The translations under genes were made by a program, and so were the position numbers. A DNA stretch of 64,000 nucleotides. It comes from Massilia polaris (GTDB lineage: Bacteria > Pseudomonadota > Gammaproteobacteria > Burkholderiales > Burkholderiaceae_D). The notes under the pieces were generated by a model. The model did no database searches. It saw nothing but the letters and a program-made list of their open reading frames with translations, and was not told the DNA's origin. Position 1 is the first letter of the stretch. Each line of letters opens with the position of its first letter. The stretch covers positions 186,001-250,000 of the forward strand of contig NZ_JABBGG010000001.1 in assembly GCF_012927275.1 (NCBI RefSeq). Direction: 5' to 3'. This document shows positions 1-64,000 of this stretch, piece after piece.

Positions 1-1
1 G

Positions 2-418
2 CCATACTCGCCGCGCGACGGCATGGTCAAAGGTCCGTTCACGACGGTGCAGGGCATCGTCGAGAAGCACACCGGCGCCGATCCGTTCATCGCGCCGCAG
101 AACCTGCTGGCCGCGGTCAAGGAGCAGCGCTTCGGCGTGTTCAAGGATCCGGTACTGGGCACCGTGCCGGTCAACTTCCTGTCGAGCGCAGACACCACCG
201 GCGGCAATTCCGGTTCGGCCGTAATGAACAAGCGCGGCGAGCTGGTTGGCCTGAACTTCGATTCGACCTATGAATCGATCACCAAGGACTGGTACTTCGA
301 CAGCGCGATCACGCGGGCGATCCACGTCGACATCCGCTACATGCTGTGGGTGATGAAGGAAGTCGACCATGCCGACAACCTGCTCAAGGAAATGAAGATC
401 AAGTATCCGGCGAAGTAA
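2..418 (+). CDS. S46 family dipeptidyl-peptidase, C-terminal fragment
   Basis: This is the 3' end of a gene that begins before the window; the frame is open from base 2 to the TAA at 416-418. The fragment of about 138 residues contains GGNSGSAVMN, which matches the catalytic-serine region of S46 peptidases (DPP7/DPP11 family). These are exported serine exopeptidases with a chymotrypsin-like fold that remove dipeptides from peptides in the periplasm. The tail from GLNFDSTYES through the DIRYMLWVMKE segment is also typical of the family C-terminus. The N-terminal catalytic His and Asp would lie outside the window. A strong hairpin terminator follows. Whether it is a DPP7-like or DPP11-like enzyme cannot be told from this part. 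Confidence 0.85.
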   Translation, partial: PYSPRDGMVKGPFTTVQGIVEKHTGADPFIAPQNLLAAVKEQRFGVFKDPVLGTVPVNFLSSADTTGGNSGSAVMNKRGELVGLNFDSTYESITKDWYFDSAITRAIHVDIRYMLWVMKEVDHADNLLKEMKIKYPAK

Positions 419-435
419 ACCGGATCGGATGCGAG

Positions 436-466
436 AAGGGCCGCTGAATGACGCGGCCCTTTTTTG
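436..466. terminator. Rho-independent terminator between convergent peptidase genes
   Basis: A 9-bp perfect stem (AAGGGCCGC with GCGGCCCTT) encloses an 8-base loop and runs into a T tract (CTTTTTTG) on the plus strand. It lies 18 bases after the S46 stop and just before the stop of the opposing S9 gene. It should end the S46 transcript and may also serve the opposing gene. Confidence 0.85.
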
Positions 467-472
467 TTTCGC

Positions 473-2428
473 TTATTTGCCGATGTGCTTCGCCAGGAAG
501 GCTTCCAGCTTCTCGAAGAACACCTTGCGGTTTTCGCTGTCGTAGAAGCCGTGACCCTCGTTGTCGATCACCAGCCATTCCGGCGGCCGGCCGGCTCTCA
601 CAAGCGCGTCGCGCATCATCTCTGCCTGGTCGAGCTGCGTCCTCTTATCCTTTTTGCCGTGGGCGAGCATGACAGGGATGTTGATCTTGTCGGCTTGCTG
701 TGCAGGCGAATGGCGCGCCAGCAGGGCCGGGTCGTCGCCCATCGTTTTGATGACATAGTTTTTCGCCTGCTTGTCACCCACGAAGCTGTCTTGCTTGTAC
801 CGGCTCGGCAGGTCGTAAAGCCCGGCGATACCCACCGTACACTTGAACATGCCTGGTTCGCGAACTGGCAGCATCAGGGCGGAGTAGGCGCCGAAGCTTC
901 CGCCGTACACGCACACGCGGTTCCCGTCGATGTCGGGTCGTGCCGAAGCCCATTTGACGCCGTCAATCAGGTCGTCCATGATCTTGCCGCCCCACTCGCG
1001 GTAGCCTGCTTCCTGGAATCTGATACTGCGCCCGCTCGAGCCGCGGAAGTTTACCTGAAGTACCGCATAGCCCCGGCTGGCCAGGAACTGTGCTTCGGTA
1101 TCGAAGTACCAATTGTCCTTAAGGCCGAACGGTCCGCCGTGCGGCATCAGCACCAGTGGCAGTTTCTTGCCTGCGTCGACCTTCGGGAGTGTCAGGTAGC
1201 CGGTCATGTCCAGGCCGTCGCGCGCTGCGAAAGCGATAGGCAGGCGCGGCGCCATCAGGGCCGGATCGATCTTTTCCATATTCGAGAACAGCAGGTCCGC
1301 CTTGCCGGTCTTCCGGTCGAACAGGTAGAACGAGCCCGGATCGCGGTCGCTGCGCACCGCAAACAGCAGCGTTTGGCCGTTGTCGGAAAAGTTAATGAAG
1401 TCGACGACTGACCCGGGGAAGCCCGCGCTCAAGGTCTTGTGTAACAGGGCATCGGGCGATGTGTTGTCGAGATAAATCGGCGTCGGGATTCCAACCGCTT
1501 TCGCGACGGCGAACGGCATGCGCGGCGCTGCGCTGAACTGGAGGTCATCGATGCTGGCCAACGGGTCTTGCGCAAGGACGGTTCGCGTTCCAGTCGCCAT
1601 GTCTTCGCGAACGATCATGTACGGTCCGTCGTCGACGGCGTGGGATGCCAGGACAGCGGTACTGTCGGGCGTGAAGGCGAAGGGATTGAAGCGGGAACCG
1701 AGCGTCGCCGGATCGAGCTTTTTCCACTCGCCGCTGGAATCATCATGGCGGAATAGTACCGGTTCGGCCTGTTCGTCATAGCCGTAGGCGAAACGGGGTT
1801 TGTCGCTCTTATCGCTGAGGAACCCCATATCCTTCATCGGAATGTCCGCCAGCAGCTTACGTATGGCGTTGACGGTATTGATGTCGTACAGCATGCTGCG
1901 ATTGCCCTCGAACAGATGCGCGCTGACCTGCACGTGGCCATCACGGGCCCGGGGTATATGGTTGATCTCGCCGTAGCCGTAGTCGTTTCCATAGCGCTCA
2001 CCCCGGCTGGATTGCGCGCGGGCCTTGTAACCGTACAGGTATTGCTGGTTGGTGCCGTCCAAGTCAAGCGCCACCAGTTCGCCGGTCGGTACGGGCTGTT
2101 CCCTGGTGCCGATCTCAAGGCCTTTCAGCAACACCAGTCGCCTGTTCGTCAGCCATGAAAAGCCCAGCGGAATTGCGAAACCCTGAAGCGCAACCCGACT
2201 GACCGGTTCGAGCGAAGGCAGCTTGAATACAGTCATCGTCGGAATTTTGCGGGCCGTTGCGCATGATCCGCACATTGATCGCGATGTGCTGGCCGTCCGG
2301 CGACAAGCGCGGCTGGCTGTAGGTCTCTTCCTCCACGAAGGCTTCGATCGGGACTAAGGCCGGAGCTGCGGCCCAGGTTTGGTGTCCTACCAGTGCTGTG
2401 CAGCACGCGAGGGCAACCGAATTTTCAT
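473..2428 (-). pseudogene. S9 family prolyl oligopeptidase, frameshifted
   Basis: The 600-residue open frame (2275 to 473) has the S9 alpha/beta-hydrolase C-terminus: nucleophile motif YGGSFGAYSA, an Asp in AHGKKDKRTQ and the catalytic His in NEGHGFYDSE. The protein does not start there. The natural N-terminal part (EEETYSQPRLSPDGQHIAIN) lies in another frame upstream, and the two join smoothly if one G is removed from the GGG at 2251-2253. A second shift seems to lie at the T run 2422-2425: the ATG at 2426-2428 has a GGAG ribosome site but stops after 13 codons, and one extra base there restores a signal peptide beginning MKNSVALACC and ending before APALVPIEAF. Both lesions are in homopolymers, so sequencing error is as likely as real gene decay. 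If intact it would be an exported peptidase. Confidence 0.75.
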
Positions 2429-2499
2429 AGATCACTCCAGGAATATATGTACATTCGATGCTACCGATAATCACTTATGCAAAGTAGGTATTTGAGGTC

Positions 2500-2529
2500 T
2501 TGCCTCGCCGTGCACTGACGGGGGATAAT
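2500..2529 (+). promoter_or_regulatory. Candidate sigma-70 promoter for pnuC
   Basis: TTGCCT (2500-2505) and GATAAT (2524-2529) are spaced by 18 bases upstream of pnuC. The leader that follows contains GGGGATAATCCCC and a GTTGC/GCAAC hairpin, but nothing I can match to a known riboswitch. Confidence 0.35.
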
Positions 2530-2593
2530 CCCCACCGCCCAGTTGCTTAATCGTATGCAACACTGAACGGGCTTGCCACCTTACCCACCCCTG

Positions 2594-3196
2594 ATGAACG
2601 ATTCGATCCCCTTGCTCGGTTTTGCCACCACGCCGCTTGAACTGATTTCCTTCGTACTCGCCGTTATCACCGTGGTGCTGAATATCCGCCAGACCCACTG
2701 GGCCTGGCTGTTTTCAATCCTGTCCTCGGCCACATATGGCGTGGTGTTCTTCGGCGCGCGGCTGTACGGCGACATGGCTTTGCAGCTGGTGTTCATCGCG
2801 GTGTCGGTGTGGGGCTGGTACCAGTGGCTGTATGGCGGCGCGCGCCACGATGTGCTGAAGGTGTCGCATCTCGACAAGCGCGGCAAGCTGTATTCGCTTG
2901 GCGCATGGCTGCTTGGCTTCGTGCTGATCGCGCTGTTCCTGCGCACCTGGACCAACACGGACGTGCCGCACATCGATGGCTTCCTGACGGCCGGCAGCCT
3001 GGTCGGGCAATTGCTCCTGTCGCGCAAGAAGGTCGAGAACTGGCACGTCTGGATCGCGGTGGACGTGCTGTACGTCGGGCTGTATGTTTACAAGGGCCTG
3101 ATACTGACGGCGATTCTTTACGCGGTATTCGTCGTGCTGGCATGGATCGGGCTGCGCACCTGGAGCAGGCTTGCGCAACAGGAGGTGAAAGCATGA
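2594..3196 (+). CDS. pnuC: PnuC-family vitamin-precursor transporter
   Basis: This 200-residue inner-membrane protein has the PnuC fold, with about seven hydrophobic helices and the family's aromatic-rich motifs (NIRQTHWAWLF, SVWGWYQW, KKVENWHVWIAVDVLYV). PnuC proteins move nicotinamide riboside by facilitated diffusion, driven by phosphorylation inside the cell; the PnuT subgroup moves thiamine. The ATG at 2594 was chosen because the preceding in-frame TTG at 2573 would add an unlikely Pro-rich leader, but neither start has a good ribosome site. The stop overlaps the start of the kinase gene by four bases (ATGA), so the two are translationally coupled. The facing TonB receptor has a TPP riboswitch, so thiamine is a real alternative substrate. 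Confidence 0.85.
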   Translation: MNDSIPLLGFATTPLELISFVLAVITVVLNIRQTHWAWLFSILSSATYGVVFFGARLYGDMALQLVFIAVSVWGWYQWLYGGARHDVLKVSHLDKRGKLYSLGAWLLGFVLIALFLRTWTNTDVPHIDGFLTAGSLVGQLLLSRKKVENWHVWIAVDVLYVGLYVYKGLILTAILYAVFVVLAWIGLRTWSRLAQQEVKA

Positions 3197-3714
3197 AGGG
3201 CGTTCTGCGCGTAGCGATTCTCGGCGCCGAATCGTCTGGAAAATCGACGCTGGCCGCGGCGCTGGCCACGCACTTCGGCACCCTCTGGGTGCCTGAATAC
3301 CTGCGCGAATTCGTCGACACGAAGGGCCGGGTCCCGCAGGAGCACGAGCAGTACGATATCGCGCGCACTCAGCGCGAGCGTGAGCACACTGCCGCGCAGC
3401 AGGCGAAGCGCTTCCTGTTTTGCGACACCACGCCTTTAATGACGGCGATCTACAGCCGTCATTACTGGGGGCGGGTGGATGAGGAGCTGGGCGACCTGGA
3501 ACTGGCGCACGACTACGCGTTCACGCTGGTGACCGCGCCCGACAGCCCGTGGGTGCCGGATGGCTTGCAGCGCGAATCGGAAGCGGTGCGGCAGGCGGTA
3601 CATGAAGAAGTGGTGCAGACGCTCGACGAGCGCGCGATCCGCTTTATGCTCGTAACCGGCAGCTTGCCCGAGCGCGTTCTTCAGGTCGACCGGTTCCTGA
3701 AGGTCGCGGGATAG
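3193..3714 (+). CDS. NadR-like AAA ATPase / nucleoside kinase
   Basis: This 173-residue P-loop kinase has Walker A GAESSGKST near residues 10-18 and resembles the ribosylnicotinamide-kinase domain of NadR without the adenylyltransferase or DNA-binding parts. LFCDTTPLMTAIYSRHYWG fits the substrate and Walker B region. Coupled to pnuC, it would trap the imported vitamin by phosphorylation, which gives PnuC transport its direction. An AGGAGG ribosome site lies inside the end of pnuC. For a PnuC partner the expected product is nicotinamide mononucleotide; if the transporter is PnuT-like, the substrate could be thiamine. The sequence does not settle which. Confidence 0.75.
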   Translation: MKGVLRVAILGAESSGKSTLAAALATHFGTLWVPEYLREFVDTKGRVPQEHEQYDIARTQREREHTAAQQAKRFLFCDTTPLMTAIYSRHYWGRVDEELGDLELAHDYAFTLVTAPDSPWVPDGLQRESEAVRQAVHEEVVQTLDERAIRFMLVTGSLPERVLQVDRFLKVAG

Positions 3715-3722
3715 CGCAAAAG

Positions 3723-3752
3723 CGGCGGATAAGGGCTTGCCCGCATCCGCCG
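3723..3752. terminator. Hairpin between convergent kinase and receptor genes
   Basis: CGGCGGAT and ATCCGCCG pair around a 14-base loop in the 48-bp gap between two converging stop codons. There is no T tract, so it may only stabilise transcript ends. Confidence 0.45.
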
Positions 3753-3762
3753 AATCAGCCGA

Positions 3763-5883
3763 TCAGAAGTCGAACTGCGCCGACATCCGGAACGTACGCG
3801 GCGCGCCCGGCAGCAGGTAGCCGCCCAGCGCCGGCGTCACATCGCGCCAGTAGAACTTGTCGGTGACGTTCTGCACACCAGCGCGCAGCGTGGTCCTCGT
3901 ACCCATCATGCGCGTTTCATACGCAGCACCCAGGTCAAGCGTGTGATATCCCGGCACGAAGGTGCGGTTATCGACATCGAATGCCTTGCGCCCCGCGTAC
4001 TGCCACACGCCGTTGACCTTCAGGCCCTCGACACCCGGTACCGCGTACTCCAGCCACGCAGTCGATTTAAATTTCGGCACATTGGTCACGCGTTTGCCGT
4101 CCATGCTCGCTTGGCCGGTAGCCGACTGCTCGGTATCGAGCGCCGCAAGCGACACGGAATATTGCACGTTGCCGCTCGCCTTGCCATGCACGCCAAGTTC
4201 CACGCCGCGATGCTGCGCCTCGCCGGCACGCACGTAGGTGGCGCTGCCGTCCGCATTCGCCTGCGTGAACTCCAGCCCCTTGGTCACCTGGAACAGCGCC
4301 GCCGACACGTTGACCCTGCTGTTTACCGCACCCTTGACGCCGAACTCCAGCTGCTTCGAGCGGCTAGGGTCGAGCGCGCGGTTGGCGTTGGTGGTCTCGA
4401 TCGGCGCCACGGCGCCGTGCTCGAGGCCATGCGCCATCGAGCCGTACACGGTCCAGTCCTGGGTCGGGTTGTAGACCAGCGAGACATTCGGCAGCGTGAA
4501 ACTGGTGTCGCTCGGCTCAATGCCGAACTCGGTGCGCTTGACCTGCACATGGCGCAGGCCGGCGTGCAGCTTGAACTTCTGCGACAGCGTCAGGATGTCC
4601 TGCGCGAACACGGAACGCTCGTTTTCCTTGCGGCGCTCGAATACCGGGCCGGTGGTCGGATTGCCCGGCGCCGGCGGCACGATCGCGTTCTGGTAGATGT
4701 TGGACGAACCCGCGTAGTCGTACACATAGTCGCCGAAACGGTCGCTGCGACGGAACAGCGAACTGCCCAAGGTCAGATCATGGCTAATCGCGCCGGTCGT
4801 GAACTTGCCCTGCAAGAGCGCCTGTGCGCTGAACGGGGACTTCGATTCGCCCTCGCTCTGGTAATCGTACACGTCGTAGTCGCCGTTGGAGCAGTAGCCC
4901 GGATAGAAACCGTCGCCCTCATTGCTGCACCCGTAAGGGAAGGCGGTGTAGTCGTCGCGCTGGAACTTGTGCTTGTTCATCGCGATGCTGGCGCGCCAGT
5001 CGTTCTCGAACAGGTATTCGAAGCGCAGGCCGACGTTCGAGCTCTTGGTCTCGACCGGCTTGGTCCACGGCTGCGCGTTGAGCAGCGTCTTGGCCGACAC
5101 GCCGGTCGGCAGCACTTCATTGCGGATCAGCTGGTAGCCAGGTGCGGTGATCTGCGACTTGTACTGGTAGTCCATGTCGAGCTGTAGTAGCGCTTGCGGC
5201 GTAAGGCGCCAGTCGAAGGCGCCCGAGATGAATTCGCGCTCGCCATCCGCGCCCTTGACGTACGATCGAATGCGCTCACCGGCCGCGTTGATGCGGTAGC
5301 CAAAGCGCTTGTCGTCCGAACGGCCGCCCAGGTCGACCGCGCCATACACCGTGCCGCGTTCCTTCACTTCGACCGTGGCCGAACGCAGCGGGATATTGGT
5401 CGGGCGCTTGGTTACGTAGTTGACGATGCCGCCGGGCGCGGCCACGCCAGCCTGCAGGCCCGCGAGGCCCTTGAGCACTTCGATGCGCTCCTTGTTCTCG
5501 AGCGGGATCGGGGCGTCCGCGGGAATCGCCATGCCGTCCTTGCGGTAGCTGGAGGTGTTGTCGAGCGCGAAACCGCGAATCGAGAACTGCTCGGCGTAGC
5601 CAACCGCGTTGTAAGAGTCGCTGATGCTGGCGTCGAATTTCGCCGCGTCGGTGGTGGTGCGGATGCCGAGATCCTGCATCTGTTCGCGGCTGATCGATGT
5701 GATCGATGCAGGCGTGTACAGCAGCGGCGCATCGGAGAAGCCGCCGATGGCGGCGCGGTCGGTAACGACCGACCGGCCAGTGATGACGACCTCGGTCATG
5801 GCCTCTTGCGCGTGGGCGGAAATGGCGAATGCCTGCAGTAGCGCTAGCGCGATCGCAGATTGCTTCAGGTTTGGTGTCGACAT
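3763..5883 (-). CDS. TonB-dependent outer-membrane receptor under TPP riboswitch
   Basis: This 706-residue receptor has a signal peptide (MSTPNLKQSAIALALLQAFA to HAQ), a TonB-box-like segment (MTEVVITG), a plug domain with FSIRGFALDN and RIEVLKGLAGLQAGV, and a 22-strand barrel ending in the usual terminal Phe (SAQFDF). It resembles receptors annotated for siderophores. The upstream open frame could begin at 5958, but the ATG at 5883 starts the signal peptide. The TPP riboswitch in its leader argues that the ligand is thiamine or a related compound, taken up across the outer membrane with energy from TonB-ExbBD. It faces pnuC and the NadR-like kinase, which could supply the inner-membrane and trapping steps. 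Confidence 0.88.
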   Translation of the reverse strand: MSTPNLKQSAIALALLQAFAISAHAQEAMTEVVITGRSVVTDRAAIGGFSDAPLLYTPASITSISREQMQDLGIRTTTDAAKFDASISDSYNAVGYAEQFSIRGFALDNTSSYRKDGMAIPADAPIPLENKERIEVLKGLAGLQAGVAAPGGIVNYVTKRPTNIPLRSATVEVKERGTVYGAVDLGGRSDDKRFGYRINAAGERIRSYVKGADGEREFISGAFDWRLTPQALLQLDMDYQYKSQITAPGYQLIRNEVLPTGVSAKTLLNAQPWTKPVETKSSNVGLRFEYLFENDWRASIAMNKHKFQRDDYTAFPYGCSNEGDGFYPGYCSNGDYDVYDYQSEGESKSPFSAQALLQGKFTTGAISHDLTLGSSLFRRSDRFGDYVYDYAGSSNIYQNAIVPPAPGNPTTGPVFERRKENERSVFAQDILTLSQKFKLHAGLRHVQVKRTEFGIEPSDTSFTLPNVSLVYNPTQDWTVYGSMAHGLEHGAVAPIETTNANRALDPSRSKQLEFGVKGAVNSRVNVSAALFQVTKGLEFTQANADGSATYVRAGEAQHRGVELGVHGKASGNVQYSVSLAALDTEQSATGQASMDGKRVTNVPKFKSTAWLEYAVPGVEGLKVNGVWQYAGRKAFDVDNRTFVPGYHTLDLGAAYETRMMGTRTTLRAGVQNVTDKFYWRDVTPALGGYLLPGAPRTFRMSAQFDF

Positions 5884-5978
5884 GAGTGTGCTCGTTTTAC
5901 GCGCCGCAAATGCTGCGCGAAGCTTTAAAAAGCCGGAGCCAACGGGGGGAGCAAACAAAGGAGGGAAAAGACTTTGCG

Positions 5979-6054
5979 CTTTCCTTCGCTGGCATTATCC
6001 AGATCAGGTACGAAGGGTATCTCTCACCCGGAACTCGCGTTCCAGGACCCCTAG
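5979..6054 (-). promoter_or_regulatory. TPP (thi-box) riboswitch
   Basis: Read on the minus strand, the leader of the receptor gene contains the conserved thi-box parts in order: GGGGTCC, GTGAGAGATACCCTT, ACCTGATCTGGATAATGCC, then AGCGAAGGAA. These are the P1-P5 core elements of the thiamine pyrophosphate aptamer. About 95 bases separate it from the start codon, enough for an expression platform. High TPP should repress the receptor. I do not see a clear terminator stem, so control may act at the ribosome site. Confidence 0.93.
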
Positions 6055-6104
6055 CGAATGTCGATTTTATCACGAACAGGCTGCTCGCGAAAACAGTACT
6101 CCCG

Positions 6105-7262
6105 TTACAGGCTCATTTCCAGCACCCTGCGCGACACCTCGATGGTGACGTCGCGGTGTTCGCCCAGCTTTGTCATGCGGTGCGATTCCAGCGCCTTGAT
6201 GACCGGCTCGACGCAGTCGGCGCCGAGGCCGTAATCGGCAAGGCGGGTGCCCACGCCCATCTGTGCGAAGAACCGTTCGGTGCGCGCGATGGCCGCTTCG
6301 ATGCGGGTGTCCTCGTCGCCGCCCGTCAGGCCCCATACGCGCTCGGCGTACTGCAGCAGCTTGGTGCGCTTCTCTTCACGGCGTGCGCGCAGCATGTTCG
6401 GCAGGATGATCGCCAGTGTCTGCGCGTGGTCGAGGTTGTACAGCGCGGTCAGCTCGTGGCCGACCATGTGGGTGGCCCAGTCCTGCGGAACGCCGACGCC
6501 GATCAGGCCGTTCAGGGCGAGGGTGGCGCACCACATCACATTGGCGCGCACATCGTAGTCTTCAGGGTCGGACAGCGCCTTCGGGCCTTCTTCGACCAGT
6601 GTCAGCAGAAGGCCTTCGGCAAAGCGGTCCTGCACTTTGGCGTTGACCGGGTAGGTGAGGTACTGCTCCATGATGTGCGCGAACGCGTCGACCACGCCGT
6701 TGCCGACCTGGCGCACCGGCAGCGTAAAGGTCTTGGCCGGGTCGAGGATGGAGAACTGCGGGAACACCTTGCGGCTCATGAACGAGCGTTTTTCCTGGGT
6801 CGACTTGCGCGTCACGACGCCGCCGCTGTTCATCTCGGAACCGGTGGCCGGCAGTGTCAGCACGGTGCCGAACGGCAGGGCGTCGACGATGTTCGCGCTG
6901 CGCTTGTCGAAGATCGACCATGGGTCTTCATCGAGCAGGGCGCCGGCGGCCACGAACTTGGTGCCGTCGATAACCGAGCCGCCGCCGACAGCGAGCAGGA
7001 AGTCGATTTTTTCGGACTTGACCTGTTCGATGGCGCGCATCAGCGTTTCGTAGCTCGGGTTCGGCTCAATGCCGCCGAATTCGGTGACGCTGTGGCCGGC
7101 CAGCGCCGCCATCACTTCGTCGTACACGCCGTTCTGGCGGATGCTGCCGCCGCCGTAGAGCATCATCACGCGCGCACCAGTTGGCACCAGCGTCGACAGC
7201 GATGCGATCTGGCCCTGGCCGAACAGGATACGGGTGGGATTGTAGAAGTCGAAGTTAAGCAA
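6105..7262 (-). CDS. Iron-containing alcohol dehydrogenase (YqhD/BDH type)
   Basis: This 385-residue group III alcohol dehydrogenase resembles NADPH-dependent YqhD and butanol dehydrogenases. Visible features are the dinucleotide region (LYGGGSIRQNGVYD, LLAVGGGSVIDGTK), the metal-binding Asp and His in NGVVDAFAHIMEQ, and two more His in THMVGHELTALYNLDHAQT. It would reduce aldehydes in the cytoplasm, often as detoxification. The start is uncertain: the frame opens at a TTG (7274), but a TTG at 7262, seven bases after GAGGTG, begins the natural N-terminus LLNFDFYNPTRILFG. No ATG is available, which implies modest translation. It lies directly upstream of the riboswitch. Confidence 0.9.
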   Translation of the reverse strand: MLNFDFYNPTRILFGQGQIASLSTLVPTGARVMMLYGGGSIRQNGVYDEVMAALAGHSVTEFGGIEPNPSYETLMRAIEQVKSEKIDFLLAVGGGSVIDGTKFVAAGALLDEDPWSIFDKRSANIVDALPFGTVLTLPATGSEMNSGGVVTRKSTQEKRSFMSRKVFPQFSILDPAKTFTLPVRQVGNGVVDAFAHIMEQYLTYPVNAKVQDRFAEGLLLTLVEEGPKALSDPEDYDVRANVMWCATLALNGLIGVGVPQDWATHMVGHELTALYNLDHAQTLAIILPNMLRARREEKRTKLLQYAERVWGLTGGDEDTRIEAAIARTERFFAQMGVGTRLADYGLGADCVEPVIKALESHRMTKLGEHRDVTIEVSRRVLEMSL

Positions 7263-7322
7263 GGTACACCTCAATTGAGCGATAGATCAGCCTTCGATTA
7301 TCGCCGAATGCGGTTTTTCCTG

Positions 7323-7937
7323 CTATTTCATGCGGCATTTGCCGGTGGCGATCGCCTTGGCGAAGAAGGGCAGCCCAAGCACGCCGGTTAGTCCAATCGT
7401 CACCCCGGCGATCTTGATTGACGGCGGCGCATGTTTCATCGCGTCGGCGCGATAGCAGTAGGGGACCGCTGCGCCGCCCACGTCGGCGGCAAACTGTTCG
7501 TACTGGGTTGGTCCGGGACCGGACTTGACGAATTTTTGCGTGTCTTCGAGGGCTTTGCGTTCGGCAATGGCGACCTTGATCGCCTTGCCCATCACGGCTT
7601 TGTCGAAGGACTGCGCCGTTGCGCTGTCGGCTTTTTCGAAAGGATCGGCGGTGTCGGACGCGAGAATCACTTCGGCGCCTGGCGCCGGCTCGGTGGCCGC
7701 GATCGGGATCCTGGCGACGGGCTTCGCGCGCGCCGTACGTTGCCGGACCGGCCCGGCCGGCGCCGGCAACGCGGCCATCTCGCTGGCCGGAACCGGCCAC
7801 ACCAGCGCAATGCGTGACGGATCCGGCGTATCGATGATGCGGGGCCGCGCCTGCCACACGAACATCGCGATGAACGCAGCGTTCAGGCAAAGCGCGAGCA
7901 GCAGGCCGGTGACGCGCTGGCGCGCCTGATGCGGCAT
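7323..7937 (-). CDS. Hypothetical membrane-anchored protein
   Basis: This 204-residue protein has one N-terminal hydrophobic segment (LLLALCLNAAFIAMFVW, residues 12-28) and then an Ala/Pro-rich periplasmic stretch. The C-terminal part contains two Cys (PYCYRAD near residue 160 and GKCRMK at the end) and a hydrophobic stretch, IAGVTIGLTGVLGLPFFA. I do not recognise a family. It is followed at nine bases by the SRPBCC gene on its far side, which is transcribed toward it, so the two may be cotranscribed. The layout of a signal anchor plus a small tail domain fits an inner-membrane protein exposed to the periplasm. Confidence 0.6.
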   Translation of the reverse strand: MPHQARQRVTGLLLALCLNAAFIAMFVWQARPRIIDTPDPSRIALVWPVPASEMAALPAPAGPVRQRTARAKPVARIPIAATEPAPGAEVILASDTADPFEKADSATAQSFDKAVMGKAIKVAIAERKALEDTQKFVKSGPGPTQYEQFAADVGGAAVPYCYRADAMKHAPPSIKIAGVTIGLTGVLGLPFFAKAIATGKCRMK

Positions 7938-7946
7938 GGCCGTCGC

Positions 7947-8474
7947 TTACTTCTCGGCCACCGCCTTCAGCTGGGCCAGGCCCTTTTCGAAGTCCTTGCC
8001 GATCATCTTGTCCATGCTGCTGAAGACGCTCATGATCTTCGTGATGAGCTGCATCGGGCCGGTCATGGTCCAGTTGACGGTCGTGGTCTCGCCCTGCGGC
8101 ACCAGCGTGAATTCGGTGACGTTGGTCGAGGCGATCGGCTCGACGAACTCGAGTTTGATGGTAACCTTTGACGGCGGCTCGTGCCCGGTGATCTCCATGC
8201 GGCCACGGCCTACGTCGCTATTGCCCGTCCACGTGTAGACCGCGCCAGTGCCGCTGGCCGGACCGCTGAAGCCTCGCTGCATGTTCGGGTCGAGCATTTC
8301 CCACGGCGACCAGCTCTGCCAGTTATGGAAGTCGGCCACCAGCGGCATGATTTTCTCTGGCGGCGCTTTGATCGTGGTGCTGCGAGTGACGGTAAATGTG
8401 TCCGGTTGCATCATGGCCATGCCGAAGATCACGGCCACGATGACGATGATGGCGATGGAGATTTTTTTTAGCAT
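7947..8474 (-). CDS. SRPBCC family (polyketide cyclase/dehydrase-like) protein
   Basis: This 175-residue protein starts with a hydrophobic helix (ISIAIIVIVAVIFGMAMM), then carries a START-like SRPBCC domain beginning with TFTVTRSTTIKAPPEKI and the family signature FHNWQSWSPWE. The domain makes a helix-grip fold with a hydrophobic pocket for lipids or other small ligands; most members have no known reaction. The N-terminal helix suggests it faces the periplasm. The ATG at 8474 was chosen over the frame's upstream extension because it has an AGAGGG ribosome site and begins the hydrophobic helix. The short spacing to the next gene downstream suggests a two-gene unit. Confidence 0.8.
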   Translation of the reverse strand: MLKKISIAIIVIVAVIFGMAMMQPDTFTVTRSTTIKAPPEKIMPLVADFHNWQSWSPWEMLDPNMQRGFSGPASGTGAVYTWTGNSDVGRGRMEITGHEPPSKVTIKLEFVEPIASTNVTEFTLVPQGETTTVNWTMTGPMQLITKIMSVFSSMDKMIGKDFEKGLAQLKAVAEK

Positions 8475-8583
8475 TTTTTCCCTCTGTCGTTTTGAATATT
8501 GGCGGAACGCCTGGGCGAAAGAGTAGCATGATTGTCTATGCAAGTTGGCACAAATTTCGGTCTTCACAGGAGGGGAAATTGGC

Positions 8584-9303
8584 ATGGAATACCAACTGTT
8601 CTACTGGCCTTCGATACAAGGGCGGGGCGAGTTTGTACGCCTTGCGCTGGAGGAGGCTGGCGTAGCCTACCTTGACGTGGCGCGCACCAAAGGGGGCATG
8701 GAGAATATGCTTGCTGCGCTCAAGGCGGATGCCCATCCTTCGTTGGCACCGCCGTTCCTGAAGGCCGGCGACGAGACAATTGGGCAGACCGCGAACATCC
8801 TGTTGTTCCTCGGCGCGCGCCATGGCCTGGCGCCGCGCCGGGCGCAGGGCCGCCTGTGGGCGCACCAGCTCCAGCTCACCATTGCGGACCTGGTCAGCGA
8901 AGTACACGACACGCACCATCCCGTCGGAATCGCGCTGTATTACGAAGACCAGAAGAAGGAAGCGAAGCGACGCGCGGAGGAATTCATCGCCAGCCGGGTA
9001 CCGAAATTTTTCGGCTACTTTGAACGGATGCTGACGCGCCCCGAACATCGCGGCGTCTACCTGCTCGGCGCGCGCCTGTCCTATGTCGACCTTTCGATGT
9101 TCCAGATGATCGAAGGCTTGCGCTATGCATTTCCGAACGCGATGGCGCGCCTCGAACCTGGCTATCCGGGGCTGCACAAACTGCATGCGCATGTGGCGGC
9201 GCGGGCGAACATCGCCCGCTATCTCGCGTCGCCGCGCCGCATTCCCTTCAACGAAGAGGGCATCTTCCGCCACTACCCGGAACTGGACGAACCGGCCGCT
9301 TAG
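8584..9303 (+). CDS. Glutathione S-transferase family protein
   Basis: This 239-residue protein begins with a thioredoxin-fold GST domain (YQLFYWPSIQGRGEFVRLAL, residues 3-22), in which a Tyr/Trp-Pro-Ser start and RGEF resemble sigma/alpha-like GSTs. PPFLKAGDETIGQTANIL is the glutathione-binding region. The all-helical C-terminal domain follows and contains GARLSYVDLSMFQMIEGL with the conserved Asp. It probably conjugates or reduces xenobiotics or lipid peroxides in the cytoplasm. An AGGAGGGG ribosome site precedes the ATG at 8584. Its stop overlaps the stop of the converging MFS gene by four bases. Confidence 0.88.
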   Translation: MEYQLFYWPSIQGRGEFVRLALEEAGVAYLDVARTKGGMENMLAALKADAHPSLAPPFLKAGDETIGQTANILLFLGARHGLAPRRAQGRLWAHQLQLTIADLVSEVHDTHHPVGIALYYEDQKKEAKRRAEEFIASRVPKFFGYFERMLTRPEHRGVYLLGARLSYVDLSMFQMIEGLRYAFPNAMARLEPGYPGLHKLHAHVAARANIARYLASPRRIPFNEEGIFRHYPELDEPAA

Positions 9304-10505
9304 TGCGCCACCGCGGCGCGCGGCCCGATCACCTTTGCACTGATGCCGTCGCGACGGTCCAGCCAGCCGGCCAGCGTGGTCAGGCCGAGCGCGCCGACGA
9401 CAACCAGGGCTCCGATCCATGGCGTCGCCATCAGCCCAAGATGGGTGACGATCAAGCCGCCGCCCCACGCGCCGATTGCGATGCCGACGTTGAAGGCCGC
9501 GATGTTGAGGCCCGACGCGACGTCCACGGCATGCGGGGCGTCACGCTCGGCGCGCTGGACCACATAGACCTGCAGGCCGGGCACATTACCGAATGCGACA
9601 GCACCCCATGCCAGCACGGTGGCGACCACCAGCCATGGATTCGCGGCGGTGAAGGTCAGCACCAGCAGCACCAGCGCCAGCAGCGCGAAGACCACCTGCA
9701 GCGCGCGGATCGGGCCATGCTTGTCGGCCAGCTTGCCGCCCCAGATATTCCCAGCCGCGACCGAGACGCCGTACACCAGCATCACCAGGCCGACGCTCGA
9801 TGGCGCGAAGCCGGCGACCTCCTGCAGGATCGGCGCAAGGTAGGTGAAAGCGATGAACGAACCGCCGTAGCCCAGCGCCGTGATGGCGTACACCAGCAGC
9901 AGGCGCGGCTTTTTCAGCACCGCCAGCTGCGCCATCACGCTCGATGGCTTGCTGTTCGGGATAGTCGACGGCACCAGCAGCCAGCTGCCGGCGATGGCGA
10001 CCACGCCCAGCAGCGACACGGCGAGGAAGGTGGCTTGCCAGCCGAAGGTCTGGCCGATGAAGGTGCCAAGCGGGACGCCCGTCACCAGCGCCACGGTCAG
10101 CCCGGTAAACATCAGCGCAATTGCGCTGGCCGCTTTTTCGCGCGCGACCAGGCCGGTGGCGATGGTCGAGCCGATCGAGAAGAACACGCCGTGCGCAAGG
10201 CCGGTCAAGACGCGCGCCGCCATCAGCGACTCGTAGTTGGGGGCCATCCATGCCAGCAGGTTCCCGGCGGTGAACAAGGCCATCAGCACAAGCAGCAGCT
10301 GCTTGCGCGGGATGCGGCCGGTGAGGGCGGTCAGTACCGGCGCGCCGACGGCGACGCCGAGCGCGTACAGGCTGACGAGCAGGCCGGCCGACGGCACGGT
10401 GACGCCCAGGCTGGCGGCGATGGTGGGGATCAGCCCGACGATGACGAATTCGGTGGTTCCGATGGCGAAGGCGCTGAGTGTCAGCGCCCAGAGTGCGAGT
10501 GGCAT
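9300..10505 (-). CDS. MFS efflux transporter (AraJ/YdhP-like, DHA1)
   Basis: This 401-residue protein has twelve predicted membrane helices and the DHA1 motifs: ALWALTLSAFAIGTTEFVIV in helix 1, GRIPRKQLLL in the helix 2-3 loop, and GVPLGTFIGQTFGWQ (motif C) in helix 5. It resembles proton-driven sugar or drug exporters of the AraJ/YdhP group. The ATG at 10505 has an AGGAG site; the frame extends further upstream but that part looks noncoding. It is divergent from a LysR gene with about 100 bp between, so control by that regulator is likely. The substrate cannot be told from the sequence. Confidence 0.88.
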   Translation of the reverse strand: MPLALWALTLSAFAIGTTEFVIVGLIPTIAASLGVTVPSAGLLVSLYALGVAVGAPVLTALTGRIPRKQLLLVLMALFTAGNLLAWMAPNYESLMAARVLTGLAHGVFFSIGSTIATGLVAREKAASAIALMFTGLTVALVTGVPLGTFIGQTFGWQATFLAVSLLGVVAIAGSWLLVPSTIPNSKPSSVMAQLAVLKKPRLLLVYAITALGYGGSFIAFTYLAPILQEVAGFAPSSVGLVMLVYGVSVAAGNIWGGKLADKHGPIRALQVVFALLALVLLVLTFTAANPWLVVATVLAWGAVAFGNVPGLQVYVVQRAERDAPHAVDVASGLNIAAFNVGIAIGAWGGGLIVTHLGLMATPWIGALVVVGALGLTTLAGWLDRRDGISAKVIGPRAAVAH

Positions 10506-10590
10506 GTATTTCTCCTGGTAATACGTGAACGAGGGGGCAGTGTGACCGCATGCCAGGAAAGGAAAAATGGGTTGCCGTACAATATACTTT

Positions 10591-10603
10591 TGACTCGGAG
10601 TCA
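10591..10603. promoter_or_regulatory. Palindromic operator candidate between MFS and LysR genes
   Basis: TGACTCGGAGTCA is an inverted repeat (TGACTC/GAGTCA around one base). It overlaps the GGAG ribosome site of the LysR gene and follows a TACAAT -10-like box at 10579. That position fits autoregulation of the LysR gene. Confidence 0.45.
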
Positions 10604-10606
10604 CAA

Positions 10607-11521
10607 ATGCTGAGTGTTGACGCGCTGATTGCCTTCGCCGCGGTGATAGATACGGGGTCGTTTTCCGCCGCGGCAGACCGGCTGCGGCAGACGCCATCGG
10701 GCGTCAGCAGGACCATTTCGCGCCTGGAAGCGCAGCTGGGAACGACGCTGATCCAGCGCACCACGCGCCGCCTCGACCTGACCGAAGAAGGCGAGTGGCT
10801 GCTGGATCGCGCGCGCAAGGTGATTGCGGACCTTGAGGACACCGAGGCGCAGGTCGCGGCGCGCCGTTCGCAGCCTTCGGGGCTGGTGCGGGTGAATGCC
10901 GCGACGCCGGCGCTCGATCACATGCTGGCGCCACTGGTGGCCGAGTTCCTCGATGCGCACCCGCTGATCCGGCTGGAACTGACAAGCGGCGAAACCGTCA
11001 TCGACCTGATCGAGGAACGCGCCGACCTGGCGATCCGGATCGGGAACCTGGCCGATTCAACCCTGAACGCGCGCCAGCTGGGGCAAAGCCGGATCCGCCT
11101 GCTCGCCTCTCCGGACTACCTCGCCCGCCACGGTACGCCGGCCAGCGTGGAGCAGCTGTCTACGCACCGCTTGCTGGGCTTCACAGCGCCGGCGTCGCTG
11201 AATATCTGGCCACTGGTGCATGGCGGCGTGGAAGGCCTGCCGGTGGCGCCGGCCGTGACGGCGTCAAGCGGGGAGACGCTGCGCCACCTTGTGCTGGGCG
11301 GCGTCGGCATCGCGCGCCTGGCCGACTTCCTGACCATGAAGGATGTGCGCAGCGGGGCGCTGGTGCCGGTACTGGAGGACATGACGCTGGCATGGTCGGA
11401 GCCGGTGTGGGCGGTGTTCTACAAGCAGGGCGCGCTGGCGCCCCGGGTCGGCGCCCTGGTCGAGTTCCTGGCGCAGCGGCTTGGCGAGGTGCTGGATCCT
11501 GTGCAGCACTTACGGGAATAG
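10607..11521 (+). CDS. LysR-family transcriptional regulator
   Basis: This 304-residue regulator has an N-terminal winged helix-turn-helix (AFAAVIDTGSFSAAADRL to SRTISRLEAQLG, residues 9-44) and a C-terminal substrate-binding domain from about residue 90 (GLVRVNAATPALDHML). It resembles the DhcR/YafC-like subgroup that often sits beside efflux pumps. It is divergent from the MFS transporter, its probable target. The ATG at 10607 is preferred over the frame start at 10550, because the canonical LysR start (MLSVDALIAFAAVID) follows it and GGAG lies six bases before it. The inducer is unknown. Confidence 0.9.
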   Translation: MLSVDALIAFAAVIDTGSFSAAADRLRQTPSGVSRTISRLEAQLGTTLIQRTTRRLDLTEEGEWLLDRARKVIADLEDTEAQVAARRSQPSGLVRVNAATPALDHMLAPLVAEFLDAHPLIRLELTSGETVIDLIEERADLAIRIGNLADSTLNARQLGQSRIRLLASPDYLARHGTPASVEQLSTHRLLGFTAPASLNIWPLVHGGVEGLPVAPAVTASSGETLRHLVLGGVGIARLADFLTMKDVRSGALVPVLEDMTLAWSEPVWAVFYKQGALAPRVGALVEFLAQRLGEVLDPVQHLRE

Positions 11522-11643
11522 GTATTAAGAAATAGCAACACTTTACACCTCGCCGCAGCGCTGCTTGTACGCAGCCGGGGTAAGCGGCATACTGGGCGCC
11601 CGACAAACCCCGACGGGCCCTGCGTGGCCCTCCATTGCGATCC

Positions 11644-12312
11644 ATGCCTCCAGCCGCGCTAGTCCTCGCCCTCCTGTTTTCAATGCCCGCGCACGCGCAG
11701 GACGCGCAGCCGGAGCGGCGCGAGCCGACCGGGCAGGAAACGGCGTCGTTCACGGCCTTCTACCGCAGCACGCCCGCCCAACCGTCCGCAGCTGTTTTCG
11801 ACATCGTCCGCAAATCGCGGAAGGATGCGTGGCGGGTTGAAGCGATCGTGGACGGGGCGCCGTACCGCGCCGCCGGTGCGCTGTGCCGCATGACGCAGCA
11901 GCGCTACGCCTACAACGCGCGCGCGGCAGCGGACCAGCGCTGGAGCATGGCGGCCGGGAAGCGTTTCGCATGGCTCGACCGTGCCACGTGCGGAAGGCCT
12001 GGCCGGCTGGTCGAACTCAAACAGCGCATCCCCGATGCCGACCTGGCGCCGCTGATCGGCCAGCATGGCGTGCTGCTGCTGCGCGCGCGCCTTCTGTTCG
12101 CCGGGAATACCAGTTGTGCGCCGCACCGTTCGCTGCGCTTCCGGCTCGCCGCCATCGATGTCAGCGCGCCGCCGCACGGCAGGGAAGAGCTGCATGCCCT
12201 CGTGTTCGACAGCGACCGTACGGCGCGCGCGCAGGTGTGGATCAAGAAGCGCGGCGCCGAACTGAATGCCTGGGATGTCGCCTGCAGCGACGCCACGCCT
12301 GCGGCCCGATAA
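11644..12312 (+). CDS. Hypothetical exported protein
   Basis: This protein has 222 residues and a signal peptide (MPPAALVLALLFSMPAHAQ). The mature part has two Cys pairs that could form disulfides (ALCRMTQQ, RATCGRPG, NTSCAPHR, DVACSDA), and its mix of charges fits a soluble periplasmic protein. I do not recognise a domain. An in-frame TTG at 11635 could also start it. It precedes two other small genes on the same strand, but the gaps (68 and 61 bp) leave cotranscription uncertain. Confidence 0.6.
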   Translation: MPPAALVLALLFSMPAHAQDAQPERREPTGQETASFTAFYRSTPAQPSAAVFDIVRKSRKDAWRVEAIVDGAPYRAAGALCRMTQQRYAYNARAAADQRWSMAAGKRFAWLDRATCGRPGRLVELKQRIPDADLAPLIGQHGVLLLRARLLFAGNTSCAPHRSLRFRLAAIDVSAPPHGREELHALVFDSDRTARAQVWIKKRGAELNAWDVACSDATPAAR

Positions 12313-12380
12313 GCCTTCGGTGCGCTGCCGGAGAAGCCCGCCATGGCATACTTGGACGACCAGCGTTGAAAGGAACCATC

Positions 12381-12704
12381 ATGGGCACGGCATATGAAAC
12401 CACGCAGCCGGAACGCAGTGCGATCGACGCGCTGCCCGGCACCGTCGCACTCGAATTCGGCACCGGCTGGTGCGGCTACTGCCGCGCGGCCGAGCAGCAC
12501 ATCACGTCAGCCCTGTCGGCCCATCCGGCGGTCCGGCATATCAAGGTGGAAGATGGTCCGGGACGTCCGCTTGGCCGTTCCTTCCGCGTCAAGCTGTGGC
12601 CGACCGTGGTCGTGATCAAGGACGGCAAGGAGGTGGCGCGGGTAGTGCGCCCGGACGACGCCAGCGAGGTGCGCCAGGCGATCGAGCAGGCGTCGAAGGA
12701 ATAA
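12381..12704 (+). CDS. Thioredoxin family protein (CGYC active site)
   Basis: This 107-residue single-domain protein has a thioredoxin fold. The redox motif is GWCGYCRAAEQH (residues 29-40), and the cis-proline is in KLWPTVVVIKDGKE. It has no signal peptide, so it should act in the cytoplasm as a thiol-disulfide reductase. The CGYC dipeptide differs from the CGPC of thioredoxin and would give a different redox potential. An AGGAA ribosome site precedes the ATG at 12381. Confidence 0.85.
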   Translation: MGTAYETTQPERSAIDALPGTVALEFGTGWCGYCRAAEQHITSALSAHPAVRHIKVEDGPGRPLGRSFRVKLWPTVVVIKDGKEVARVVRPDDASEVRQAIEQASKE

Positions 12705-12765
12705 GTCGTTGACACGCGGCGGGGCGCGGCCTATCTTGCTGCTCACTTTCACAGAAGGAGCAGCC

Positions 12766-13305
12766 ATGAAATTCCTGGGAACCGCCGCCATACTGGGCGC
12801 ACTTGCCGCCGTCGTTCCGGTCCATGCGCACGCCGAAGGCAAAGCCGATTTTTTCGCGCGGCTGACGTCGCTGTGCGGCGCCAGGTTTGAAGGCGCGTCC
12901 GTGTTCCCGCGCGAGGCCGGCGATGCATTCGCCGGAAAGAAGCTGGTTGCACATATCGCCACCTGCACGGCGGACGAGGTGAGGGTCCCATTCACCGTCG
13001 GGGCCGACCGTTCACGTACCTGGATCTTCACCAAATCCGCAGCGGGGCTCGAGCTCAAGCACGATCACCGCCACGCGGACGGCACCCCGGACGAGCAAAC
13101 CATGTACGGCGGGATGGCGAACGACCAGGGAAGCGCCGACGTGCAGTCGTTCGAAGCGGACGCCTACACGGCCAAACTGATCCCGGCCGCGTCAACCAAT
13201 GTATGGACAGTGACGCTGGCGCCGGATGGCAAGTCGATCTCGTATCACCTCGCGCGCGACGGCAAGCCGCGCTTCAAGGCCGAACTCGCGCGTACCGCGA
13301 ACTAG
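12766..13305 (+). CDS. Hypothetical exported protein
   Basis: This 179-residue protein has a signal peptide (MKFLGTAAILGALAAVVPVH to HAEG) and an AGAAGGAG ribosome site before the ATG at 12766. The mature part has Cys in LTSLCGARFEG and HIATCTADEV and a segment HDHRHADGTPDEQTMYGG. The pattern resembles small secreted proteins of Burkholderiales and Xanthomonadales that are described only as hypothetical. The stop overlaps the stop of the converging RidA gene by four bases. No function can be proposed. Confidence 0.65.
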   Translation: MKFLGTAAILGALAAVVPVHAHAEGKADFFARLTSLCGARFEGASVFPREAGDAFAGKKLVAHIATCTADEVRVPFTVGADRSRTWIFTKSAAGLELKHDHRHADGTPDEQTMYGGMANDQGSADVQSFEADAYTAKLIPAASTNVWTVTLAPDGKSISYHLARDGKPRFKAELARTAN

Positions 13306-13682
13306 GCGGGCGGCCGTGCCGCGACCATCTGCACCTCGACGCGGTAGCCGAAGTGCAGCTCAGGAACCGGCACCACCGCGCGCGCGGGCTTGTGCGCGCC
13401 AAACACGCGCGCATAGGTCTCGTTGAACTCCGGCCAGTTCGCGATCCCCACGATGTACACGGTGCACTGGACCACGTCGTGGAAACCGCATCCCGCCGCT
13501 TGTAGTATCTTTTCGCACTGTCCCAACACCGATTCGCACTGGTCCTGGAAAGTATCGACGGTCGGATCGACCACGCCCAGCTGCGGCAGCACGCCGGACA
13601 GGAAGACCAGCCCGTTGGCTTCCACGGCCTGCGAGTAGTGGCCTGCCGGCGCGGGCAGGCCGGGCGCCTGGATCAGCCTCAT
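13302..13682 (-). CDS. RidA family (YjgF/YER057c) deaminase
   Basis: This 126-residue protein matches the RidA family (HYSQAVEANGLVFLSGVLPQ near residues 15-34; the arginine in HKPARAVVPVPEL). RidA hydrolyses reactive 2-aminoacrylate and 2-aminocrotonate, which PLP dehydratases release from serine and threonine. Its ATG (13682) overlaps the dehydratase stop in ATGA, so the two proteins are made together. That pairs the enzyme that makes the toxic enamine directly with the one that clears it. The family Glu near the C-terminus is replaced by a VEVQMVA segment, common in divergent RidA groups. Confidence 0.88.
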   Translation of the reverse strand: MRLIQAPGLPAPAGHYSQAVEANGLVFLSGVLPQLGVVDPTVDTFQDQCESVLGQCEKILQAAGCGFHDVVQCTVYIVGIANWPEFNETYARVFGAHKPARAVVPVPELHFGYRVEVQMVAARPPA

Positions 13683-14629
13683 GCGACCAGGCGCGCAAAT
13701 GCCGACAGGTCGACATTGCCGCCGCTGATGATGATGCCAACCCGCTTGCCTTCGACCGGCGCGGCGCCGTGCATCGCCGCCGCCGCGCCCAGGCAGCCGG
13801 TCGGCTCGACGATCATCTTCATGCGTTCTGCAAAAAACTTCATCGTGCTGACCAGCTGCGCATCGGACACCGTCACGATGTCGTCGACGTGGCGCTTGAT
13901 CACCTCGAAGTTGTGGTCGCCCACGTGGGTGACCTTGGCGCCGTCGGCGATCGTGTCGGGCACGCCGATGCGGACGACTTCGCCCTTGCGCAGCGACTGC
14001 TGGCCGTCGTTGCCCAGTTCCGGCTCGACGCCGATCACCTTGCACGAAGGGGAGAGCGCCGCAGCCGCAAGCGCGCAACCTGCCAGCAGGCCGCCGCCGC
14101 CGAGGCAGACCAGCAGCACGTCGAGCTGGCCAACTTCCTCGAACAGTTCCTTGGCGGCCGTGCCCTGGCCGGAAATGACGTCAGGGTGGTCGTACGGCGG
14201 GATCAGGGTCATGCCGCGCTCTTGGGCGAGGCGCTGGCCGATCTCTTCGCGGTTTTCCTTGTAGCGGTCGTAGATGATCACTTCGCCGCCATAAGCCTTG
14301 GTGGCCTGGATCTTCAGTTCCGGCGCGTCGTGCGGCATCAGGATGGCCGAGCGGATGCCGAGCAGGCTGGCCGACAAGGCGATCGCCTGCGCGTGGTTGC
14401 CGGACGAGTAGGTCAGCACGCCGGCGCGGCGCTGGTCTTCGGTGAAGCGCGAGATGGCGTTGTAGGCGCCGCGGAACTTGAAGGCGCCCATGCGCTGGAA
14501 GTTCTCGCATTTGAAGAACAGCTGCGCGCCGGAGCGGTCATCGGCGGTACGCGAGGTCAGGACTGGAGTTCGGTGGGCTGCACCGCGGATGCGTTGTGCG
14601 GCTTGTTCGATGTCGGCGTAGGTGAGCAT
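13679..14629 (-). CDS. Threonine/serine dehydratase (PLP fold type II)
   Basis: This 316-residue enzyme lacks the C-terminal ACT domain of biosynthetic IlvA. The PLP-binding lysine is in MGAFKFRGAYNA, the substrate loop is SSGNHAQA, and CLGGGGLLAG binds the cofactor phosphate. The layout fits catabolic threonine dehydratase (TdcB), serine racemase or threo-3-hydroxyaspartate dehydratase, and these cannot be separated by eye. It removes water and ammonia from a hydroxy amino acid. The overlap with the RidA gene supports a dehydratase that releases free enamines. No regulatory domain is present. Confidence 0.88.
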   Translation of the reverse strand: MLTYADIEQAAQRIRGAAHRTPVLTSRTADDRSGAQLFFKCENFQRMGAFKFRGAYNAISRFTEDQRRAGVLTYSSGNHAQAIALSASLLGIRSAILMPHDAPELKIQATKAYGGEVIIYDRYKENREEIGQRLAQERGMTLIPPYDHPDVISGQGTAAKELFEEVGQLDVLLVCLGGGGLLAGCALAAAALSPSCKVIGVEPELGNDGQQSLRKGEVVRIGVPDTIADGAKVTHVGDHNFEVIKRHVDDIVTVSDAQLVSTMKFFAERMKMIVEPTGCLGAAAAMHGAAPVEGKRVGIIISGGNVDLSAFARLVA

Positions 14630-14685
14630 GGGGTTCCGTGGTTGGCGGCGAAACCGTTAGTATAGACCGGCTCCGTCTCCAGGAT

Positions 14686-16059
14686 TCACTCGGCCAGCGG
14701 CAACAGGATCTGGATTCGCAGCCCGCCGCCCTGGCGGTTGCTCACAATGAGTTCGGCGTTGTGGCGCAGGACCACCCGTTCGACGATCGCCAGGCCCAGG
14801 CCCGCGCCGTTGGCCTGTCCGCGCGCGGTATCCATGCGCGTGAAGGGCTTGAGCAGCTGTTCGATCTGGTCGTCCGGCACGCCGACGCCATGATCCTGCA
14901 CTTCGATCACGACGCGCTTGCCCAGGCCAGTCGGCTTGACGCGGCACGAGATATCGATTTCGGTGGCGCCGGTGCCCGGCGTCTGGCCGTACCGGCGCGC
15001 GTTCTCGATCAGGTTATTGACCACGCGGCGCAGGTCGGTCGCATTGCCGTTCACCAGCAGGTCCTGCGCGATGTCGGTATTGACCGTCATGCCAGGCAGG
15101 CGTTCGGCGGCGCGCGCGGCGTCTTCCAGCAGGCCGCTGATGTCGATCGTGACGAAGGTGGCCGCTTCGGTCGGTCTGGCGTAGTCGAGGAACTGGCCGA
15201 TGATGGCGTCCATCTGGGCGATATCCGACTGCATTCCTTCGCGCGCTTCGGCGCCAAGCTGCGCCATCTCGAGCTCGAGCTGCATGCGCGCCAGCGGCGT
15301 GCGCAGGTCGTGCGAGATGCCGGCCAGGATCACCGCGCGGTCGGACTCGACCTGCTGCAGGTCGTCCACCATCTGGTTGAAGCTGCGGTTCGCCCCGATG
15401 ATCTCCTTCGATCCTTTTTCCGGCAGCGGCGCCGGGCGCTTGCCCTGGGCGATGTCGCGCGCCGCCGCTGTCAGGCGCGCCAGCGGCAGGTTGATCAGGC
15501 TGGAGATCAGCGCGGCGCCGAGCAGCGACAGAACACCGACCACGCTGGCCCAGCCGAGCCATTGGACGCCGGTCAGGCCGGACAGGCGCTCGCGTTCGAG
15601 CATCAGCCAGTATTTGTCGTCGTCGATCTTGAAGCTGACCCAGAAGCCGGCGACGCCGTTCACGCTGCTGGAAAACTGGGTGTCGGCGCCGAGCTTTTCG
15701 CGGACGATGCGCGCGATATCGGGCATCAATGGATTGTCCGGCGGCGGGTCGACCACATCGGAGTCTTCGAGCGTGAAGATGCGGATGCCTTCATTCGACA
15801 CCAGTTCGAACAGCAGTTCGCGGCGCAGCTCGGGCGCGGAGTGGGTGAGGGCCGCGTGCGTGATGGTGACAACCGAAATCACCAGCTGCGCGGTCTGTTC
15901 GACCTTGGCGCCGCGCTGCATCGTGCTGATCATGCCGATCCACGATGCCATCGACACCGTGGTCAGGATGCTCAGCAGGAGGAAGGTGCGCCAGAACAGG
16001 CCGCTCCGGAACCAGCCCATGCGCGGCGTGCCTGGCCTTGTCTCGTCACGGAGGAACAC
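14686..16059 (-). CDS. Sensor histidine kinase (EnvZ-like)
   Basis: This inner-membrane kinase of up to 457 residues has two membrane helices (LFWRTFLLLSILTTVSMASW and around WASVVGVLSLLGAALISSL) flanking a periplasmic sensor region. A HAMP domain follows, then the phosphoacceptor His in ILAGISHDLRTPLARMQ, the N box (NNLIENARRYG), and the G boxes (DHGVGVPDD, GAGLGLAIV). It pairs with the OmpR-type regulator immediately upstream. The start is either a GTG at 16059 that shares one base with the regulator's stop, or the ATG at 16020 (MGWFRSG). Osmolarity or envelope state is the usual signal for this pair. Confidence 0.88.
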   Translation of the reverse strand: MFLRDETRPGTPRMGWFRSGLFWRTFLLLSILTTVSMASWIGMISTMQRGAKVEQTAQLVISVVTITHAALTHSAPELRRELLFELVSNEGIRIFTLEDSDVVDPPPDNPLMPDIARIVREKLGADTQFSSSVNGVAGFWVSFKIDDDKYWLMLERERLSGLTGVQWLGWASVVGVLSLLGAALISSLINLPLARLTAAARDIAQGKRPAPLPEKGSKEIIGANRSFNQMVDDLQQVESDRAVILAGISHDLRTPLARMQLELEMAQLGAEAREGMQSDIAQMDAIIGQFLDYARPTEAATFVTIDISGLLEDAARAAERLPGMTVNTDIAQDLLVNGNATDLRRVVNNLIENARRYGQTPGTGATEIDISCRVKPTGLGKRVVIEVQDHGVGVPDDQIEQLLKPFTRMDTARGQANGAGLGLAIVERVVLRHNAELIVSNRQGGGLRIQILLPLAE

Positions 16060-16835
16060 TAGCGCGGCTGGCCTTCAGGGATGAACACGTAGCCGAGGCC
16101 CCATACGGTCTGGATGTACAGCGGGCTGGAAGGATCAGGTTCGATCAGCTTGCGCAGGCGCGAAATCTGGACGTCGAGGCTGCGGTCGAAGACTTCGTAC
16201 TCGCGGCCGCGCGCCAGCTCCATCAGCTTCTCGCGCGACAGCGGCTGGCGCGCATGGCGGGCGAACACCTTGAGCACCGAGAATTCGCCGGTGGTCAGCG
16301 GCACCGTCTCGCCGTTCTTCTTGAGGGTGCGGGTGCCCAGGTCGAGCACGAACTGGCCGAACTCGAAGGTCTGCGGCGTCTCGGACGGCGCGCCCGGGAT
16401 TTCGTCGGGACCCTTGCGGCGCAGGACCGCGCCGATGCGGGCCACCAGCTCGCGCGGGTTGAACGGCTTGGGCAGGTAGTCGTCGGCGCCCATCTCGAGG
16501 CCGACGATGCGGTCGACGTCCTCGCCTTTCGCGGTCAGCATGATGATCGGCGTCTGGTCGCCGGCGCCGCGCAGGCGGCGGCAGATCGACAGGCCGTCTT
16601 CGCCGGGCAGCATCAGGTCAAGCACCAGCAGGTCGTAGCGCTCGCGCAGCCACAGCTTGTTCATCGCCGTCGCGCTTTCGGCGGTGACGACGGAGAAGCC
16701 TTGCTCCGTCAGGTAGCGGCGCAACAGGTCGCGCAGGCGGACGTCGTCGTCCACTACCATAATTTTGGCGGTGTGGCCACCGCCAGTGGCTGCCGTTGTA
16801 TTGTTGCCTGCGTTCGATGTCGATTGTGGGTTCAT
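16059..16835 (-). CDS. ompR: OmpR-family response regulator
   Basis: This 258-residue regulator has a receiver domain (KIMVVDDDVRLRDLLRRYL, phospho-Asp in LVLDLMLPGEDG, Lys in LPKPFNP) and an OmpR-type winged-helix DNA-binding domain ending YIQTVWGLGYVFIPEG. The core closely follows OmpR. A low-complexity Asn/Thr/Gly leader of about 22 residues precedes the receiver. It is the first gene of a two-gene unit with the histidine kinase. It is likely to control outer-membrane porins and possibly itself through the repeats at 16913-16937. Confidence 0.92.
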   Translation of the reverse strand: MNPQSTSNAGNNTTAATGGGHTAKIMVVDDDVRLRDLLRRYLTEQGFSVVTAESATAMNKLWLRERYDLLVLDLMLPGEDGLSICRRLRGAGDQTPIIMLTAKGEDVDRIVGLEMGADDYLPKPFNPRELVARIGAVLRRKGPDEIPGAPSETPQTFEFGQFVLDLGTRTLKKNGETVPLTTGEFSVLKVFARHARQPLSREKLMELARGREYEVFDRSLDVQISRLRKLIEPDPSSPLYIQTVWGLGYVFIPEGQPR

Positions 16836-16912
16836 ATGGCTGTCAAATTTGTCATATTCATGTCGCTATGGTAACGTCATATCGCTTTATGCAGGCGCTC
16901 TGCATGCAAGGC

Positions 16913-16937
16913 ATTACAAAGTGTTACAAACCTTACC
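16913..16937. promoter_or_regulatory. Tandem OmpR-like boxes upstream of ompR
   Basis: TTACAAA occurs at 16914-16920 and again at 16924-16930, exactly ten bases apart, and a third CTTACCC follows. OmpR binds pairs of ten-base half sites of the GTTACA type. The site lies 80-100 bp upstream of ompR and also upstream of the divergent exported-protein gene at 17032. Confidence 0.45.
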
Positions 16938-17031
16938 CAATTCGGCTTACACCCCTATGCGATTAGCCATACACTGGCCTCAAGCGAAATGAAGCTTATC
17001 TGTTTAAATGGCATCGCGGAAGAGGAACCTG

Positions 17032-17457
17032 ATGAATAACCTGCACAACAAAATCGACGCAGCAGCAAGCGCCCAATTTTTCGGCCGGTATTCGTTCGTC
17101 CGCCAGCTAGTTGCTGGCGTGCTGTTGGCCGGCGCCGCGCTGTCGGCCGCCCACGCGGGTCCAAATGACGCCGATGCGCAGCGCGCGATGCAGGCCCAGC
17201 GTTCGGAGCGCCAGCTGCCGCCGCCTGACCGCCAGGAACGCGTGCGCCAGTTCGACACGCGCCAGTTCGACGCCCGCACGTTCGAAGCGCGCCAGGAAGA
17301 ACAGCGCCGCCAGCTGCAAATGCAGCAGGAGCAGAACCAACAGAACGCGGAGTCGTATCGCCGCGGCGGCCGCCTGACGCCGGACGAGCGCCGCGACCTG
17401 CGCCGCCAGATCAATGAAGCGGGTATGGACCTGTACCCGAAATCTCCCCGCCGCTAA
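17032..17457 (+). CDS. Hypothetical exported Arg/Gln-rich protein
   Basis: This 141-residue protein has a long N-region and a signal peptide (VRQLVAGVLLAGAALSAAHA). The mature chain is highly charged and rich in Arg and Gln: RQFDTRQFDARTFEARQEEQ begins a short repeated RxFDxR pattern, followed by a helical Q-rich stretch. It ends in GRLTPDERRDLRRQINEAG, a segment I have seen only in uncharacterised small betaproteobacterial proteins. An AGGA site precedes the ATG at 17032. It diverges from ompR and shares its control region, so it may be an OmpR target in the envelope. Confidence 0.65.
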   Translation: MNNLHNKIDAAASAQFFGRYSFVRQLVAGVLLAGAALSAAHAGPNDADAQRAMQAQRSERQLPPPDRQERVRQFDTRQFDARTFEARQEEQRRQLQMQQEQNQQNAESYRRGGRLTPDERRDLRRQINEAGMDLYPKSPRR

Positions 17458-17469
17458 GGCTTCTTTGGT

Positions 17470-17499
17470 GGCAATTGTATTTTTTTCGTGACAATTGCC
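17470..17499. other. AT-rich inverted repeat after the Arg/Gln-rich gene
   Basis: GGCAATTGT and ACAATTGCC form a 9-bp perfect stem around a 12-base T-rich loop. It starts 13 bases after the stop codon and could end that transcript or bind a regulator. Confidence 0.4.
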
Positions 17500-17556
17500 C
17501 ACTTTCTCATTGCCAATATGTTTACAAGGGCACGCATCGTGCTACTCTTGCTCAAA

Positions 17557-17575
17557 ACTTACCTCTAAGGTAAGT
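17557..17575. promoter_or_regulatory. Palindromic operator candidate upstream of DUF342 gene
   Basis: ACTTACC-TCTAA-GGTAAGT is a 7-bp inverted repeat lying 42-60 bases before the GTG start at 17617, with a TATATAAAT promoter-like stretch just after it. The position fits a repressor or activator site. Confidence 0.4.
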
Positions 17576-17616
17576 ATTTGTATATAAATGCAAGAGTGTT
17601 CAGCCCGAGGTAGCGC

Positions 17617-19512
17617 GTGTCAATCGAGTCTTCTATAGGACAGCCTTCGTTGGCGACCGCCGAGGCGGGCGCCGGAAATGGCGCAGCCGGGCTTGGTCCA
17701 GGCATCCTCCAGCGCGCCGACGGTATCTACGTCGACCCGAGCGTGACAGGCGCGGCTTTGCTTGCCGCCATCGACAACATCTTCAGCACCCAGCGCTATT
17801 TCACCGGTCTCGACTACGCCGCCTTCATCAAGGCGCTGTACGGCCACGGCCAGGCGCAGCCGCGTCCCGGCGACGTGCTGCGCATCGCTTCAGGCGTGGC
17901 GGATTTCGCGCCCGAGCGGCGCGCGCTGTATAAAGCGGTCAAGATCAACGGGGGCAGGGCCGAATATTACTTCGAACCAGTCTATGCGGAGGACCCCGCC
18001 AATCCGGCCGGTCCCGGCGTACAGGCGCTCCTCGACGCCGGTGAATTCGTGGCCGACCTGTGGAGCAAGGGTATCCGCTTCGGCATCGACATGCATGCGG
18101 TGGACGCGGCCATGGCATCGAAGAAGTCAGAGCGCACAATCGTGGCCGAGCAGGCCGACGCCGTCCCTGGCGTGGACGCCCATGTCATCGAGGTGTGCGA
18201 CGACCTGCACCGCAGCGACGCACCGCGCCAGCTCGCCAACGGCAAGCTTGACCTGATGGCGTTCCAGAACCGCTTCCCGCAGATCCAGCAGGGCACCAAG
18301 CTGCTCAAGAAAGTGCCGCGCTCGGACGGCGAGAACGGTTTCGACCTGGCCGGGCGCGTGCTGGAACCGGCGATGCCCAAGGATATCGACCTGCATGCGA
18401 TGGCCGGCTCCGGCACCGTGGTCGAGGCGACGGGCGAGGGCGATTTCCTGGTCGCGCTGCAGACCGGCTTTTTGAATGTGGACCCGCAGACCGCCCAGGT
18501 CTCGGTGGGCGACAAGATCATCAGCCGCGACGGCGTCAGCGCGCGCACTACCGGCAACCTCCAGCTGACCGGCGACTACGAGGAATTCGGCGAGGTCCAG
18601 GAAAAGCGGGTGATCGAAGGCGAGGGCATCACCGTGCACGCCGACGTGTTCGGGAATATCGTGTCGCGCGGCGGCGCGGTGCTGTTGAACAGTAACCTGG
18701 TGGGCGGCTCGGCCCACAATGCCAGCGGCGACATCACGGTCAAGGGCGTCGCCTCGGCGGCGGTGATCCAGGCCACGCAGGGCGATGTGCGGCTGGAACG
18801 CGCCGAGAGCTGCATCGTTTCGGGCACCCGCGTGTTCATCGAACATGCGGTGAACTGCGAGATCATCGCCGACGACGTCTTCATCAACCAGGCCGAGGGC
18901 TGCGCGGTTGCCGCGCGCCGCATCCAGATTGAAACGGCCGGCGCGCGCAAGCAGAGTGAAATGCTGATTTTTGTCCTGCAGCCGGACTGCAAGCGCATCG
19001 ACCAGGTAATCGTCCAGATTGGCGAGCGGGTTGCGGCGTTTACGCAGGTCGCGGCACAGCGCAAGGAAGACATGCAGGCGCTGACAACCCAGGCGGATGT
19101 GCGCCAGTACATGCAGCTTTCGACCCGCGTGCGCAAGGGCGAACTGACGCTGACGCCGGACCAGGCGGCGCAATTCCAGAAGATGGGCGTGGCGGTCGGG
19201 CCGGTACTGCGGGCGATCGGCAAGCTGTCGGAAGAGGTGAAGGCGGCCGAGACCGAGCACCAGGCCGGGTTGACCCTGCTGGAACAGCTCCAGCAGCAGC
19301 GCCGCGCCAGCGCGGGCGGGAACTTCGTCAAGGTCAGCATGCTGACCGGCGAGACGACCATCCGCACCATCACCTACCATCCGGACGGCAGCAGCACATA
19401 CAATCTGTCGCCGAAAGAGATCAAAGCCAAGCTGCGCGCCAGCGTGCCGCAGGGCGAACGTATTTTCTCCGGCAGCGTCGGCGCAGTCGAGTGGGGCAGC
19501 GGCATCAACTAA
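17617..19512 (+). CDS. DUF342 / FapA-family protein
   Basis: This 631-residue protein belongs to the DUF342 (FapA, flagellar-assembly-like) family. After a variable N-terminal half come the family's beta-helix repeats, seen as a run of GDITVKGVASAAVIQATQGD, ERAESCIVSGTRVFIEHAVN and IIADDVFINQAEGCAVAARR units (residues about 360-460), then a coiled coil and a short tail. In Vibrio a relative affects flagellar polar assembly; elsewhere the role is unknown. It starts at a GTG eight bases after GAGG. It is unrelated to the amyloid FapA despite the name. Its stop overlaps the converging topoisomerase gene by eight bases. Confidence 0.82.
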   Translation: MSIESSIGQPSLATAEAGAGNGAAGLGPGILQRADGIYVDPSVTGAALLAAIDNIFSTQRYFTGLDYAAFIKALYGHGQAQPRPGDVLRIASGVADFAPERRALYKAVKINGGRAEYYFEPVYAEDPANPAGPGVQALLDAGEFVADLWSKGIRFGIDMHAVDAAMASKKSERTIVAEQADAVPGVDAHVIEVCDDLHRSDAPRQLANGKLDLMAFQNRFPQIQQGTKLLKKVPRSDGENGFDLAGRVLEPAMPKDIDLHAMAGSGTVVEATGEGDFLVALQTGFLNVDPQTAQVSVGDKIISRDGVSARTTGNLQLTGDYEEFGEVQEKRVIEGEGITVHADVFGNIVSRGGAVLLNSNLVGGSAHNASGDITVKGVASAAVIQATQGDVRLERAESCIVSGTRVFIEHAVNCEIIADDVFINQAEGCAVAARRIQIETAGARKQSEMLIFVLQPDCKRIDQVIVQIGERVAAFTQVAAQRKEDMQALTTQADVRQYMQLSTRVRKGELTLTPDQAAQFQKMGVAVGPVLRAIGKLSEEVKAAETEHQAGLTLLEQLQQQRRASAGGNFVKVSMLTGETTIRTITYHPDGSSTYNLSPKEIKAKLRASVPQGERIFSGSVGAVEWGSGIN

Positions 19513-20635
19513 GCCGGGTTTTGGGTTTCGCTTTGGCCGGCTGCGCATCCTCGCGCTGCAAGCGCTGCTGCAGCAAGGCCAGCACCGCCGCTTCTTCCGG
19601 CTGCAGGTCGTGCAGCTCGCCCACCAGCTGCTGCCCGGTGCGGGTATGCAGCGCTTCCAGCACCGTGCCCTCCAGGTAAGCGTCGATGATCGCCGGGTGC
19701 ACATAGCACTTGCGGCAGATCGACGGCGTGTTTCCCAGTTTTTCAGCCACCGATTCGATCGCGCGCACGATGTTCTTCCTGGCCTGCGCTTCCGAGTCGA
19801 ACTTCTCGAACTCCTTTAGCGCCAGCGCCGCCAGCACGGTGCCCGACCAGGTCCGGAAATCCTTGGCGGTGTAGTCCTCGCCGCTGATCTCGCGCAGGTA
19901 CTCGTTGACGTCGGCCGAGTCGATGGTATGCGGCTCGCCCTGTTCGTCGATGTACTGGAACAGCTCCTGCCCCGGCAGGTCGCGGGTGCGCTGGATGATG
20001 CGCGCAAGGCGCTTGTCCTCCATCTTAACGTTATGAAAAACGCCGCTCTTGCCACGGAAGCGGAATTCGACCGCCTTGCCGTCGATCTGCACGTGGCGGT
20101 TGCGCAGCGTGGTCAGTCCGAACGACTTGTTGGTGCGCGCATATTCCTCGTTCCCGATCCTCATCATCGTCAGTTCAAGCAGGTAGACCACGGTGGCCAG
20201 CACCTTCTCGCGCGGCAGGCCGGGCAGCTTGAGCGCGGCGTCGACATGGCCGCGGACGGCCGGCAGCGCCTTGCCGAAATTGAGCATGCGTTCGTATTTG
20301 ACCTCGTCGCGCAGGTGGCGCCAGCGCGGATGGTAGCGGTACTGCTTGCGGCCGCGCGCGTCGCGCCCGGTGGCCTGCAGGTGGCCGTTGGCCTGCGCGC
20401 AGATCCACACGCCGGTCCAGGCCGGGGGAATCACCAGCGACTTGATACGGGCCAGGGTGGCTTCGTCAGCCACCGCGCCGCCGTCGGCATCGGCGTAGTG
20501 GAATGCGCCCGGGCTGCCCATGCGGGCGATGCCCGGACGGGAGTCGCTCACATAGCGCAGGCCGGCCGACTTCGCCGCAGCGGGCGCATCCATGTTCGGC
20601 AGCGGGCTTGCCGCAGGCAGGACTTCACTTTTCAT
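19505..20635 (-). CDS. DNA topoisomerase IB (poxvirus/bacterial type)
   Basis: This 376-residue enzyme is of the bacterial type IB family, related to poxvirus topoisomerase. An N-terminal DNA-clamp domain holds PPAWTGVWICAQANGHLQAT. The catalytic domain has the Arg and Lys positions in NEEYARTNKSFGLTTLR and GKSGVFHNVK, and the active-site Tyr is in CRKCYVHPAIIDAYLEG. The enzyme relaxes positive and negative supercoils by nicking one strand through a 3'-phosphotyrosyl link. The length fits bacterial members. It has no obvious operon partner. Confidence 0.92.
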   Translation of the reverse strand: MKSEVLPAASPLPNMDAPAAAKSAGLRYVSDSRPGIARMGSPGAFHYADADGGAVADEATLARIKSLVIPPAWTGVWICAQANGHLQATGRDARGRKQYRYHPRWRHLRDEVKYERMLNFGKALPAVRGHVDAALKLPGLPREKVLATVVYLLELTMMRIGNEEYARTNKSFGLTTLRNRHVQIDGKAVEFRFRGKSGVFHNVKMEDKRLARIIQRTRDLPGQELFQYIDEQGEPHTIDSADVNEYLREISGEDYTAKDFRTWSGTVLAALALKEFEKFDSEAQARKNIVRAIESVAEKLGNTPSICRKCYVHPAIIDAYLEGTVLEALHTRTGQQLVGELHDLQPEEAAVLALLQQRLQREDAQPAKAKPKTRLS

Positions 20636-20653
20636 CAGAATTGCTCCGAGAAA

Positions 20654-20961
20654 CCCTGTCCTTCAGGGCAGGGAGTGAAAGGAGCCGGGCGCGTAGCGCC
20701 CGCAGCCGTCCAGGTGAAAAAATGTTTTGAACTTGGTTGTTGGGGCATGGTCAAACTCCATAAGTGCTTCAGTATGCGATTACGCGCTGGGGCATGAGTC
20801 ACCTGCACCGTTTTTTTCCGATCCGCAGTCGCCTTAGGCGAGGTCGAGAGATATCCTGCGGATTGAATAAGAAGCTGGGCTACTTTCAGTCCGGCTTCCG
20901 TCTGGGGCATCAGACGCCAGCAGTGGGAATCCCCTTCCGTTTACGAAGGGGAGGATGTCAA
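20654..20961 (+). mobile_element. Relic of an IS200/IS605 (tnpB-type) element
   Basis: The segment starts with an 8-bp hairpin (20654-20673, CCCTGTCC/GGGCAGGG with loop TTCA) and ends with GGGAATCCCC, a second hairpin (20931-20951) and GGGGAGGATGTCAA. The last arrangement is the usual right end of IS605-type tnpB elements, where the guide-RNA scaffold ends. A third stem (CGGGCGC/GCGCCCG) lies at 20686-20702. No transposase or TnpB can be read, so the element has been deleted down to its ends, or two right ends have been left behind. It lies in a 610-bp gene-free gap. Confidence 0.45.
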
Positions 20962-21081
20962 TCGCGGCCTTGTCGTATCGCAGCGCTGGCGGTGCGCCAC
21001 CTGGTCAATTTTGTCGAATAGTACACGGCAAGCGGCAAGCGGGTCGGTTGCCTTGCTAACCGTACTGCGCGATTTGGAAGG

Positions 21082-21191
21082 GGGTAGTCCTTTTCTTAGC
21101 GGGGTTTACCACTGCGCCAGCCCTGTGTGTACAGGCGAAACAGGTCGCCGCGGAGGTTGACCACAGTCAACAAGCGTAGGACGGACTACCC
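21082..21191. repeat. Spaced inverted repeat upstream of orphan cheW
   Basis: GGGTAGTCC (21082-21090) and GGACTACCC (21183-21191) are exact reverse complements 92 bases apart, ending about 55 bases before the cheW start. They could fold the leader RNA or mark the ends of a small inserted unit. I cannot assign a known element. Confidence 0.4.
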
Positions 21192-21245
21192 TTACTATAG
21201 GATTTCGTTACCTTGCCGCAGACCTGCAGAAACGAAAGGACCGCC

Positions 21246-21746
21246 ATGTACACCTACGACTCCTCCGCGGCCGGCAGCGGCCAGATCGAATTCCTGAGCT
21301 TCCGGCTCGGCGGGCTTGAGTACGGGCTGGACTTTCGCAAGGTGCAGGAACTGCGCAGCCTGCAGTCGCTCGAACGCTTCGCATCGAGCGGCGAGATTGT
21401 CGAAGGGGTGGCGGTGTCGCGCGGCGTCATCATGCCGATCGTCGACATGCGCGCCGCGTTCAGCCAAGGCGCGCGGCCGCTGGCGCCGACGGACGTGATC
21501 ATCCTGCAGCTATCGAGCTGCATCATGGGGATGGTGGTGGATGGCGTGACGGACGTGGTGAAACTGTCGCCCGCCCAGATCTCGCCGCTGCCGGTCAATA
21601 GCGACGCCGGCGAGGCCGGCTGCGGCTACCTGGTGGGACTGGGCGAAGTCGATGGGCGGCGCCTGATCCTGGTCGACATCGACAAGCTGATGTCGATCAA
21701 GCGCAATGCGGCGCGCGATCCGGACGGCGCGCAGCAGGCCGCGTAA
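21246..21746 (+). CDS. Orphan CheW-like coupling protein
   Basis: This 166-residue protein is a single CheW domain (IEFLSFRLGGLEYGLDFRKV, GVAVSRGVIMPIVDMR, DVIILQLSSCIMGMVVDGVT, and LILVDIDKLM). CheW links chemoreceptors to the kinase CheA. It is about 34 kb from the main chemotaxis genes, so it may serve a second array or a modified receptor set. The family arginine in the receptor-contact loop (NLRG) is replaced by SRGVIMP. An AAAGGA ribosome site precedes the ATG at 21246. It stands alone and converges with the ABC-F gene. Confidence 0.85.
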   Translation: MYTYDSSAAGSGQIEFLSFRLGGLEYGLDFRKVQELRSLQSLERFASSGEIVEGVAVSRGVIMPIVDMRAAFSQGARPLAPTDVIILQLSSCIMGMVVDGVTDVVKLSPAQISPLPVNSDAGEAGCGYLVGLGEVDGRRLILVDIDKLMSIKRNAARDPDGAQQAA

Positions 21747-21770
21747 GCGCACCTGCCGCGCCGTGCGCGA

Positions 21771-23768
21771 TCAAGCGGCGACCGCTTCCAGCTGTTCCTG
21801 CAGTTCCATCCATTCCGCTTCAAGCTGCGCCAGGTCTTTCGTGTAGAAGGACTGGTCCGCCAGCAGCGTCTTCAGCTTGGCCTTGTTGGCCGCTTCATAG
21901 ATCGCCGGCTGCGCCAGCTTCGCATCGACTTCCGTCTTCTGCTCCGTGCGTTTCGCAATCTGCTCTTCAAGGCGTTTCAGCTTGTTCTCGATCGGCTTCT
22001 TCAAGGTCGCGAGGCGCTGGCGCTGTTCGGCGTCCTGGCGCTTCTGGTCCTTGGCGCTGACCGCTGGCGCGGCCGCAGGGGCGATCGGCGAGGCGGCAGG
22101 ATAGGACGTCTTGTTCTCCTTGCCTGCGGCCGGCAGCACGCTGGTGCCCTTGCCAAGCTTGGTCTGGAACAGCCAGTCCTTGTAGTCGTCCAGGTCGCCG
22201 TCGAACGGCTGCAGCCTGCCGTCGGCGACGATGATGAACTGGTCGGTGGTGGCGCGCAGCAGGTGGCGATCGTGCGATACCACCACCAGCGTGCCTTCGA
22301 ACTGCGCCAGCGCCATCGTCAGCGCTTCGCGCGTTTCGAGGTCCAGGTGGTTGGTCGGTTCATCGAGCAGCAGCAGGTTAGGGCGCTGCCACACGATCAG
22401 GGCCAGCGCCAGGCGGGCCTTCTCGCCGCCGGAGAACGGGCGGATCGGGCTGGTGACCATGGTGCCCGGGAAGTTGAAGCCGCCGAGGAAGTTGCGCAGC
22501 TCCTGCTCGCGTACGGTCGGCGCGATTTTCGCAAGGTGCCACAGCGGCGACTCGTCGTGGCGCAGCATTTCGACCTGGTGCTGGGCGAAGTAGCCGATCG
22601 ACAGGCCTTTGCCAATGGTCGCGTCACCCGTCAGCGGTTCGAGCTCGCCGGCGATGGTCTTGATCAGGGTCGACTTGCCGGCGCCGTTCACGCCCAGCAG
22701 GCCGATGCGCTGGCCGATCTGCAGCGAGAACTTGATGTTCGAGACGATGGTCTTGTCGCCGACCTTGTCGCCGTGGCCGTCGAGGATCGGATAGCCCGCG
22801 TTGACGTTTTCCATCACCAGCAGCGGATTTGGGGCGGACAACGGCTCGCGGAATTCGAACGAGAATTCGGCGGCGGCGCGCAGCGGCGCCAGTTCTTCCA
22901 TCTTGGCCAGCGCCTTCATCCGGCTCTGGGCCTGGCGCGCTTTGGAGGCCTGCGCCTTGAAGCGGTTGACGAAGGATTCGAGGTGGGCGCGCTGGCGCAT
23001 CTGCTTCTCGAGCGCGCCGGCGGCCAGGATCATCTGGGCCGCGCGCTGGCGCTCGAAGCCCGAGTAGTTACCCGAGTAGCGCTTCAGCTTGCGCTCGTCG
23101 ATGTGCACGATGACGTTGACGATTTCATCGAGGAAGTCGCGGTCGTGCGAGATGATGATCAGCGTGCCGGGGTAGCGTTTCAGCCAGTCTTCCAGCCAGA
23201 TGATCGCGTCGAGGTCGAGGTGGTTGGTCGGTTCATCGAGCAGCAGCAGTTCGGAAGGGCACATCAGCGCCTGCGCCAGGTTCAGGCGCATGCGCCAGCC
23301 GCCCGAGAACGAAGCGACCGGCTGCTGCATCTGCTCCATCGAGAAGCCAAGGCCAAGCAGCAGCTGTTCGCCGCGCGACTGCACGGTGTAGGCGTCGGCG
23401 TCGGCCAGCGCGCTGTAGATCTCGCCGATGGCGATGCCGTTGTCGGTGGTGTCAGGCTCGGACTCGAGGCGTTCGAGTTCGGACTGCAGCTTGCGCAGGT
23501 TGACGTCGCCGTCGATGGCGTAGTCCAGCGCCGCGCGTTCGAGCGGCGGGGTTTCCTGGGCCACGTAGGCCATCCGCCATTTGGCAGGGAAGTCGATCTC
23601 GCCCTGGTCCGGGTGCAGCTCGCCGCGCAGCATCGCGAACAGGCTGGATTTGCCGGCGCCGTTGGCGCCGATCAGGCCGATCTTGTCGCCGGGGTTGAGC
23701 GTGAGGTCCACGCCTTCGAGCAGCGGCTTGGTGCCGCGCATGAGGCTTACGTTGATGAAGCGGATCAT
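21771..23768 (-). CDS. ABC-F family ATPase (YheS/Uup-like)
   Basis: This 665-residue soluble protein has two ABC domains (Walker A GANGAGKSS near 36-44 and GVNGAGKST near 355; signatures FSGGWRMRLNLA and FSGGEKARLALA; LLLLDEPTNHLDL twice). There are no membrane segments. The linker (SKARQAQSRMKALAKMEELA) is the P-site tRNA-interaction motif region, and the C-terminal ~70 residues form a coiled coil. ABC-F proteins act on the ribosome, usually to rescue or tune translation. This arrangement fits YheS. It is the last gene of the ArsC-like, dapE, prmB series. Confidence 0.92.
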   Translation of the reverse strand: MIRFINVSLMRGTKPLLEGVDLTLNPGDKIGLIGANGAGKSSLFAMLRGELHPDQGEIDFPAKWRMAYVAQETPPLERAALDYAIDGDVNLRKLQSELERLESEPDTTDNGIAIGEIYSALADADAYTVQSRGEQLLLGLGFSMEQMQQPVASFSGGWRMRLNLAQALMCPSELLLLDEPTNHLDLDAIIWLEDWLKRYPGTLIIISHDRDFLDEIVNVIVHIDERKLKRYSGNYSGFERQRAAQMILAAGALEKQMRQRAHLESFVNRFKAQASKARQAQSRMKALAKMEELAPLRAAAEFSFEFREPLSAPNPLLVMENVNAGYPILDGHGDKVGDKTIVSNIKFSLQIGQRIGLLGVNGAGKSTLIKTIAGELEPLTGDATIGKGLSIGYFAQHQVEMLRHDESPLWHLAKIAPTVREQELRNFLGGFNFPGTMVTSPIRPFSGGEKARLALALIVWQRPNLLLLDEPTNHLDLETREALTMALAQFEGTLVVVSHDRHLLRATTDQFIIVADGRLQPFDGDLDDYKDWLFQTKLGKGTSVLPAAGKENKTSYPAASPIAPAAAPAVSAKDQKRQDAEQRQRLATLKKPIENKLKRLEEQIAKRTEQKTEVDAKLAQPAIYEAANKAKLKTLLADQSFYTKDLAQLEAEWMELQEQLEAVAA

Positions 23769-23836
23769 TGAAGTTCTTTAAAGGTATGCATGGCGGATTA
23801 GCGCTCCCAAGGGACCTGGCATCCGCCGATTTGAAT

Positions 23837-24730
23837 TTATGCGTGCTGCAATTGTTCGGCCGTGAGCAGGAACACCATATCGTCGCCAGCGCTGGTGGTC
23901 ACCCAGGTCAGCCCCAGGTGTCCGAACGCGGTTTCGGCATAGTCACGCTCGTTGCCGATTTCGACCATCAGGATGCCGTCCGGCGTCAGGCGCTCGGCGG
24001 CGCCGGCGATGATCTTGCGGACCAGGTCCATGCCGTCCGCCCCGCCATGCAGCGCGATCTGAGGCTCGCGCAGGTATTCCTGCGGCAGCGCCGACATCGA
24101 TTCCGAGTTCACGTACGGCGGGTTGGTGACGATCAGGTTGTACTTCTTGAATGGCACGTTCTGGTACAGGTCCGAGACGATCGGGTTGACCCGGCCTTCA
24201 AGCTTGTACTCGCGGATGTTCCGTTCAGCCACGGCCAGCGCATCGGTCGAGATATCGACCGCGTCCACCACGGCGTTCGGGAAGGCGTCGGCCATCATGA
24301 TCGCCAGGCAGCCGGACCCGGTGCACAGCTCGAGGATGTTCTCGACCGCGAACGGGTCTTCGACCCACGGGCTGAACGACTGCGGCACCAGTTCGGCGAT
24401 GAAGGAGCGCGGCACGATCACGCGTTCGTCGACGTAGAACGGGTAGCTGCCCAGCCATGCTTCATTGGTGATGTAGGCGGCCGGCACGCGCTCGGTGGCG
24501 CGCCGTTCGATCACGGCCAGCACCTGCAGCACTTCGTCGGGCAGCAGGCGCGCGTCGAGGAAGGGTTCGAGCTTGTCGAGCGGGAGCTTGAGCGTGTGCA
24601 GGATCAGGTAGGCGGCTTCGTCGAGCGCTTCGGCGCTGCCGTGGCCGAAGAACAGCTTGGCCCCGTTGAAGCGGGTGACGGCATAGCGCAGCAGGTCGCG
24701 CGGCGTGGTAAAGAGGATGGTGGTAGTCAT
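23837..24730 (-). CDS. prmB: Ribosomal protein L3 glutamine methyltransferase
   Basis: This 297-residue SAM-dependent enzyme has an N-terminal helical domain, motif I ELCTGSGCLAIMMA (near 140), and the family's NPPY motif (LIVTNPPYVNSESM), which binds the target Gln side chain. PrmB methylates N5 of a Gln in ribosomal protein L3. The neighbouring PrmC acts on release factors and is not in the window. The N-terminus from the ATG at 24730 (MTTTILFTTPRDLLRYAVTR) fits the family. It lies 25 bases downstream of dapE in the same direction. Confidence 0.93.
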   Translation of the reverse strand: MTTTILFTTPRDLLRYAVTRFNGAKLFFGHGSAEALDEAAYLILHTLKLPLDKLEPFLDARLLPDEVLQVLAVIERRATERVPAAYITNEAWLGSYPFYVDERVIVPRSFIAELVPQSFSPWVEDPFAVENILELCTGSGCLAIMMADAFPNAVVDAVDISTDALAVAERNIREYKLEGRVNPIVSDLYQNVPFKKYNLIVTNPPYVNSESMSALPQEYLREPQIALHGGADGMDLVRKIIAGAAERLTPDGILMVEIGNERDYAETAFGHLGLTWVTTSAGDDMVFLLTAEQLQHA

Positions 24731-24755
24731 GGCCTGTTCTCTCGGTTGGGCGAGC

Positions 24756-26245
<1,490 letters not shown>

Positions 26246-26449
26246 CTTATTCGTGTATGCATGGGCGGCGCATGGCTGCCGGGCTTGATGCCGGCGGGCC
26301 TGGAGTCGCATGGGGGATGGCCGGAGCATAGCATATGCACTAACTAGTCGGCCGGTACCATCGATTTTACTTGAACTGGCCATCGCAGCGCCGGTCGAAC
26401 GAGCATGGGGCTGTGTGCCCGCGTCCTTACTTTCAACAGGAGGGAATCA

Positions 26450-26652
26450 TGCGAGTATTCATGTATGCGGTCGTGGCCGGCGTGCTGGCGCTGGATGGCG
26501 GCGCCGCGCCGGCCCAGATGGGAAACGCGCGACCGCTCGCTGCGGCTCGACTTTACCCCGGTCCCGTTCAGCACCTGTGTCTGGGTGACGCGGGGCGGCG
26601 AGGCGCCGGTAACGGGGCAGGTGCGGGGCTGGCCCGGCGCCTCAGCTATTGA
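26450..26652 (+). pseudogene. Possible broken exported protein gene
   Basis: A strong AGGAGGG ribosome site precedes an ATG that opens MRVFMYAVVAGVLALDGGAA, which looks like a signal peptide cut near APAQ. After about 26 residues the frame turns into an Arg/Gly-rich sequence that looks noncoding. A different frame gives RSLRLDFTPVPFSTCVWVTR, a more natural protein sequence. A single-base shift near base 26530 would join them. The open reading then runs into the 3' end of pilU. I would call it a decayed or truncated gene. Confidence 0.35.
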
Positions 26653-27787
26653 GGGTGAACTCGGTGAAGGAAGGCGCGTCGTCGGCGGCCCTGGCCTCCG
26701 GCGCGGCGTCGGCGCCCTTGCTGTCAGGGCCGTTGTTGAGCAGCCAGAGCAGGTTGGTGGCCGAGTCGGCGTTGGCGAGGGCCTCGTCCTGCGTCACCAG
26801 GCCGCTGTGCACCAGCTGGAGCAGGGCGGTCTCGAACGACTGCGATCCTGGCGACAGGCTCTTGTCCATCGCCTCCTTGATCTGGCCGATCTCGCCTTTC
26901 TCGATCAGGTCGGACACGTAGCGCGTGTTGACCATGATCTCGACGGCGGCCTGGCGGGTGCCGCCAGCGGCTGACCTGACCAGGCGCTGCGCCACGATCG
27001 CCTTCACGGCCGAGGACAAATCCTGCAGCAGCGCGGCGCGGTTCTCGATCGGGTAGAAGCTGATGATGCGGTTCAGCGCGTTGTAGCTGTTATTCGCATG
27101 CAGGGTCGCCAGCACCAGGTGGCCGGACTGCGCATACGCCAGTGCGGCAGCCATGGTTTCCTTGTCGCGGATCTCGCCGATCAAGATACAGTCTGGCGCC
27201 TGGCGCATCGAATTGCGCAGCGCGACCTGGAAGCTGGCCGCATCGCTGCCGATTTCGCGCTGGTTGACGATCGATTTCTTATTCTTGAACAGGTACTCGA
27301 TCGGATCTTCGAGCGTCAGGATATGGCCCGCGCGCAGCTCGTTGCGATGGTCGAGCATCGACGCGATCGTGGTCGACTTGCCCGAACCGGTCGCGCCGAC
27401 CAGCAGCAGCAGACCGCGCTTTTCCATGATCAGGTCGGCGAGCACTGGCGGCAGGCCGAGGTCGCCGAGGGCCGGGATATTCGCCGGCACGAAGCGGAAC
27501 ACCGCCGAGATCGAGCCGCGCTGGCGGAAGGCCGACAAGCGGAAGCGGCCCAGGTTGGCGACCGAGATACCCATATTGAGTTCGTTGTCGCGTTCGAGCT
27601 CCTGCATCTGTTCTGGGGTAGCGATTTCGGCCAACAGCGCGACGATATTCTCCGGCTCCAGCTTCTGCTGGTTAATCGGAATCAGGTTTCCGTTGATCTT
27701 GATATGAACTGGTGAATTCACCGCGAAGAACATATCCGACGCGTTCTTCTCCTTCATCAGCTGAAACAAACGGTCCATCGCCATCAT
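26642..27787 (-). CDS. pilU: Type IV pilus retraction ATPase PilU
   Basis: This 381-residue ATPase has the PilT/PilU arrangement: an N-terminal PAS-like domain, Walker A GATGSGKSTTI near residue 130, the Asp box TLEDPIEYLFKNKKS, Walker B CILIGEIRD and His box ATLHANNSYNA. Its C-terminal tail extends past the core with an acidic region, typical of PilU. PilT-like motors depolymerise pilin for twitching. PilU supports retraction together with PilT, which is not in the window. It sits inside the dap cluster on the same strand. The start ATG ATG GCG ATG leaves some doubt of three residues. Confidence 0.9.
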   Translation of the reverse strand: MMAMDRLFQLMKEKNASDMFFAVNSPVHIKINGNLIPINQQKLEPENIVALLAEIATPEQMQELERDNELNMGISVANLGRFRLSAFRQRGSISAVFRFVPANIPALGDLGLPPVLADLIMEKRGLLLLVGATGSGKSTTIASMLDHRNELRAGHILTLEDPIEYLFKNKKSIVNQREIGSDAASFQVALRNSMRQAPDCILIGEIRDKETMAAALAYAQSGHLVLATLHANNSYNALNRIISFYPIENRAALLQDLSSAVKAIVAQRLVRSAAGGTRQAAVEIMVNTRYVSDLIEKGEIGQIKEAMDKSLSPGSQSFETALLQLVHSGLVTQDEALANADSATNLLWLLNNGPDSKGADAAPEARAADDAPSFTEFTLNS

Positions 27788-27800
27788 CGTCTCCAGATCC

Positions 27801-27813
27801 GGGGTCAGACCCC
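27801..27813. repeat. Short GGGGTC/GACCCC palindrome
   Basis: GGGGTC-A-GACCCC followed by AATTTTATT on the plus strand. It shares its core with the longer palindromes at 27851-27895 and 62868-62935. Confidence 0.55.
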
Positions 27814-27850
27814 AATTTTATTCGGCCATATCAGCCATAACTATTTGAAC

Positions 27851-27895
27851 ATCGGGGTCCGTCCCCGGGGACAGACCCCGGGGACGGACCCCGAT
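27851..27895. repeat. Dispersed G/C palindromic repeat, copy 1
   Basis: Two 16-bp arms (ATCGGGGTCCGTCCCC and its exact complement) enclose a 13-base loop, GGGGACAGACCCC. It lies between pilU and dapD. The second copy at 62868-62935 uses the same modules. It may act as a terminator, a transcript stabiliser or a nucleoid-binding repeat. Confidence 0.8.
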
Positions 27896-27915
27896 TTTGC
27901 GATTTTGGTAAGGAA

Positions 27916-28743
27916 TTAAATGCCGCGCAGCAGTTCGTTGATGCCGGTCTTGGCGCGGGTCTTGGCGTCGACGCGCTTGACGATCACCGCGCAGTAAAGG
28001 CTGTACTTGCCGTCTTCCGATGGCAGGTTGCCCGAGACGACGACCGAACCGGCCGGCACCCGGCCGTACGTCACTGCGCCGGTGGCGCGGTCGTAAATCT
28101 TGGTCGACTGGCCGATGTACACGCCCATCGAGATCACCGAGTTCTCTTCGACGATCACGCCTTCGACGATCTCCGAACGCGCGCCGATGAAGCAGTTGTC
28201 TTCGATGATGGTCGGATTGGCCTGCATCGGTTCGAGCACCCCGCCGATGCCGACGCCGCCCGACAGGTGGACGTTCTTGCCGATCTGCGCGCACGAGCCG
28301 ACCGTGGCCCAGGTGTCGACCATCGCGCCTTCGTCGACGTAGGCGCCGATGTTGACGTAGGACGGCATCAGCACGACGTTCTTGGCGATGAAGCTGCCGC
28401 GGCGCGCCACCGCAGGCGGCACTACGCGGAAGCCGCCGCGCGCGAAGTCGTCGGCGCTGTAGTTGGCGAACTTGGTCGGGACCTTGTCGTAGAACTGCAT
28501 GGTGCCGTCGCTGGTCATCACGCTGTTGTTCTCGAGGCGGAACGAGAGCAGTACCGCTTTCTTGATCCACTGGTTCACGACCCAGTCCGCGCCGGTTTTC
28601 TGCGCCACGCGCAGGGTGCCGTCGTCAAGGCCGGCGATCACGTGGGCGACCGCGTCGCGCAGTTCGGCGCTGCCGTTGGCTGGGGTGATGTCGGCGCGCT
28701 GTTCCCAGGCGGTGTCGATGATGTTCTGGAGTTGTTGGGTCAT
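27916..28743 (-). CDS. dapD: Tetrahydrodipicolinate N-succinyltransferase
   Basis: This 275-residue enzyme transfers succinate from succinyl-CoA to tetrahydrodipicolinate in lysine biosynthesis. After a helical N-terminus ([20 protein letters not shown]), the rest forms a left-handed beta-helix of hexapeptide repeats ([42 protein letters not shown]). It lies ten bases downstream of dapC. The palindromic repeat downstream of its stop may protect the dapC-dapD transcript. Its products feed peptidoglycan and lysine. Confidence 0.95.
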
Positions 28744-28752
28744 GGTGTGGTT

Positions 28753-29973
28753 TCAGGTGGGTGCATACAAGGCATTGCAGAACTGGACGATCCGCTGGAC
28801 CGCTTCGAGGCATTCGTCGACTTCGGCGACGAGCGCCATGCGGATCCGCCCCTGGCCGGGATTGACGCCGTGCGCATCGCGCGCGAGGTAGCTGCCCGGC
28901 AGGACGGTGACATTATAGTCGGCGTAAAGACGCCGGGCGAATTCGGTGTCGGTGAGGCCGGTGCCGCTGACGTCGGCCCACAGGTAGAAGCCGGCGTCGG
29001 GCAGGCCGACGTCGACGACGTCGCTGAGCATCGGCGTGACGAGATTGAACTTCTCGCGGTATTTGGCGCGGTTCTCGACTACGTGCGCTTCGTCGCCCCA
29101 CGCCGCGATCGATGCTGCCTGCACCGGCGGCGACATCGCGCCGCCGCAGTAGGTGCGGTACAGCAGGAACTTCTTGATGATCGCCGGGCTGCCGGCCACG
29201 AAGCCCGAGCGCATCCCCGGCACGTTGGAGCGCTTCGACAGGCTGGAGAACACGACCAGGTTGGCGTACGGGTTGTCGCCGCCGCTGCGCCCGAGCTGGT
29301 GCGCCGCTTCCAGCGCGCCAAGGGGCGCCGCGCTGCCGTGGTAAATCTCGGAATAGCATTCGTCGGCCGCGATCACGAAGCCGTGGCGGTCGGCCAGCGC
29401 GAACACCTGCTTCCAGTCGTCGAGCGTGAGCGTGGCGCCGGTCGGATTGCCGGGCGAGCAGATGTACATCAGCTGCACGCGCTCCCAGACGTCGTCCGGC
29501 ACGCTGCTGTAGTCGCAGCCGAAATTGCGGGCGGGGTCGGAGTTGACGAAGTACGGCTGGGCGCCGGCGAGGTAGGCCGCGCCTTCGTAGATCTGGTAGA
29601 ACGGATTCGGGCACATCACCAGCGCGCCGGGGACCGACGGGTCGACTACGCAGTGGGCGATGCCGAACAGCGCCTCGCGCGATCCGTTGACCGGCAGGAC
29701 CTGGGTCGCGTCGTCAAGCTCAACGCCGTAGCGGTGCTCGATCCAGCTGGCGACAGCGGTGCGCAGCGCGTCGGTGCCGTGGGTGCTCGGATAGGTGGCC
29801 AGTCCGTGCACGTTGTGGGTCAGGGCCTTCTGGATGAAGGGGGGCGTGGGGTGCTTCGGCTCGCCGATCCCAAGGCTGATCGCTGCGAACGCGGGATTGG
29901 GTGTCACGCCCGTGAACAGGCGGCGCAGTTTTTCGAACGGGTAGGGATGCAGCTTGTCGAGGTGTGGATTCAC
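28753..29973 (-). CDS. dapC: Succinyldiaminopimelate transaminase
   Basis: This 406-residue fold-type-I PLP aminotransferase matches DapC. It converts N-succinyl-2-amino-6-ketopimelate to N-succinyl-LL-diaminopimelate using glutamate. The PLP lysine lies in FSSLSKRSNVPGMRSGF, and PNPFYQIYEGA binds the cofactor ring. Its N-terminus (NPHLDKLHPYPFEKLRRLF) is typical of betaproteobacterial DapC. It is the first gene of the dapC-dapD pair; dapE is further downstream, beyond pilU. Confidence 0.93.
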   Translation of the reverse strand: MNPHLDKLHPYPFEKLRRLFTGVTPNPAFAAISLGIGEPKHPTPPFIQKALTHNVHGLATYPSTHGTDALRTAVASWIEHRYGVELDDATQVLPVNGSREALFGIAHCVVDPSVPGALVMCPNPFYQIYEGAAYLAGAQPYFVNSDPARNFGCDYSSVPDDVWERVQLMYICSPGNPTGATLTLDDWKQVFALADRHGFVIAADECYSEIYHGSAAPLGALEAAHQLGRSGGDNPYANLVVFSSLSKRSNVPGMRSGFVAGSPAIIKKFLLYRTYCGGAMSPPVQAASIAAWGDEAHVVENRAKYREKFNLVTPMLSDVVDVGLPDAGFYLWADVSGTGLTDTEFARRLYADYNVTVLPGSYLARDAHGVNPGQGRIRMALVAEVDECLEAVQRIVQFCNALYAPT

Positions 29974-30073
29974 AGCGGTACCAGTTGGGATGGGGCGATA
30001 TGGCGGCCTTTATTATAGCGCCGATATGTTGTCCTTGTTGCCAACAGGTGGCCAGGTGCAGGCCGGGCGCCGA

Positions 30074-31435
30074 TCAGCGCATCACCAGCGCCTTGACGGC
30101 GTCCCAGGCCGAGCTGCTGGCGTCGACGTGCTTGACGCGGTTGCGGCCCGCTTCCTTGGCCGAGTACATGGCGCGGTCGGCCGCGATGAACAGCTTTTCG
30201 ATGTGGTCGAGCTGGGTCGGGATCATGGTCGCCACGCCGATGCTGACGGTGATCGAGTCGGACGTGCAAGAGCGCGGGTGCGGCAGGTGCAGCGCCTCGA
30301 CGTCGGCGCGGATCGCTTCGGCCAGCGCGGTGGCGTCGGCCGGCGCCGTTTCGGCGAACAGCAGCACGAACTCTTCGCCGCCGTAGCGCGCGGCCATGTC
30401 GGTCGCGCGCGGCGCATGCGCCTGCAGCACGGCCGCCACGCTTTGCAGCGCGGCGTCGCCGGCCGGGTGGCCAAAGGTGTCGTTGTACAGCTTGAAATGG
30501 TCGACGTCGAGCACCACCAGCGACAGCGGCTCGCCGCTGCGGATGGCGCGCTGCCATTCGATGTCGAGGAAGGTGTCGAAGTGGCGCCGGTTGGCGATCT
30601 TGGTGAGCGGGTCGAGCAGGGCGGCGCGCTGCAGCGCGGTCTCGGACTGCTTGTGGTGGGTGATGTCGTGCAGCAGGCCGATGAACAGCGTCGCGTGCAT
30701 GGCCATCGGCGCCAGGGTCAGGTCCATCGCGCGCAGCGAGCCGTCGGCCTGGCGGATCACGACTTCACGCGCGCCAGGCTGCGGCGCGAATTCCGCTTCG
30801 CTGGCGCAGCGCGCGAAGTAGTCGAGGTAGTCCTGGGTGACTTGCTGCGTCAGCAGGTCGCCCAGCGTTTTCTGCTCCAGCGCTTCCGGCGAGCAGCCGA
30901 AGTAGCGCCCGCACGCCGGATTGGCGTACTGGATGCGGCCACAGCCTTCGATGATCATCAGGCCTTCGGCCATGCTGTCGACGATGGTGCGCAGGCGCTG
31001 GGCCTGTTCGTGCTGGCTGTCGCTGGTCGTGCGGATCTGGAGCTGGGCGCGCACGCGGGCGCACACTTCGGCCATGCGCAGCGGTTTGCCGATGTAGTCG
31101 ACCGCGCCGATGTCGAAGCCGGCGACCACGTCGTCGGTCTCGGTGCGCGCACTCATGAAAATCACCGGGATGCGCTGGGTGCCGGGATGCTGCTTGAGCT
31201 GGCGGCACGTTTCGAGGCCGTCCATGCCGGGCATGACGACGTCGAGCAGGATCAGGTCGGGGTGCACGCGCCGCGCAATACTGAGCGCCCGTTCGCCCGA
31301 GGTCGCGACGAAGGTCTGGTAGCCCTGCTGCGTCATCATCTTGCGCAGCATGCCGAGGTTGGCCGGGGCGTCGTCGACGATCAGGATCGCGGCATCGCGC
31401 CGGGGAGCTGTATTGATTGTTGCTGGGAGCGGCAT
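30074..31435 (-). CDS. Response regulator with PAS and GGDEF domains (diguanylate cyclase)
   Basis: This 453-residue cytoplasmic protein has a receiver (AILIVDDAPANLGMLRKMM, phospho-Asp in LILLDVVMPGMDG), a short coiled coil, a PAS domain (SMAEGLMIIEGCGRIQYANP) and a GGDEF domain with an intact active site, RYGGEEFVLLF. RATD precedes it by five residues, which is the product-inhibition I-site (RxxD). It should make cyclic di-GMP from two GTP under phosphorelay control, and be feedback-inhibited. No kinase lies next to it. It could signal to the surface-fibre and motility genes in this window, but that is only a guess. Confidence 0.92.
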   Translation of the reverse strand: MPLPATINTAPRRDAAILIVDDAPANLGMLRKMMTQQGYQTFVATSGERALSIARRVHPDLILLDVVMPGMDGLETCRQLKQHPGTQRIPVIFMSARTETDDVVAGFDIGAVDYIGKPLRMAEVCARVRAQLQIRTTSDSQHEQAQRLRTIVDSMAEGLMIIEGCGRIQYANPACGRYFGCSPEALEQKTLGDLLTQQVTQDYLDYFARCASEAEFAPQPGAREVVIRQADGSLRAMDLTLAPMAMHATLFIGLLHDITHHKQSETALQRAALLDPLTKIANRRHFDTFLDIEWQRAIRSGEPLSLVVLDVDHFKLYNDTFGHPAGDAALQSVAAVLQAHAPRATDMAARYGGEEFVLLFAETAPADATALAEAIRADVEALHLPHPRSCTSDSITVSIGVATMIPTQLDHIEKLFIAADRAMYSAKEAGRNRVKHVDASSSAWDAVKALVMR

Positions 31436-31663
31436 TCAGGGCCTTCGCCACGGAGTCATTGAGCTATTCGATGATAACGCTGTGTTATCGCAGCAGGCAA
31501 GGAGTGTTTCCCGTGAGTTATTCTTCTGCCAACGCCCCTGCCGGCCTACGCCCCGTAAACGCCAAATCCTCCCGCAGGAGGACTTGTTGTAGGTGCGCAA
31601 CCGCAAGAAGCGAAACGCCGCTCACCACTGGTAGTGAACAGCCATCCGCCCTCGCCAGCCCGG

Positions 31664-32857
31664 TTACATTTGCGCGGCGATCAGCTTGCCGAGGATGGCG
31701 ATGCCGTCGCGGATGCGTTCCGGCGGCACGGTCACGAAGGACAGGCGCAGCGTGTTGGTTTCCGGATCGTTGGCGTAGAACGGCGCGCCCGGCACGAAGG
31801 CCACCTTGGCGGCGAGCGCCTGGTCCAGCAGGGCCATCGCGTCGATATGCTTGGGCAGCGTGACCCAGATGAACATGCCGCCTTCAGGACGGGTCCAGTG
31901 TACGCCGGCCGGGAACTGCTCGGCCATCGCGTCCAGCATCACCTGGCACTGGTTCGCGTACAAGGCGCGGATGCTCGGGATGTGGGTGTCGAGGAAGCCG
32001 TCCTTGACCACTTCATACACGACCATCTGGGTCAGCTGGGCGGTATGGAGATCGGCGGCCTGCTTGGCCAGTTCGAGGCGGCGCACCAGCGGCAGCGGGG
32101 CGACCACGTAGCCGAGGCGGATGCCAGGGGTGAGCACCTTCGAGAACGAGCCCATATAGATCACGCCGTCCGGGTTCATGTTCAGCATTTTCGGGTACGG
32201 CTCGCCCTTGTAGCTCAGCGAACCGTAAGGGTCGTCCTCGATCAGCGGGATGCCGAGGCGGGCGCAGGTTTCGACCAGCTCGACGCGGCGCTCGACCGAC
32301 AGGCTGCGTCCGGTCGGATTCTGGAAGTTCGGCAGCGCGTACAGCATGCGCGCGCCTTCGGCCACGGCTTCGATCGACGACGGCACCAGGCCGTGGTCGT
32401 CGGTGGCGACCGACTTGAATTCAGGGCGGTACACCGAGAACGCCTGCAGCGCGCCCAGGTAGCTCGGGGTTTCGACCAGCACGCGGCTGCCTTCGTCGAT
32501 CAGCACCTTGCCCAGCAGGTCGAGCGCCTGCTGCGATCCGGAGGTCATCAGGACCTGTTCCGGCGCGATCTTGCAGCTGTCGGTCGACAGCGAATTGGCG
32601 ATCCATTCGCGCAGCGGCGCGTAACCATCGGTCGGACCGTACTGCAGCGCCACCTTGCCGTCGGTCGACAGCACCTTGTCGAAGGCCGCTTTCATGTGCT
32701 CGACCGGGAAGGTGGCAGGCGAAGGCAGGCCGCCGGCGAACGAGATGATCTCGGGACGCTGGGTGATCTTCAGGATTTCACGGATGAACGAGCTTTGCAG
32801 CTGGCTGGCGCGTTCCGAGAAGCGCCATTCGATCGGGTTTGGATTTTCAATTTTCAT
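31664..32857 (-). CDS. Class I/II PLP aminotransferase (2-aminoadipate type)
   Basis: This 397-residue aminotransferase resembles the LysN/2-aminoadipate and kynurenine-aminotransferase-like group, which is close to MocR regulators. It has IISFAGGLPSPATFPVEHM at the N-terminus, LPNFQNPTGRSLS, and the PLP lysine in MGSFSKVLTPGIRLGYV. It has no DNA-binding domain. Likely substrates are branched-chain, aromatic or 2-aminoadipate amino acids with 2-oxoglutarate. The ATG at 32857 (MKIENPNPIEWRFSERA) is the natural start. It lies near a RidA gene on the same strand. Confidence 0.88.
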   Translation of the reverse strand: MKIENPNPIEWRFSERASQLQSSFIREILKITQRPEIISFAGGLPSPATFPVEHMKAAFDKVLSTDGKVALQYGPTDGYAPLREWIANSLSTDSCKIAPEQVLMTSGSQQALDLLGKVLIDEGSRVLVETPSYLGALQAFSVYRPEFKSVATDDHGLVPSSIEAVAEGARMLYALPNFQNPTGRSLSVERRVELVETCARLGIPLIEDDPYGSLSYKGEPYPKMLNMNPDGVIYMGSFSKVLTPGIRLGYVVAPLPLVRRLELAKQAADLHTAQLTQMVVYEVVKDGFLDTHIPSIRALYANQCQVMLDAMAEQFPAGVHWTRPEGGMFIWVTLPKHIDAMALLDQALAAKVAFVPGAPFYANDPETNTLRLSFVTVPPERIRDGIAILGKLIAAQM

Positions 32858-32965
32858 GCTGGTCTCACAGGGGGAAGGGCCGCAGGGTTGCCTGGCCATT
32901 ATAGAGCACGCTGGGTAAGCGTTCTCGGGAAGGGCGGCGCTGGGTAAGCGCCGCCCGGATCTTGC

Positions 32966-33430
32966 TTAGCCGGCGATTTCGACGATCATTTCGATCTCGA
33001 CGCAGGCGCCGCGCGGCACCTGGGCCACGCCGAAGGCCGAACGGGCGTGCTTGCCGGCGTCGCCGAACAGGTCGCCCAGCAGCTCGGAGGCGCCGTTGGT
33101 GACCAGGTGCTGGTCGGTGAAGTCAGGGGTCGAATTGACCAGGCTCATCAGCTTGACGATGCGCTTGACGCGGGTCAGGTCGCCGCCGCAGGCTTCCTGC
33201 AGGGTGCCGATCAGGTCGATCGCGATCGAACGCGCCGCTGCCTGGCCCTGTTCCAGCGACACATCCTGGCCCAGCTTGCCGGCGTTGACCGAGCCGTCGG
33301 CGTGCTTGGCAATGTGGCCCGAGAGGAAAACCAGGTTGCCCGACTGTACGTACATGACGTAGGCGGCGGCCGGCGCGGCCGGAGGGGCAAGGGTGATGTT
33401 CAGTTCTTTGAGTTTTGCGTAGACGGACAT
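32966..33430 (-). CDS. RidA family protein (second copy)
   Basis: This 154-residue protein belongs to a longer RidA subfamily (YVMYVQSGNLVFLSGHIAKH, then the conserved Arg in HARSAFGVAQVPRGACVEIE). It probably deaminates reactive imines. It lies about 110 bases upstream of the aminotransferase on the same strand, which suggests that it clears enamine or imine intermediates from amino-acid metabolism. GGAA precedes the ATG at 33430. It is distinct in sequence from the RidA at 13302. Confidence 0.85.
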   Translation of the reverse strand: MSVYAKLKELNITLAPPAAPAAAYVMYVQSGNLVFLSGHIAKHADGSVNAGKLGQDVSLEQGQAAARSIAIDLIGTLQEACGGDLTRVKRIVKLMSLVNSTPDFTDQHLVTNGASELLGDLFGDAGKHARSAFGVAQVPRGACVEIEMIVEIAG

Positions 33431-33512
33431 GTTGTTCCCGGTTTCGGTGAAAATAGACAAGCAAGTATTGTACGTCGGGCAGGGTGACTTACCTACCATT
33501 TTCCCGCTTGCA

Positions 33513-34436
33513 TCAGCGCCGGACTTGCATCTTGCGTCCCGCCCCGACCACGGCAATGACTGCCAGCGCGAACACGAAGTTCGACAGCTCCAGCGCTTCG
33601 CCCAGCAGGATGGCGGCCCCGCCCAGCGTCATGAAGGGCTGCACCAGCTGTACCTGCCCGACCCGGGCGATGCCGCCAAGCGCCATGCCGCGGTACCAGA
33701 AGAAAAATCCAACCAGCATCGAAATCGCCGACACATACGCGAAACCGGCCCAGGCCATGGGACCGGCGGCGGCGATCGCGGCGCCGTGCGGCCAGCTGAG
33801 CCACAGCACCAGCGGCGCCAGCAGTGGTGCGGACAGCACCAGCGCCCAGCAGATCACCTGCTCGCCGCCGAGCGAGCGCGACAAGCGGCCGCCCTCGGCA
33901 TAGCCGGCCGCGCCCAGCACGACGGCGCCCAGCATCAGCAAGTCGGCCGCATGCAGGCTGCCGCCGCCCTGGCGCAGCGCGAAGCCGAGCACCAGTGCAG
34001 CGCCGAGCACGGCCATGAGCCAGAAACCCGGCGAGGGCTTTTCGTTGCCGCGAAAGGCGGAAAACAGCGCCGTCGCCAGCGGCAGGATGCCGACCAGCAC
34101 GGCGCCATGGGAGGCGGGCAGGGTGCGCAGTGCGATCGAGGTCAGCCAGGGAAAACCGATCACGCAGCCGGCCGACACCACCGCCAGCGACAGTAGTGCC
34201 GAGCGGGGCGGCAAGGGAACGCGTTTCCATGCCAGCCAGGCGCAGGCCAGCACGGCCGCGACCAGCGCGCGGCCCAGCGCGACGAATGCCGGTGGCAGCT
34301 CGGCCACGGCCATCCGCGTGAACGGCAGGGTCAGGCTGAACATGGCGACACCTGCGAGGCCGAGCAGCATGCCGCGGGTCTCATCGGAAAACGCGCCGTT
34401 GCCGGCGCGGACAGGCAGTGCGGAATCGGAATTCAT
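33513..34436 (-). CDS. EamA/DMT family transporter
   Basis: This 307-residue protein has ten predicted helices in two EamA halves (GLAGVAMFSLTLPFTRMAVA; LLMLGAVVLGAAGYAEGGRL). Members export amino acids or metabolites. The gene diverges from a MocR-type regulator with paired repeats between them, a layout in which the MocR protein usually controls the transporter in response to an amino compound or PLP. The ATG at 34436 was chosen because the frame upstream runs through the divergent promoter and into the regulator. Confidence 0.88.
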   Translation of the reverse strand: MNSDSALPVRAGNGAFSDETRGMLLGLAGVAMFSLTLPFTRMAVAELPPAFVALGRALVAAVLACAWLAWKRVPLPPRSALLSLAVVSAGCVIGFPWLTSIALRTLPASHGAVLVGILPLATALFSAFRGNEKPSPGFWLMAVLGAALVLGFALRQGGGSLHAADLLMLGAVVLGAAGYAEGGRLSRSLGGEQVICWALVLSAPLLAPLVLWLSWPHGAAIAAAGPMAWAGFAYVSAISMLVGFFFWYRGMALGGIARVGQVQLVQPFMTLGGAAILLGEALELSNFVFALAVIAVVGAGRKMQVRR

Positions 34437-34489
34437 GATCTGCTTTCGGTGGATTCGTGCGTTTGATAGGGTTATCCTAGTTGAAAAAA

Positions 34490-34508
34490 CCAATACAGAG
34501 CCAATACA
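34490..34508. promoter_or_regulatory. Direct-repeat operator for the MocR regulator
   Basis: CCAATACA occurs at 34490-34497 and 34501-34508, 11 bases apart (one helical turn). On the minus strand it reads TGTATTGG twice. MocR proteins typically bind such direct repeats between themselves and a divergent target gene. Confidence 0.6.
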
Positions 34509-34543
34509 CTTTTCCAAATAATCGCACATACTGTTACGGACAT

Positions 34544-36028
34544 ATGGCCAGTACACAAAACGCGACTGCCGGTGCGCCTGGCGCTGCCCTGATCGCGCCG
34601 CTGATGGCGCGCGGCGCCGGCGAAACGCTGATGGACCAGATCGTCCGTTCGATCCGCGCAAGGATCGACGACAAGCTGCTGCGCGGCGGCAGCCGCATGC
34701 CGTCGATCCGGCGCTTTGCGGCATCCCACGGCGTCTCTGCTTTCACGGTGGTGGCCAGCTACGACAAGCTGGTTGCCCAGGGCTACCTCGAGTCGCGCCG
34801 CGGCGCCGGGTTCTTCGTGCGCGAGCGCTCGCCGCTGAATACCGGGGAGCGCTCGGCCGCGCCCATGCTGGCTGCCGCGTCCGATCCTGGCGACCCGAGG
34901 CCGCTCGACGTCGTCTGGCTGATCCGTAACCTGTTCCGCGCGGTGCCGATGCAGGATGTGCCGGGCTCTGGCGTATTGCCGTCCGAGTGGCTCGACGGCG
35001 CCGGCATCGCCAATGCGCTGCGCAGCGTCGGCCGCCAGCACGCCAGCTTGCTGCTCAACTACGGTGCGCCGCAGGGCTTCCTGCCGCTGCGCCAGCAGCT
35101 CCAGCTGAAACTGGCCGAGCTGGAGATTGAAGCCGCGCCGCACCAGATCGTCACCACGGTGGGTGTGACGCAGGCGCTCGACCTGGTCGCGCGCGAATTC
35201 ACCCGCCCGGGCGACACCATCTTCGTCGACGACCCGGCCTGGTTCCTGATGTTCGGCTCCTTTGCGGCGACCGGGGCGCGGGTGGTCGGCATACCGCGCC
35301 TCGCCGACGGTCCCGACCTGGCCAGGCTGGCCGAACTGGCGGCCTTGCACAAGCCTCGGCTGTACGTGATTAACTCGGTGCTGCACAACCCCACCTCGAC
35401 GTCGCTGTCAGCGGCCAAGGCGTTCCAGGTCTTGCGTATCGCCGAGGAGCATGGCTTCACGATCGTCGAGGACGACATTTACTGCGACCTCCATCCCGGT
35501 AGCGCGGTGCAGCCGGCCACTCGCCTGGCGGCGCTGGACCAGCTCGACCGGGTGATCTACCTGGGCGGGTTTTCGAAGTCGATGGCGGCCAACCTGCGGG
35601 TCGGGTTCATCGCCACCTCGGCGGAACTGGCGCAGCGGCTGGCCGACCGCAAGATGCTGGCCACGCTGACCAGCAGCGATATCGGCGAGCGGGTCGCCTA
35701 CAAGATCCTGTCGGAAGGGGTCTACCGCAAGCACCTCGACCGGGTGCGCGCCCGGCTCGATTCTGTGCGCGGCAAGGTGTTCAGGCAAATGGAACGTAGC
35801 GGGCTCGCCGCCGGCCCGGCGCCGGCGGCGGGCATGTTTGCCTGGGTCGACACCGGCATCGATACCAACCTGCTGGCCGAACGCGCCATGGCCGCGGATA
35901 TCCTGCTCGCTCCGGGCAGCCTGTTTTCACCCAGCCAGCTTCCTTCGACCCGCATGCGGCTGAATGTGGCCGCGATGCAGGAGCCGCGTATCTGGGCGTT
36001 CCTGGAGAGGGAGTTGGGCAGCTCTTGA
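34544..36028 (+). CDS. MocR-family regulator (GntR DNA-binding plus aminotransferase domain)
   Basis: This 494-residue regulator has a GntR-type winged helix ([20 protein letters not shown], then [22 protein letters not shown], residues 29-85). It is fused to an aminotransferase-like domain with the PLP lysine in [16 protein letters not shown] and the Asp/Tyr of [12 protein letters not shown]. Such proteins use PLP and an amine ligand to control a nearby gene, here most likely the divergent DMT transporter. The ATG at 34544 is preferred to an upstream TTG (34481) that lies within the operator. Confidence 0.9.
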
Positions 36029-36099
36029 AAATGTGCTTGCCATCCCAATATGGCCCCAATCCGTTCAACCCCACTTACTTGTTTCATACGAGGAATAAT

Positions 36100-38019
36100 A
36101 TGGCAATCGCCGAAAAAGAGACCCTTGGCTTCCAGGCTGAAGTTAAACAGCTGCTGCAACTGATGATCCACTCGCTGTACTCGAACAAGGAGATTTTCCT
36201 GCGCGAGCTGATCTCGAACGCGTCCGACGCGTCCGACAAGCTGCGCTTCGAAGCGATCAACAACGACGCCCTGTACGGCGACGACCATGAACTGAAGATC
36301 AAGGTCACCTTCGACAAGGCCGCGCGCACCATCACCATCGCCGACAACGGCATCGGCATGAGCCGCGACGAGGTCATCTCGCACCTGGGCACCATCGCCA
36401 AGTCGGGCACCAAGGAATTCTTCGGCAAGCTGTCCGGCGACCAGCAGGCCGACGCGGCCCTGATCGGCCAGTTCGGCGTCGGCTTCTACTCGGGCTTCAT
36501 CGTGGCCGACAAGATCAGCGTTGACACCCGCCGCGCGGGCGCGGCCGCCAGCGAAGGCGTGCGCTGGGAATCGGCGGGCGAGGGCGACTACAGCGTCGAG
36601 GCGATCGAGAAGGCATCGCGCGGCACCGACATCACCCTGCACCTGCGCGAAGGCGAGGACGAGCTGCTCTCAAGCTGGAAGCTGAAGTCGATCATCCGTA
36701 AATACTCCGACCACATCTCGCTGCCGATCCTGATGCAGAAAGACGAGTGGGACGCGGAGAAAAGCGAGACCGTCCTGAAGGATGAATTCGAGACCGTCAA
36801 CCAGGCCAGCGCGCTGTGGGCCCGCAACAGGGCCGACATCGCGCCGGAGCAGTACAACGAGTTCTACAAGCACGTGTCGCACGACTTCCAGGACCCGCTG
36901 ACCCTGACCCACAACCGGGTCGAAGGCCGCAGCGAGTACACCCAGCTGCTGTACGTGCCTAGCCACGCGCCGTTCGACCTGTGGGACCGCAACAAGCGCG
37001 GCGGCATCAAGCTGTACGTCAAGCGCGTCTTCATCATGGACGACGCCGAGCAGCTGATGCCGGCCTACCTGCGCTTCATTAAAGGCGTGATCGACTCGAA
37101 CGACCTGCCGCTGAACGTCTCGCGCGAGATCCTGCAGGAGTCGCGCGACGTGAAGGTGATCCGCGAAGGCTCGACCAAGCGCGTGCTGGGCATGCTGGAG
37201 GAACTGGCCAACGCCGACGAGCAGGAAAAGAAGGACAAGTACAGCACCTTCTGGACCGAGTTCGGCCAGGTGCTCAAGGAAGGCATCGGCGAGGACGCGA
37301 CCAACAAGGACCGCATCGCCAAGCTGCTGCGCTTCGCCTCCACCGCCAGCGACAGCAGCGACCAGGCCGTGGCGCTGGCCGACTACATCGGACGCATGAA
37401 GGAAGGCCAGGACAAGATCTACTACGTCGCCGGCGAGAACTTCATCGCGGCCAAGAACAGCCCGCACCTCGAGATCTTCCGCAAGAAGGGCGTCGAAGTG
37501 CTGCTGCTGACCGACCGCGTGGACGAGTGGATGCTGTCGTTCCTGACCGAGTTCGAAGGCAAGGAGCTGGTGTCGGTGGCGAAGGGCGGCCTTGACCTGG
37601 GCGGCCTGGAAGACGAAGCCGAGAAGAAGCAGCACGAGGAGACCGAGAACTCGTACAAGGAGCTGGTCGAGAAGATGAAGGCGGCGCTGGGCGACAAGGC
37701 CAAGGACGTTCGCGTCACCTTCCGCCTGACCGATTCGCCTGCCTGCCTGGTGGCGGACGAGAACGAGCTGTCCGGGAACCTGCTGCGCATGCTGAAGGCG
37801 GCCGGCCAGGACGCGCCGGAATCGAAGCCTATCCTCGAGATCAACCCGAATCACCCGCTGGTCACGCGCCTCAAGTATGAAGACGCCGACAGCGCGAGGT
37901 TCGCGGACTGGTCGCACATCATGTTCGACCAGGCGATGCTGGCGGAGGGCGGCTCGCTGTCGGATCCGGCTTCGTTCGTCAAGCGCCTGAACGAGATGCT
38001 GCTGTCAACCGCAAAGTAA
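36100..38019 (+). CDS. htpG: Chaperone HtpG (Hsp90)
   Basis: This 639-residue protein is a full-length bacterial Hsp90. The N-terminal ATPase (GHKL) domain has [16 protein letters not shown] and [11 protein letters not shown]; the middle domain has [15 protein letters not shown]; and the C-terminal dimer domain is complete. It helps fold client proteins with DnaK. GAGGAA lies before the ATG at 36100; a frame extending to 36025 is not convincing. No heat-shock sigma-32 promoter was identified by eye. Confidence 0.96.
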
Positions 38020-38026
38020 GAGTCAT

Positions 38027-38052
38027 GTCGTTCCCGCGAAAGCGGGAACGAC
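38027..38052. repeat. REP-like perfect hairpin after htpG
   Basis: An 11-bp perfect stem (GTCGTTCCCGC with GCGGGAACGAC) closes a GAAA tetraloop, seven bases after the htpG stop and just before the opposing hydrolase gene. It has no T tract. The sequence is a common interspersed repeat type in proteobacteria. Confidence 0.7.
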
Positions 38053-38055
38053 GAT

Positions 38056-38595
38056 TTACAACTGCCTGCAAAACTCCATCAACATCCGCTCACCCTCGGG
38101 CCACTCGCCGTATCCGCTGGCCCCGTTGATATGTCCCGCTTCGCCGATCTCCACAAACCTGCTGCCCCACGCGGCGGCGATGGCGCGCGCGCGTTCGAGC
38201 GTCACGTATTCATCGTTTGAGCTGGCCATCACGATGCTTGGAAACGGCAGCTTCTCCATCGGCATCGGCTGGAATCCGACCGCTTCGGCCGGATAGGCCG
38301 GCGCGTCGACATCGCTCGGCGCGACCAGGAAAGCCCCGGCGACCTTCAACGGCGAACCGGAAGCGGCCCATTTCGCCACCGTGACGCAGGCCAGGCTGTG
38401 CGCCACCAGCACCGGCGGACCTTCGCATTCGGCGATGGCGGCGTCCACCTCGGCCACCCATTCATCGCATTCCGGATTGTTCCAGTCCCGGTGGGCAGCG
38501 CGCCTCCATTCCGGGTGCTTTTGCTCCCACATCGTCTGCCAGTGCTGCGGCCCGGAGTTCCACAGTCCGGCCAGGATAATCACGTCGCATTCCAT
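38056..38595 (-). CDS. RBBP9/YdeN-family alpha/beta hydrolase
   Basis: This 179-residue serine hydrolase resembles the RBBP9/YdeN family. The N-terminus has LAGLWNSGPQHWQTMWEQ, the nucleophile is in VLVAHSLACVTVAKWA, the Asp in MASSNDEYVTLERA and the His in EIGEAGHINGASGYG. Small bacterial members have unknown substrates. It stands alone, converging with htpG. The length fits the family. Confidence 0.88.
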   Translation of the reverse strand: MECDVIILAGLWNSGPQHWQTMWEQKHPEWRRAAHRDWNNPECDEWVAEVDAAIAECEGPPVLVAHSLACVTVAKWAASGSPLKVAGAFLVAPSDVDAPAYPAEAVGFQPMPMEKLPFPSIVMASSNDEYVTLERARAIAAAWGSRFVEIGEAGHINGASGYGEWPEGERMLMEFCRQL

Positions 38596-38639
38596 CGAGC
38601 CCCCGCTGGTTCGGTCGTTTCCATCCCCCTATTCTACGG

Positions 38640-39971
38640 CTAGAAGGTGGTTGGCATGCGCAGCGTCAGCGAGACGTCCGGCGTGTCGCGGGTGACGCCG
38701 GCCCCGACCGAGACGTTCAGGCTGCGCTTGTTGTTCAGGCGGTAGGAGTAGGCGATCAGCAGCGTTCCCAGCTGGGTGCGCACCGATCCTGGCACCGTAA
38801 TATCGTTCTGCTTCATGCGGCCGACCGAGCTGTGGTCGTAGCCGATGCTGACCGATGCCTTGTCGTTCAGCGCCAGGCCCATGCCGAAGTTGAAGCCGAT
38901 GACGCCGCCCGGTTTCAGCTCGCCCAGCAGTTCTTTCTCGCCGCCCAGCACGGTGCGGCTGACGTTGCTGCGCTTGAAGTTGTGGGTGTAGCTGACGGTG
39001 CCGAAGAAGACCGCCGGGTCGGACGGGAACAGCCAGGTCAGCGACGGCTGCATCGAATAGAAACCGGAGCCGGTCGGCAGGTCGAGCGGCAGGCCGGTGC
39101 CGGTAGCGTTGGGGCCCACGCAGCGCGTGTTGCAGTCGGTAATGACTTCGAACGGGTCCTTGCCGGTACGGCTCTTGATGCGCAGGCCGCCGACATAATA
39201 GGGCTTGTCCGCGCCGCCATTGTTAAGCTGGTAGCGCGCCGCGAACTCGGCGTCGCCGACATTGCGGCCGCTGGTTTCGAACACGCGTTCCACCGCCGTG
39301 CCGGTAAACAGTTCGCGGCTGACGGTGGAATCGGAACGGTACACATAGGGCACCCGGGCTTCGACTTCAAGCCGGTTGGACAGGCCGGTACGGAATGCCA
39401 GCGATCCGGTCAGGGTGTTGCGCTTGACCTCGCGTACGTCGATCAGGCCGATCAGCAGGGCAGGGATGATGGTGTAGCCGACCAGCGCCACCCGGTTGTT
39501 CGAGGAGTAGCCGAACTGGATCGAGGGTTCGAGGATGTATTTGCCGCGCTGGGTCAGGATGCCGGGCTGTTCGAACAGGGGCGCCACTTCGGGCGGACGG
39601 CCATCCTTGCGCGGTGGCTCGCCGACCTGCTCCTTCTGCGCGACGGCCGCCGCTACCGCGGGCGGCGCCGCCACCGGCATGGGCGCCTGGGCAGCGGCCG
39701 GTTGCGGCGTTACCGGTGCCGCACTTGGCGCCGGCGCCTGGCCGGTGCCACGCTCGTCGGCAAGCTTGCCTTCGTCGGCGCCACGGATCTGTTCCAGCTC
39801 CGACGACAGTTTTTCGATCAGCGCACGTTGTTCATCCAGTTGCGCGCGCAGCTTTGCCAGTTGCGCCGCCAGCGGTTGCGGAGAAGGCGCTACCTGCGCC
39901 TGGGTTGCGGAAGCCAGCATCACTGCAGTAAGACCGGCACAGCTCAAACGCCAGGCGGGTGATCGATGCAT
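38640..39971 (-). CDS. Outer-membrane beta-barrel with N-terminal coiled coil (FapF-like)
   Basis: This 443-residue protein has a signal peptide (to TQAQ, about residue 26) and a helical stretch (LAKLRAQLDEQRALIEKLSS, residues 38-57) predicted to form a coiled coil. A Pro/Ala linker follows, then a beta-barrel domain (ILEPSIQFGYSSNNR onward) ending LRMPTTF with a C-terminal Phe. This is the layout of FapF, the trimeric pore that exports functional amyloid in Pseudomonas. It is the last gene of the operon, as fapF is. Databases may list relatives as transporter or misnamed acetate kinase. It should export the glycine-rich and small proteins encoded upstream. Confidence 0.72.
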   Translation of the reverse strand: MHRSPAWRLSCAGLTAVMLASATQAQVAPSPQPLAAQLAKLRAQLDEQRALIEKLSSELEQIRGADEGKLADERGTGQAPAPSAAPVTPQPAAAQAPMPVAAPPAVAAAVAQKEQVGEPPRKDGRPPEVAPLFEQPGILTQRGKYILEPSIQFGYSSNNRVALVGYTIIPALLIGLIDVREVKRNTLTGSLAFRTGLSNRLEVEARVPYVYRSDSTVSRELFTGTAVERVFETSGRNVGDAEFAARYQLNNGGADKPYYVGGLRIKSRTGKDPFEVITDCNTRCVGPNATGTGLPLDLPTGSGFYSMQPSLTWLFPSDPAVFFGTVSYTHNFKRSNVSRTVLGGEKELLGELKPGGVIGFNFGMGLALNDKASVSIGYDHSSVGRMKQNDITVPGSVRTQLGTLLIAYSYRLNNKRSLNVSVGAGVTRDTPDVSLTLRMPTTF

Positions 39972-39995
39972 GTATTTCTCCTTGGGTCTTGGCGC

Positions 39996-40472
39996 TCAGA
40001 GTGCTCCGATCCCCTGGAGCGCTGCGTCGCGCACACTTTGGTTGAAATTCAGGTCCTTCAGCAGCATGGTGCTGTTCACGCTAGAGCTTATCACCGTCTG
40101 GCTGCGAATTATCTGGTCGCTCAGAGAATTCTGTATAAAAGTACCAGAAATGCCGTCGCCGGTGAACACATTGCCGACCCCGTTCTGTACCAGCGTGGTC
40201 GCCGCCAGCGCTTCTTGTGCGTTCAGCGCTTCGGCGCTGGTCATGGCGCGGATGTCGGCAATCTGCAACGAGGTTCGCGCGACGACGTCGCCGTTGATGG
40301 TCACCACGCGCTGGATGCCAAGCGATACTTCAAGGCCGGCCGGCGTGGTGAATCCGCCGCGCGACTGCTCCAGCACTTCGGCCGACACCGGTTCCCAGCC
40401 TTCCTGGGAAGCGGCTGCAGGCGTGAGGGCTAACAACAGCGCCACGCCCATCAAACAGGGATGCGTGTCCAT
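39996..40472 (-). CDS. Small exported protein sharing the QN motif (FapE position)
   Basis: This 158-residue protein has a signal peptide (MDTHPCLMGVALLLALTPAAA). The mature part is rich in Ser, Thr, Asn and Gln and contains IQNSLSDQIIRSQTVI (113-128), a form of the motif found at the C-termini of the 139- and 620-residue proteins of this operon. It lies between the C39 peptidase and the barrel, the position of fapE in Pseudomonas. It may be a minor fibre subunit or an assembly factor. The gap to the barrel gene is 24 bases. No known domain was recognised. Confidence 0.65.
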   Translation of the reverse strand: MDTHPCLMGVALLLALTPAAASQEGWEPVSAEVLEQSRGGFTTPAGLEVSLGIQRVVTINGDVVARTSLQIADIRAMTSAEALNAQEALAATTLVQNGVGNVFTGDGISGTFIQNSLSDQIIRSQTVISSSVNSTMLLKDLNFNQSVRDAALQGIGAL

Positions 40473-40481
40473 GGTATTCCC

Positions 40482-41168
40482 CTAAAATTCCCCCGGACCG
40501 AAACGCGGCAGTGTCGCCATGTCCAGTGCGGTTCTACTGACCGGGTCATCCAGGCGGGCGATTGGCGCGGCACGCCAGTCGGCGGCGCCGTTAAATTCGG
40601 GCATGCCGTTGTACCCGTGGATGACGAACAGCAGCTTGTTTTTCCAGATTTGCTGGAAATTGTTGAGTGACATCGCTCGCGTTCCCCGCGACGGATCGCC
40701 AATCAGGATGCGGCCATCGGCCATGCCCTTGACGACCACAAAGTGGTTGTAGCCCCTGTCCGAAATCAGGACGATGGCGGGCAGTTTGGCTTCGAACAGC
40801 TTTTCGAGCGGAAGCTTGAAACCGTCGCCGCGCAGGCCGCGCGTGGCCAGGAATTTCTGCATGTCGAGCAGGGAAAAGCCCTGGGTGCGGATCTTGGCCT
40901 TGTCGCCGTCGCGGAACATCTGTTCGAATACCGCGTGTTCCGTGACCGGACGGTTGTAGTGATAGGTGAGCAGCGTCGCCACCGCGGCCGAGCCGCAGCT
41001 GAAGTCGAACTGCTGGCGCGTGGTCGTGGCCATGCGCGCCTGCTTGATGGACGTCACCGGAATCTTGACCTGAAGGCTGCCGACGCCGAATTCGATGGCC
41101 TGCGCCGGCGGCCCCAGCGCCATCGCCAACGTCAGCAGGACCGGATAAAGTGTGGATCGCATAATCAT
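40482..41168 (-). CDS. Stand-alone C39 cysteine peptidase (FapD-like)
   Basis: This 228-residue protein has a signal peptide (to AQAIEFG) and a C39 peptidase domain: catalytic Cys58 in QQFDFSCGSAAVA with the oxyanion Gln five residues before, His142 in YNHFVVVKG and Asp158 in LIGDPSRG. Bacteriocin C39 peptidases are fused to ABC exporters and cut after double-Gly. Here there is no ABC part, and the protein should be periplasmic, as with FapD. It overlaps the 139-residue gene by four bases (ATGA). It may process or protect fibre subunits. MIMRS leaves two possible starts three codons apart. Confidence 0.82.
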   Translation of the reverse strand: MIMRSTLYPVLLTLAMALGPPAQAIEFGVGSLQVKIPVTSIKQARMATTTRQQFDFSCGSAAVATLLTYHYNRPVTEHAVFEQMFRDGDKAKIRTQGFSLLDMQKFLATRGLRGDGFKLPLEKLFEAKLPAIVLISDRGYNHFVVVKGMADGRILIGDPSRGTRAMSLNNFQQIWKNKLLFVIHGYNGMPEFNGAADWRAAPIARLDDPVSRTALDMATLPRFGPGEF

Positions 41169-41584
41169 CTGAGTTGCAGGTTGACGACAGTGGCGTTCTG
41201 GATCAGGACGTTGGCTCCGCTGTTTTGAATGACCATGGGGATGCCGCTCATGTTGGCGAAGGACCCGGAATCGATGATGTTGTTGCCGGTCACCACGTTG
41301 ATCGCGGTATTGCCGGTGACAACGCCACTCAAATCTGCTTTGTTATTTACGGTGGACACGTTCGAATCGCCGCCGCGCTCCTCTTCGAGGCGGGTTTCAG
41401 GTGCTGCCTTGGCGACCTGTGCGACAGCATCTTTGGCTGGCGCCGGTGCGGGTGGCGGTGCGGTTGCGGGTGCGGCTGCAGCAGCTTCGCCTGGCATGGG
41501 CTCTGGCGGGGGGCCGGCCAAGGTGCCCCCGGACGCGCCCAGTGCCAGCGCCAGCAGCGCCGCAACTGTGATCGATGTTTTCAT
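41165..41584 (-). CDS. Small exported protein with C-terminal QN motif (putative minor fibre subunit)
   Basis: This 139-residue protein has a signal peptide (MKTSITVAALLALALGASGG) and a Pro/Ala-rich spacer. The C-terminal domain is rich in Asn and Val (NNKADLSGVVTGNTAINVVT) and ends IQNSGANVLIQNATVV (119-134) plus five residues. It closely resembles the C-terminus of the 620-residue protein, which suggests the two co-assemble. Its small size and position fit a nucleator or minor subunit like FapB. It is translationally coupled to the C39 peptidase. GGGAGCC precedes the ATG. I know of no named family. Confidence 0.65.
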   Translation of the reverse strand: MKTSITVAALLALALGASGGTLAGPPPEPMPGEAAAAAPATAPPPAPAPAKDAVAQVAKAAPETRLEEERGGDSNVSTVNNKADLSGVVTGNTAINVVTGNNIIDSGSFANMSGIPMVIQNSGANVLIQNATVVNLQLR

Positions 41585-41601
41585 CTTGGCTCCCGTCGGG
41601 T

Positions 41602-41625
41602 GCGCTCCGCCCGCAGGCGGAGCGC
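41602..41625. other. Intra-operon hairpin after the glycine-rich gene
   Basis: A 10-bp perfect G/C stem (GCGCTCCGCC with GGCGGAGCGC) closes a four-base loop in the 84-bp gap after the large structural gene. There is no T tract. It may let the structural gene be made in excess by stabilising its transcript or reducing readthrough, as in pilus and curli operons. Confidence 0.65.
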
Positions 41626-41668
41626 TTGTTTGCAGCCCAGCGCGAACGCCGGGCCGCGGGGGGACAGC

Positions 41669-43531
41669 TTATTGGCCCAACGTCAGGTTGGACTGAACAA
41701 CACTGCTTTGCTGGATCAGCGAGGAGAATCCGTTGTTCTGGACTACCTGCATGATACCGGCTGCCGACTGACCAGCACTTGTCATGGTGTTGGACATATC
41801 GAAGCTGCCTGCGGTCACATTGTTGGTGCCGCCACTGCCGCCGGTGCCGGCCGCGCCAGCGCCGCCAGTGCCAGCTCCACCGGTATTGGTACCGCCATCG
41901 CCGCCTGCGCCGCTGGTGGCCGTGCCGCCAGTGCCGCCCGCGCCGCCGGCGCCAGCGTTGTTGGTGCCGGCAGTTGCCGTGCCGCCAGTCGCATTGCCGC
42001 CGGTTGCCGCACCGCCCGCTGCGCCTGCACCGCCGCTGTTGGAAGCGGCTCCGGACGAGCCTCCTGCACCGCCAGCACCGCCGCCAGCGCCATCACCGCC
42101 AGTCGAGGTGCCGCCGGCACCGCCGGATCCGCCTGCTCCGCCGCCACCGCCGGTATTGGTGCCACCTGCGCCACCCGTGGAGCCGCCGCCGGCACCGCCA
42201 GTGTTGGTACCATTGCCGCCAGCACCAGCGCCGCCGCTGGCGCCGCCTGAGCCGGCTGCGCCGTTACCTGCCGTGGAGGTGGCAGCAGCGCCGTCGCCGC
42301 CGGTGCCGCCGCCGCCGCCCGAGCCGCCTGCACCGCCACCGCCCGAGGTCGCTGCGCCGGTCGTTGCAGTGGCGTCGCCCGCCGTGGAAGCACCACCCGT
42401 GGCCGCACCACCCGTGGCCGCACCACCCGTGCCAGCGCCGCCGGTGGAAGTGCCGGTGTTGTTGTCGTTGCGACGGCCGGAAGTGCCGGCATCGCTGTTG
42501 CCGCCATCGGTGTTGCCGCTGTCGGCATTGCCGCCATCGGTGTTGCCGCTGTCGGAGCCATTGCGTGCGTCGAGCTCGGTGCTGCCGATCCGGCCGCTGG
42601 AACCACCCTTGGCGCCGTCGCCGCCGCCGCCTGCTTTCCCGCCATAGCCGCCGTTGGTGTCGCCACTGTCGCCGCCACCGCCGCCGTCGCCTTCACCGCC
42701 ACTGCCGCTGTCGCCGCCGTTGGCGCCTTTGATATTGCCGGTGTCGCCGCCGTTGGAACTGCCGGCTCTACCGCCATTGGCATTGCCGGTGTCGCCGCCG
42801 TTGCCGCCATCGTCGCCGTCGCCGCCGCTGTTGCGGCCGCCTGCACGGCCGCCGTCGCCGCCGTTGCCGCCATCGTTTCCACCACCGCCGTCGCCGGTAC
42901 GGGCACCCCTGGCATTGCCACCGTCGCCGCCGCTGCCGGCGTCAGCGTCGCCGGCTTCGACTTCGCCGTTCTTGGCGTTGGCGCCATAGGCGTCGCCGCC
43001 GGACGAGCCGGACGATGCTTTGCCGCCAATGGCCTTGCCGCCGTCGCCGCCTTCGCTTTCGGCATCGCCGCCGTAGCCCTTGGCGCCGTCGCCGCCAATC
43101 CCTTTTCCACCATTGGCATCGCCGGAGTTACGGGCGCTGTTGCCGATATCGCGGATATCGTTGTCGCTGACCGTACCGCGCAGGGTGCCGGTTGCAGTTG
43201 CGGTAGCGTCGTTAAAGGCATTGGACGCATTCGAGGTGGCCGTTGCGCCGTTGTTGGCGGCAGCTGCGCCGACTCCATCGGCGTCCGCATCGCCATCGCT
43301 GTTGTTCTGGCCGGTGCTTTGGTCGTTGTCGCGGTTGCTGCTGCTGTCATTGCGCGACCGGGCGTTGTCGCTTGCCATGGCCCCGGTACCGGACTGGGTG
43401 TTGTTGCTGGTAGCGTTCTGGGTGTTTCCGCCCGAGACGCCGTCTTTTACCTTGTTTGTCGGTTCGACCGCGTGCGCCGCTGCCATGCTGAACGCCATTG
43501 CGATTGCGGCCGCAATTGATGTCTTGTTCAT
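41669..43531 (-). CDS. Large glycine-rich (silk-like) exported protein, putative main fibre subunit
   Basis: This 620-residue protein has a signal peptide (MNKTSIAAAIAMAFSMAAAH to A). Residues 22-130 are rich in Asn, Ser and Asp; about 130-360 are Gly/Asp/Asn repeats (GGDGG, GGDTGN); about 360-575 are Gly/Ala/Thr repeats (TGGAGTGGA, GGAGG). The C-terminal end is a non-repetitive domain ending VQNNGFSSLIQQSSVV (597-612). The repeats are coded with many synonymous changes and some recent exact copies. The plus-strand open frames here are composition artefacts. It is first in the operon, after a sigma-54 promoter. The design resembles silk-like or glycine-rich surface proteins, with a Fap-like end for export or assembly. 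Confidence 0.75.
   Translation of the reverse strand: MNKTSIAAAIAMAFSMAAAHAVEPTNKVKDGVSGGNTQNATSNNTQSGTGAMASDNARSRNDSSSNRDNDQSTGQNNSDGDADADGVGAAAANNGATATSNASNAFNDATATATGTLRGTVSDNDIRDIGNSARNSGDANGGKGIGGDGAKGYGGDAESEGGDGGKAIGGKASSGSSGGDAYGANAKNGEVEAGDADAGSGGDGGNARGARTGDGGGGNDGGNGGDGGRAGGRNSGGDGDDGGNGGDTGNANGGRAGSSNGGDTGNIKGANGGDSGSGGEGDGGGGGDSGDTNGGYGGKAGGGGDGAKGGSSGRIGSTELDARNGSDSGNTDGGNADSGNTDGGNSDAGTSGRRNDNNTGTSTGGAGTGGAATGGAATGGASTAGDATATTGAATSGGGGAGGSGGGGGTGGDGAAATSTAGNGAAGSGGASGGAGAGGNGTNTGGAGGGSTGGAGGTNTGGGGGAGGSGGAGGTSTGGDGAGGGAGGAGGSSGAASNSGGAGAAGGAATGGNATGGTATAGTNNAGAGGAGGTGGTATSGAGGDGGTNTGGAGTGGAGAAGTGGSGGTNNVTAGSFDMSNTMTSAGQSAAGIMQVVQNNGFSSLIQQSSVVQSNLTLGQ
42391..42430. repeat. 15-base tandem repeat in the glycine-rich gene
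   Basis: CACCACCCGTGGCCG is repeated exactly twice, with a third partial unit, and encodes the ATGGA repeats. Exact copies suggest recent slippage or copy-number change. Confidence 0.8.
42498..42555. repeat. 30-base tandem repeat in the glycine-rich gene
   Basis: Two 28-base identical stretches start at 42498 and 42528 (30-base period) and encode two copies of SGNTDGGNxD. The match is exact, unlike most of the gene. Confidence 0.8.
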
Positions 43532-43599
43532 GAGATAGCCCCTCCCGTTGATTAAGTAACTAATAAGCTCGCCTTAAGCGACCGAGCAAGAATGTCTTT

Positions 43600-43615
43600 A
43601 GCAAGGACAGTGCCA
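43600..43615 (-). promoter_or_regulatory. Sigma-54 promoter of the glycine-rich fibre operon
   Basis: On the minus strand TGGCACTGTCCTTGCT matches the -24/-12 consensus TGGCAC-N5-TTGCW at every fixed position. It lies about 70 bases before the ATG of the 620-residue protein gene (43531). The neighbouring upstream gene encodes a sigma-54 activator with an intact GAFTGA loop. Confidence 0.88.
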
Positions 43616-43719
43616 CGTATGAAATTGCGCTTAACTCCTTGATTTTTCACAGGGGCAAACGCATTTTTCTGCGCGCCGGGCCGAATTCGCTGCCCGCGCG
43701 ATATTTCGTTTCCTTGAGC

Positions 43720-43750
43720 TGTCTCATTCATGCGACACACCTGTGTCTCA
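43720..43750. promoter_or_regulatory. Candidate activator-binding site upstream of the sigma-54 promoter
   Basis: TGTCTCA occurs at 43720-43726 and 43744-43750, and GACACA-CC-TGTGTC forms an inverted repeat at 43734-43747. They lie 105-135 bases upstream of the -24 box, the usual place for an enhancer-binding protein to bind. The 360-bp gap here (43532-43891) holds no gene. Confidence 0.5.
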
Positions 43751-43891
43751 AGTGTTCAGGTCAATCGCAGGGCAGGTGCGAAGCATGCCCGCCACAGGAG
43801 GAAGCGCACTGGACAGCGGCTGGAAAAACGGGGTGATGTCCTACGAGTGCGTCAGCAGCGATACAGTCGCCGCGACGGACCAAGGGGGATT

Positions 43892-45232
43892 TCAGCCGGC
43901 GGCGCGCACGCCGATGCTGTGTTTGCTGAGGAGGCGGTACAGGGTGGCGCGCGAGATGCCCAGTTCGCGCGCGGTCTTGCTGATGTTGCGGCCGGTGCGG
44001 TCAAGGCAGGCGCAGATGACGTTGCGCTCGGCGCTGGCGCGCGATGTGTCCAGGCCCCCGGTCACCGGGCCGAGCCCGATGTGGTTCAGGCCCAGGTCTT
44101 CGGGGGTAATCAGTTCGCCTTCTGCCAGCACCATCGCACGCCGCACGCGGTTGATCAGTTCGCGCACGTTGCCGGGCCAGTCGTGGCTGCGGATGGCGTG
44201 CAGCGCGCGGTTGGAAAAGCCTTTCAGCTGCGGGCTCTTTTCGTTGCAGTACTGGCTGAAGAAGTGTTCGGCCAGCGTGGTCAGGTCGTCGGCGCGCTCG
44301 CGCAGCGGCGGCACGTTGATCGGGATGACGCTGAGCCGGTAGTACAGATCCTCGCGGAAGGCGCCGTGCGCCACCGCGTCCTGCAGGTCGACGTGGGAAG
44401 CGGCGATCACGCGCGCATCGACCGGGATGCTGCGGGTGCCGCCGACCCGGTAAATGGTTTTCTCCTGCAGGAAGCGCAGCAGGTTGACCTGCAGTTCTTT
44501 CGGCAGGTCGGCGATTTCATCGAGGAAGATGGTGCCGCCGTTGGCCGATTCGATCAGGCCCTGCTTTTCCTTGGCCGCGCCGGTGAATGCGCCGCGCTCG
44601 TGGCCGAACAGTTCGGTCTGGATCAGGCTGGCCGGCATGGCGCCGCAGTTGATCGCCACGAACGGTCCGGCCGCCATCGGCGAATGGTCATGGATTTCGC
44701 GCGCGGTGACTTCCTTGCCGCTGCCGCTCTCGCCCCAGATCAGCACCGGTGCGCCGACGCTGGCGATGCGCCGGATCTGGGCGCGCAGGCGCACGACGCT
44801 CGGGCTGTCGCCGGTCAGTGCGTGGGCGCTGTCGGCGCTGGCGCCCCGGGCGCTGCGTTCGCGCAGGTCGGCCAGGCCGTGCACGTGGCCCAGCGTGTGG
44901 TTCAGCAGGACCGGGTCGACCGGCCAGGTGTGGAAGTCGCACAGGTGGTCGCTGGCCAGGTCGCGCCAGCAGGCGTTGTCCATCAGGCCCGCCTCGAACA
45001 CGCCGACCCAGCGGGTGCGCCAGTGGGCGCGGAAGAACACGTCGAGCGCAGCGGCGTTGCCGCCCCCGTTATCGAGCAGCAGTCCGGCCAGGTAGCGCTG
45101 CTGGTGGAGCGCGCGGGCGGCATCGGCCAGGGTGCCGACAATGCACAGGTCCCAGTCGCGCAGCGGGCCGCAACGCGCATGTACCGCCGCAGCGCCGCCA
45201 GGAGAGATGCATAAAAGCCGTTTGATGCCCAT
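43892..45232 (-). CDS. Sigma-54-dependent transcriptional activator with degenerate receiver
   Basis: This 446-residue enhancer-binding protein has an N-terminal receiver-like domain without the paired acidic residues (starts [10 protein letters not shown]), although an Asp is retained in AGLLLDN. The AAA+ domain has Walker A GESGSGKE (167-174), the sigma-54 contact loop GAFTGA (214-219), Walker [13 protein letters not shown] and the Arg finger region. The C-terminus is a Fis-type helix-turn-helix ([17 protein letters not shown]). The layout resembles VpsR- or FleQ-like regulators that may respond to cyclic di-GMP rather than phosphorylation. The start is the ATG at 45232. It is directly upstream of, and codirectional with, the fibre operon. 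Confidence 0.9.
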
Positions 45233-45736
45233 GCTCGTATTCCTGCAACCGGTACCGACGCGCGCAACGACCTCGCCGGCGCACCGGTAAATAATATAAG
45301 CGTATCCGCACTCGAATGCGCGCTCATCTGGGCGAGCAAACCTCTCTGCGGAATATATAACCCGGCCGGATGGAATGGCGGCGGGATTATATGCGACTGG
45401 TTAAGTTTATACCCGGATCGGAGTGATTCTTCATGTATATGCAATTTTTTTATTGTCGCGTCGATAAAACAACAACAGCGCGTCGCAAAATAGCAGCGGG
45501 GTGGCGTGCGTGCAATGGCCGCGGGCAGCGCCAGGAGGGAACGAATGATAATCGGAAATTGATACCGTGCGGGCAAAAGTGTTATGATCAGTCAGCAGTA
45601 TCTCGCCGGTCAATATGATTATATTTCAAGGCGTCCGGGATATTATCCGGAAGCTCAGTCAATTGCGGATTGGCGCAAATTCGCCCGCGGTATCGCTATC
45701 GTATTCTTGGGTTAGCGATAATACGGGCGCCGGCAA
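45233..45736. other. AT-rich gene-free gap
   Basis: This 504-bp stretch between the activator gene and kynA is clearly more AT-rich than its surroundings. It holds only short unconvincing reading frames. It contains the upstream region of the activator gene and the hairpin after kynA. I see no known RNA family. Confidence 0.6.
45682..45729 (-). terminator. Stem-loop downstream of kynA
   Basis: TATCGCTA and TAGCGATA pair around a 14-base loop, and CGCCCG/CGGGCG extend the stem after a small internal loop. It starts about eight bases after the kynA stop. There is no clear T tract. Confidence 0.5.
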
Positions 45737-46582
45737 TTACAGCGATGTGCGGACTGCGAATAATTCAGGGAATAGCACCACGTCGAGCATCTTGCGCAGG
45801 TAGCTGACGCCGGCGGTGCCGCCGGTGCCGCTCTTGAAACCGATGATGCGCTCCACCGTCGTCACGTGGCGGAAGCGCCAGAAGCGGAATGCGGTTTCGA
45901 GGTCGACCAGTTTTTCGGCCAGCTCGTACAGCGCCCAGTACTTGTCCGGGTCCTGGTAGACGCCCAGCCAGGCCGCCTTGACCGACTCGTCGGCTTCGGT
46001 CGGCTGGGTCCAGTCGCGGCTGAGGCGCTCGGGCGCGATGGCAAAGCCGCTGCGCGCCAGCAGCATCACCGACTCGTCGTAGACCGACGGCGCGTGCAGC
46101 TCGCGTTCCAGCACCTCGTAGGCCTGGGTGGCCTTGGTGTGCACGGCCAGCAGCGCCGCGTTCTTGTTCCCGAGGATGAACTCAAGTTCGCGGTACTGGT
46201 GCGACTGGAACCCGGACGACGCGCCCAGGTAAGGGCGGATCGCGGTGTATTCGGGCGGCGTCAGGGTGGCCAGCACGTCCCACGCATGCACCAGCTGGTC
46301 CATGATGCGGGCCACGCGCGCCAGCATCTTGAAGGCCGGCGCCAGCTCGTTGGCGCGCAGGCTGGCGCGCACCGCCTGCATCTCGTGCAGCATCAGCTTG
46401 AGCCACAGTTCGCTGGTCTGGTGCTGGACGATGAACAGCATCTCGTTGTGGTTCGGCGAGCGCGGGTGCTGGGCCGACAGGATCTGGTCAAGCCCCAGGT
46501 AGTCGCCGTAGCTCATCGCCTCGGTGAAATCCATCTTGGCGCCGTGCCACGATACCGGGCACTTTTTCTCTTCATTGGACAT
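45737..46582 (-). CDS. kynA: Tryptophan 2,3-dioxygenase
   Basis: This 281-residue haem enzyme opens the indole ring of tryptophan to N-formylkynurenine, the first step of the kynurenine pathway. Family motifs include [55 protein letters not shown] and the haem-ligand His in [14 protein letters not shown]. It lies 18 bases downstream of kynU on the same strand. The usual kynB (formamidase) is not in the window. The length matches bacterial TDO. Confidence 0.96.
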
Positions 46583-46600
46583 GGCAGGACTCTCTCTGTA

Positions 46601-47848
46601 TTAAGTAACGGCGCCGCGGCTGGCGTGGATGTCGTAGGCTTCGCGGTCAAGCACGTCGCGCAGGATCTCGACCGCGTCCCAGACGTCGGCAAAGCTGGTG
46701 TACAGCGGCGTGAAGCCGAAGCGCATGATGGCCGGTTCGCGGTAGTCGCCGATGACGCCCCGTTCGATCAGCGCCGCCATCACCGCATAGCCGTGCGGGT
46801 GGGTGAAGCTGACCTGGCTGCCGCGCCTTGCGTGCTCGCGCGGCGTCACCAGGCCAAGCGGGTGGGCGCCGCAGCGCTGTTCCACCAGCGCGATGAACAG
46901 GTCGGTCAGGGCCAGCGACTTGGCGCGGATCGCGTCCATGCCGGCCTGCTCGAAAATCTCCAGCCCGCACTCGACCATCGCCAGCGACACTACCGGCTGG
47001 GTGCCGCACAGGGCGCGGCCGATGCCTTCGCTGTGCACGAAGTCGGGCGCCATCGCAAACGGCGCGGCATGGCCCCACCAGCCGGTCAGCGGCTGGGTAA
47101 AGCGGGCCTGGTGGCGCGCCGGCACCCAGATGAAGGCCGGGGAGCCGGGGCCGCCGTTCAGGTATTTATAGGTGCAGCCCACCGCGAAGTCGGCGTTGGC
47201 GCCATGCAGGTCGAGCGGCACCGCGCCGGCCGAGTGGGCCAGGTCCCAGACCGTGACTGCTCCTTTAGCATGGGCGTGGGCGGTGAGGGCGGCCATGTCG
47301 TGCTGGTAGCCGCTACGGTAGTTGACGTGGGTGAGCATCAGCACCGCGCAGTCGGCGTCGACGGCGGCCGGCAGTTGTTCTGCCGAATCGACCAGGCGCA
47401 CGCTGTAGCCGCGGTCCAGCCAGCTGGCCAGGCCCTGGGCCATATAGATATCGGTGGGGAAGTTGCTGCGCTCGGTGACGATGACCTTGCGCGCGGCGTT
47501 AGGGCCATCGGCCTGCAGGTGCACGGCCGCGGCCAGCGCCTTGAACAGGTTCAGCGAGGTGGTGTCGGTGACGACCACTTCGCCGGCCTTGCCGCCGATC
47601 AGCGGGGCCAGCCTGTCGCCGAGGCGGCGCGGCATGTCGAACCAGCCGGCGGTGTTCCAGCTGCGGATCAGGTCGCGACCCCATTCACGGGCGATCACTT
47701 GCTGCGCGCGCTCCAGCGCAGCCTTCGGCCGTGCGCCCAGTGAATTGCCATCCAGGTAGATGACGCCGTCAGGCAGGTCGAATTGCGCGCGCAGCGGGGC
47801 GAGGGCGTCGTGGGCGTCGAGGGCAACGCAGTCTTGCTGGGTGGTCAT
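46601..47848 (-). CDS. kynU: Kynureninase
   Basis: This 415-residue PLP enzyme cleaves kynurenine to anthranilate and alanine. It has the N-terminal segment [18 protein letters not shown], the PLP lysine in [18 protein letters not shown] and a complete fold-type-I core. With kynA it takes tryptophan toward anthranilate, for catabolism or quinolone-type signals. It is the first gene of the kynU-kynA pair, the opposite order to the usual kynBU/kynA arrangement. The gap upstream holds the boxes before flhD. Confidence 0.95.
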
Positions 47849-48012
47849 GGGCCGCCTTAGTCAAATGCAAAGTGCAGCGAGTGTACCAAGAAAATTCGGG
47901 ATGTCGGTAGTGAAACGATACTCCTTTTTTCATTCACGGCGACATTCTGTATCGGAATCGGCCGGGTTCGCCAACTGAATGTAAGAAATTGAAAAAACGT
48001 TCGGCCTGCCCC

Positions 48013-48039
48013 TAAAGTTTGGCCAAACTCAGCCGTAAC
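48013..48039 (+). promoter_or_regulatory. Sigma-28 (FliA)-like promoter box 1 upstream of flhDC
   Basis: TAAAGTTT-N11-GCCGTAAC is close to the FliA consensus TAAAGTTT-N11-GCCGATAA. It is preceded by CCC, as are the next two boxes. It is about 455 bases before flhD. Confidence 0.7.
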
Positions 48040-48103
48040 CGGTTCAGACAGGGGAAGTCGGCATGTTTTTTGATGAATTTTCAAAAATATCTGCTCAGGA
48101 CCC

Positions 48104-48130
48104 TAAAGTTCCCGGAACGGCTGACGTTAA
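48104..48130 (+). promoter_or_regulatory. Sigma-28-like promoter box 2 upstream of flhDC
   Basis: TAAAGTTC-N11-GACGTTAA, preceded by CCC. It lies 91 bases after box 1. Confidence 0.6.
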
Positions 48131-48191
48131 TGACTCAGACGCGGGGCGCCAGGAATTTTGAAGAAACATCAAAAAAATTCAAGATTGACCC

Positions 48192-48218
48192 TAAAGTTCT
48201 TAAAAAGTTTGACGTAAA
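48192..48218 (+). promoter_or_regulatory. Sigma-28-like promoter box 3 upstream of flhDC
   Basis: TAAAGTTC-N11-GACGTAAA, preceded by CC. It lies 88 bases after box 2 and about 275 bases before flhD. The rest of the gap (47849-48492) holds no convincing gene. Confidence 0.6.
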
Positions 48219-48492
48219 CGGTACAAGACGACGAAATGTCCGCGCCGCCAGGTGCCGCTATCGAGCCGTAAACACAACTTATTTCCGCCCCTGTTTCATA
48301 GGGGCGCGACCACGATTCGAGGGCGTCTGTCAGACGAACACCTACGGATCGACTTCGCCATTCCCTCACCCAAAATACAGGCTCCCGCCTATTCCCGGTT
48401 TGTTGCCGTGAGTCCAGAATCTATCTCATCGGCAATACAAACACGGCGGTTCGCACAGCGGACCACGGAAAAACGGATTCAAGGAGATGGAA

Positions 48493-48810
48493 ATGACGGC
48501 GAACGACATGATGGCGGAAATTCGTGATGCAAACCTGAGCTACCTGATGCTCGCGCAGCAGATGATCCGTGCCGACAAGGTCACCGCAATCTTCCGTCTC
48601 GGCATCTCCGCTGAAATCGCCGACCTGATCGAAGCGATGAGCAACGCCCAGATCCTCAAGCTGGCAGGCGGCAACATGATGCTGGCCCGCTTCCGCTTCG
48701 ACGACGGCGCCATCCTGTCGATGCTGACCAACTACAATAAAGACCGTTCGCTGGCCCAGTCCCACGCCGCCATCCTGATGGCCGGCCAGCCAGTCGAAGA
48801 AATCGCTTAA
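48493..48810 (+). CDS. flhD: Flagellar master regulator FlhD
   Basis: This 105-residue protein matches FlhD along its length (MMAEIRDANLSYLMLAQQMI, RADKVTAIFRLGISAEIADL). With FlhC it forms the hexamer that activates class II flagellar genes. The ATG at 48493 was chosen over 48487 because AAGGAG sits directly against the earlier one. flhC follows after 58 bases. Confidence 0.96.
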   Translation: MTANDMMAEIRDANLSYLMLAQQMIRADKVTAIFRLGISAEIADLIEAMSNAQILKLAGGNMMLARFRFDDGAILSMLTNYNKDRSLAQSHAAILMAGQPVEEIA

Positions 48811-48868
48811 GTTACTTAAGTCGCCGTAGTCAGCAGCATCTTTGGTTAAATCGTCGGGGAGTAGGGTA

Positions 48869-49417
48869 ATGACTAAGAAAAGCGTTGTGTCCGAAGCGCA
48901 GGAAATCCAGCTTGCGATCGAACTGATCCAGCTCGGCGCCCGCCTCCAGTTGCTCGAAACCGAAGTCTCGCTGTCGCGCGAGCGCCTGCTCAAGCTGTAC
49001 AAGGAACTCAAAGGCATGTCGCCGCCAAAGGGCATGCTGCCGTTTTCGGCGGACTGGTTCCTGACCTGGCAGCCGAACATCCATTCCTCGCTGTTCATCA
49101 ATATCCACAAATTCCTGGTCGAACACGCCGGCGCTGCCGGCATCCAGGCTGTGATGAAGGCGTACAAGCTGTACCTCGAACAAATGCCGCCGGAAGCCGG
49201 CGCCGAACCGGTGCTGTCGCTGACCCGCGCGTGGACGCTGGTGCGCTTCTTCCATAGCAAGATGCTGGCCGTCGCCCCGTGCGCCAAATGCCAGGGCAAG
49301 TTCGTCGTCAACTGCCTCGACCTGAACCACGGCTACCTGTGCGGCCTGTGCCATATGCCTTCGCGCGCCGGCAAGACCAAGAAGTCGCGCGAAGCCGAGG
49401 CGCTGCTGGCAGCGTGA
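48869..49417 (+). CDS. flhC: Flagellar master regulator FlhC
   Basis: This 182-residue protein matches FlhC. The four zinc-binding Cys are in APCAKCQGKFVVNCLD and LCGLCHM. It pairs with FlhD to bind DNA and recruit sigma-70 polymerase. GGGGAG precedes the ATG at 48869; the frame extends upstream without reason. Confidence 0.96.
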   Translation: MTKKSVVSEAQEIQLAIELIQLGARLQLLETEVSLSRERLLKLYKELKGMSPPKGMLPFSADWFLTWQPNIHSSLFINIHKFLVEHAGAAGIQAVMKAYKLYLEQMPPEAGAEPVLSLTRAWTLVRFFHSKMLAVAPCAKCQGKFVVNCLDLNHGYLCGLCHMPSRAGKTKKSREAEALLAA

Positions 49418-49454
49418 CTTCCGCGACTCCCGTATTCCAGCTGAAGGGCAGGGC

Positions 49455-50225
49455 ATGAGCCTTGCCCTTTTGCGCATCTGGCGCACCCCCGCGCTGCAGG
49501 CGCTGCTGATCCAGGCCGGCGCCTTCGCACCTACCCTTGCCGTGGTGTTCCTGCTGGCGCGCGCCGGCGTCCCGGTGTCCTACCTCGGCGCCGCTGTTGT
49601 CCATGGCGTGCTGGCCGCCGGCCTGACCTGGTGGCGCGGCCTGGCGCGCTGGTGGTGCGCGATCCAGTTGGCTTTTCCGCTGGCGCTGTACGGCGCGCTG
49701 ATGCTGGCGCTGCCGCCGCTGCTATTCCTGGCCGCTTTTGTCTTTTTGCTCACACTGTACTGGTCGACTTTCCGCACCCAGGTGCCGTATTACCCGTCCG
49801 GCAAGCGCGCCTGGGACGAGGTCGCCGCGCTGCTGCCGCCCGGCCGCGCGGTGTCGATGATCGATATCGGCAGCGGCCTCGGCGGGCTAGTGCTGGACCT
49901 GGCGCGGCGCCGCCCCGAGTCGCGCTTCACCGGCATCGAACTGGCCCCGCTGCCATGGCTGGCCAGCCGCATCCGCGCCGCCGCCATCGGCAGCAGCGCC
50001 AGCTTCATCCGCGGCGACTATGAGCAGCTCGATTTCGGCGACTACGACCTGGTATTCGCCTACCTGTCGCCGGCCGCGATGAGCGCGCTGTGGCGCAAGG
50101 CAAGCGCCGAAATGCGCCCGGGTTCGGTTTTAGTCAGTTATGAATTTTTGATAACGGGAAAAGCACCGGACCTTACCATTGCGCCAATAGGCCGCGGACC
50201 AAATGTTTTCGTATGGCACTTTTAA
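49455..50225 (+). CDS. Membrane-anchored class I SAM methyltransferase
   Basis: This 256-residue protein has three to four N-terminal hydrophobic helices (residues 13-105) and a cytoplasmic methyltransferase domain with motif I SMIDIGSGLGGLVLDLA (near 132), the acidic SAM contact in FTGIELAPLPWLA and a motif IV-like DYDLVFAYLSP. It lies between flhC and motA, on the same strand. Its substrate is unknown; a lipid or membrane protein is likely. It may have been inserted into the flagellar cluster or serve motility. The ATG at 49455 is the first of the hydrophobic region. Confidence 0.8.
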   Translation: MSLALLRIWRTPALQALLIQAGAFAPTLAVVFLLARAGVPVSYLGAAVVHGVLAAGLTWWRGLARWWCAIQLAFPLALYGALMLALPPLLFLAAFVFLLTLYWSTFRTQVPYYPSGKRAWDEVAALLPPGRAVSMIDIGSGLGGLVLDLARRRPESRFTGIELAPLPWLASRIRAAAIGSSASFIRGDYEQLDFGDYDLVFAYLSPAAMSALWRKASAEMRPGSVLVSYEFLITGKAPDLTIAPIGRGPNVFVWHF

Positions 50226-50264
50226 GAGACAAAACAGGCCTTTTTACTTGCCCGGTGGTCATTC

Positions 50265-50291
50265 TCAAGTTATTGTGATTCCGTACGTAAA
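50265..50291 (+). promoter_or_regulatory. Weak sigma-28-like box upstream of motA
   Basis: TCAAGTTA-N11-TACGTAAA resembles the boxes before flhD but differs at three positions from the consensus. It lies about 93 bases before the motA start. Confidence 0.35.
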
Positions 50292-50383
50292 TAATTGAGT
50301 TGAATGCTGACCGCGTCACCTGACCCGCATCACGCCTTCGCGCATCGCATCGTCCAGAACAAAATTCCACTTGGGAGTACCTG

Positions 50384-51244
50384 TTGTTAGTCATTATCGG
50401 ATACGTCATCGTCATCGGATCGGTGTTTGGCGGCTTTGCCTTAACTGGCGGCCACCTAGCCTCCCTGTTCCAGCCGCTTGAGCTGCTGATGATTGGCGGC
50501 GCCGCCGTTGGTGCCTTCTTTGTTGGCAACAATGGCAAGGCGATCAAGGCGACGATGACGGCGCTTCCTACCGTTCTCAAGGGTTCACGCCATACCAAGG
50601 CGCTCTACATGGAGCTGATGTCGCTGCTGTTCGACGTGCTCTCCAAGGTGCGCAAGGAAGGCTTGATGTCGATCGAAAGCGATATCGACAGCCCGGACGA
50701 GAGCCCGCTGTTCTCGAAGTACCCTGGGGTGCTGGCCGACCACCACATCGTCGAGTTCATGACCGACTACCTGCGCCTGATGGTATCGGGCAACATGGAC
50801 GCCTTCCAGATCGAAAACCTGATGGACAACGAGATCGAGACGCACCACCACGAAGGCGCCGTGCCGGCCCACGTGATCGCCAAGATCGGCGACGGCCTGC
50901 CGGCCTTCGGTATCGTTGCCGCCGTGATGGGCGTGGTCCACACCATGGAATCGGTCGGCATTCCTCCGGCCGAGCTGGGCATCCTGATCGCCAAGGCGCT
51001 GGTCGGTACCTTCCTCGGTATTTTGCTGGCCTACGGCTTCGTCACTCCGCTGTCGAGCCTGCTGGAACAGAAGCTGGAAGAAGAGGCCAAGATGTTCCAG
51101 TGCGTCAAAGTAACGCTGCTGGCCAGCCTGAACGGCTACGCGCCGGCGCTGGCCGTCGAGTTCGGCCGCAAGGTCTTGTATTCGACCGAACGCCCGACCT
51201 TCGCCGAGCTGGAAGAGCACATCAAGAAATCGAAAGCGAAGTAA
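50384..51244 (+). CDS. motA: Flagellar stator protein MotA
   Basis: This 286-residue inner-membrane protein has four helices and the MotA motifs (PLELLMIGGAAVGAFFVGN, GDGLPAFGIVAAVMGVV, and ALVGTFLGILLAYGFVTPLS). With MotB it forms the proton channel and torque generator. It starts with a TTG, eight bases after GGGAG; no ATG is available in that place. TTG starts reduce translation and might set stator level. motB follows after 56 bases. Confidence 0.95.
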   Translation: MLVIIGYVIVIGSVFGGFALTGGHLASLFQPLELLMIGGAAVGAFFVGNNGKAIKATMTALPTVLKGSRHTKALYMELMSLLFDVLSKVRKEGLMSIESDIDSPDESPLFSKYPGVLADHHIVEFMTDYLRLMVSGNMDAFQIENLMDNEIETHHHEGAVPAHVIAKIGDGLPAFGIVAAVMGVVHTMESVGIPPAELGILIAKALVGTFLGILLAYGFVTPLSSLLEQKLEEEAKMFQCVKVTLLASLNGYAPALAVEFGRKVLYSTERPTFAELEEHIKKSKAK

Positions 51245-51300
51245 GCTGCGATCCGGCCTATCCACAATGTCTAGTGTAAACAACACCACCCGGAGCCCTT

Positions 51301-52236
51301 ATGGCGGATGAAGGCCTGCGCCCGATTATCGTCAAGCGCATCAAGAAGACCGCGGGCGGCCATCATGGCGGCGCGTGGAAGATCGCCTACGCCGACTTCG
51401 TGACGGCGATGATGGCCTTCTTCCTGCTGATGTGGCTGCTCGGCTCCACCACCAAGGGCGACCTCAACGGCATCTCCGAATACTTCCAGACCCCGCTGAA
51501 GGTGGCGATGTCGGGCGGCTCGGGCAGCGGCGACAGCTCGTCGGTGATCCAGGGCGGCGGCACCGACATGACGCGCCGCACCGGCCAGGTCAAGAAGGGC
51601 GAGACCATCCCGGAGAAGAAGACCTACGACCTGAAGGCCGCCAAGGCGATGGTCGAGCGCGAGGAAGCGGCGCGCCTGCGCATGCTCAAGGGCAAGATGG
51701 AAGCGGTGATCGAAGCCAACCCGCTGCTCAAGAAGTACAAGAACCAGCTGCTGATCGACATGACCAGCGAAGGCCTGCGCATCCAGGTGGTCGACGAGAA
51801 GCACCGGCCCATGTTCGAGCTGGCCAAGGCCGAACTGCAGCCGTACACGCGCGAGATCCTGCACGTGATCGCGATCGTGCTGAACGAAGTGCCGAACAAG
51901 GTCGGCCTGTCGGGCCACACCGATTCGACGCCTTACATGAGCGACGCCGGCTACAGCAACTGGGAGCTGTCGGCCGACCGCGCCAACGCCTCGCGGCGCG
52001 AACTGGTGATGGGCGGCCTGTCGGACGACAAGATCCTGCGCGTGGTGGGACTGGCCTCGGCCGCCCACCTCGACAAGCTCGATCCGTTCAATCCGATCAA
52101 CCGGCGCATCAGCATCATCGTGATGAACAAGAAAACAGAAGAAGCCGTCATGCGCGACAGCGCCTCGATCGAGGTCGAGGCTGGCGCGGGAGCGCAGGCC
52201 GCTGGAACCGCGCCGGCAGCGCCTGCCGCGCAATGA
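51301..52236 (+). CDS. motB: Flagellar stator protein MotB
   Basis: This 311-residue protein has a basic N-terminus, the single helix with the proton-carrying Asp32 (KIAYADFVTAMMAFFLLMWL), a plug/linker and a C-terminal OmpA-like peptidoglycan-binding domain (VGLSGHTDSTPYMSDAGYSN). The C-terminus carries an extra Ala/Gly/Pro tail. It anchors the stator to the wall around the motor. motA precedes it. Confidence 0.95.
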   Translation: MADEGLRPIIVKRIKKTAGGHHGGAWKIAYADFVTAMMAFFLLMWLLGSTTKGDLNGISEYFQTPLKVAMSGGSGSGDSSSVIQGGGTDMTRRTGQVKKGETIPEKKTYDLKAAKAMVEREEAARLRMLKGKMEAVIEANPLLKKYKNQLLIDMTSEGLRIQVVDEKHRPMFELAKAELQPYTREILHVIAIVLNEVPNKVGLSGHTDSTPYMSDAGYSNWELSADRANASRRELVMGGLSDDKILRVVGLASAAHLDKLDPFNPINRRISIIVMNKKTEEAVMRDSASIEVEAGAGAQAAGTAPAAPAAQ

Positions 52237-52263
52237 CGGTCGGATAGGGAACTGGAGAAGTCA

Positions 52264-52812
52264 ATGCCAAGAAAAAAAATACTGGGGTCGCATGTCAAAC
52301 GCCTGCTGTCGGGCGTGTCCGATCACGGCCGCCGCCACCTGGCCGAGGTTGAAACCGACCTGCGCCAGACCGAGGTGCTGCTGGAAGAAGCGATCGAAAA
52401 GCTGACCACCAGCTTCATGGCGATCCACACCGCGGTGGGCGACCGCCAGGGCACCATCAACATGCTGCTGGCCGGCCAGACCCCGAGCGCGGAAGACAGC
52501 GAGCGGCTGGGCGCCATGTCGGGCGAGATCGGCCTGCATGTGAATGCGGCGATCACCAGCATGCAGTTCCAGGACATGACCAGCCAGCTGCTCGACCGCA
52601 CGCTCAAGCGCGTGACAGGGCTGCGCGAATTCCTCGACACGGTCGGCGCGCACGGCGAACATATCCTGCCCGAAAGCGGCAGCGAGGAAATCGTCGACCT
52701 GCTCGGCAAAGTCAGCATGGCGCTGGCGATCCAGTCGCTGGAATTGCGCAGCGCCTTGCGGAAAGCAGTCAATCAGCAGCATCTGGAAAGCGGCGACATA
52801 GAATTGTTCTAG
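52264..52812 (+). CDS. CheZ-like chemotaxis protein
   Basis: This 182-residue mostly helical protein contains SMQFQDMTSQLLDRTLKRV, in which Asp104 and Gln108 match the DxxxQ catalytic pattern of CheZ phosphatases. It differs from the CheZ at 60906 (which has the classic DFQDLTGQ). It lies between motB and cheY, 27 bases after motB. It may remove phosphate from a CheY or act as a coupled regulator. It lacks a recognisable CheY-peptide tail. Betaproteobacterial che clusters sometimes carry such a protein. Confidence 0.75.
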   Translation: MPRKKILGSHVKRLLSGVSDHGRRHLAEVETDLRQTEVLLEEAIEKLTTSFMAIHTAVGDRQGTINMLLAGQTPSAEDSERLGAMSGEIGLHVNAAITSMQFQDMTSQLLDRTLKRVTGLREFLDTVGAHGEHILPESGSEEIVDLLGKVSMALAIQSLELRSALRKAVNQQHLESGDIELF

Positions 52813-52876
52813 TCCCTTACGTTAAACCACCGCAGGGCGCACGCGCCCCGATCTTAAAAAAAGCAGGAGCACAAAG

Positions 52877-53242
52877 ATGGCAAAAACAATTCTCGCAGTC
52901 GACGATTCCAGTTCGCTGCGCCAGATGGTCGCCTTCAGCCTGAAGGCCGCCGGCTACAACGTGGTCGAGGCGGTCGACGGCCAGGACGGCCTGGAAAAGG
53001 CCAAGCTGCAGGCCGTCGACCTGGTCCTGACCGACCAGAACATGCCGCGCATGGACGGCCTCGCGCTGATCAAGCTGCTGCGCGAGCTGCCTGAGTACCA
53101 GAAGACCCCGATCCTGATGCTGACGACCGAATCGTCCGACGAAATGAAGTCGAAGGGCCGCGCGGCCGGCGCCAATGGCTGGCTGGTGAAACCGTTCGAC
53201 CCGCAACGCCTGATCGAAGTCGTCAAAAAAGTAATCGGCTGA
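52877..53242 (+). CDS. cheY: Chemotaxis response regulator CheY (first copy)
   Basis: This 121-residue single receiver domain has the acidic pair Asp9-Asp10, phospho-Asp53 (LVLTDQNMPRMDG), the Thr in LMLTTESSDE and Lys in WLVKPFDP. It lacks a DNA-binding domain. It differs from the second CheY at 60515, so the two may have separate roles: motor control or phosphate sink. cheA follows after 54 bases. Confidence 0.93.
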   Translation: MAKTILAVDDSSSLRQMVAFSLKAAGYNVVEAVDGQDGLEKAKLQAVDLVLTDQNMPRMDGLALIKLLRELPEYQKTPILMLTTESSDEMKSKGRAAGANGWLVKPFDPQRLIEVVKKVIG

Positions 53243-53296
53243 TCAACGGCTGGGAGCACGAGCAATGATGCATCGCGAAATTCATGGAGTTCCATC

Positions 53297-55468
53297 ATGA
53301 CCATCGACATAAGCCAGTTTTTCCAGGTCTTCTTCGATGAAGCCGAAGAGCTGCTGGCTGAAATGGAACGCCTGCTGCTGGCCGTCGACATCGGCGCGCC
53401 CGACGCCGAGGACCTGAATGCGGTATTCCGCACGGCGCACTCGGTGAAGGGCGGCGCGTCGACGTTCGGCCTGAACGACATGACCGAAGTGACGCACATC
53501 CTCGAGTCGCTGCTGGACCGCATCCGCAAGGGCGAGATGCCGCTCACCGCCGAACACGTGGACGCGTTCCTGCAGGCCAAGGACATCCTCAAGATGCAGC
53601 TGGACGGCCATCGCAACGGCGCCGCGGTCGACCAGGACGCGGTCGCCAACGTGCGCATGATGCTGCAGGAGCTGTCGCAGGACGATCTGGGCGGCACTCC
53701 GCTGGTGGCCGCCGCCGCGGCGCCGGTCGCCTCGTTCGCGCTGGGCGGCACCGCCACATCGGCGGTAGCCGAAGGCGCGCGCCGCTTCCGCATCGAACTG
53801 CCGAAGGTCGAGCAGCGCGAGGTCAACGCGCTGGCGGCTGAAGTCGGCCTGCTGGGCCGCGTGTCGGTGGCGCCGCTCGCCGGCGGCTGCTCGGCGATCA
53901 TCGTCACCACGCACGAAAGCCTGGACGACATCATCGCCATTTGCTCGTTCGTGCTGGACCCGGACGACCTGAAGATTTTTGAAGCGCCGGCGCTGACCCC
54001 GGAGCAGCGCGCGATCGAGGACGCCGCGCGCGCCAAGGTGGAGCGCGACCAGGGCTATGGTTTCTTCGACGCCGACGACGCGCCGGCAGCCGGCCCGGAG
54101 CTGAGCGACGACGAGCGCGGCTACGGCTTCTTCCAGCCGATTGACCAAATCCGCGCCGCCGCGACGGCCAACCGTGCCGCCAAGGCGGTGCAGGCCACGG
54201 CCGAAGGGCTGGAGACCGACGCGGCAGCCGAGAAGAAGCTGGTCGTGAAGAAGGACGACAAGGCGGTCGCGCATGGCGCCGAATCGTCGTCGATCCGGGT
54301 GTCGATCGAGAAGGTCGACCAGCTGATCAACCTGATCGGCGAACTGGTGATCACCCAGGCGATGATCGAGCAGCGCAGCGATTCGCTCGACCCGATGGTG
54401 CACGAGCGCCTGCTCAACAGCGTCAGCCAGCTGACCCGCAACACGCGCGACCTGCAGGAAGCGGTGATGTCGATCCGGATGATGCCGATGGACTTCGTGT
54501 TCTCGCGCTTCCCGCGCATGGTGCGCGACCTGGCCGGCAAGCTTGGCAAGAAGGTCGATTTCATCACCAACGGCGCCGCCACGGAACTGGACAAGGGCCT
54601 GATCGAGCGCATCGTCGACCCGCTGACCCACCTGGTCCGCAACAGCATCGACCACGGCATCGAAATGCCGGAAGTGCGCCGCGCCGCGGGCAAGACCGAC
54701 ACCGGACGCCTGTTCCTGTCGGCGGCCCACCAGGGTGGCAATATCATGATTGAGGTGGCCGACGACGGCGGCGGGCTGAATCGCGAACGGATCCTGGCCA
54801 AGGCGGCCGAGAACGGCATCGCAGTGTCCGATGCGATGACCGACTCCGAAGTCTGGCAGCTGATTTTCGCGCCGGGCTTCTCGACCGCCGAAGCGGTCAC
54901 CGACGTCTCCGGGCGCGGCGTCGGCATGGATGTCGTCAAGCGCAATATCGCCGCGATGGGCGGCAGCGTCGACATCCGCTCGGCGCGCGGCTTCGGCACC
55001 ACCATCTCGATTTCGCTGCCGCTGACCCTGGCGATTTTGGACGGCATGTCGATCCGCTGCGGCGAGGAAGTCTACATCCTGCCGCTCGGCTTCGTGGTCG
55101 AGTCGCTGCAGCCGGCGCCGGACGACATCAAGGAAATCGCCGGCCGCGGCCGCGTGATCAAGGTGCGCGGCGAATACCTGCCGCTGATCCCGCTGTACCA
55201 GATGTTCGAGATCGCGCCGCGCTTTACCAATCCGTGCGAGGGCATCGTCGTGATCCTCGAGTCGGAAGGGCGCAAGGCCGCGCTGTTCGTGGACGACCTG
55301 GTCGGCCAGCAGCAGGTCGTGGTCAAGAACCTCGAATCGAATTACCGCAAGGTCACCGGCATTTCCGGCGCCACCATCCTGGGCGACGGCGGCGTATCGC
55401 TGATTCTCGATGTATCGGCGCTGATCCGCTCGTCGCGCCAGCTGGCCGACGACATTATTTTCTCTTAA
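53297..55468 (+). CDS. cheA: Chemotaxis histidine kinase CheA
   Basis: This 723-residue kinase has an HPt domain with phospho-His48 (FRTAHSVKGGAS), a CheY/CheB-binding-like P2 region (near 170-230), the P3 dimer helices (SIRVSIEKVDQLINLIGEL), an ATPase domain (HLVRNSIDHGIE, GRGVGMDVVKRNI) and a C-terminal CheW-like domain (LPLGFVVESLQPAPDDI). It phosphorylates CheY and CheB in response to receptors. The core follows the E. coli type with a longer linker. cheW follows after 34 bases. Confidence 0.97.
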   Translation: MTIDISQFFQVFFDEAEELLAEMERLLLAVDIGAPDAEDLNAVFRTAHSVKGGASTFGLNDMTEVTHILESLLDRIRKGEMPLTAEHVDAFLQAKDILKMQLDGHRNGAAVDQDAVANVRMMLQELSQDDLGGTPLVAAAAAPVASFALGGTATSAVAEGARRFRIELPKVEQREVNALAAEVGLLGRVSVAPLAGGCSAIIVTTHESLDDIIAICSFVLDPDDLKIFEAPALTPEQRAIEDAARAKVERDQGYGFFDADDAPAAGPELSDDERGYGFFQPIDQIRAAATANRAAKAVQATAEGLETDAAAEKKLVVKKDDKAVAHGAESSSIRVSIEKVDQLINLIGELVITQAMIEQRSDSLDPMVHERLLNSVSQLTRNTRDLQEAVMSIRMMPMDFVFSRFPRMVRDLAGKLGKKVDFITNGAATELDKGLIERIVDPLTHLVRNSIDHGIEMPEVRRAAGKTDTGRLFLSAAHQGGNIMIEVADDGGGLNRERILAKAAENGIAVSDAMTDSEVWQLIFAPGFSTAEAVTDVSGRGVGMDVVKRNIAAMGGSVDIRSARGFGTTISISLPLTLAILDGMSIRCGEEVYILPLGFVVESLQPAPDDIKEIAGRGRVIKVRGEYLPLIPLYQMFEIAPRFTNPCEGIVVILESEGRKAALFVDDLVGQQQVVVKNLESNYRKVTGISGATILGDGGVSLILDVSALIRSSRQLADDIIFS

Positions 55469-55502
55469 TTTTTTTCGCGATTACCCAGAATAGGAATTCA
55501 TC

Positions 55503-56003
55503 ATGTCCATCACCCTGAACACACTCAAGACCGGCGACGCCAAGGATGGCGCCGGCAACGAATTCCTGGCCTTCACGCTCGGCTCGGAAGAATACGGCAT
55601 CGACATCCTGAAAGTGCAGGAAATCCGCGGCTACGAAGCGGTGACCCGCATCGCCAACGCGCCTGAATTCATCAAGGGCGTGATCAACCTGCGCGGCATC
55701 ATCATCCCGGTGGTCGACATGCGCATCAAGTTCAACCTCGGCACCCCGGTGTACGACCAGTTCACCGTCGTGATCATCCTGAACATTGGCGGACGCATCA
55801 TGGGCATGGTGGTCGACAGCGTGTCCGACGTGACGACCCTGACCCCGGACCAGGTCAAGCCGGCGCCGGAAATGGGCTCCGCCTTCAACTCCGACTACAT
55901 GATCGGCCTGGGCACGATCGACGAGCGCATGCTGATCCTGGTCGACATCGACAAGCTGATGTCGTCCAACGAGATGGGCCTGATCGAAAAACTGGCGGCA
56001 TAA
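55503..56003 (+). CDS. cheW: Chemotaxis coupling protein CheW
   Basis: This 166-residue CheW links CheA to receptors. It has EFLAFTLGSEEYGIDILKVQ, the conserved NLRGIIIPVVDMR loop and MLILVDIDKLM. Unlike the orphan at 21246, it keeps the receptor-contact NLRG. It precedes the MCP. Confidence 0.96.
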   Translation: MSITLNTLKTGDAKDGAGNEFLAFTLGSEEYGIDILKVQEIRGYEAVTRIANAPEFIKGVINLRGIIIPVVDMRIKFNLGTPVYDQFTVVIILNIGGRIMGMVVDSVSDVTTLTPDQVKPAPEMGSAFNSDYMIGLGTIDERMLILVDIDKLMSSNEMGLIEKLAA

Positions 56004-56027
56004 GATCCCCTTACAAGGAAAATAATA

Positions 56028-57755
56028 ATGAACCTGCGCGCTTTCAAGATCGGCACCCGCCTTGCGATGGGCTTCGGTAGCATCCTGCTGATCCTGGTGG
56101 CGATGCTGCTGGCGGCCACCGCCATCAATGCCCGTAACAAGGACCAGCTGATGGCGGGCCTCGACCAGGCCAACTCGAAGAACCTGCTTATCGCGACGAT
56201 GAAGAGCACGATGCTGGAAACCGGTATCGCCATGCGCAATATCGGCCTGCAGGCGAACGTCGAGCTGATGCAGAAGGAAGAAGCCCGGGTCAAGGCGCAG
56301 GACACGCGCTACGACGAGGCGCGCGGCGCGCTGGAAGCGGCCGGACTGTCGGACGGCGAGAAGGCGGTGCTGGCCGAACTGGCGGGCATCGAGGCCAAGG
56401 TCGACGCGGCATTCAAGGAAGCGTCGGCGCTGGTCATGGCGTTCGACACCGAAGGCGCCGCCAAGGTGCTGGCCGACCGCATCGACCCGCTCAACCAGCA
56501 GGCGCTGGCAGGGATGAACAAGCTGGTCGAGATGCAGCAGGCCGCCACGCGCGAATTCATCGCCAGCGCCGCGCAGAGCGACCGCCGCCTGAACATCATG
56601 CTGTTCGCGCTGGGCGCGTTGGCAGTGGCGATCGGCACCGTCGGCTCGATCCTGACGACCCGCTCGATCACCAAACCGCTGGTCAACGCGGTCGGCGTCG
56701 CCCAGAAAGTGGCGGCGGGCGAACTGACCTCGCAGGTCCACGTCGAAGGCAAGGACGAAGTCACCGACCTGCTGCAGGCGTTGAAGGACATGAACGAAAG
56801 CCTCGCGCGCACGGTCGGCGAGGTACGCACCGGCAGCGAGACGATCACCGTCGCCTCGCAGGAAATCGCATCGGGCAATGCCGACCTGTCGGCGCGCACC
56901 GAGACCCAGGCCAGCTCGCTGGAAGAGACGGCCAGCTCGATGGAAGAGCTGACCAGCACCGTCAAGCAGAACGCCGACAACGCCCGCCAGGCCAACCAGC
57001 TTGCCGTATCGGCGTCGTCGGTGGCCGTCAAGGGCGGCAGCGTGGTGGCCCAGGTGGTCGATACCATGGGCTCGATCAAGGAAAGCTCGCGCAAGATCGT
57101 CGACATTATCGGTGTCATCGACGGGATTGCGTTCCAGACCAACATCCTGGCGCTGAACGCGGCGGTGGAAGCGGCGCGCGCTGGTGAACAGGGCCGCGGT
57201 TTCGCGGTCGTGGCGGCCGAAGTGCGCAACCTGGCGCAGCGTTCGGCCGGCGCGGCCAAGGAAATCAAGGAACTGATCGGCGACTCGGTCGACAAGGTCG
57301 ATACCGGCAGCAGGCTGGTGGACGAAGCCGGCCAGACCATGGACCTGGTGGTCACGTCGATCCGCCAGGTCGCCGACATCATGGGCGAGATCACCGCGGC
57401 CACGGCGGAACAGAGCCATGGCATCGAAGAGATCAACCAGGCCATCACCCAGATGGACGAGATGACGCAACAGAACGCGGCGCTGGTCGAACAAGCGGCG
57501 GCCGCGGCCGAGAGCATGCAGGAGCAGTCGCTGCGGCTGGCCGAAGCGGTGAGCATCTTCAAGCTCAATGGCGACGACCGGCGCGCGCTGCGTGCGGCGC
57601 CAGCGCCGGTGCGTTCGGCGCCTGCGCCGGCGGCGCGCGTGGCGGCCCCGGTACGCAAAGCAGTGGCGCCGCCGCGGGTCGAGCCCTCGGTAAAAGCGGC
57701 GCCGAAGAAGGTGGCTGCTGCAGCCGTGGCGGGCGACGATTGGGAAGAGTTTTAA
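56028..57755 (+). CDS. Methyl-accepting chemotaxis protein with CheR-tether tail
   Basis: This 575-residue receptor has a first membrane helix (GFGSILLILVAMLLAATAI), a periplasmic four-helix ligand-binding domain (residues about 35-185), a second helix, HAMP, methylation helices (SSLEETASSMEELTSTVKQN) and the signalling tip (IAFQTNILALNAAVEAARAG). After a Pro/Ala linker it ends in GDDWEEF, which fits the xWxxF pentapeptide that recruits CheR and CheB. Ligand specificity is not readable. It is the only receptor in the cluster, close to Tsr in layout. Confidence 0.95.
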   Translation: MNLRAFKIGTRLAMGFGSILLILVAMLLAATAINARNKDQLMAGLDQANSKNLLIATMKSTMLETGIAMRNIGLQANVELMQKEEARVKAQDTRYDEARGALEAAGLSDGEKAVLAELAGIEAKVDAAFKEASALVMAFDTEGAAKVLADRIDPLNQQALAGMNKLVEMQQAATREFIASAAQSDRRLNIMLFALGALAVAIGTVGSILTTRSITKPLVNAVGVAQKVAAGELTSQVHVEGKDEVTDLLQALKDMNESLARTVGEVRTGSETITVASQEIASGNADLSARTETQASSLEETASSMEELTSTVKQNADNARQANQLAVSASSVAVKGGSVVAQVVDTMGSIKESSRKIVDIIGVIDGIAFQTNILALNAAVEAARAGEQGRGFAVVAAEVRNLAQRSAGAAKEIKELIGDSVDKVDTGSRLVDEAGQTMDLVVTSIRQVADIMGEITAATAEQSHGIEEINQAITQMDEMTQQNAALVEQAAAAAESMQEQSLRLAEAVSIFKLNGDDRRALRAAPAPVRSAPAPAARVAAPVRKAVAPPRVEPSVKAAPKKVAAAAVAGDDWEEF

Positions 57756-57820
57756 ACGTTAGGGTGGGCGGGCCAACCCGGCGCAAGAGCGGTCCTGTAA
57801 AAGAACATGAGGTTATTAAA

Positions 57821-58672
57821 GTGCCGCCAACAAAACCGGAAACGGTCAAAGAATTCACCTTCACGAAGAGTGACTTCGAGCGTGTCCGCGCACTGATCTA
57901 CCAGCGTGCAGGTATTTCGCTCGCTGACAGCAAGCAGGAAATGGTCTACAGCCGCCTCGCGCGGCGTCTTAGGGCGACCGGCATCGGCTCGTTCACGCGC
58001 TACCTCGACGACCTCGAGGCCGGCCACCTGGGCGAGGAGTGGCAGTCGTTCACGAATGCGCTCACCACCAACCTGACCTCGTTCTTCCGCGAGGCGCATC
58101 ACTTCCCGCTGCTGGCCGAGCATGTGAAGAAGGTGCGCGAGAAGCCGATCACGATCTGGTGTTCGGCCAGTTCAACCGGCGAGGAGCCGTACTCGATCGC
58201 GATGACCGTATGCGAAGCCTTCAACACCTTGACGCCGCCGGTGCAGATCATCGCCACCGACATCGACACGAATGTGCTGTCGGTCGGCGCCAACGGCGTG
58301 TATGCGCTCGACCGCATCGGCAAGCTGGAACCGGAGCGCCTGAAGACGTTCTTCTTGCGCGGCAAAGGCGCCCAGGAGGGCATGGTGCGGGTGCGTCCCG
58401 AGTTGCGCAACCTGGTCAGCTTCAAGCAGCTCAACCTGCTGGCCGACGGCTGGCCGCTGAACCGGCAGTTCGACGTCATCTTCTGCCGCAACGTGATGAT
58501 CTATTTTGACAAGGCGACCCAGCGCAAGATCCTGGCGCGCTTTGTACCGCTGATGAAGCCGGACGCATTGCTGTTCGCCGGCCATTCGGAGAATTTCCTG
58601 TACGTATCGGAATCCTTGAAATTGCGTGGCAAAACGGTGTATGAGCTCGACGCTCGCGCCGCTTCCCGATAG
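57821..58672 (+). CDS. cheR: Chemotaxis methyltransferase CheR
   Basis: This 283-residue SAM-dependent enzyme methylates receptor glutamates. It has an N-terminal helical domain (FTFTKSDFERVRALIYQRAG), the SAM-binding motif ITIWCSASSTGEEPYSIAM and the Asp loop IIATDIDTNVL. A GTG at 57821 with AGG nine bases before it is the best start; the longer frame would overlap the end of the MCP. It should bind the MCP tail WEEF through its beta-subdomain. Confidence 0.95.
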   Translation: MPPTKPETVKEFTFTKSDFERVRALIYQRAGISLADSKQEMVYSRLARRLRATGIGSFTRYLDDLEAGHLGEEWQSFTNALTTNLTSFFREAHHFPLLAEHVKKVREKPITIWCSASSTGEEPYSIAMTVCEAFNTLTPPVQIIATDIDTNVLSVGANGVYALDRIGKLEPERLKTFFLRGKGAQEGMVRVRPELRNLVSFKQLNLLADGWPLNRQFDVIFCRNVMIYFDKATQRKILARFVPLMKPDALLFAGHSENFLYVSESLKLRGKTVYELDARAASR

Positions 58673-58695
58673 CAGCAGTGAAATGAGAAACAATC

Positions 58696-59304
58696 ATGGC
58701 AATCGAACTGAGAGAGCAATTCGCGACTAACGTCTATTACGACAGGACGTTTGACTGCGACGCCGCGAAGATCCTTCCTGGCGAGTACTACTACACCGGC
58801 AAGGACATGCTGATCGTGACGGTGCTGGGCTCCTGCGTGTCGGCCTGCATTCGCGACCGCGTCACCGGCCTGGGCGGCATGAACCACTTCATGCTTCCGG
58901 ATGGCGGCGGCGACGTCAACAACCCGGTATCGGCCTCGATGCGTTACGGCTCCTACGCGATGGAGGTCCTGATCAACGACCTGCTCAAGTCGGGCGCGCG
59001 GCGCGAAAACCTGGAAGCCAAGGTATTCGGCGGCGGCGCCGTGCTGCGCGGCTTTACCGCGATCAACGTCGGCGAGCGGAATGCGGACTTCGTCATGAAG
59101 TTCCTCAAGACCGAGGGCATCCGCGTGCTGGCCGAAGACCTGAACGATATTTATCCGCGCAAGGTGTACTTCTTCCCGCGCACCGGCAAGGTGCTCGTCA
59201 AGAAACTGATGCAAACCCACAACGATACGCTGGCCCGCCGCGAACTCGACTACGCCAGCAGGCTCAAGGTCCAGCCCGTCGGTGGCGAGATCGACCTGTT
59301 CTAA
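58696..59304 (+). CDS. cheD: Chemoreceptor glutamine deamidase CheD
   Basis: This 202-residue protein has the CheD catalytic Cys47 ([15 protein letters not shown]) and His64 ([12 protein letters not shown]). It deamidates Gln residues of receptors to Glu, readying them for methylation. It sits between cheR and cheB. It is longer than Thermotoga CheD, with an N-terminal extension common in Proteobacteria. Confidence 0.95.
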
Positions 59305-59321
59305 TACTGAAAGCCCGCCTT

Positions 59322-60389
59322 ATGAAGATCAAGGTACTGATCGTGGACGATTCGGCGCTGATCCGCAGCGTCATGAAAGAAATTATCGGCAGCCAGCCCG
59401 ACATGGAAGTGGTCGGCGTCGCGCCCGACCCGCTGGTCGCCCGTGAGCTGATCAAGCAGACCAACCCGGACGTGCTGACCCTGGACGTGGAGATGCCGAA
59501 GATGGACGGCCTCGACTTCCTGGAGAAGCTGATGCGCCTGCGTCCGATGCCGGTGGTCATGGTATCGTCGCTGACCGAACGCGGTTCGGAAATCACGATG
59601 CGCGCGCTGGAACTGGGCGCGGTCGATTTCGTTACCAAACCCAAGATCTCGATCCAGACCGGCATGCGCGAATATACCGAACTGATCGCCGACAAGATCC
59701 GCGCGGCGGCCAAGGCGCGCATCAGCGCGCGCAGCGTGCCGACCGCCGAACGCGCCGCCGGCGCGCTGCCGGCCATCCGCAACCCGCTGACCTCGTCGGA
59801 AAAGCTGATCATCATCGGCGCCTCCACCGGCGGCACCGAAGCGATCCGCGAATTCCTGATGCAGATGCCGTCCGACTGCCCGGGCATCCTGATCGCCCAG
59901 CACATGCCGGAAGGCTTCACCTCGTCGTTCGCGCGCCGCCTCGATTCGCTGTGCAAGATCAGCGTGCGCGAAGCGGCCGGCGACGAGCGTATCCTGCCCG
60001 GCCACGCCTACATCGCGCCGGGCCACTCGCACCTGCTGCTGGGCCGTTCGGGCGCCAACTACGTCACCAGGATCGAACAGACCGACCCGGTCAACCGGCA
60101 TCGCCCGTCGGTCGACGTGCTGTTCCGCTCGGCCGCTCTGTCGGCCGGCAAGAACGCGGTCGGCGTGATCCTGACGGGCATGGGCAAGGACGGCGCCGCC
60201 GGCATGCTCGACATGAAAAATGCCGGCTCCTACAACTTCGCCCAGGACGAAGCATCCTGCGTCGTGTTCGGCATGCCGCGCGAAGCGATCGCCCTTGGCG
60301 CAACGCACGAAGTCGGTCCCTTGCATGCATTGCCGGGCATGGTCCTTAATTATCTGGCAACGCATGGCAGCCGGGCGTTGCGTGTTTGA
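59322..60389 (+). CDS. cheB: Chemotaxis methylesterase CheB
   Basis: This 355-residue protein has a receiver (phospho-Asp55 in [12 protein letters not shown]), a linker and a methylesterase domain with Ser in [11 protein letters not shown], His in [12 protein letters not shown] and Asp in [12 protein letters not shown]. It demethylates receptors when phosphorylated by CheA and opposes CheR. It is 17 bases after cheD. Confidence 0.97.
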
Positions 60390-60514
60390 TCCGTTTCGCT
60401 CTATTTCGCACCCAGTTTGATCGCCGTAGAGCAACAAAAATGCTATCCTTAAGGCCTGCATGCGTAGGCCGAGTGCCCATCAACAACACAGTAAGAGAAT
60501 CAACGGAGTAATTC

Positions 60515-60904
60515 ATGGCTGATCCAAAGATGAAGTTTTTAGTGGTAGACGATTTCTCGACAATGCGCCGTATCGTGCGCAACCTGTTGAAGGAACTGGG
60601 TTACGCCAATGTCGATGAGGCGGAAGACGGTGTCATGGCGCTGGCCAAGCTGCGCAGCGAGCAATTCGACTTCGTCGTTTCGGACTGGAACATGCCGAAC
60701 ATGGACGGCCTGACCATGCTGCAGAACATTCGTGCCGATCCAGCGCTGGCCAAGCTGCCTGTGCTGATGGTGACGGCTGAAGCGAAGAAAGAAAACATTA
60801 TCGCCGCCGCCCAGGCCGGCGCCAACGGCTACGTCGTCAAGCCATTCACGGCCGCGACGCTGGACGAAAAGCTGAACAAGATCTTCGAAAAGCTCGGGGC
60901 TTAA
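60515..60904 (+). CDS. cheY: Chemotaxis response regulator CheY (second copy)
   Basis: This 129-residue CheY is closest to the motor-binding form of E. coli: Asp57 in [35 protein letters not shown] and YVVKPFT. It is coupled to cheZ two bases downstream, so this pair is probably the motor-signal unit. The 125-bp gap before it contains a GGCCT/AGGCC hairpin and may hold its own promoter. Confidence 0.96.
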
Positions 60905-60905
60905 G

Positions 60906-61571
60906 ATGGCTGAGCACAATGCCGTGAACGCGATCGACCCGATCGGCGCCGCGGAAGCCGAGGCCGGCGCGCATGACGAATTCATGAGCCGGATCGGCCA
61001 CATGACGCGCGCGCTGCACGAAAGCCTGCGCGGCCTTGGCCTCGACAAGCTGCTCGAAAAAGCCGCGTCCGATATCCCGGACGCGCGCGACCGCCTCGAT
61101 TACGTTGCCCGCCTGTCCGAACAGGCTGCTCAAAAGGTCCTGAACGCCACCGACGCAGCCGGCCCGCTGCAAGACGGCATCTGCAGCGGCGCCAGCAGCC
61201 TGACCGCATCGTGGCAGGCGCTCCTCGACGCGCCCGGCGGCGACCCTGCATGGCGCGCACTGGCCAGCCAGACCATCGCCCAGCTCGAGCAATCGAAGGC
61301 GGCCGCCCACGGCACCAAGGGTCACCTGATGGACATCATGATGGCCCAGGACTTCCAGGACCTGACCGGGCAGGTGATCACGCGCGTGACCACCATCGCC
61401 CAGAACCTGGAACAGCAACTGGTGCAGCTGCTGGTCGATTTCGCGCCGGCCGAAGTCAAGCGCGAGTTCGACAACGGCCTGATGAACGGCCCGCAAATCA
61501 ATCCGGTCGGCCAGGACGTGGTCTCCAACCAGGGCCAGGTTGACGATCTGCTGGACAGCCTCGGCTTCTAA
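60906..61571 (+). CDS. cheZ: CheY phosphatase CheZ
   Basis: This 221-residue protein has the CheZ long helix and active site, AQDFQDLTGQVITRV (Asp152 and Gln156), and a C-terminal CheY-binding tail ending DDLLDSLGF. It removes phosphate from CheY to end the tumble signal. It begins one base after the cheY stop. Confidence 0.95.
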   Translation: MAEHNAVNAIDPIGAAEAEAGAHDEFMSRIGHMTRALHESLRGLGLDKLLEKAASDIPDARDRLDYVARLSEQAAQKVLNATDAAGPLQDGICSGASSLTASWQALLDAPGGDPAWRALASQTIAQLEQSKAAAHGTKGHLMDIMMAQDFQDLTGQVITRVTTIAQNLEQQLVQLLVDFAPAEVKREFDNGLMNGPQINPVGQDVVSNQGQVDDLLDSLGF

Positions 61572-61629
61572 GCGAGTGCGGACCTGGTCTGCCTCGCTCG
61601 ACCATTAGCATCACCGGCGAACCAACACA

Positions 61630-62838
61630 ATGCATCAAACAAACTTTATTGTCCGTGAACCGCTGCTCGACCCGAAGCAGCGCGTGATCGGCTATGAACT
61701 GTCGTGGCAGCACCATGACGGGGACACACCCAGCGAAGCCGAACTCGAATCGCTGATCGGCTTCGTGGCCGAACATGTCAACGACGAAGACGACGGCTGG
61801 CTGCTGCGCGACAAAGTCCTGTTCCTCGACGCCGTGCCCGGCATGCTGTCGACCGACGCGCTGCACCGCATGCCGCCGGAACGCACGGTGCTGACCCTGA
61901 AGGCATCCGACCTGGCCGACCGCGACACGCTCGCGGCCGTGCAAGGCCTGCGCGCGGGCGGCGTCGGGATCTCGCTGCGCGACGGCGACCTGCTCAACAT
62001 CGGCAGCACGATCGCCCGCAGCGCCTCGTATATCGAAGTACGCTTCTCGGGCGCCGACGTGGCGGCGCAAGCGCGCACCTACGCCGCGCTGAAGCAGGCA
62101 TCGGTGGGAATGGTAGGCCGTCCGGTCACCACCTGGGCCGACTTCGACGCCTGCGCCGCGCTCGGCCTCGACGCCTTCGTCGGCAAGCTGCACCTGACGC
62201 CGCGTCCCGGCATCCCGGTCAAGGGCATGAACCCGGCCCAGGCCATCATCCTGCAGCTGATGCAGATGGTGCAGAACAACGAAGACATCCCGAAGATCGA
62301 AGGCGTGCTCAAGCGCGACCCTGCGCTCTCGTACAAGCTGCTTCGCTTCATCAACACGGCGGGATTTGGGGCCGGGCGCGACATCCAGTCGCTGCGCCAG
62401 GCCATTTCGATGCTCGGCTACGCGCCGCTGTACCGCTGGCTGACCTTGCTGCTGGCGACGGCGAGCACCAGTGGCTACTCGCCGGTGCTGATGGAAACGG
62501 CGGTCGTGCGCGGGCGTTTGGCCGAACTGCTCGGACAAAAGATCCTGCCGCGAGGAGAGGGGGAGAACCTGTTCGTCTGCGGCATGTTCTCGCTGCTCGA
62601 CCGGCTGCTGGGGCTGCCGATGAAAGAAGTGCTGGACACCATCCAGCTGCCGGACGAAGTCGTGCGCGCGCTGCTGACGCGTGGCGGCATATACGGCCCG
62701 TACCTGGCGCTGGCCGAAGCCTGCGAGCTGAACTCGAACCTGGTGTCGTCGCTGGCCTCATCGCTGAACATCAGCCCCGAGGAAGTCAACAAGATGCACC
62801 TGCAGGCCTTGGCCTGGGCACAGAACGTCACTGCCTGA
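61630..62838 (+). CDS. EAL-like/HDOD domain protein
   Basis: This 402-residue cytoplasmic protein starts with a degenerate EAL-type domain (NFIVREPLLDPKQRVIGYEL; the catalytic EAL motif is absent) and ends with an HDOD domain (IPKIEGVLKRDPALSYKLLR, then QAISMLGYAPLYRWLTLLLA). Such YuxH-type proteins act in regulation, and loss of the EAL residues suggests it senses or binds rather than cuts cyclic di-GMP. It lies 58 bases after cheZ and may be cotranscribed with it. Its role in motility is inferred from position. Confidence 0.85.
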   Translation: MHQTNFIVREPLLDPKQRVIGYELSWQHHDGDTPSEAELESLIGFVAEHVNDEDDGWLLRDKVLFLDAVPGMLSTDALHRMPPERTVLTLKASDLADRDTLAAVQGLRAGGVGISLRDGDLLNIGSTIARSASYIEVRFSGADVAAQARTYAALKQASVGMVGRPVTTWADFDACAALGLDAFVGKLHLTPRPGIPVKGMNPAQAIILQLMQMVQNNEDIPKIEGVLKRDPALSYKLLRFINTAGFGAGRDIQSLRQAISMLGYAPLYRWLTLLLATASTSGYSPVLMETAVVRGRLAELLGQKILPRGEGENLFVCGMFSLLDRLLGLPMKEVLDTIQLPDEVVRALLTRGGIYGPYLALAEACELNSNLVSSLASSLNISPEEVNKMHLQALAWAQNVTA

Positions 62839-62867
62839 CACCGTTCCAGTTTCGAATTTCCTTGCAT

Positions 62868-62935
62868 AAAACTTCGGGGTCCGTCCCCGGGGACAGACCC
62901 CGGGGTCTGTCCCCGGGGACGGACCCCGAAGTTTT
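62868..62935. repeat. 68-bp perfect palindrome (dispersed G/C repeat, copy 2)
   Basis: Two 34-base halves are exact reverse complements with no loop; the left half starts AAAACTTCGGGGTCCG and the centre is CCCC|GGGG between 62901 and 62902. It starts with AAAA and ends with TTTT, so it can work as a terminator in both directions between converging genes. It shares modules with the copy at 27851-27895. Confidence 0.9.
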
Positions 62936-62950
62936 GGAACTTAGCTTGGC

Positions 62951-63796
<846 letters not shown>

Positions 63797-63826
63797 CTAA
63801 TCCTAAAAGCAGTAATGGGTGCGGCC

Positions 63827-64000
63827 TTACGCCGGCGAGTATGCCAGCCGCACATAGATCGGTGCGAACGGTTCGGCCTGGGTGATTTCAATCAGCGTTT
63901 CCTTGGCCAGTTCGAGCATGGCGACGAAGTGCACGACCACGATCGGGACGCTGCCTTGTCCGTCGAACAGGTCGGCGAACTCGACAAACCGGGCCGATTG
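63827..64000 (-). CDS. scpA: Segregation and condensation protein ScpA, C-terminal part
   Basis: Only the last 57 codons lie in the window; the start is beyond base 64000. The visible sequence (VVVHFVAMLELAKETLIEIT, then QAEPFAPIYV) matches the C-terminal winged-helix of ScpA, the kleisin that joins SMC and ScpB in chromosome condensation. It is upstream of panC in the same direction, as in other Burkholderiales. Confidence 0.75.
   Translation of the reverse strand, partial: QSARFVEFADLFDGQGSVPIVVVHFVAMLELAKETLIEITQAEPFAPIYVRLAYSPA

Follow-up and report, generated by a model that had tools for sequence, protein, structure and literature searches.

The operon of the soil bacterium Massilia polaris analyzed here is real and works like Fap, yet the features of its subunits place it outside Fap proper. 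Its large glycine-rich protein probably reaches the cell surface by way of proteins related to the Pseudomonas amyloid exporter. The operon lies within a 64,000-nucleotide stretch of DNA (the window) and comprises five minus-strand ORFs, read from 43531 to 38640: a major subunit of 620 aa (43531-41669), a 139-aa protein (41584-41165), a stand-alone C39 peptidase of 228 aa (41168-40482), a 158-aa protein (40472-39996), and an outer-membrane barrel of 443 aa (39971-38640), separated by 84, −4 (i.e., overlapping), 9, and 24 bases, respectively. All five products start with a Sec-type signal sequence (judged by eye). The initial annotation placed these five linked genes at the same positions, and the search for their order in relatives that it had proposed revealed the linkage in 55 of the 58 named relatives with enough flanking sequence, which indicates that the operon is more than a chance arrangement, the counted relatives being mostly close kin and hence not independent. 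As the best explanation of the whole, we consider it probable that this is a Fap-related secretion operon, on a branch alongside the Fap amyloid systems.

The barrel (38640..39971, minus strand) is FapF-like: the sequence of the FapF crystal structure (5o67) matched it at 1.3e-28, with the LPTG stretch aligned, and the NCBIfam FapF model at 4.5e-40 (138 bits, under the cut-off of 700). Its N-terminus is a coiled coil, as judged by eye from the heptads, and in the barrel tree the window clade is separated from both Fap and Fil barrels (100/99). The peptidase (40482..41168, minus strand) matched Pfam C39 at 7.9e-22, and its best curated family was FapD (1.9e-39; 135 bits, under the NCBIfam cut-off of 330); its catalytic residues Q52, C58, H142, and D158 are invariant across 17 homologues. 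In Pseudomonas, FapC secretion needs the active Cys of FapD and the N-terminus of FapE is absent from mass spectra, as stated in an excerpt of PMC5557850. The substrate of FapD was described as “yet to be determined” in an excerpt of PMC6173800, and in the later view, taken from a part of PMC12822426, the N-terminus of FapE and the periplasmic portion of FapF are what FapD is “thought to” process.

The 158-aa protein (39996..40472, minus strand) was assigned to no curated family, and the FapE model gave no match to it, yet the same model matched 14 of 14 FapE proteins of Fap loci. Its family profile aligned with FapE at 1.5e-4 (none of 100 permutations was as good), over 35 columns around a shared LxxxRG motif, which points to a remote relative of FapE. 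A search with its predicted model (pLDDT 72) found no fold relative (best E 0.45); in this model, a leader helix precedes RGG, with pLDDT in the 60s there. The initial annotation had inferred the Fap link from domain types and gene order and had proposed comparing the barrel and the peptidase with FapF and FapD. Both comparisons gave matches, for the barrel by sequence rather than by fold, and the link is borne out by these, the alignment with FapE at LxxxRG, and the linkage in relatives; the outcomes named as contrary to it did not occur, because the matches of barrel and peptidase and the linkage hold.

The LxxxRG motif was unexpectedly found to be common to the 158-aa protein, the 139-aa protein, and the barrel linker. 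In the 158-aa protein the candidate cut site is LEQSRGG (residues 34-40; 40353..40373, minus strand), and the motif is present in 84 of 85 family members (14.2 expected), with L34, R38, G39, and G40 invariant in 42 sequences. The corresponding site of the 139-aa protein is LEEERGG (residues 66-72; 41369..41389, minus strand; motif in 71/86, 10.1 expected). The barrel linker carries LADERGT (residues 70-76; 39744..39764, minus strand), with R74 invariant in 14 barrels and a second LxxxRG match at residues 59-65. The strict motif was present in 61 of 67 linkers (2.6 expected), a count covering 67 of 86 barrels, as nine with a short N part (eight from Duganella, which have neither the coiled coil nor the LxxxRG site, and one at a contig edge) and ten without the anchor pattern were excluded. 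A looser barrel pattern (84/94, 21 expected) was abandoned, because heptads such as LEEQRAR fitted it. Within Fap loci, LxxxRG was found in 14/14 FapE proteins and in 3/14 FapF proteins, in one of these within the linker.

The surroundings of the motif partly resemble the double-glycine leaders of C39 peptidases (PCAT/RiPP), with hydrophobic residues of FapE at −12, −7, and −4, Gly at −2, and a helix before the site. This spacing is clearest in FapE of Fap loci (14/14, 14/14, and 13/14, respectively, compared with 0-2/14 at seven other positions). In the 158-aa family, hydrophobic residues occur at −12 in 80/84, at −7 in 84/84 (this position being part of the search pattern), and at −4 in 26/84 sequences (65 if Ala is counted); in the 139-aa family the values are 28/71, 71/71, and 32/71. 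The differences are that the peptidase here stands alone and carries a signal sequence itself, the leader follows a Sec signal, and the site has an invariant Arg at −3 and a protein-dependent residue at −1. GG/GA motifs in FapE and FapF were already noted in an excerpt of PMC5557850, and no Gly-rich Fap major or FapE leader was found among the open-licence papers searched. We propose, from these sequence patterns, that the FapD-type peptidase cuts its partners at LxxxRG. The exact bond is unsure, since RG is followed by G, by T or A, or by R or K, depending on the protein.

The major subunit (41669..43531, minus strand) consists of a signal sequence, an N part, a Gly-rich middle, and a C-terminal unit, and it matched no Pfam or NCBIfam family, the FapB and FapC models included. 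The Gly-rich stretch noted in the initial annotation is present, and its length is slightly greater than the estimated 440 or so residues, i.e., 481 aa with 41% Gly (residues 114-594; 41750..43192, minus strand). Its repeats are irregular, as the arrays seen in the DNA are no more than short and imperfect (16 rows, which overlap). Glycines tend to a period of three: of 68 regions, 67 had a higher value at lag 3 than at any other lag from 1 to 6, the mean autocorrelation being 0.22. For the window protein, comparison with 1000 shuffles gave z = 3.4 at this lag and almost as much at lag 5 (3.2). AlphaFold predicted no fold (mean pLDDT 38.5), which neither supports nor opposes polyglycine II. Majors of the clade consist for the most part of a low-complexity middle, which is Gly-rich in the window and Asn/Ser-rich in others, and a C-terminal unit; an LxxxRG site in their N part was found in 6/71 (4.4 expected), and the window major has none.

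The C-terminal unit (residues 574-620; 41672..41812, minus strand) is Q/N-rich and present in a single copy, and some relatives' majors repeat it 4 or about 20 times. Its family profile matched the unit repeated in L179, L187, and L128 (2.9e-6; 0/100 permutations as good). This multi-copy unit of relatives aligned in register with the Fap repeats (1.5e-4, one of 100 permutations being better), whereas the window-type unit gave no direct match in a profile comparison with the Fap repeat (E 0.39). The earlier description of the major as not FapC-like thus applies to the middle and to the curated models, and does not extend to the last ~45 residues, which weakly resemble the Fap repeat. A related unit ends the 139-aa minor subunit (41165..41584, minus strand), whose C-terminal family profile matched that of the major (4.1e-5) and for which the FapB and FapC models gave no match.

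Upstream of the major gene, at a distance of 84 bases, a sigma-54 (−24/−12) promoter, TGGCACTGTCCTTGCT, was identified (43600..43615, minus strand), the only site scoring at least 11/12 within the 64-kb window. A site of at least 10/12 was present in 49 of 66 orthologous upstream regions (0.61 expected), at a distance of 73-93 bases in 47 of these 49. Farther upstream is encoded a 446-aa enhancer-binding protein for sigma-54 (43892..45232, minus strand; Sigma54_activat 2.1e-67) with a VpsR-like N-terminus (2.3e-4, just under the Pfam cut-off); VpsR was matched in 29/29 scanned relatives at E ≤ 0.01. This protein is the likely activator of the operon. An imperfect palindrome, TGAGACACA-GG-TGTGTCGCA (43731..43750, minus strand), is suggestive of an activator site, as GACA-N2-10-TGTC occurs in 16/65 upstream regions (3.0 expected). 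The promoter, the VpsR-type regulator, and the shared LxxxRG site had escaped the initial annotation.

In the proposed mechanism, the VpsR-type protein and sigma-54 would turn the operon on, and Sec would carry all five products into the periplasm. The C39 peptidase would trim the leaders of the 158-aa (FapE-like) and 139-aa proteins at LxxxRG and may also cut the barrel linker, thereby freeing the coiled coil. By analogy with Fap, the barrel would export the 620-aa protein together with the 139- and 158-aa proteins. Strands for docking or assembly may be supplied by the Q/N-rich C-terminal units of these exported proteins, while a fibre or coat on the surface would have the Gly-rich stretch as its body. 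For the formation of a fibre by the Gly-rich protein, we see the chances as about even.

With Fap (fapABCDEF) the operon shares a FapF-type barrel, a FapD-type C39 peptidase, a FapE-like protein with LxxxRG, and the D-E-F order, and the Fap loci examined also carry a sigma-54/VpsR-type activator gene, as the window does. This homology, together with the in-register alignment of the relatives' multi-copy unit, would suit a strict Fap operon in which FapC has diverged into the Gly-rich protein and its Fap repeats form cross-beta amyloid. However, FapA is absent, the FapB, FapC, and FapE models match no protein of the window, the middle of the major is Gly-rich, the barrel clade is separate, and one unit stands in place of the three repeats of Fap subunits; with the E-value of 0.39 for the window-type unit and one permutation in 100 surpassing the multi-copy unit, strict Fap membership was rejected and we regard this reading as unlikely. 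Membership in the Fil system of Acinetobacter (FilA-FilF) was rejected as well: the C39 peptidase matched the FilB model (1.9e-34) and the barrel the FilC model (2e-16), but at 119 bits (cut-off 475) and 60 bits (cut-off 630), respectively, while FilA gave no match and is unrelated by family models, the Fil barrel falls outside the window clade, and the gene content differs. Curli (Csg) has Q/N-rich assembly units, and the likeness to it is general, whereas the barrel and the peptidase of the window are Fap-type; curli families matched neither the window proteins nor three scanned multi-copy/repeat-bearing majors.

A more serious alternative, possible though clearly less probable than the Fap-related branch, is that the Gly-rich protein is exported here but forms neither amyloid nor a fibre, making instead a coat, a gel, or an adhesin of single chains, PE_PGRS-like and perhaps in the form of polyglycine II. 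The GG-x tendency (lag 3), the absence of a fold in the AlphaFold prediction, and the swappable low-complexity middles, which suit a spacer or coat, agree with it, whereas the conserved unit, repeated in relatives, suggests self-assembly. The likeness to the mycobacterial PE_PGRS proteins is one of Gly-rich GG-x composition alone, as no PE domain was matched in the window and both the secretion route and the phylum differ. Leader-like sites next to a C39 peptidase could also be read as secretion of small peptides, the Gly-rich protein being a carrier and the 139- and 158-aa proteins being either bacteriocin-like peptides or effectors of the double-glycine type; the operon genes include no ABC transporter and the small proteins share the C-terminal unit of the major, which makes this very improbable. 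No more credible is a barrel acting as an uptake channel for hydrophobic molecules with accessory neighbours: FapF resembles the COG4313 uptake channels (according to a part of PMC6173800) and FapF of L161 also matched Phenol_MetA_deg, but the constant linkage with the C39, FapE-like, and major genes, and the candidate cut site in the barrel itself, speak against it.

For the Fap-related branch, a broader proposal can be formulated, for and against which we would give equal weight: that a whole Fap-type branch, missed by screens requiring Fap repeats, exports “one-unit” surface proteins with an exchangeable body (Gly-rich, Asn/Ser-rich, or the unit repeated), and that FapE, in this branch as in Fap, is matured by the FapD-type peptidase at the RG that closes a relic double-glycine leader, the small subunit and the barrel linker being processed likewise in the branch. 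The LxxxRG motif gives an exact candidate place of cutting, in this operon as well as in the FapE proteins of Fap loci, and the branch suggests that Fap-type export need not involve a three-repeat amyloid. As related machines adjoin Gly-rich, Asn/Ser-rich, and many-unit majors, they would be interesting exporters of low-complexity fibre proteins.

Downstream of the operon, a gene of an RBBP9-type hydrolase (38056-38595) was considered and left out of it; among 19 regions, L021 is the only one that has it.

All five minus-strand open reading frames proposed in the initial annotation are present as claimed: the genes of the Gly-rich major protein (620 aa; 43531-41669), a 139-aa protein (41584-41165), a C39 peptidase (228 aa; 41168-40482), a 158-aa protein (40472-39996), and a barrel (443 aa; 39971-38640) follow each other with gaps of 84, -4, 9, and 24 bases. 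The barrel and the peptidase are homologous to FapF and FapD, the barrel and C39 peptidase of the Pseudomonas functional amyloid system (Fap). Barrel residues 123-441 matched the PDB structure of FapF (5o67; 1.3e-28) and residues 13-443 the NCBIfam FapF model (4.5e-40; 138 bits, cut-off 700). The best curated model for the peptidase was FapD (1.9e-39; 135 bits, cut-off 330), followed by FilB of the Acinetobacter Fil system (1.9e-34), and its residues Q52, C58, H142, and D158 were invariant in 17 homologues. The 158-aa protein had no relevant match among curated family models; its family profile aligned over 35 columns with 14 FapE proteins (pair E-value 1.5e-4, equaled by 0/100 column permutations). 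These 14 were the ORFs lying between the C39 and barrel genes in loci chosen by high FapF scores, and the FapE model matched all of them (2.7e-18 to 9.4e-35), each under the cut-off of 250 bits. As a whole, the locus is quite probably a Fap-related secretion operon, whose barrel would export the Gly-rich protein, which in turn may form a surface fibre or coat. An RBBP9-type serine hydrolase gene (38056-38595) lies on the same strand, 44 bases after the barrel gene; among 19 regions of relatives, only one (L021) has such a gene there.

Upstream of the major gene and in the same direction (minus strand), a sigma-54 activator gene (446 aa; 43892-45232) was found. The 360-base stretch between them contains a sigma-54 promoter, TGGCAC-N5-TTGCT (43600-43615, minus strand), located 84 bases from the major gene start; it is the sole site in the 64-kb window to match 11 or more of 12 positions. 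Of 66 upstream regions, 49 contained a site matching 10 or more of 12 positions (shuffling gave an expectation of 0.61), in 47 of them 73-93 bases from the start; 5 of 360 pieces of the window, 350 bases each, reached a score of 10. The regulator is of the VpsR type: the Pfam VpsR model matched the N-terminus in 29/29 relatives scanned (E-value ≤0.01), and the window's activator at 2.3e-4, slightly below the cut-off. VpsR binds c-di-GMP, and the operon may be under the control of this molecule. A precedent is BerB of Burkholderia cenocepacia, for which c-di-GMP binding and sigma-54 partnership in biofilm control were reported (PMC5552954).

The gene order is conserved. A barrel search matched 18 of 60 genomes, 14 of them (M. 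polaris included) at 6.5e-92 or better; M. polaris has a single barrel and a single Gly-rich major of such type. In this first set of relatives, three loci (L032, L034, and L035) were rearranged and one (L033) had the barrel alone. Scanning named genomes yielded 326 relatives, of which the best 80 were retained (Massilia, Janthinobacterium, Duganella, Pseudoduganella, Telluria, Rugamonas, one Herbaspirillum sp., and two Rhodoferax assemblies among them). After leaving out 22 loci with too little flank (less than 4.5 kb upstream of the barrel), the order major-139-C39-158-barrel on a single strand was kept in 55 of 58 loci, although the relatives counted here, and for the promoter and site motif, are mostly close kin and not independent. 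The activator lay upstream of the major gene, no more than 7.5 kb from the barrel's end, in 51 of these 55 and further away in three; L058 had none within the stretch examined. Among the exceptions, L107 and L119 have all genes linked with the barrel inverted, and in L068 the C39 frame is short and no 158-aa gene was found; the barrel and major of this Massilia norwichensis locus (L068:9780-11389) look intact. Cupriavidus metallidurans CH34 also carries the operon (barrel identity 62.5% over 75%), and plasmids of the alphaproteobacterial Polymorphobacter and Croceicoccus have the same gene order with a major of another kind. Three loci (L050, L053, and L069) bear a tandem pair of Gly-rich major genes ahead of a single set of the others, and in four (L072, L074, L075, and L081) a diverged second copy of all five genes lies immediately upstream of the first.

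Three products of the operon share a site in which RG-x follows a hydrophobic residue and three further residues. The pattern [LIVM]xxxR[GA][GTARKS] occurred in 84 of 85 members of the 158-aa family (14.2 expected; the lone exception has CGG) and in 71 of 86 of the 139-aa family (10.1 expected; the others have LGRTSGK, LATLHAG, or similar, or are too diverged). In the barrel linker, strict LxxxRG[TAGS] was found in 61 of 67 proteins (2.6 expected), nine whose N part is short and 10 lacking the anchor pattern having been omitted from 86; across 14 barrels R74 was invariant, with L70 and G75 almost invariant. Eight Duganella barrels (L079, L093, L111, L114, L115, L117, L120, and L121; 353-371 aa) directly follow the signal sequence and are natural "pre-trimmed" forms, with neither coiled coil nor linker site. 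In Fap loci, [LM]xxxRG[RK] was present in 14/14 FapE; FapF matched in just 3/14, one of them in the linker, which makes the barrel part of the cut-site proposal weaker.

C39 peptidases are described as recognizing a helical leader by its hydrophobic residues at -12, -7, and -4 and as cleaving after GG, GA, or GS (PMC10885120). With the residue after RG taken as -1 and Ala not counted as hydrophobic (-7 and RG are already in the search pattern), FapE had hydrophobic residues at -12 in 14/14, -7 in 14/14, and -4 in 13/14 (seven other positions: 0-2). Such residues stood at -12 in 80/84 and -4 in 26/84 of the 158-aa family (65 with Ala; 0-15 elsewhere), and in the 139-aa family at -12 in 28/71 and -4 in 32/71 (0-18 elsewhere). 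In the predicted 158-aa structure (mean pLDDT 72, about 60-68 locally), a helix (31-37) precedes RGG. In the Pseudomonas data described, mass spectra lacked the FapE N-terminus, the FapF linker was potentially processed, and secretion required the active Cys of FapD (PMC5557850). The motif, the leader spacing, and these data together point to the shared RG motif as a candidate place where FapD-type peptidases, the window's presumably included, would cut; as the residue at -1 is G, T/A, or R/K, the motif does not fix the exact bond.

Residues 114-594 of the major contain 41% Gly, and Gly periodicity at lag 3 exceeded the other lags from 1 to 6 in 67 of 68 regions. In the wider clade, middles were Gly-rich (L122, L181, L184, and L191), Asn/Ser/Asp-rich (L183, L185, L188, L189, L190, L180, L123, L126, and L130), mixed (L178), or almost absent (L127 and L177; majors of about 190-215 aa). 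Most majors retain the C-terminal Q/N-rich unit F..A.GI..V.QN.G.N...QQ.V.V..N (not clearly L178 and L191), which is repeated four times in L179 and L187. On an Indioceanicola profundi plasmid (L128:2733-7571), a 1612-aa protein, whose true start may be further in, has 20 matches to [QH]QNxG, i.e., about 20 Q/N units, and adjoins a FapF-like barrel. The C-terminal units are related: profile comparisons linked the window-type unit with the repeat of L179/L187/L128 (2.9e-6) and with the 139-aa C-terminus (4.1e-5), and the latter with the 158-aa C-terminus (3.6e-7), each equaled by 0/100 permutations, while the 158-aa C-terminus did not match the major's unit (0.31). The multi-copy unit aligned in register with the Fap repeat over 35 columns at only 1.5e-4 (1/100 permutations as good), and the window-type unit compared directly did not match it (0.39); descent of the unit from the Fap repeat is possible.

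The FapF model had matches in 69 of 369 genomes of the class, none above the cut-off; 17 scored 307-456 bits and, after a gap, 18 (window included) 111-171, with the remainder lower. A tree built from 62 barrels placed the window in a 39-row clade (100/99), with 15 Fap rows (93/93) and Fil outside; L193, one of the 18, also fell outside. The Fap label of loci reflects tree position and FapE, FapC having been checked in L161 alone (212 bits, above the cut-off of 195); Fap repeats were observed in L161, L162, L169, L036, and L124. The window operon would work like Fap, but FapB/FapC features were looked for in it and not found, and it is therefore not classed as Fap. Exactly three repeats are described as almost universal in a published screen requiring Fap repeats (PMC12822426); screens of this kind would miss the window's branch.

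A 21-row set (96/90) of the barrel tree comprised 20 Gly-type rows and one uncertain. Since L191, with a Gly-rich major, is placed elsewhere (three changes, at least two forced by starred branches), Gly-rich middles may have evolved on more than one occasion; this major (L191:1706-3325) has a different C-terminus and is possibly an independent origin of the type. Further C39-barrel pairs (L037 and L038 from the window's bacterial family, L193, and L196) have barrels branching far from Fap, Fil, and the window clade. In the Acinetobacter locus L125, FilB reads as two ORFs, and FilA (6500-7366) starts with a DUF6160 region containing LSAATGQ, loosely reminiscent of the LxxxRG site.
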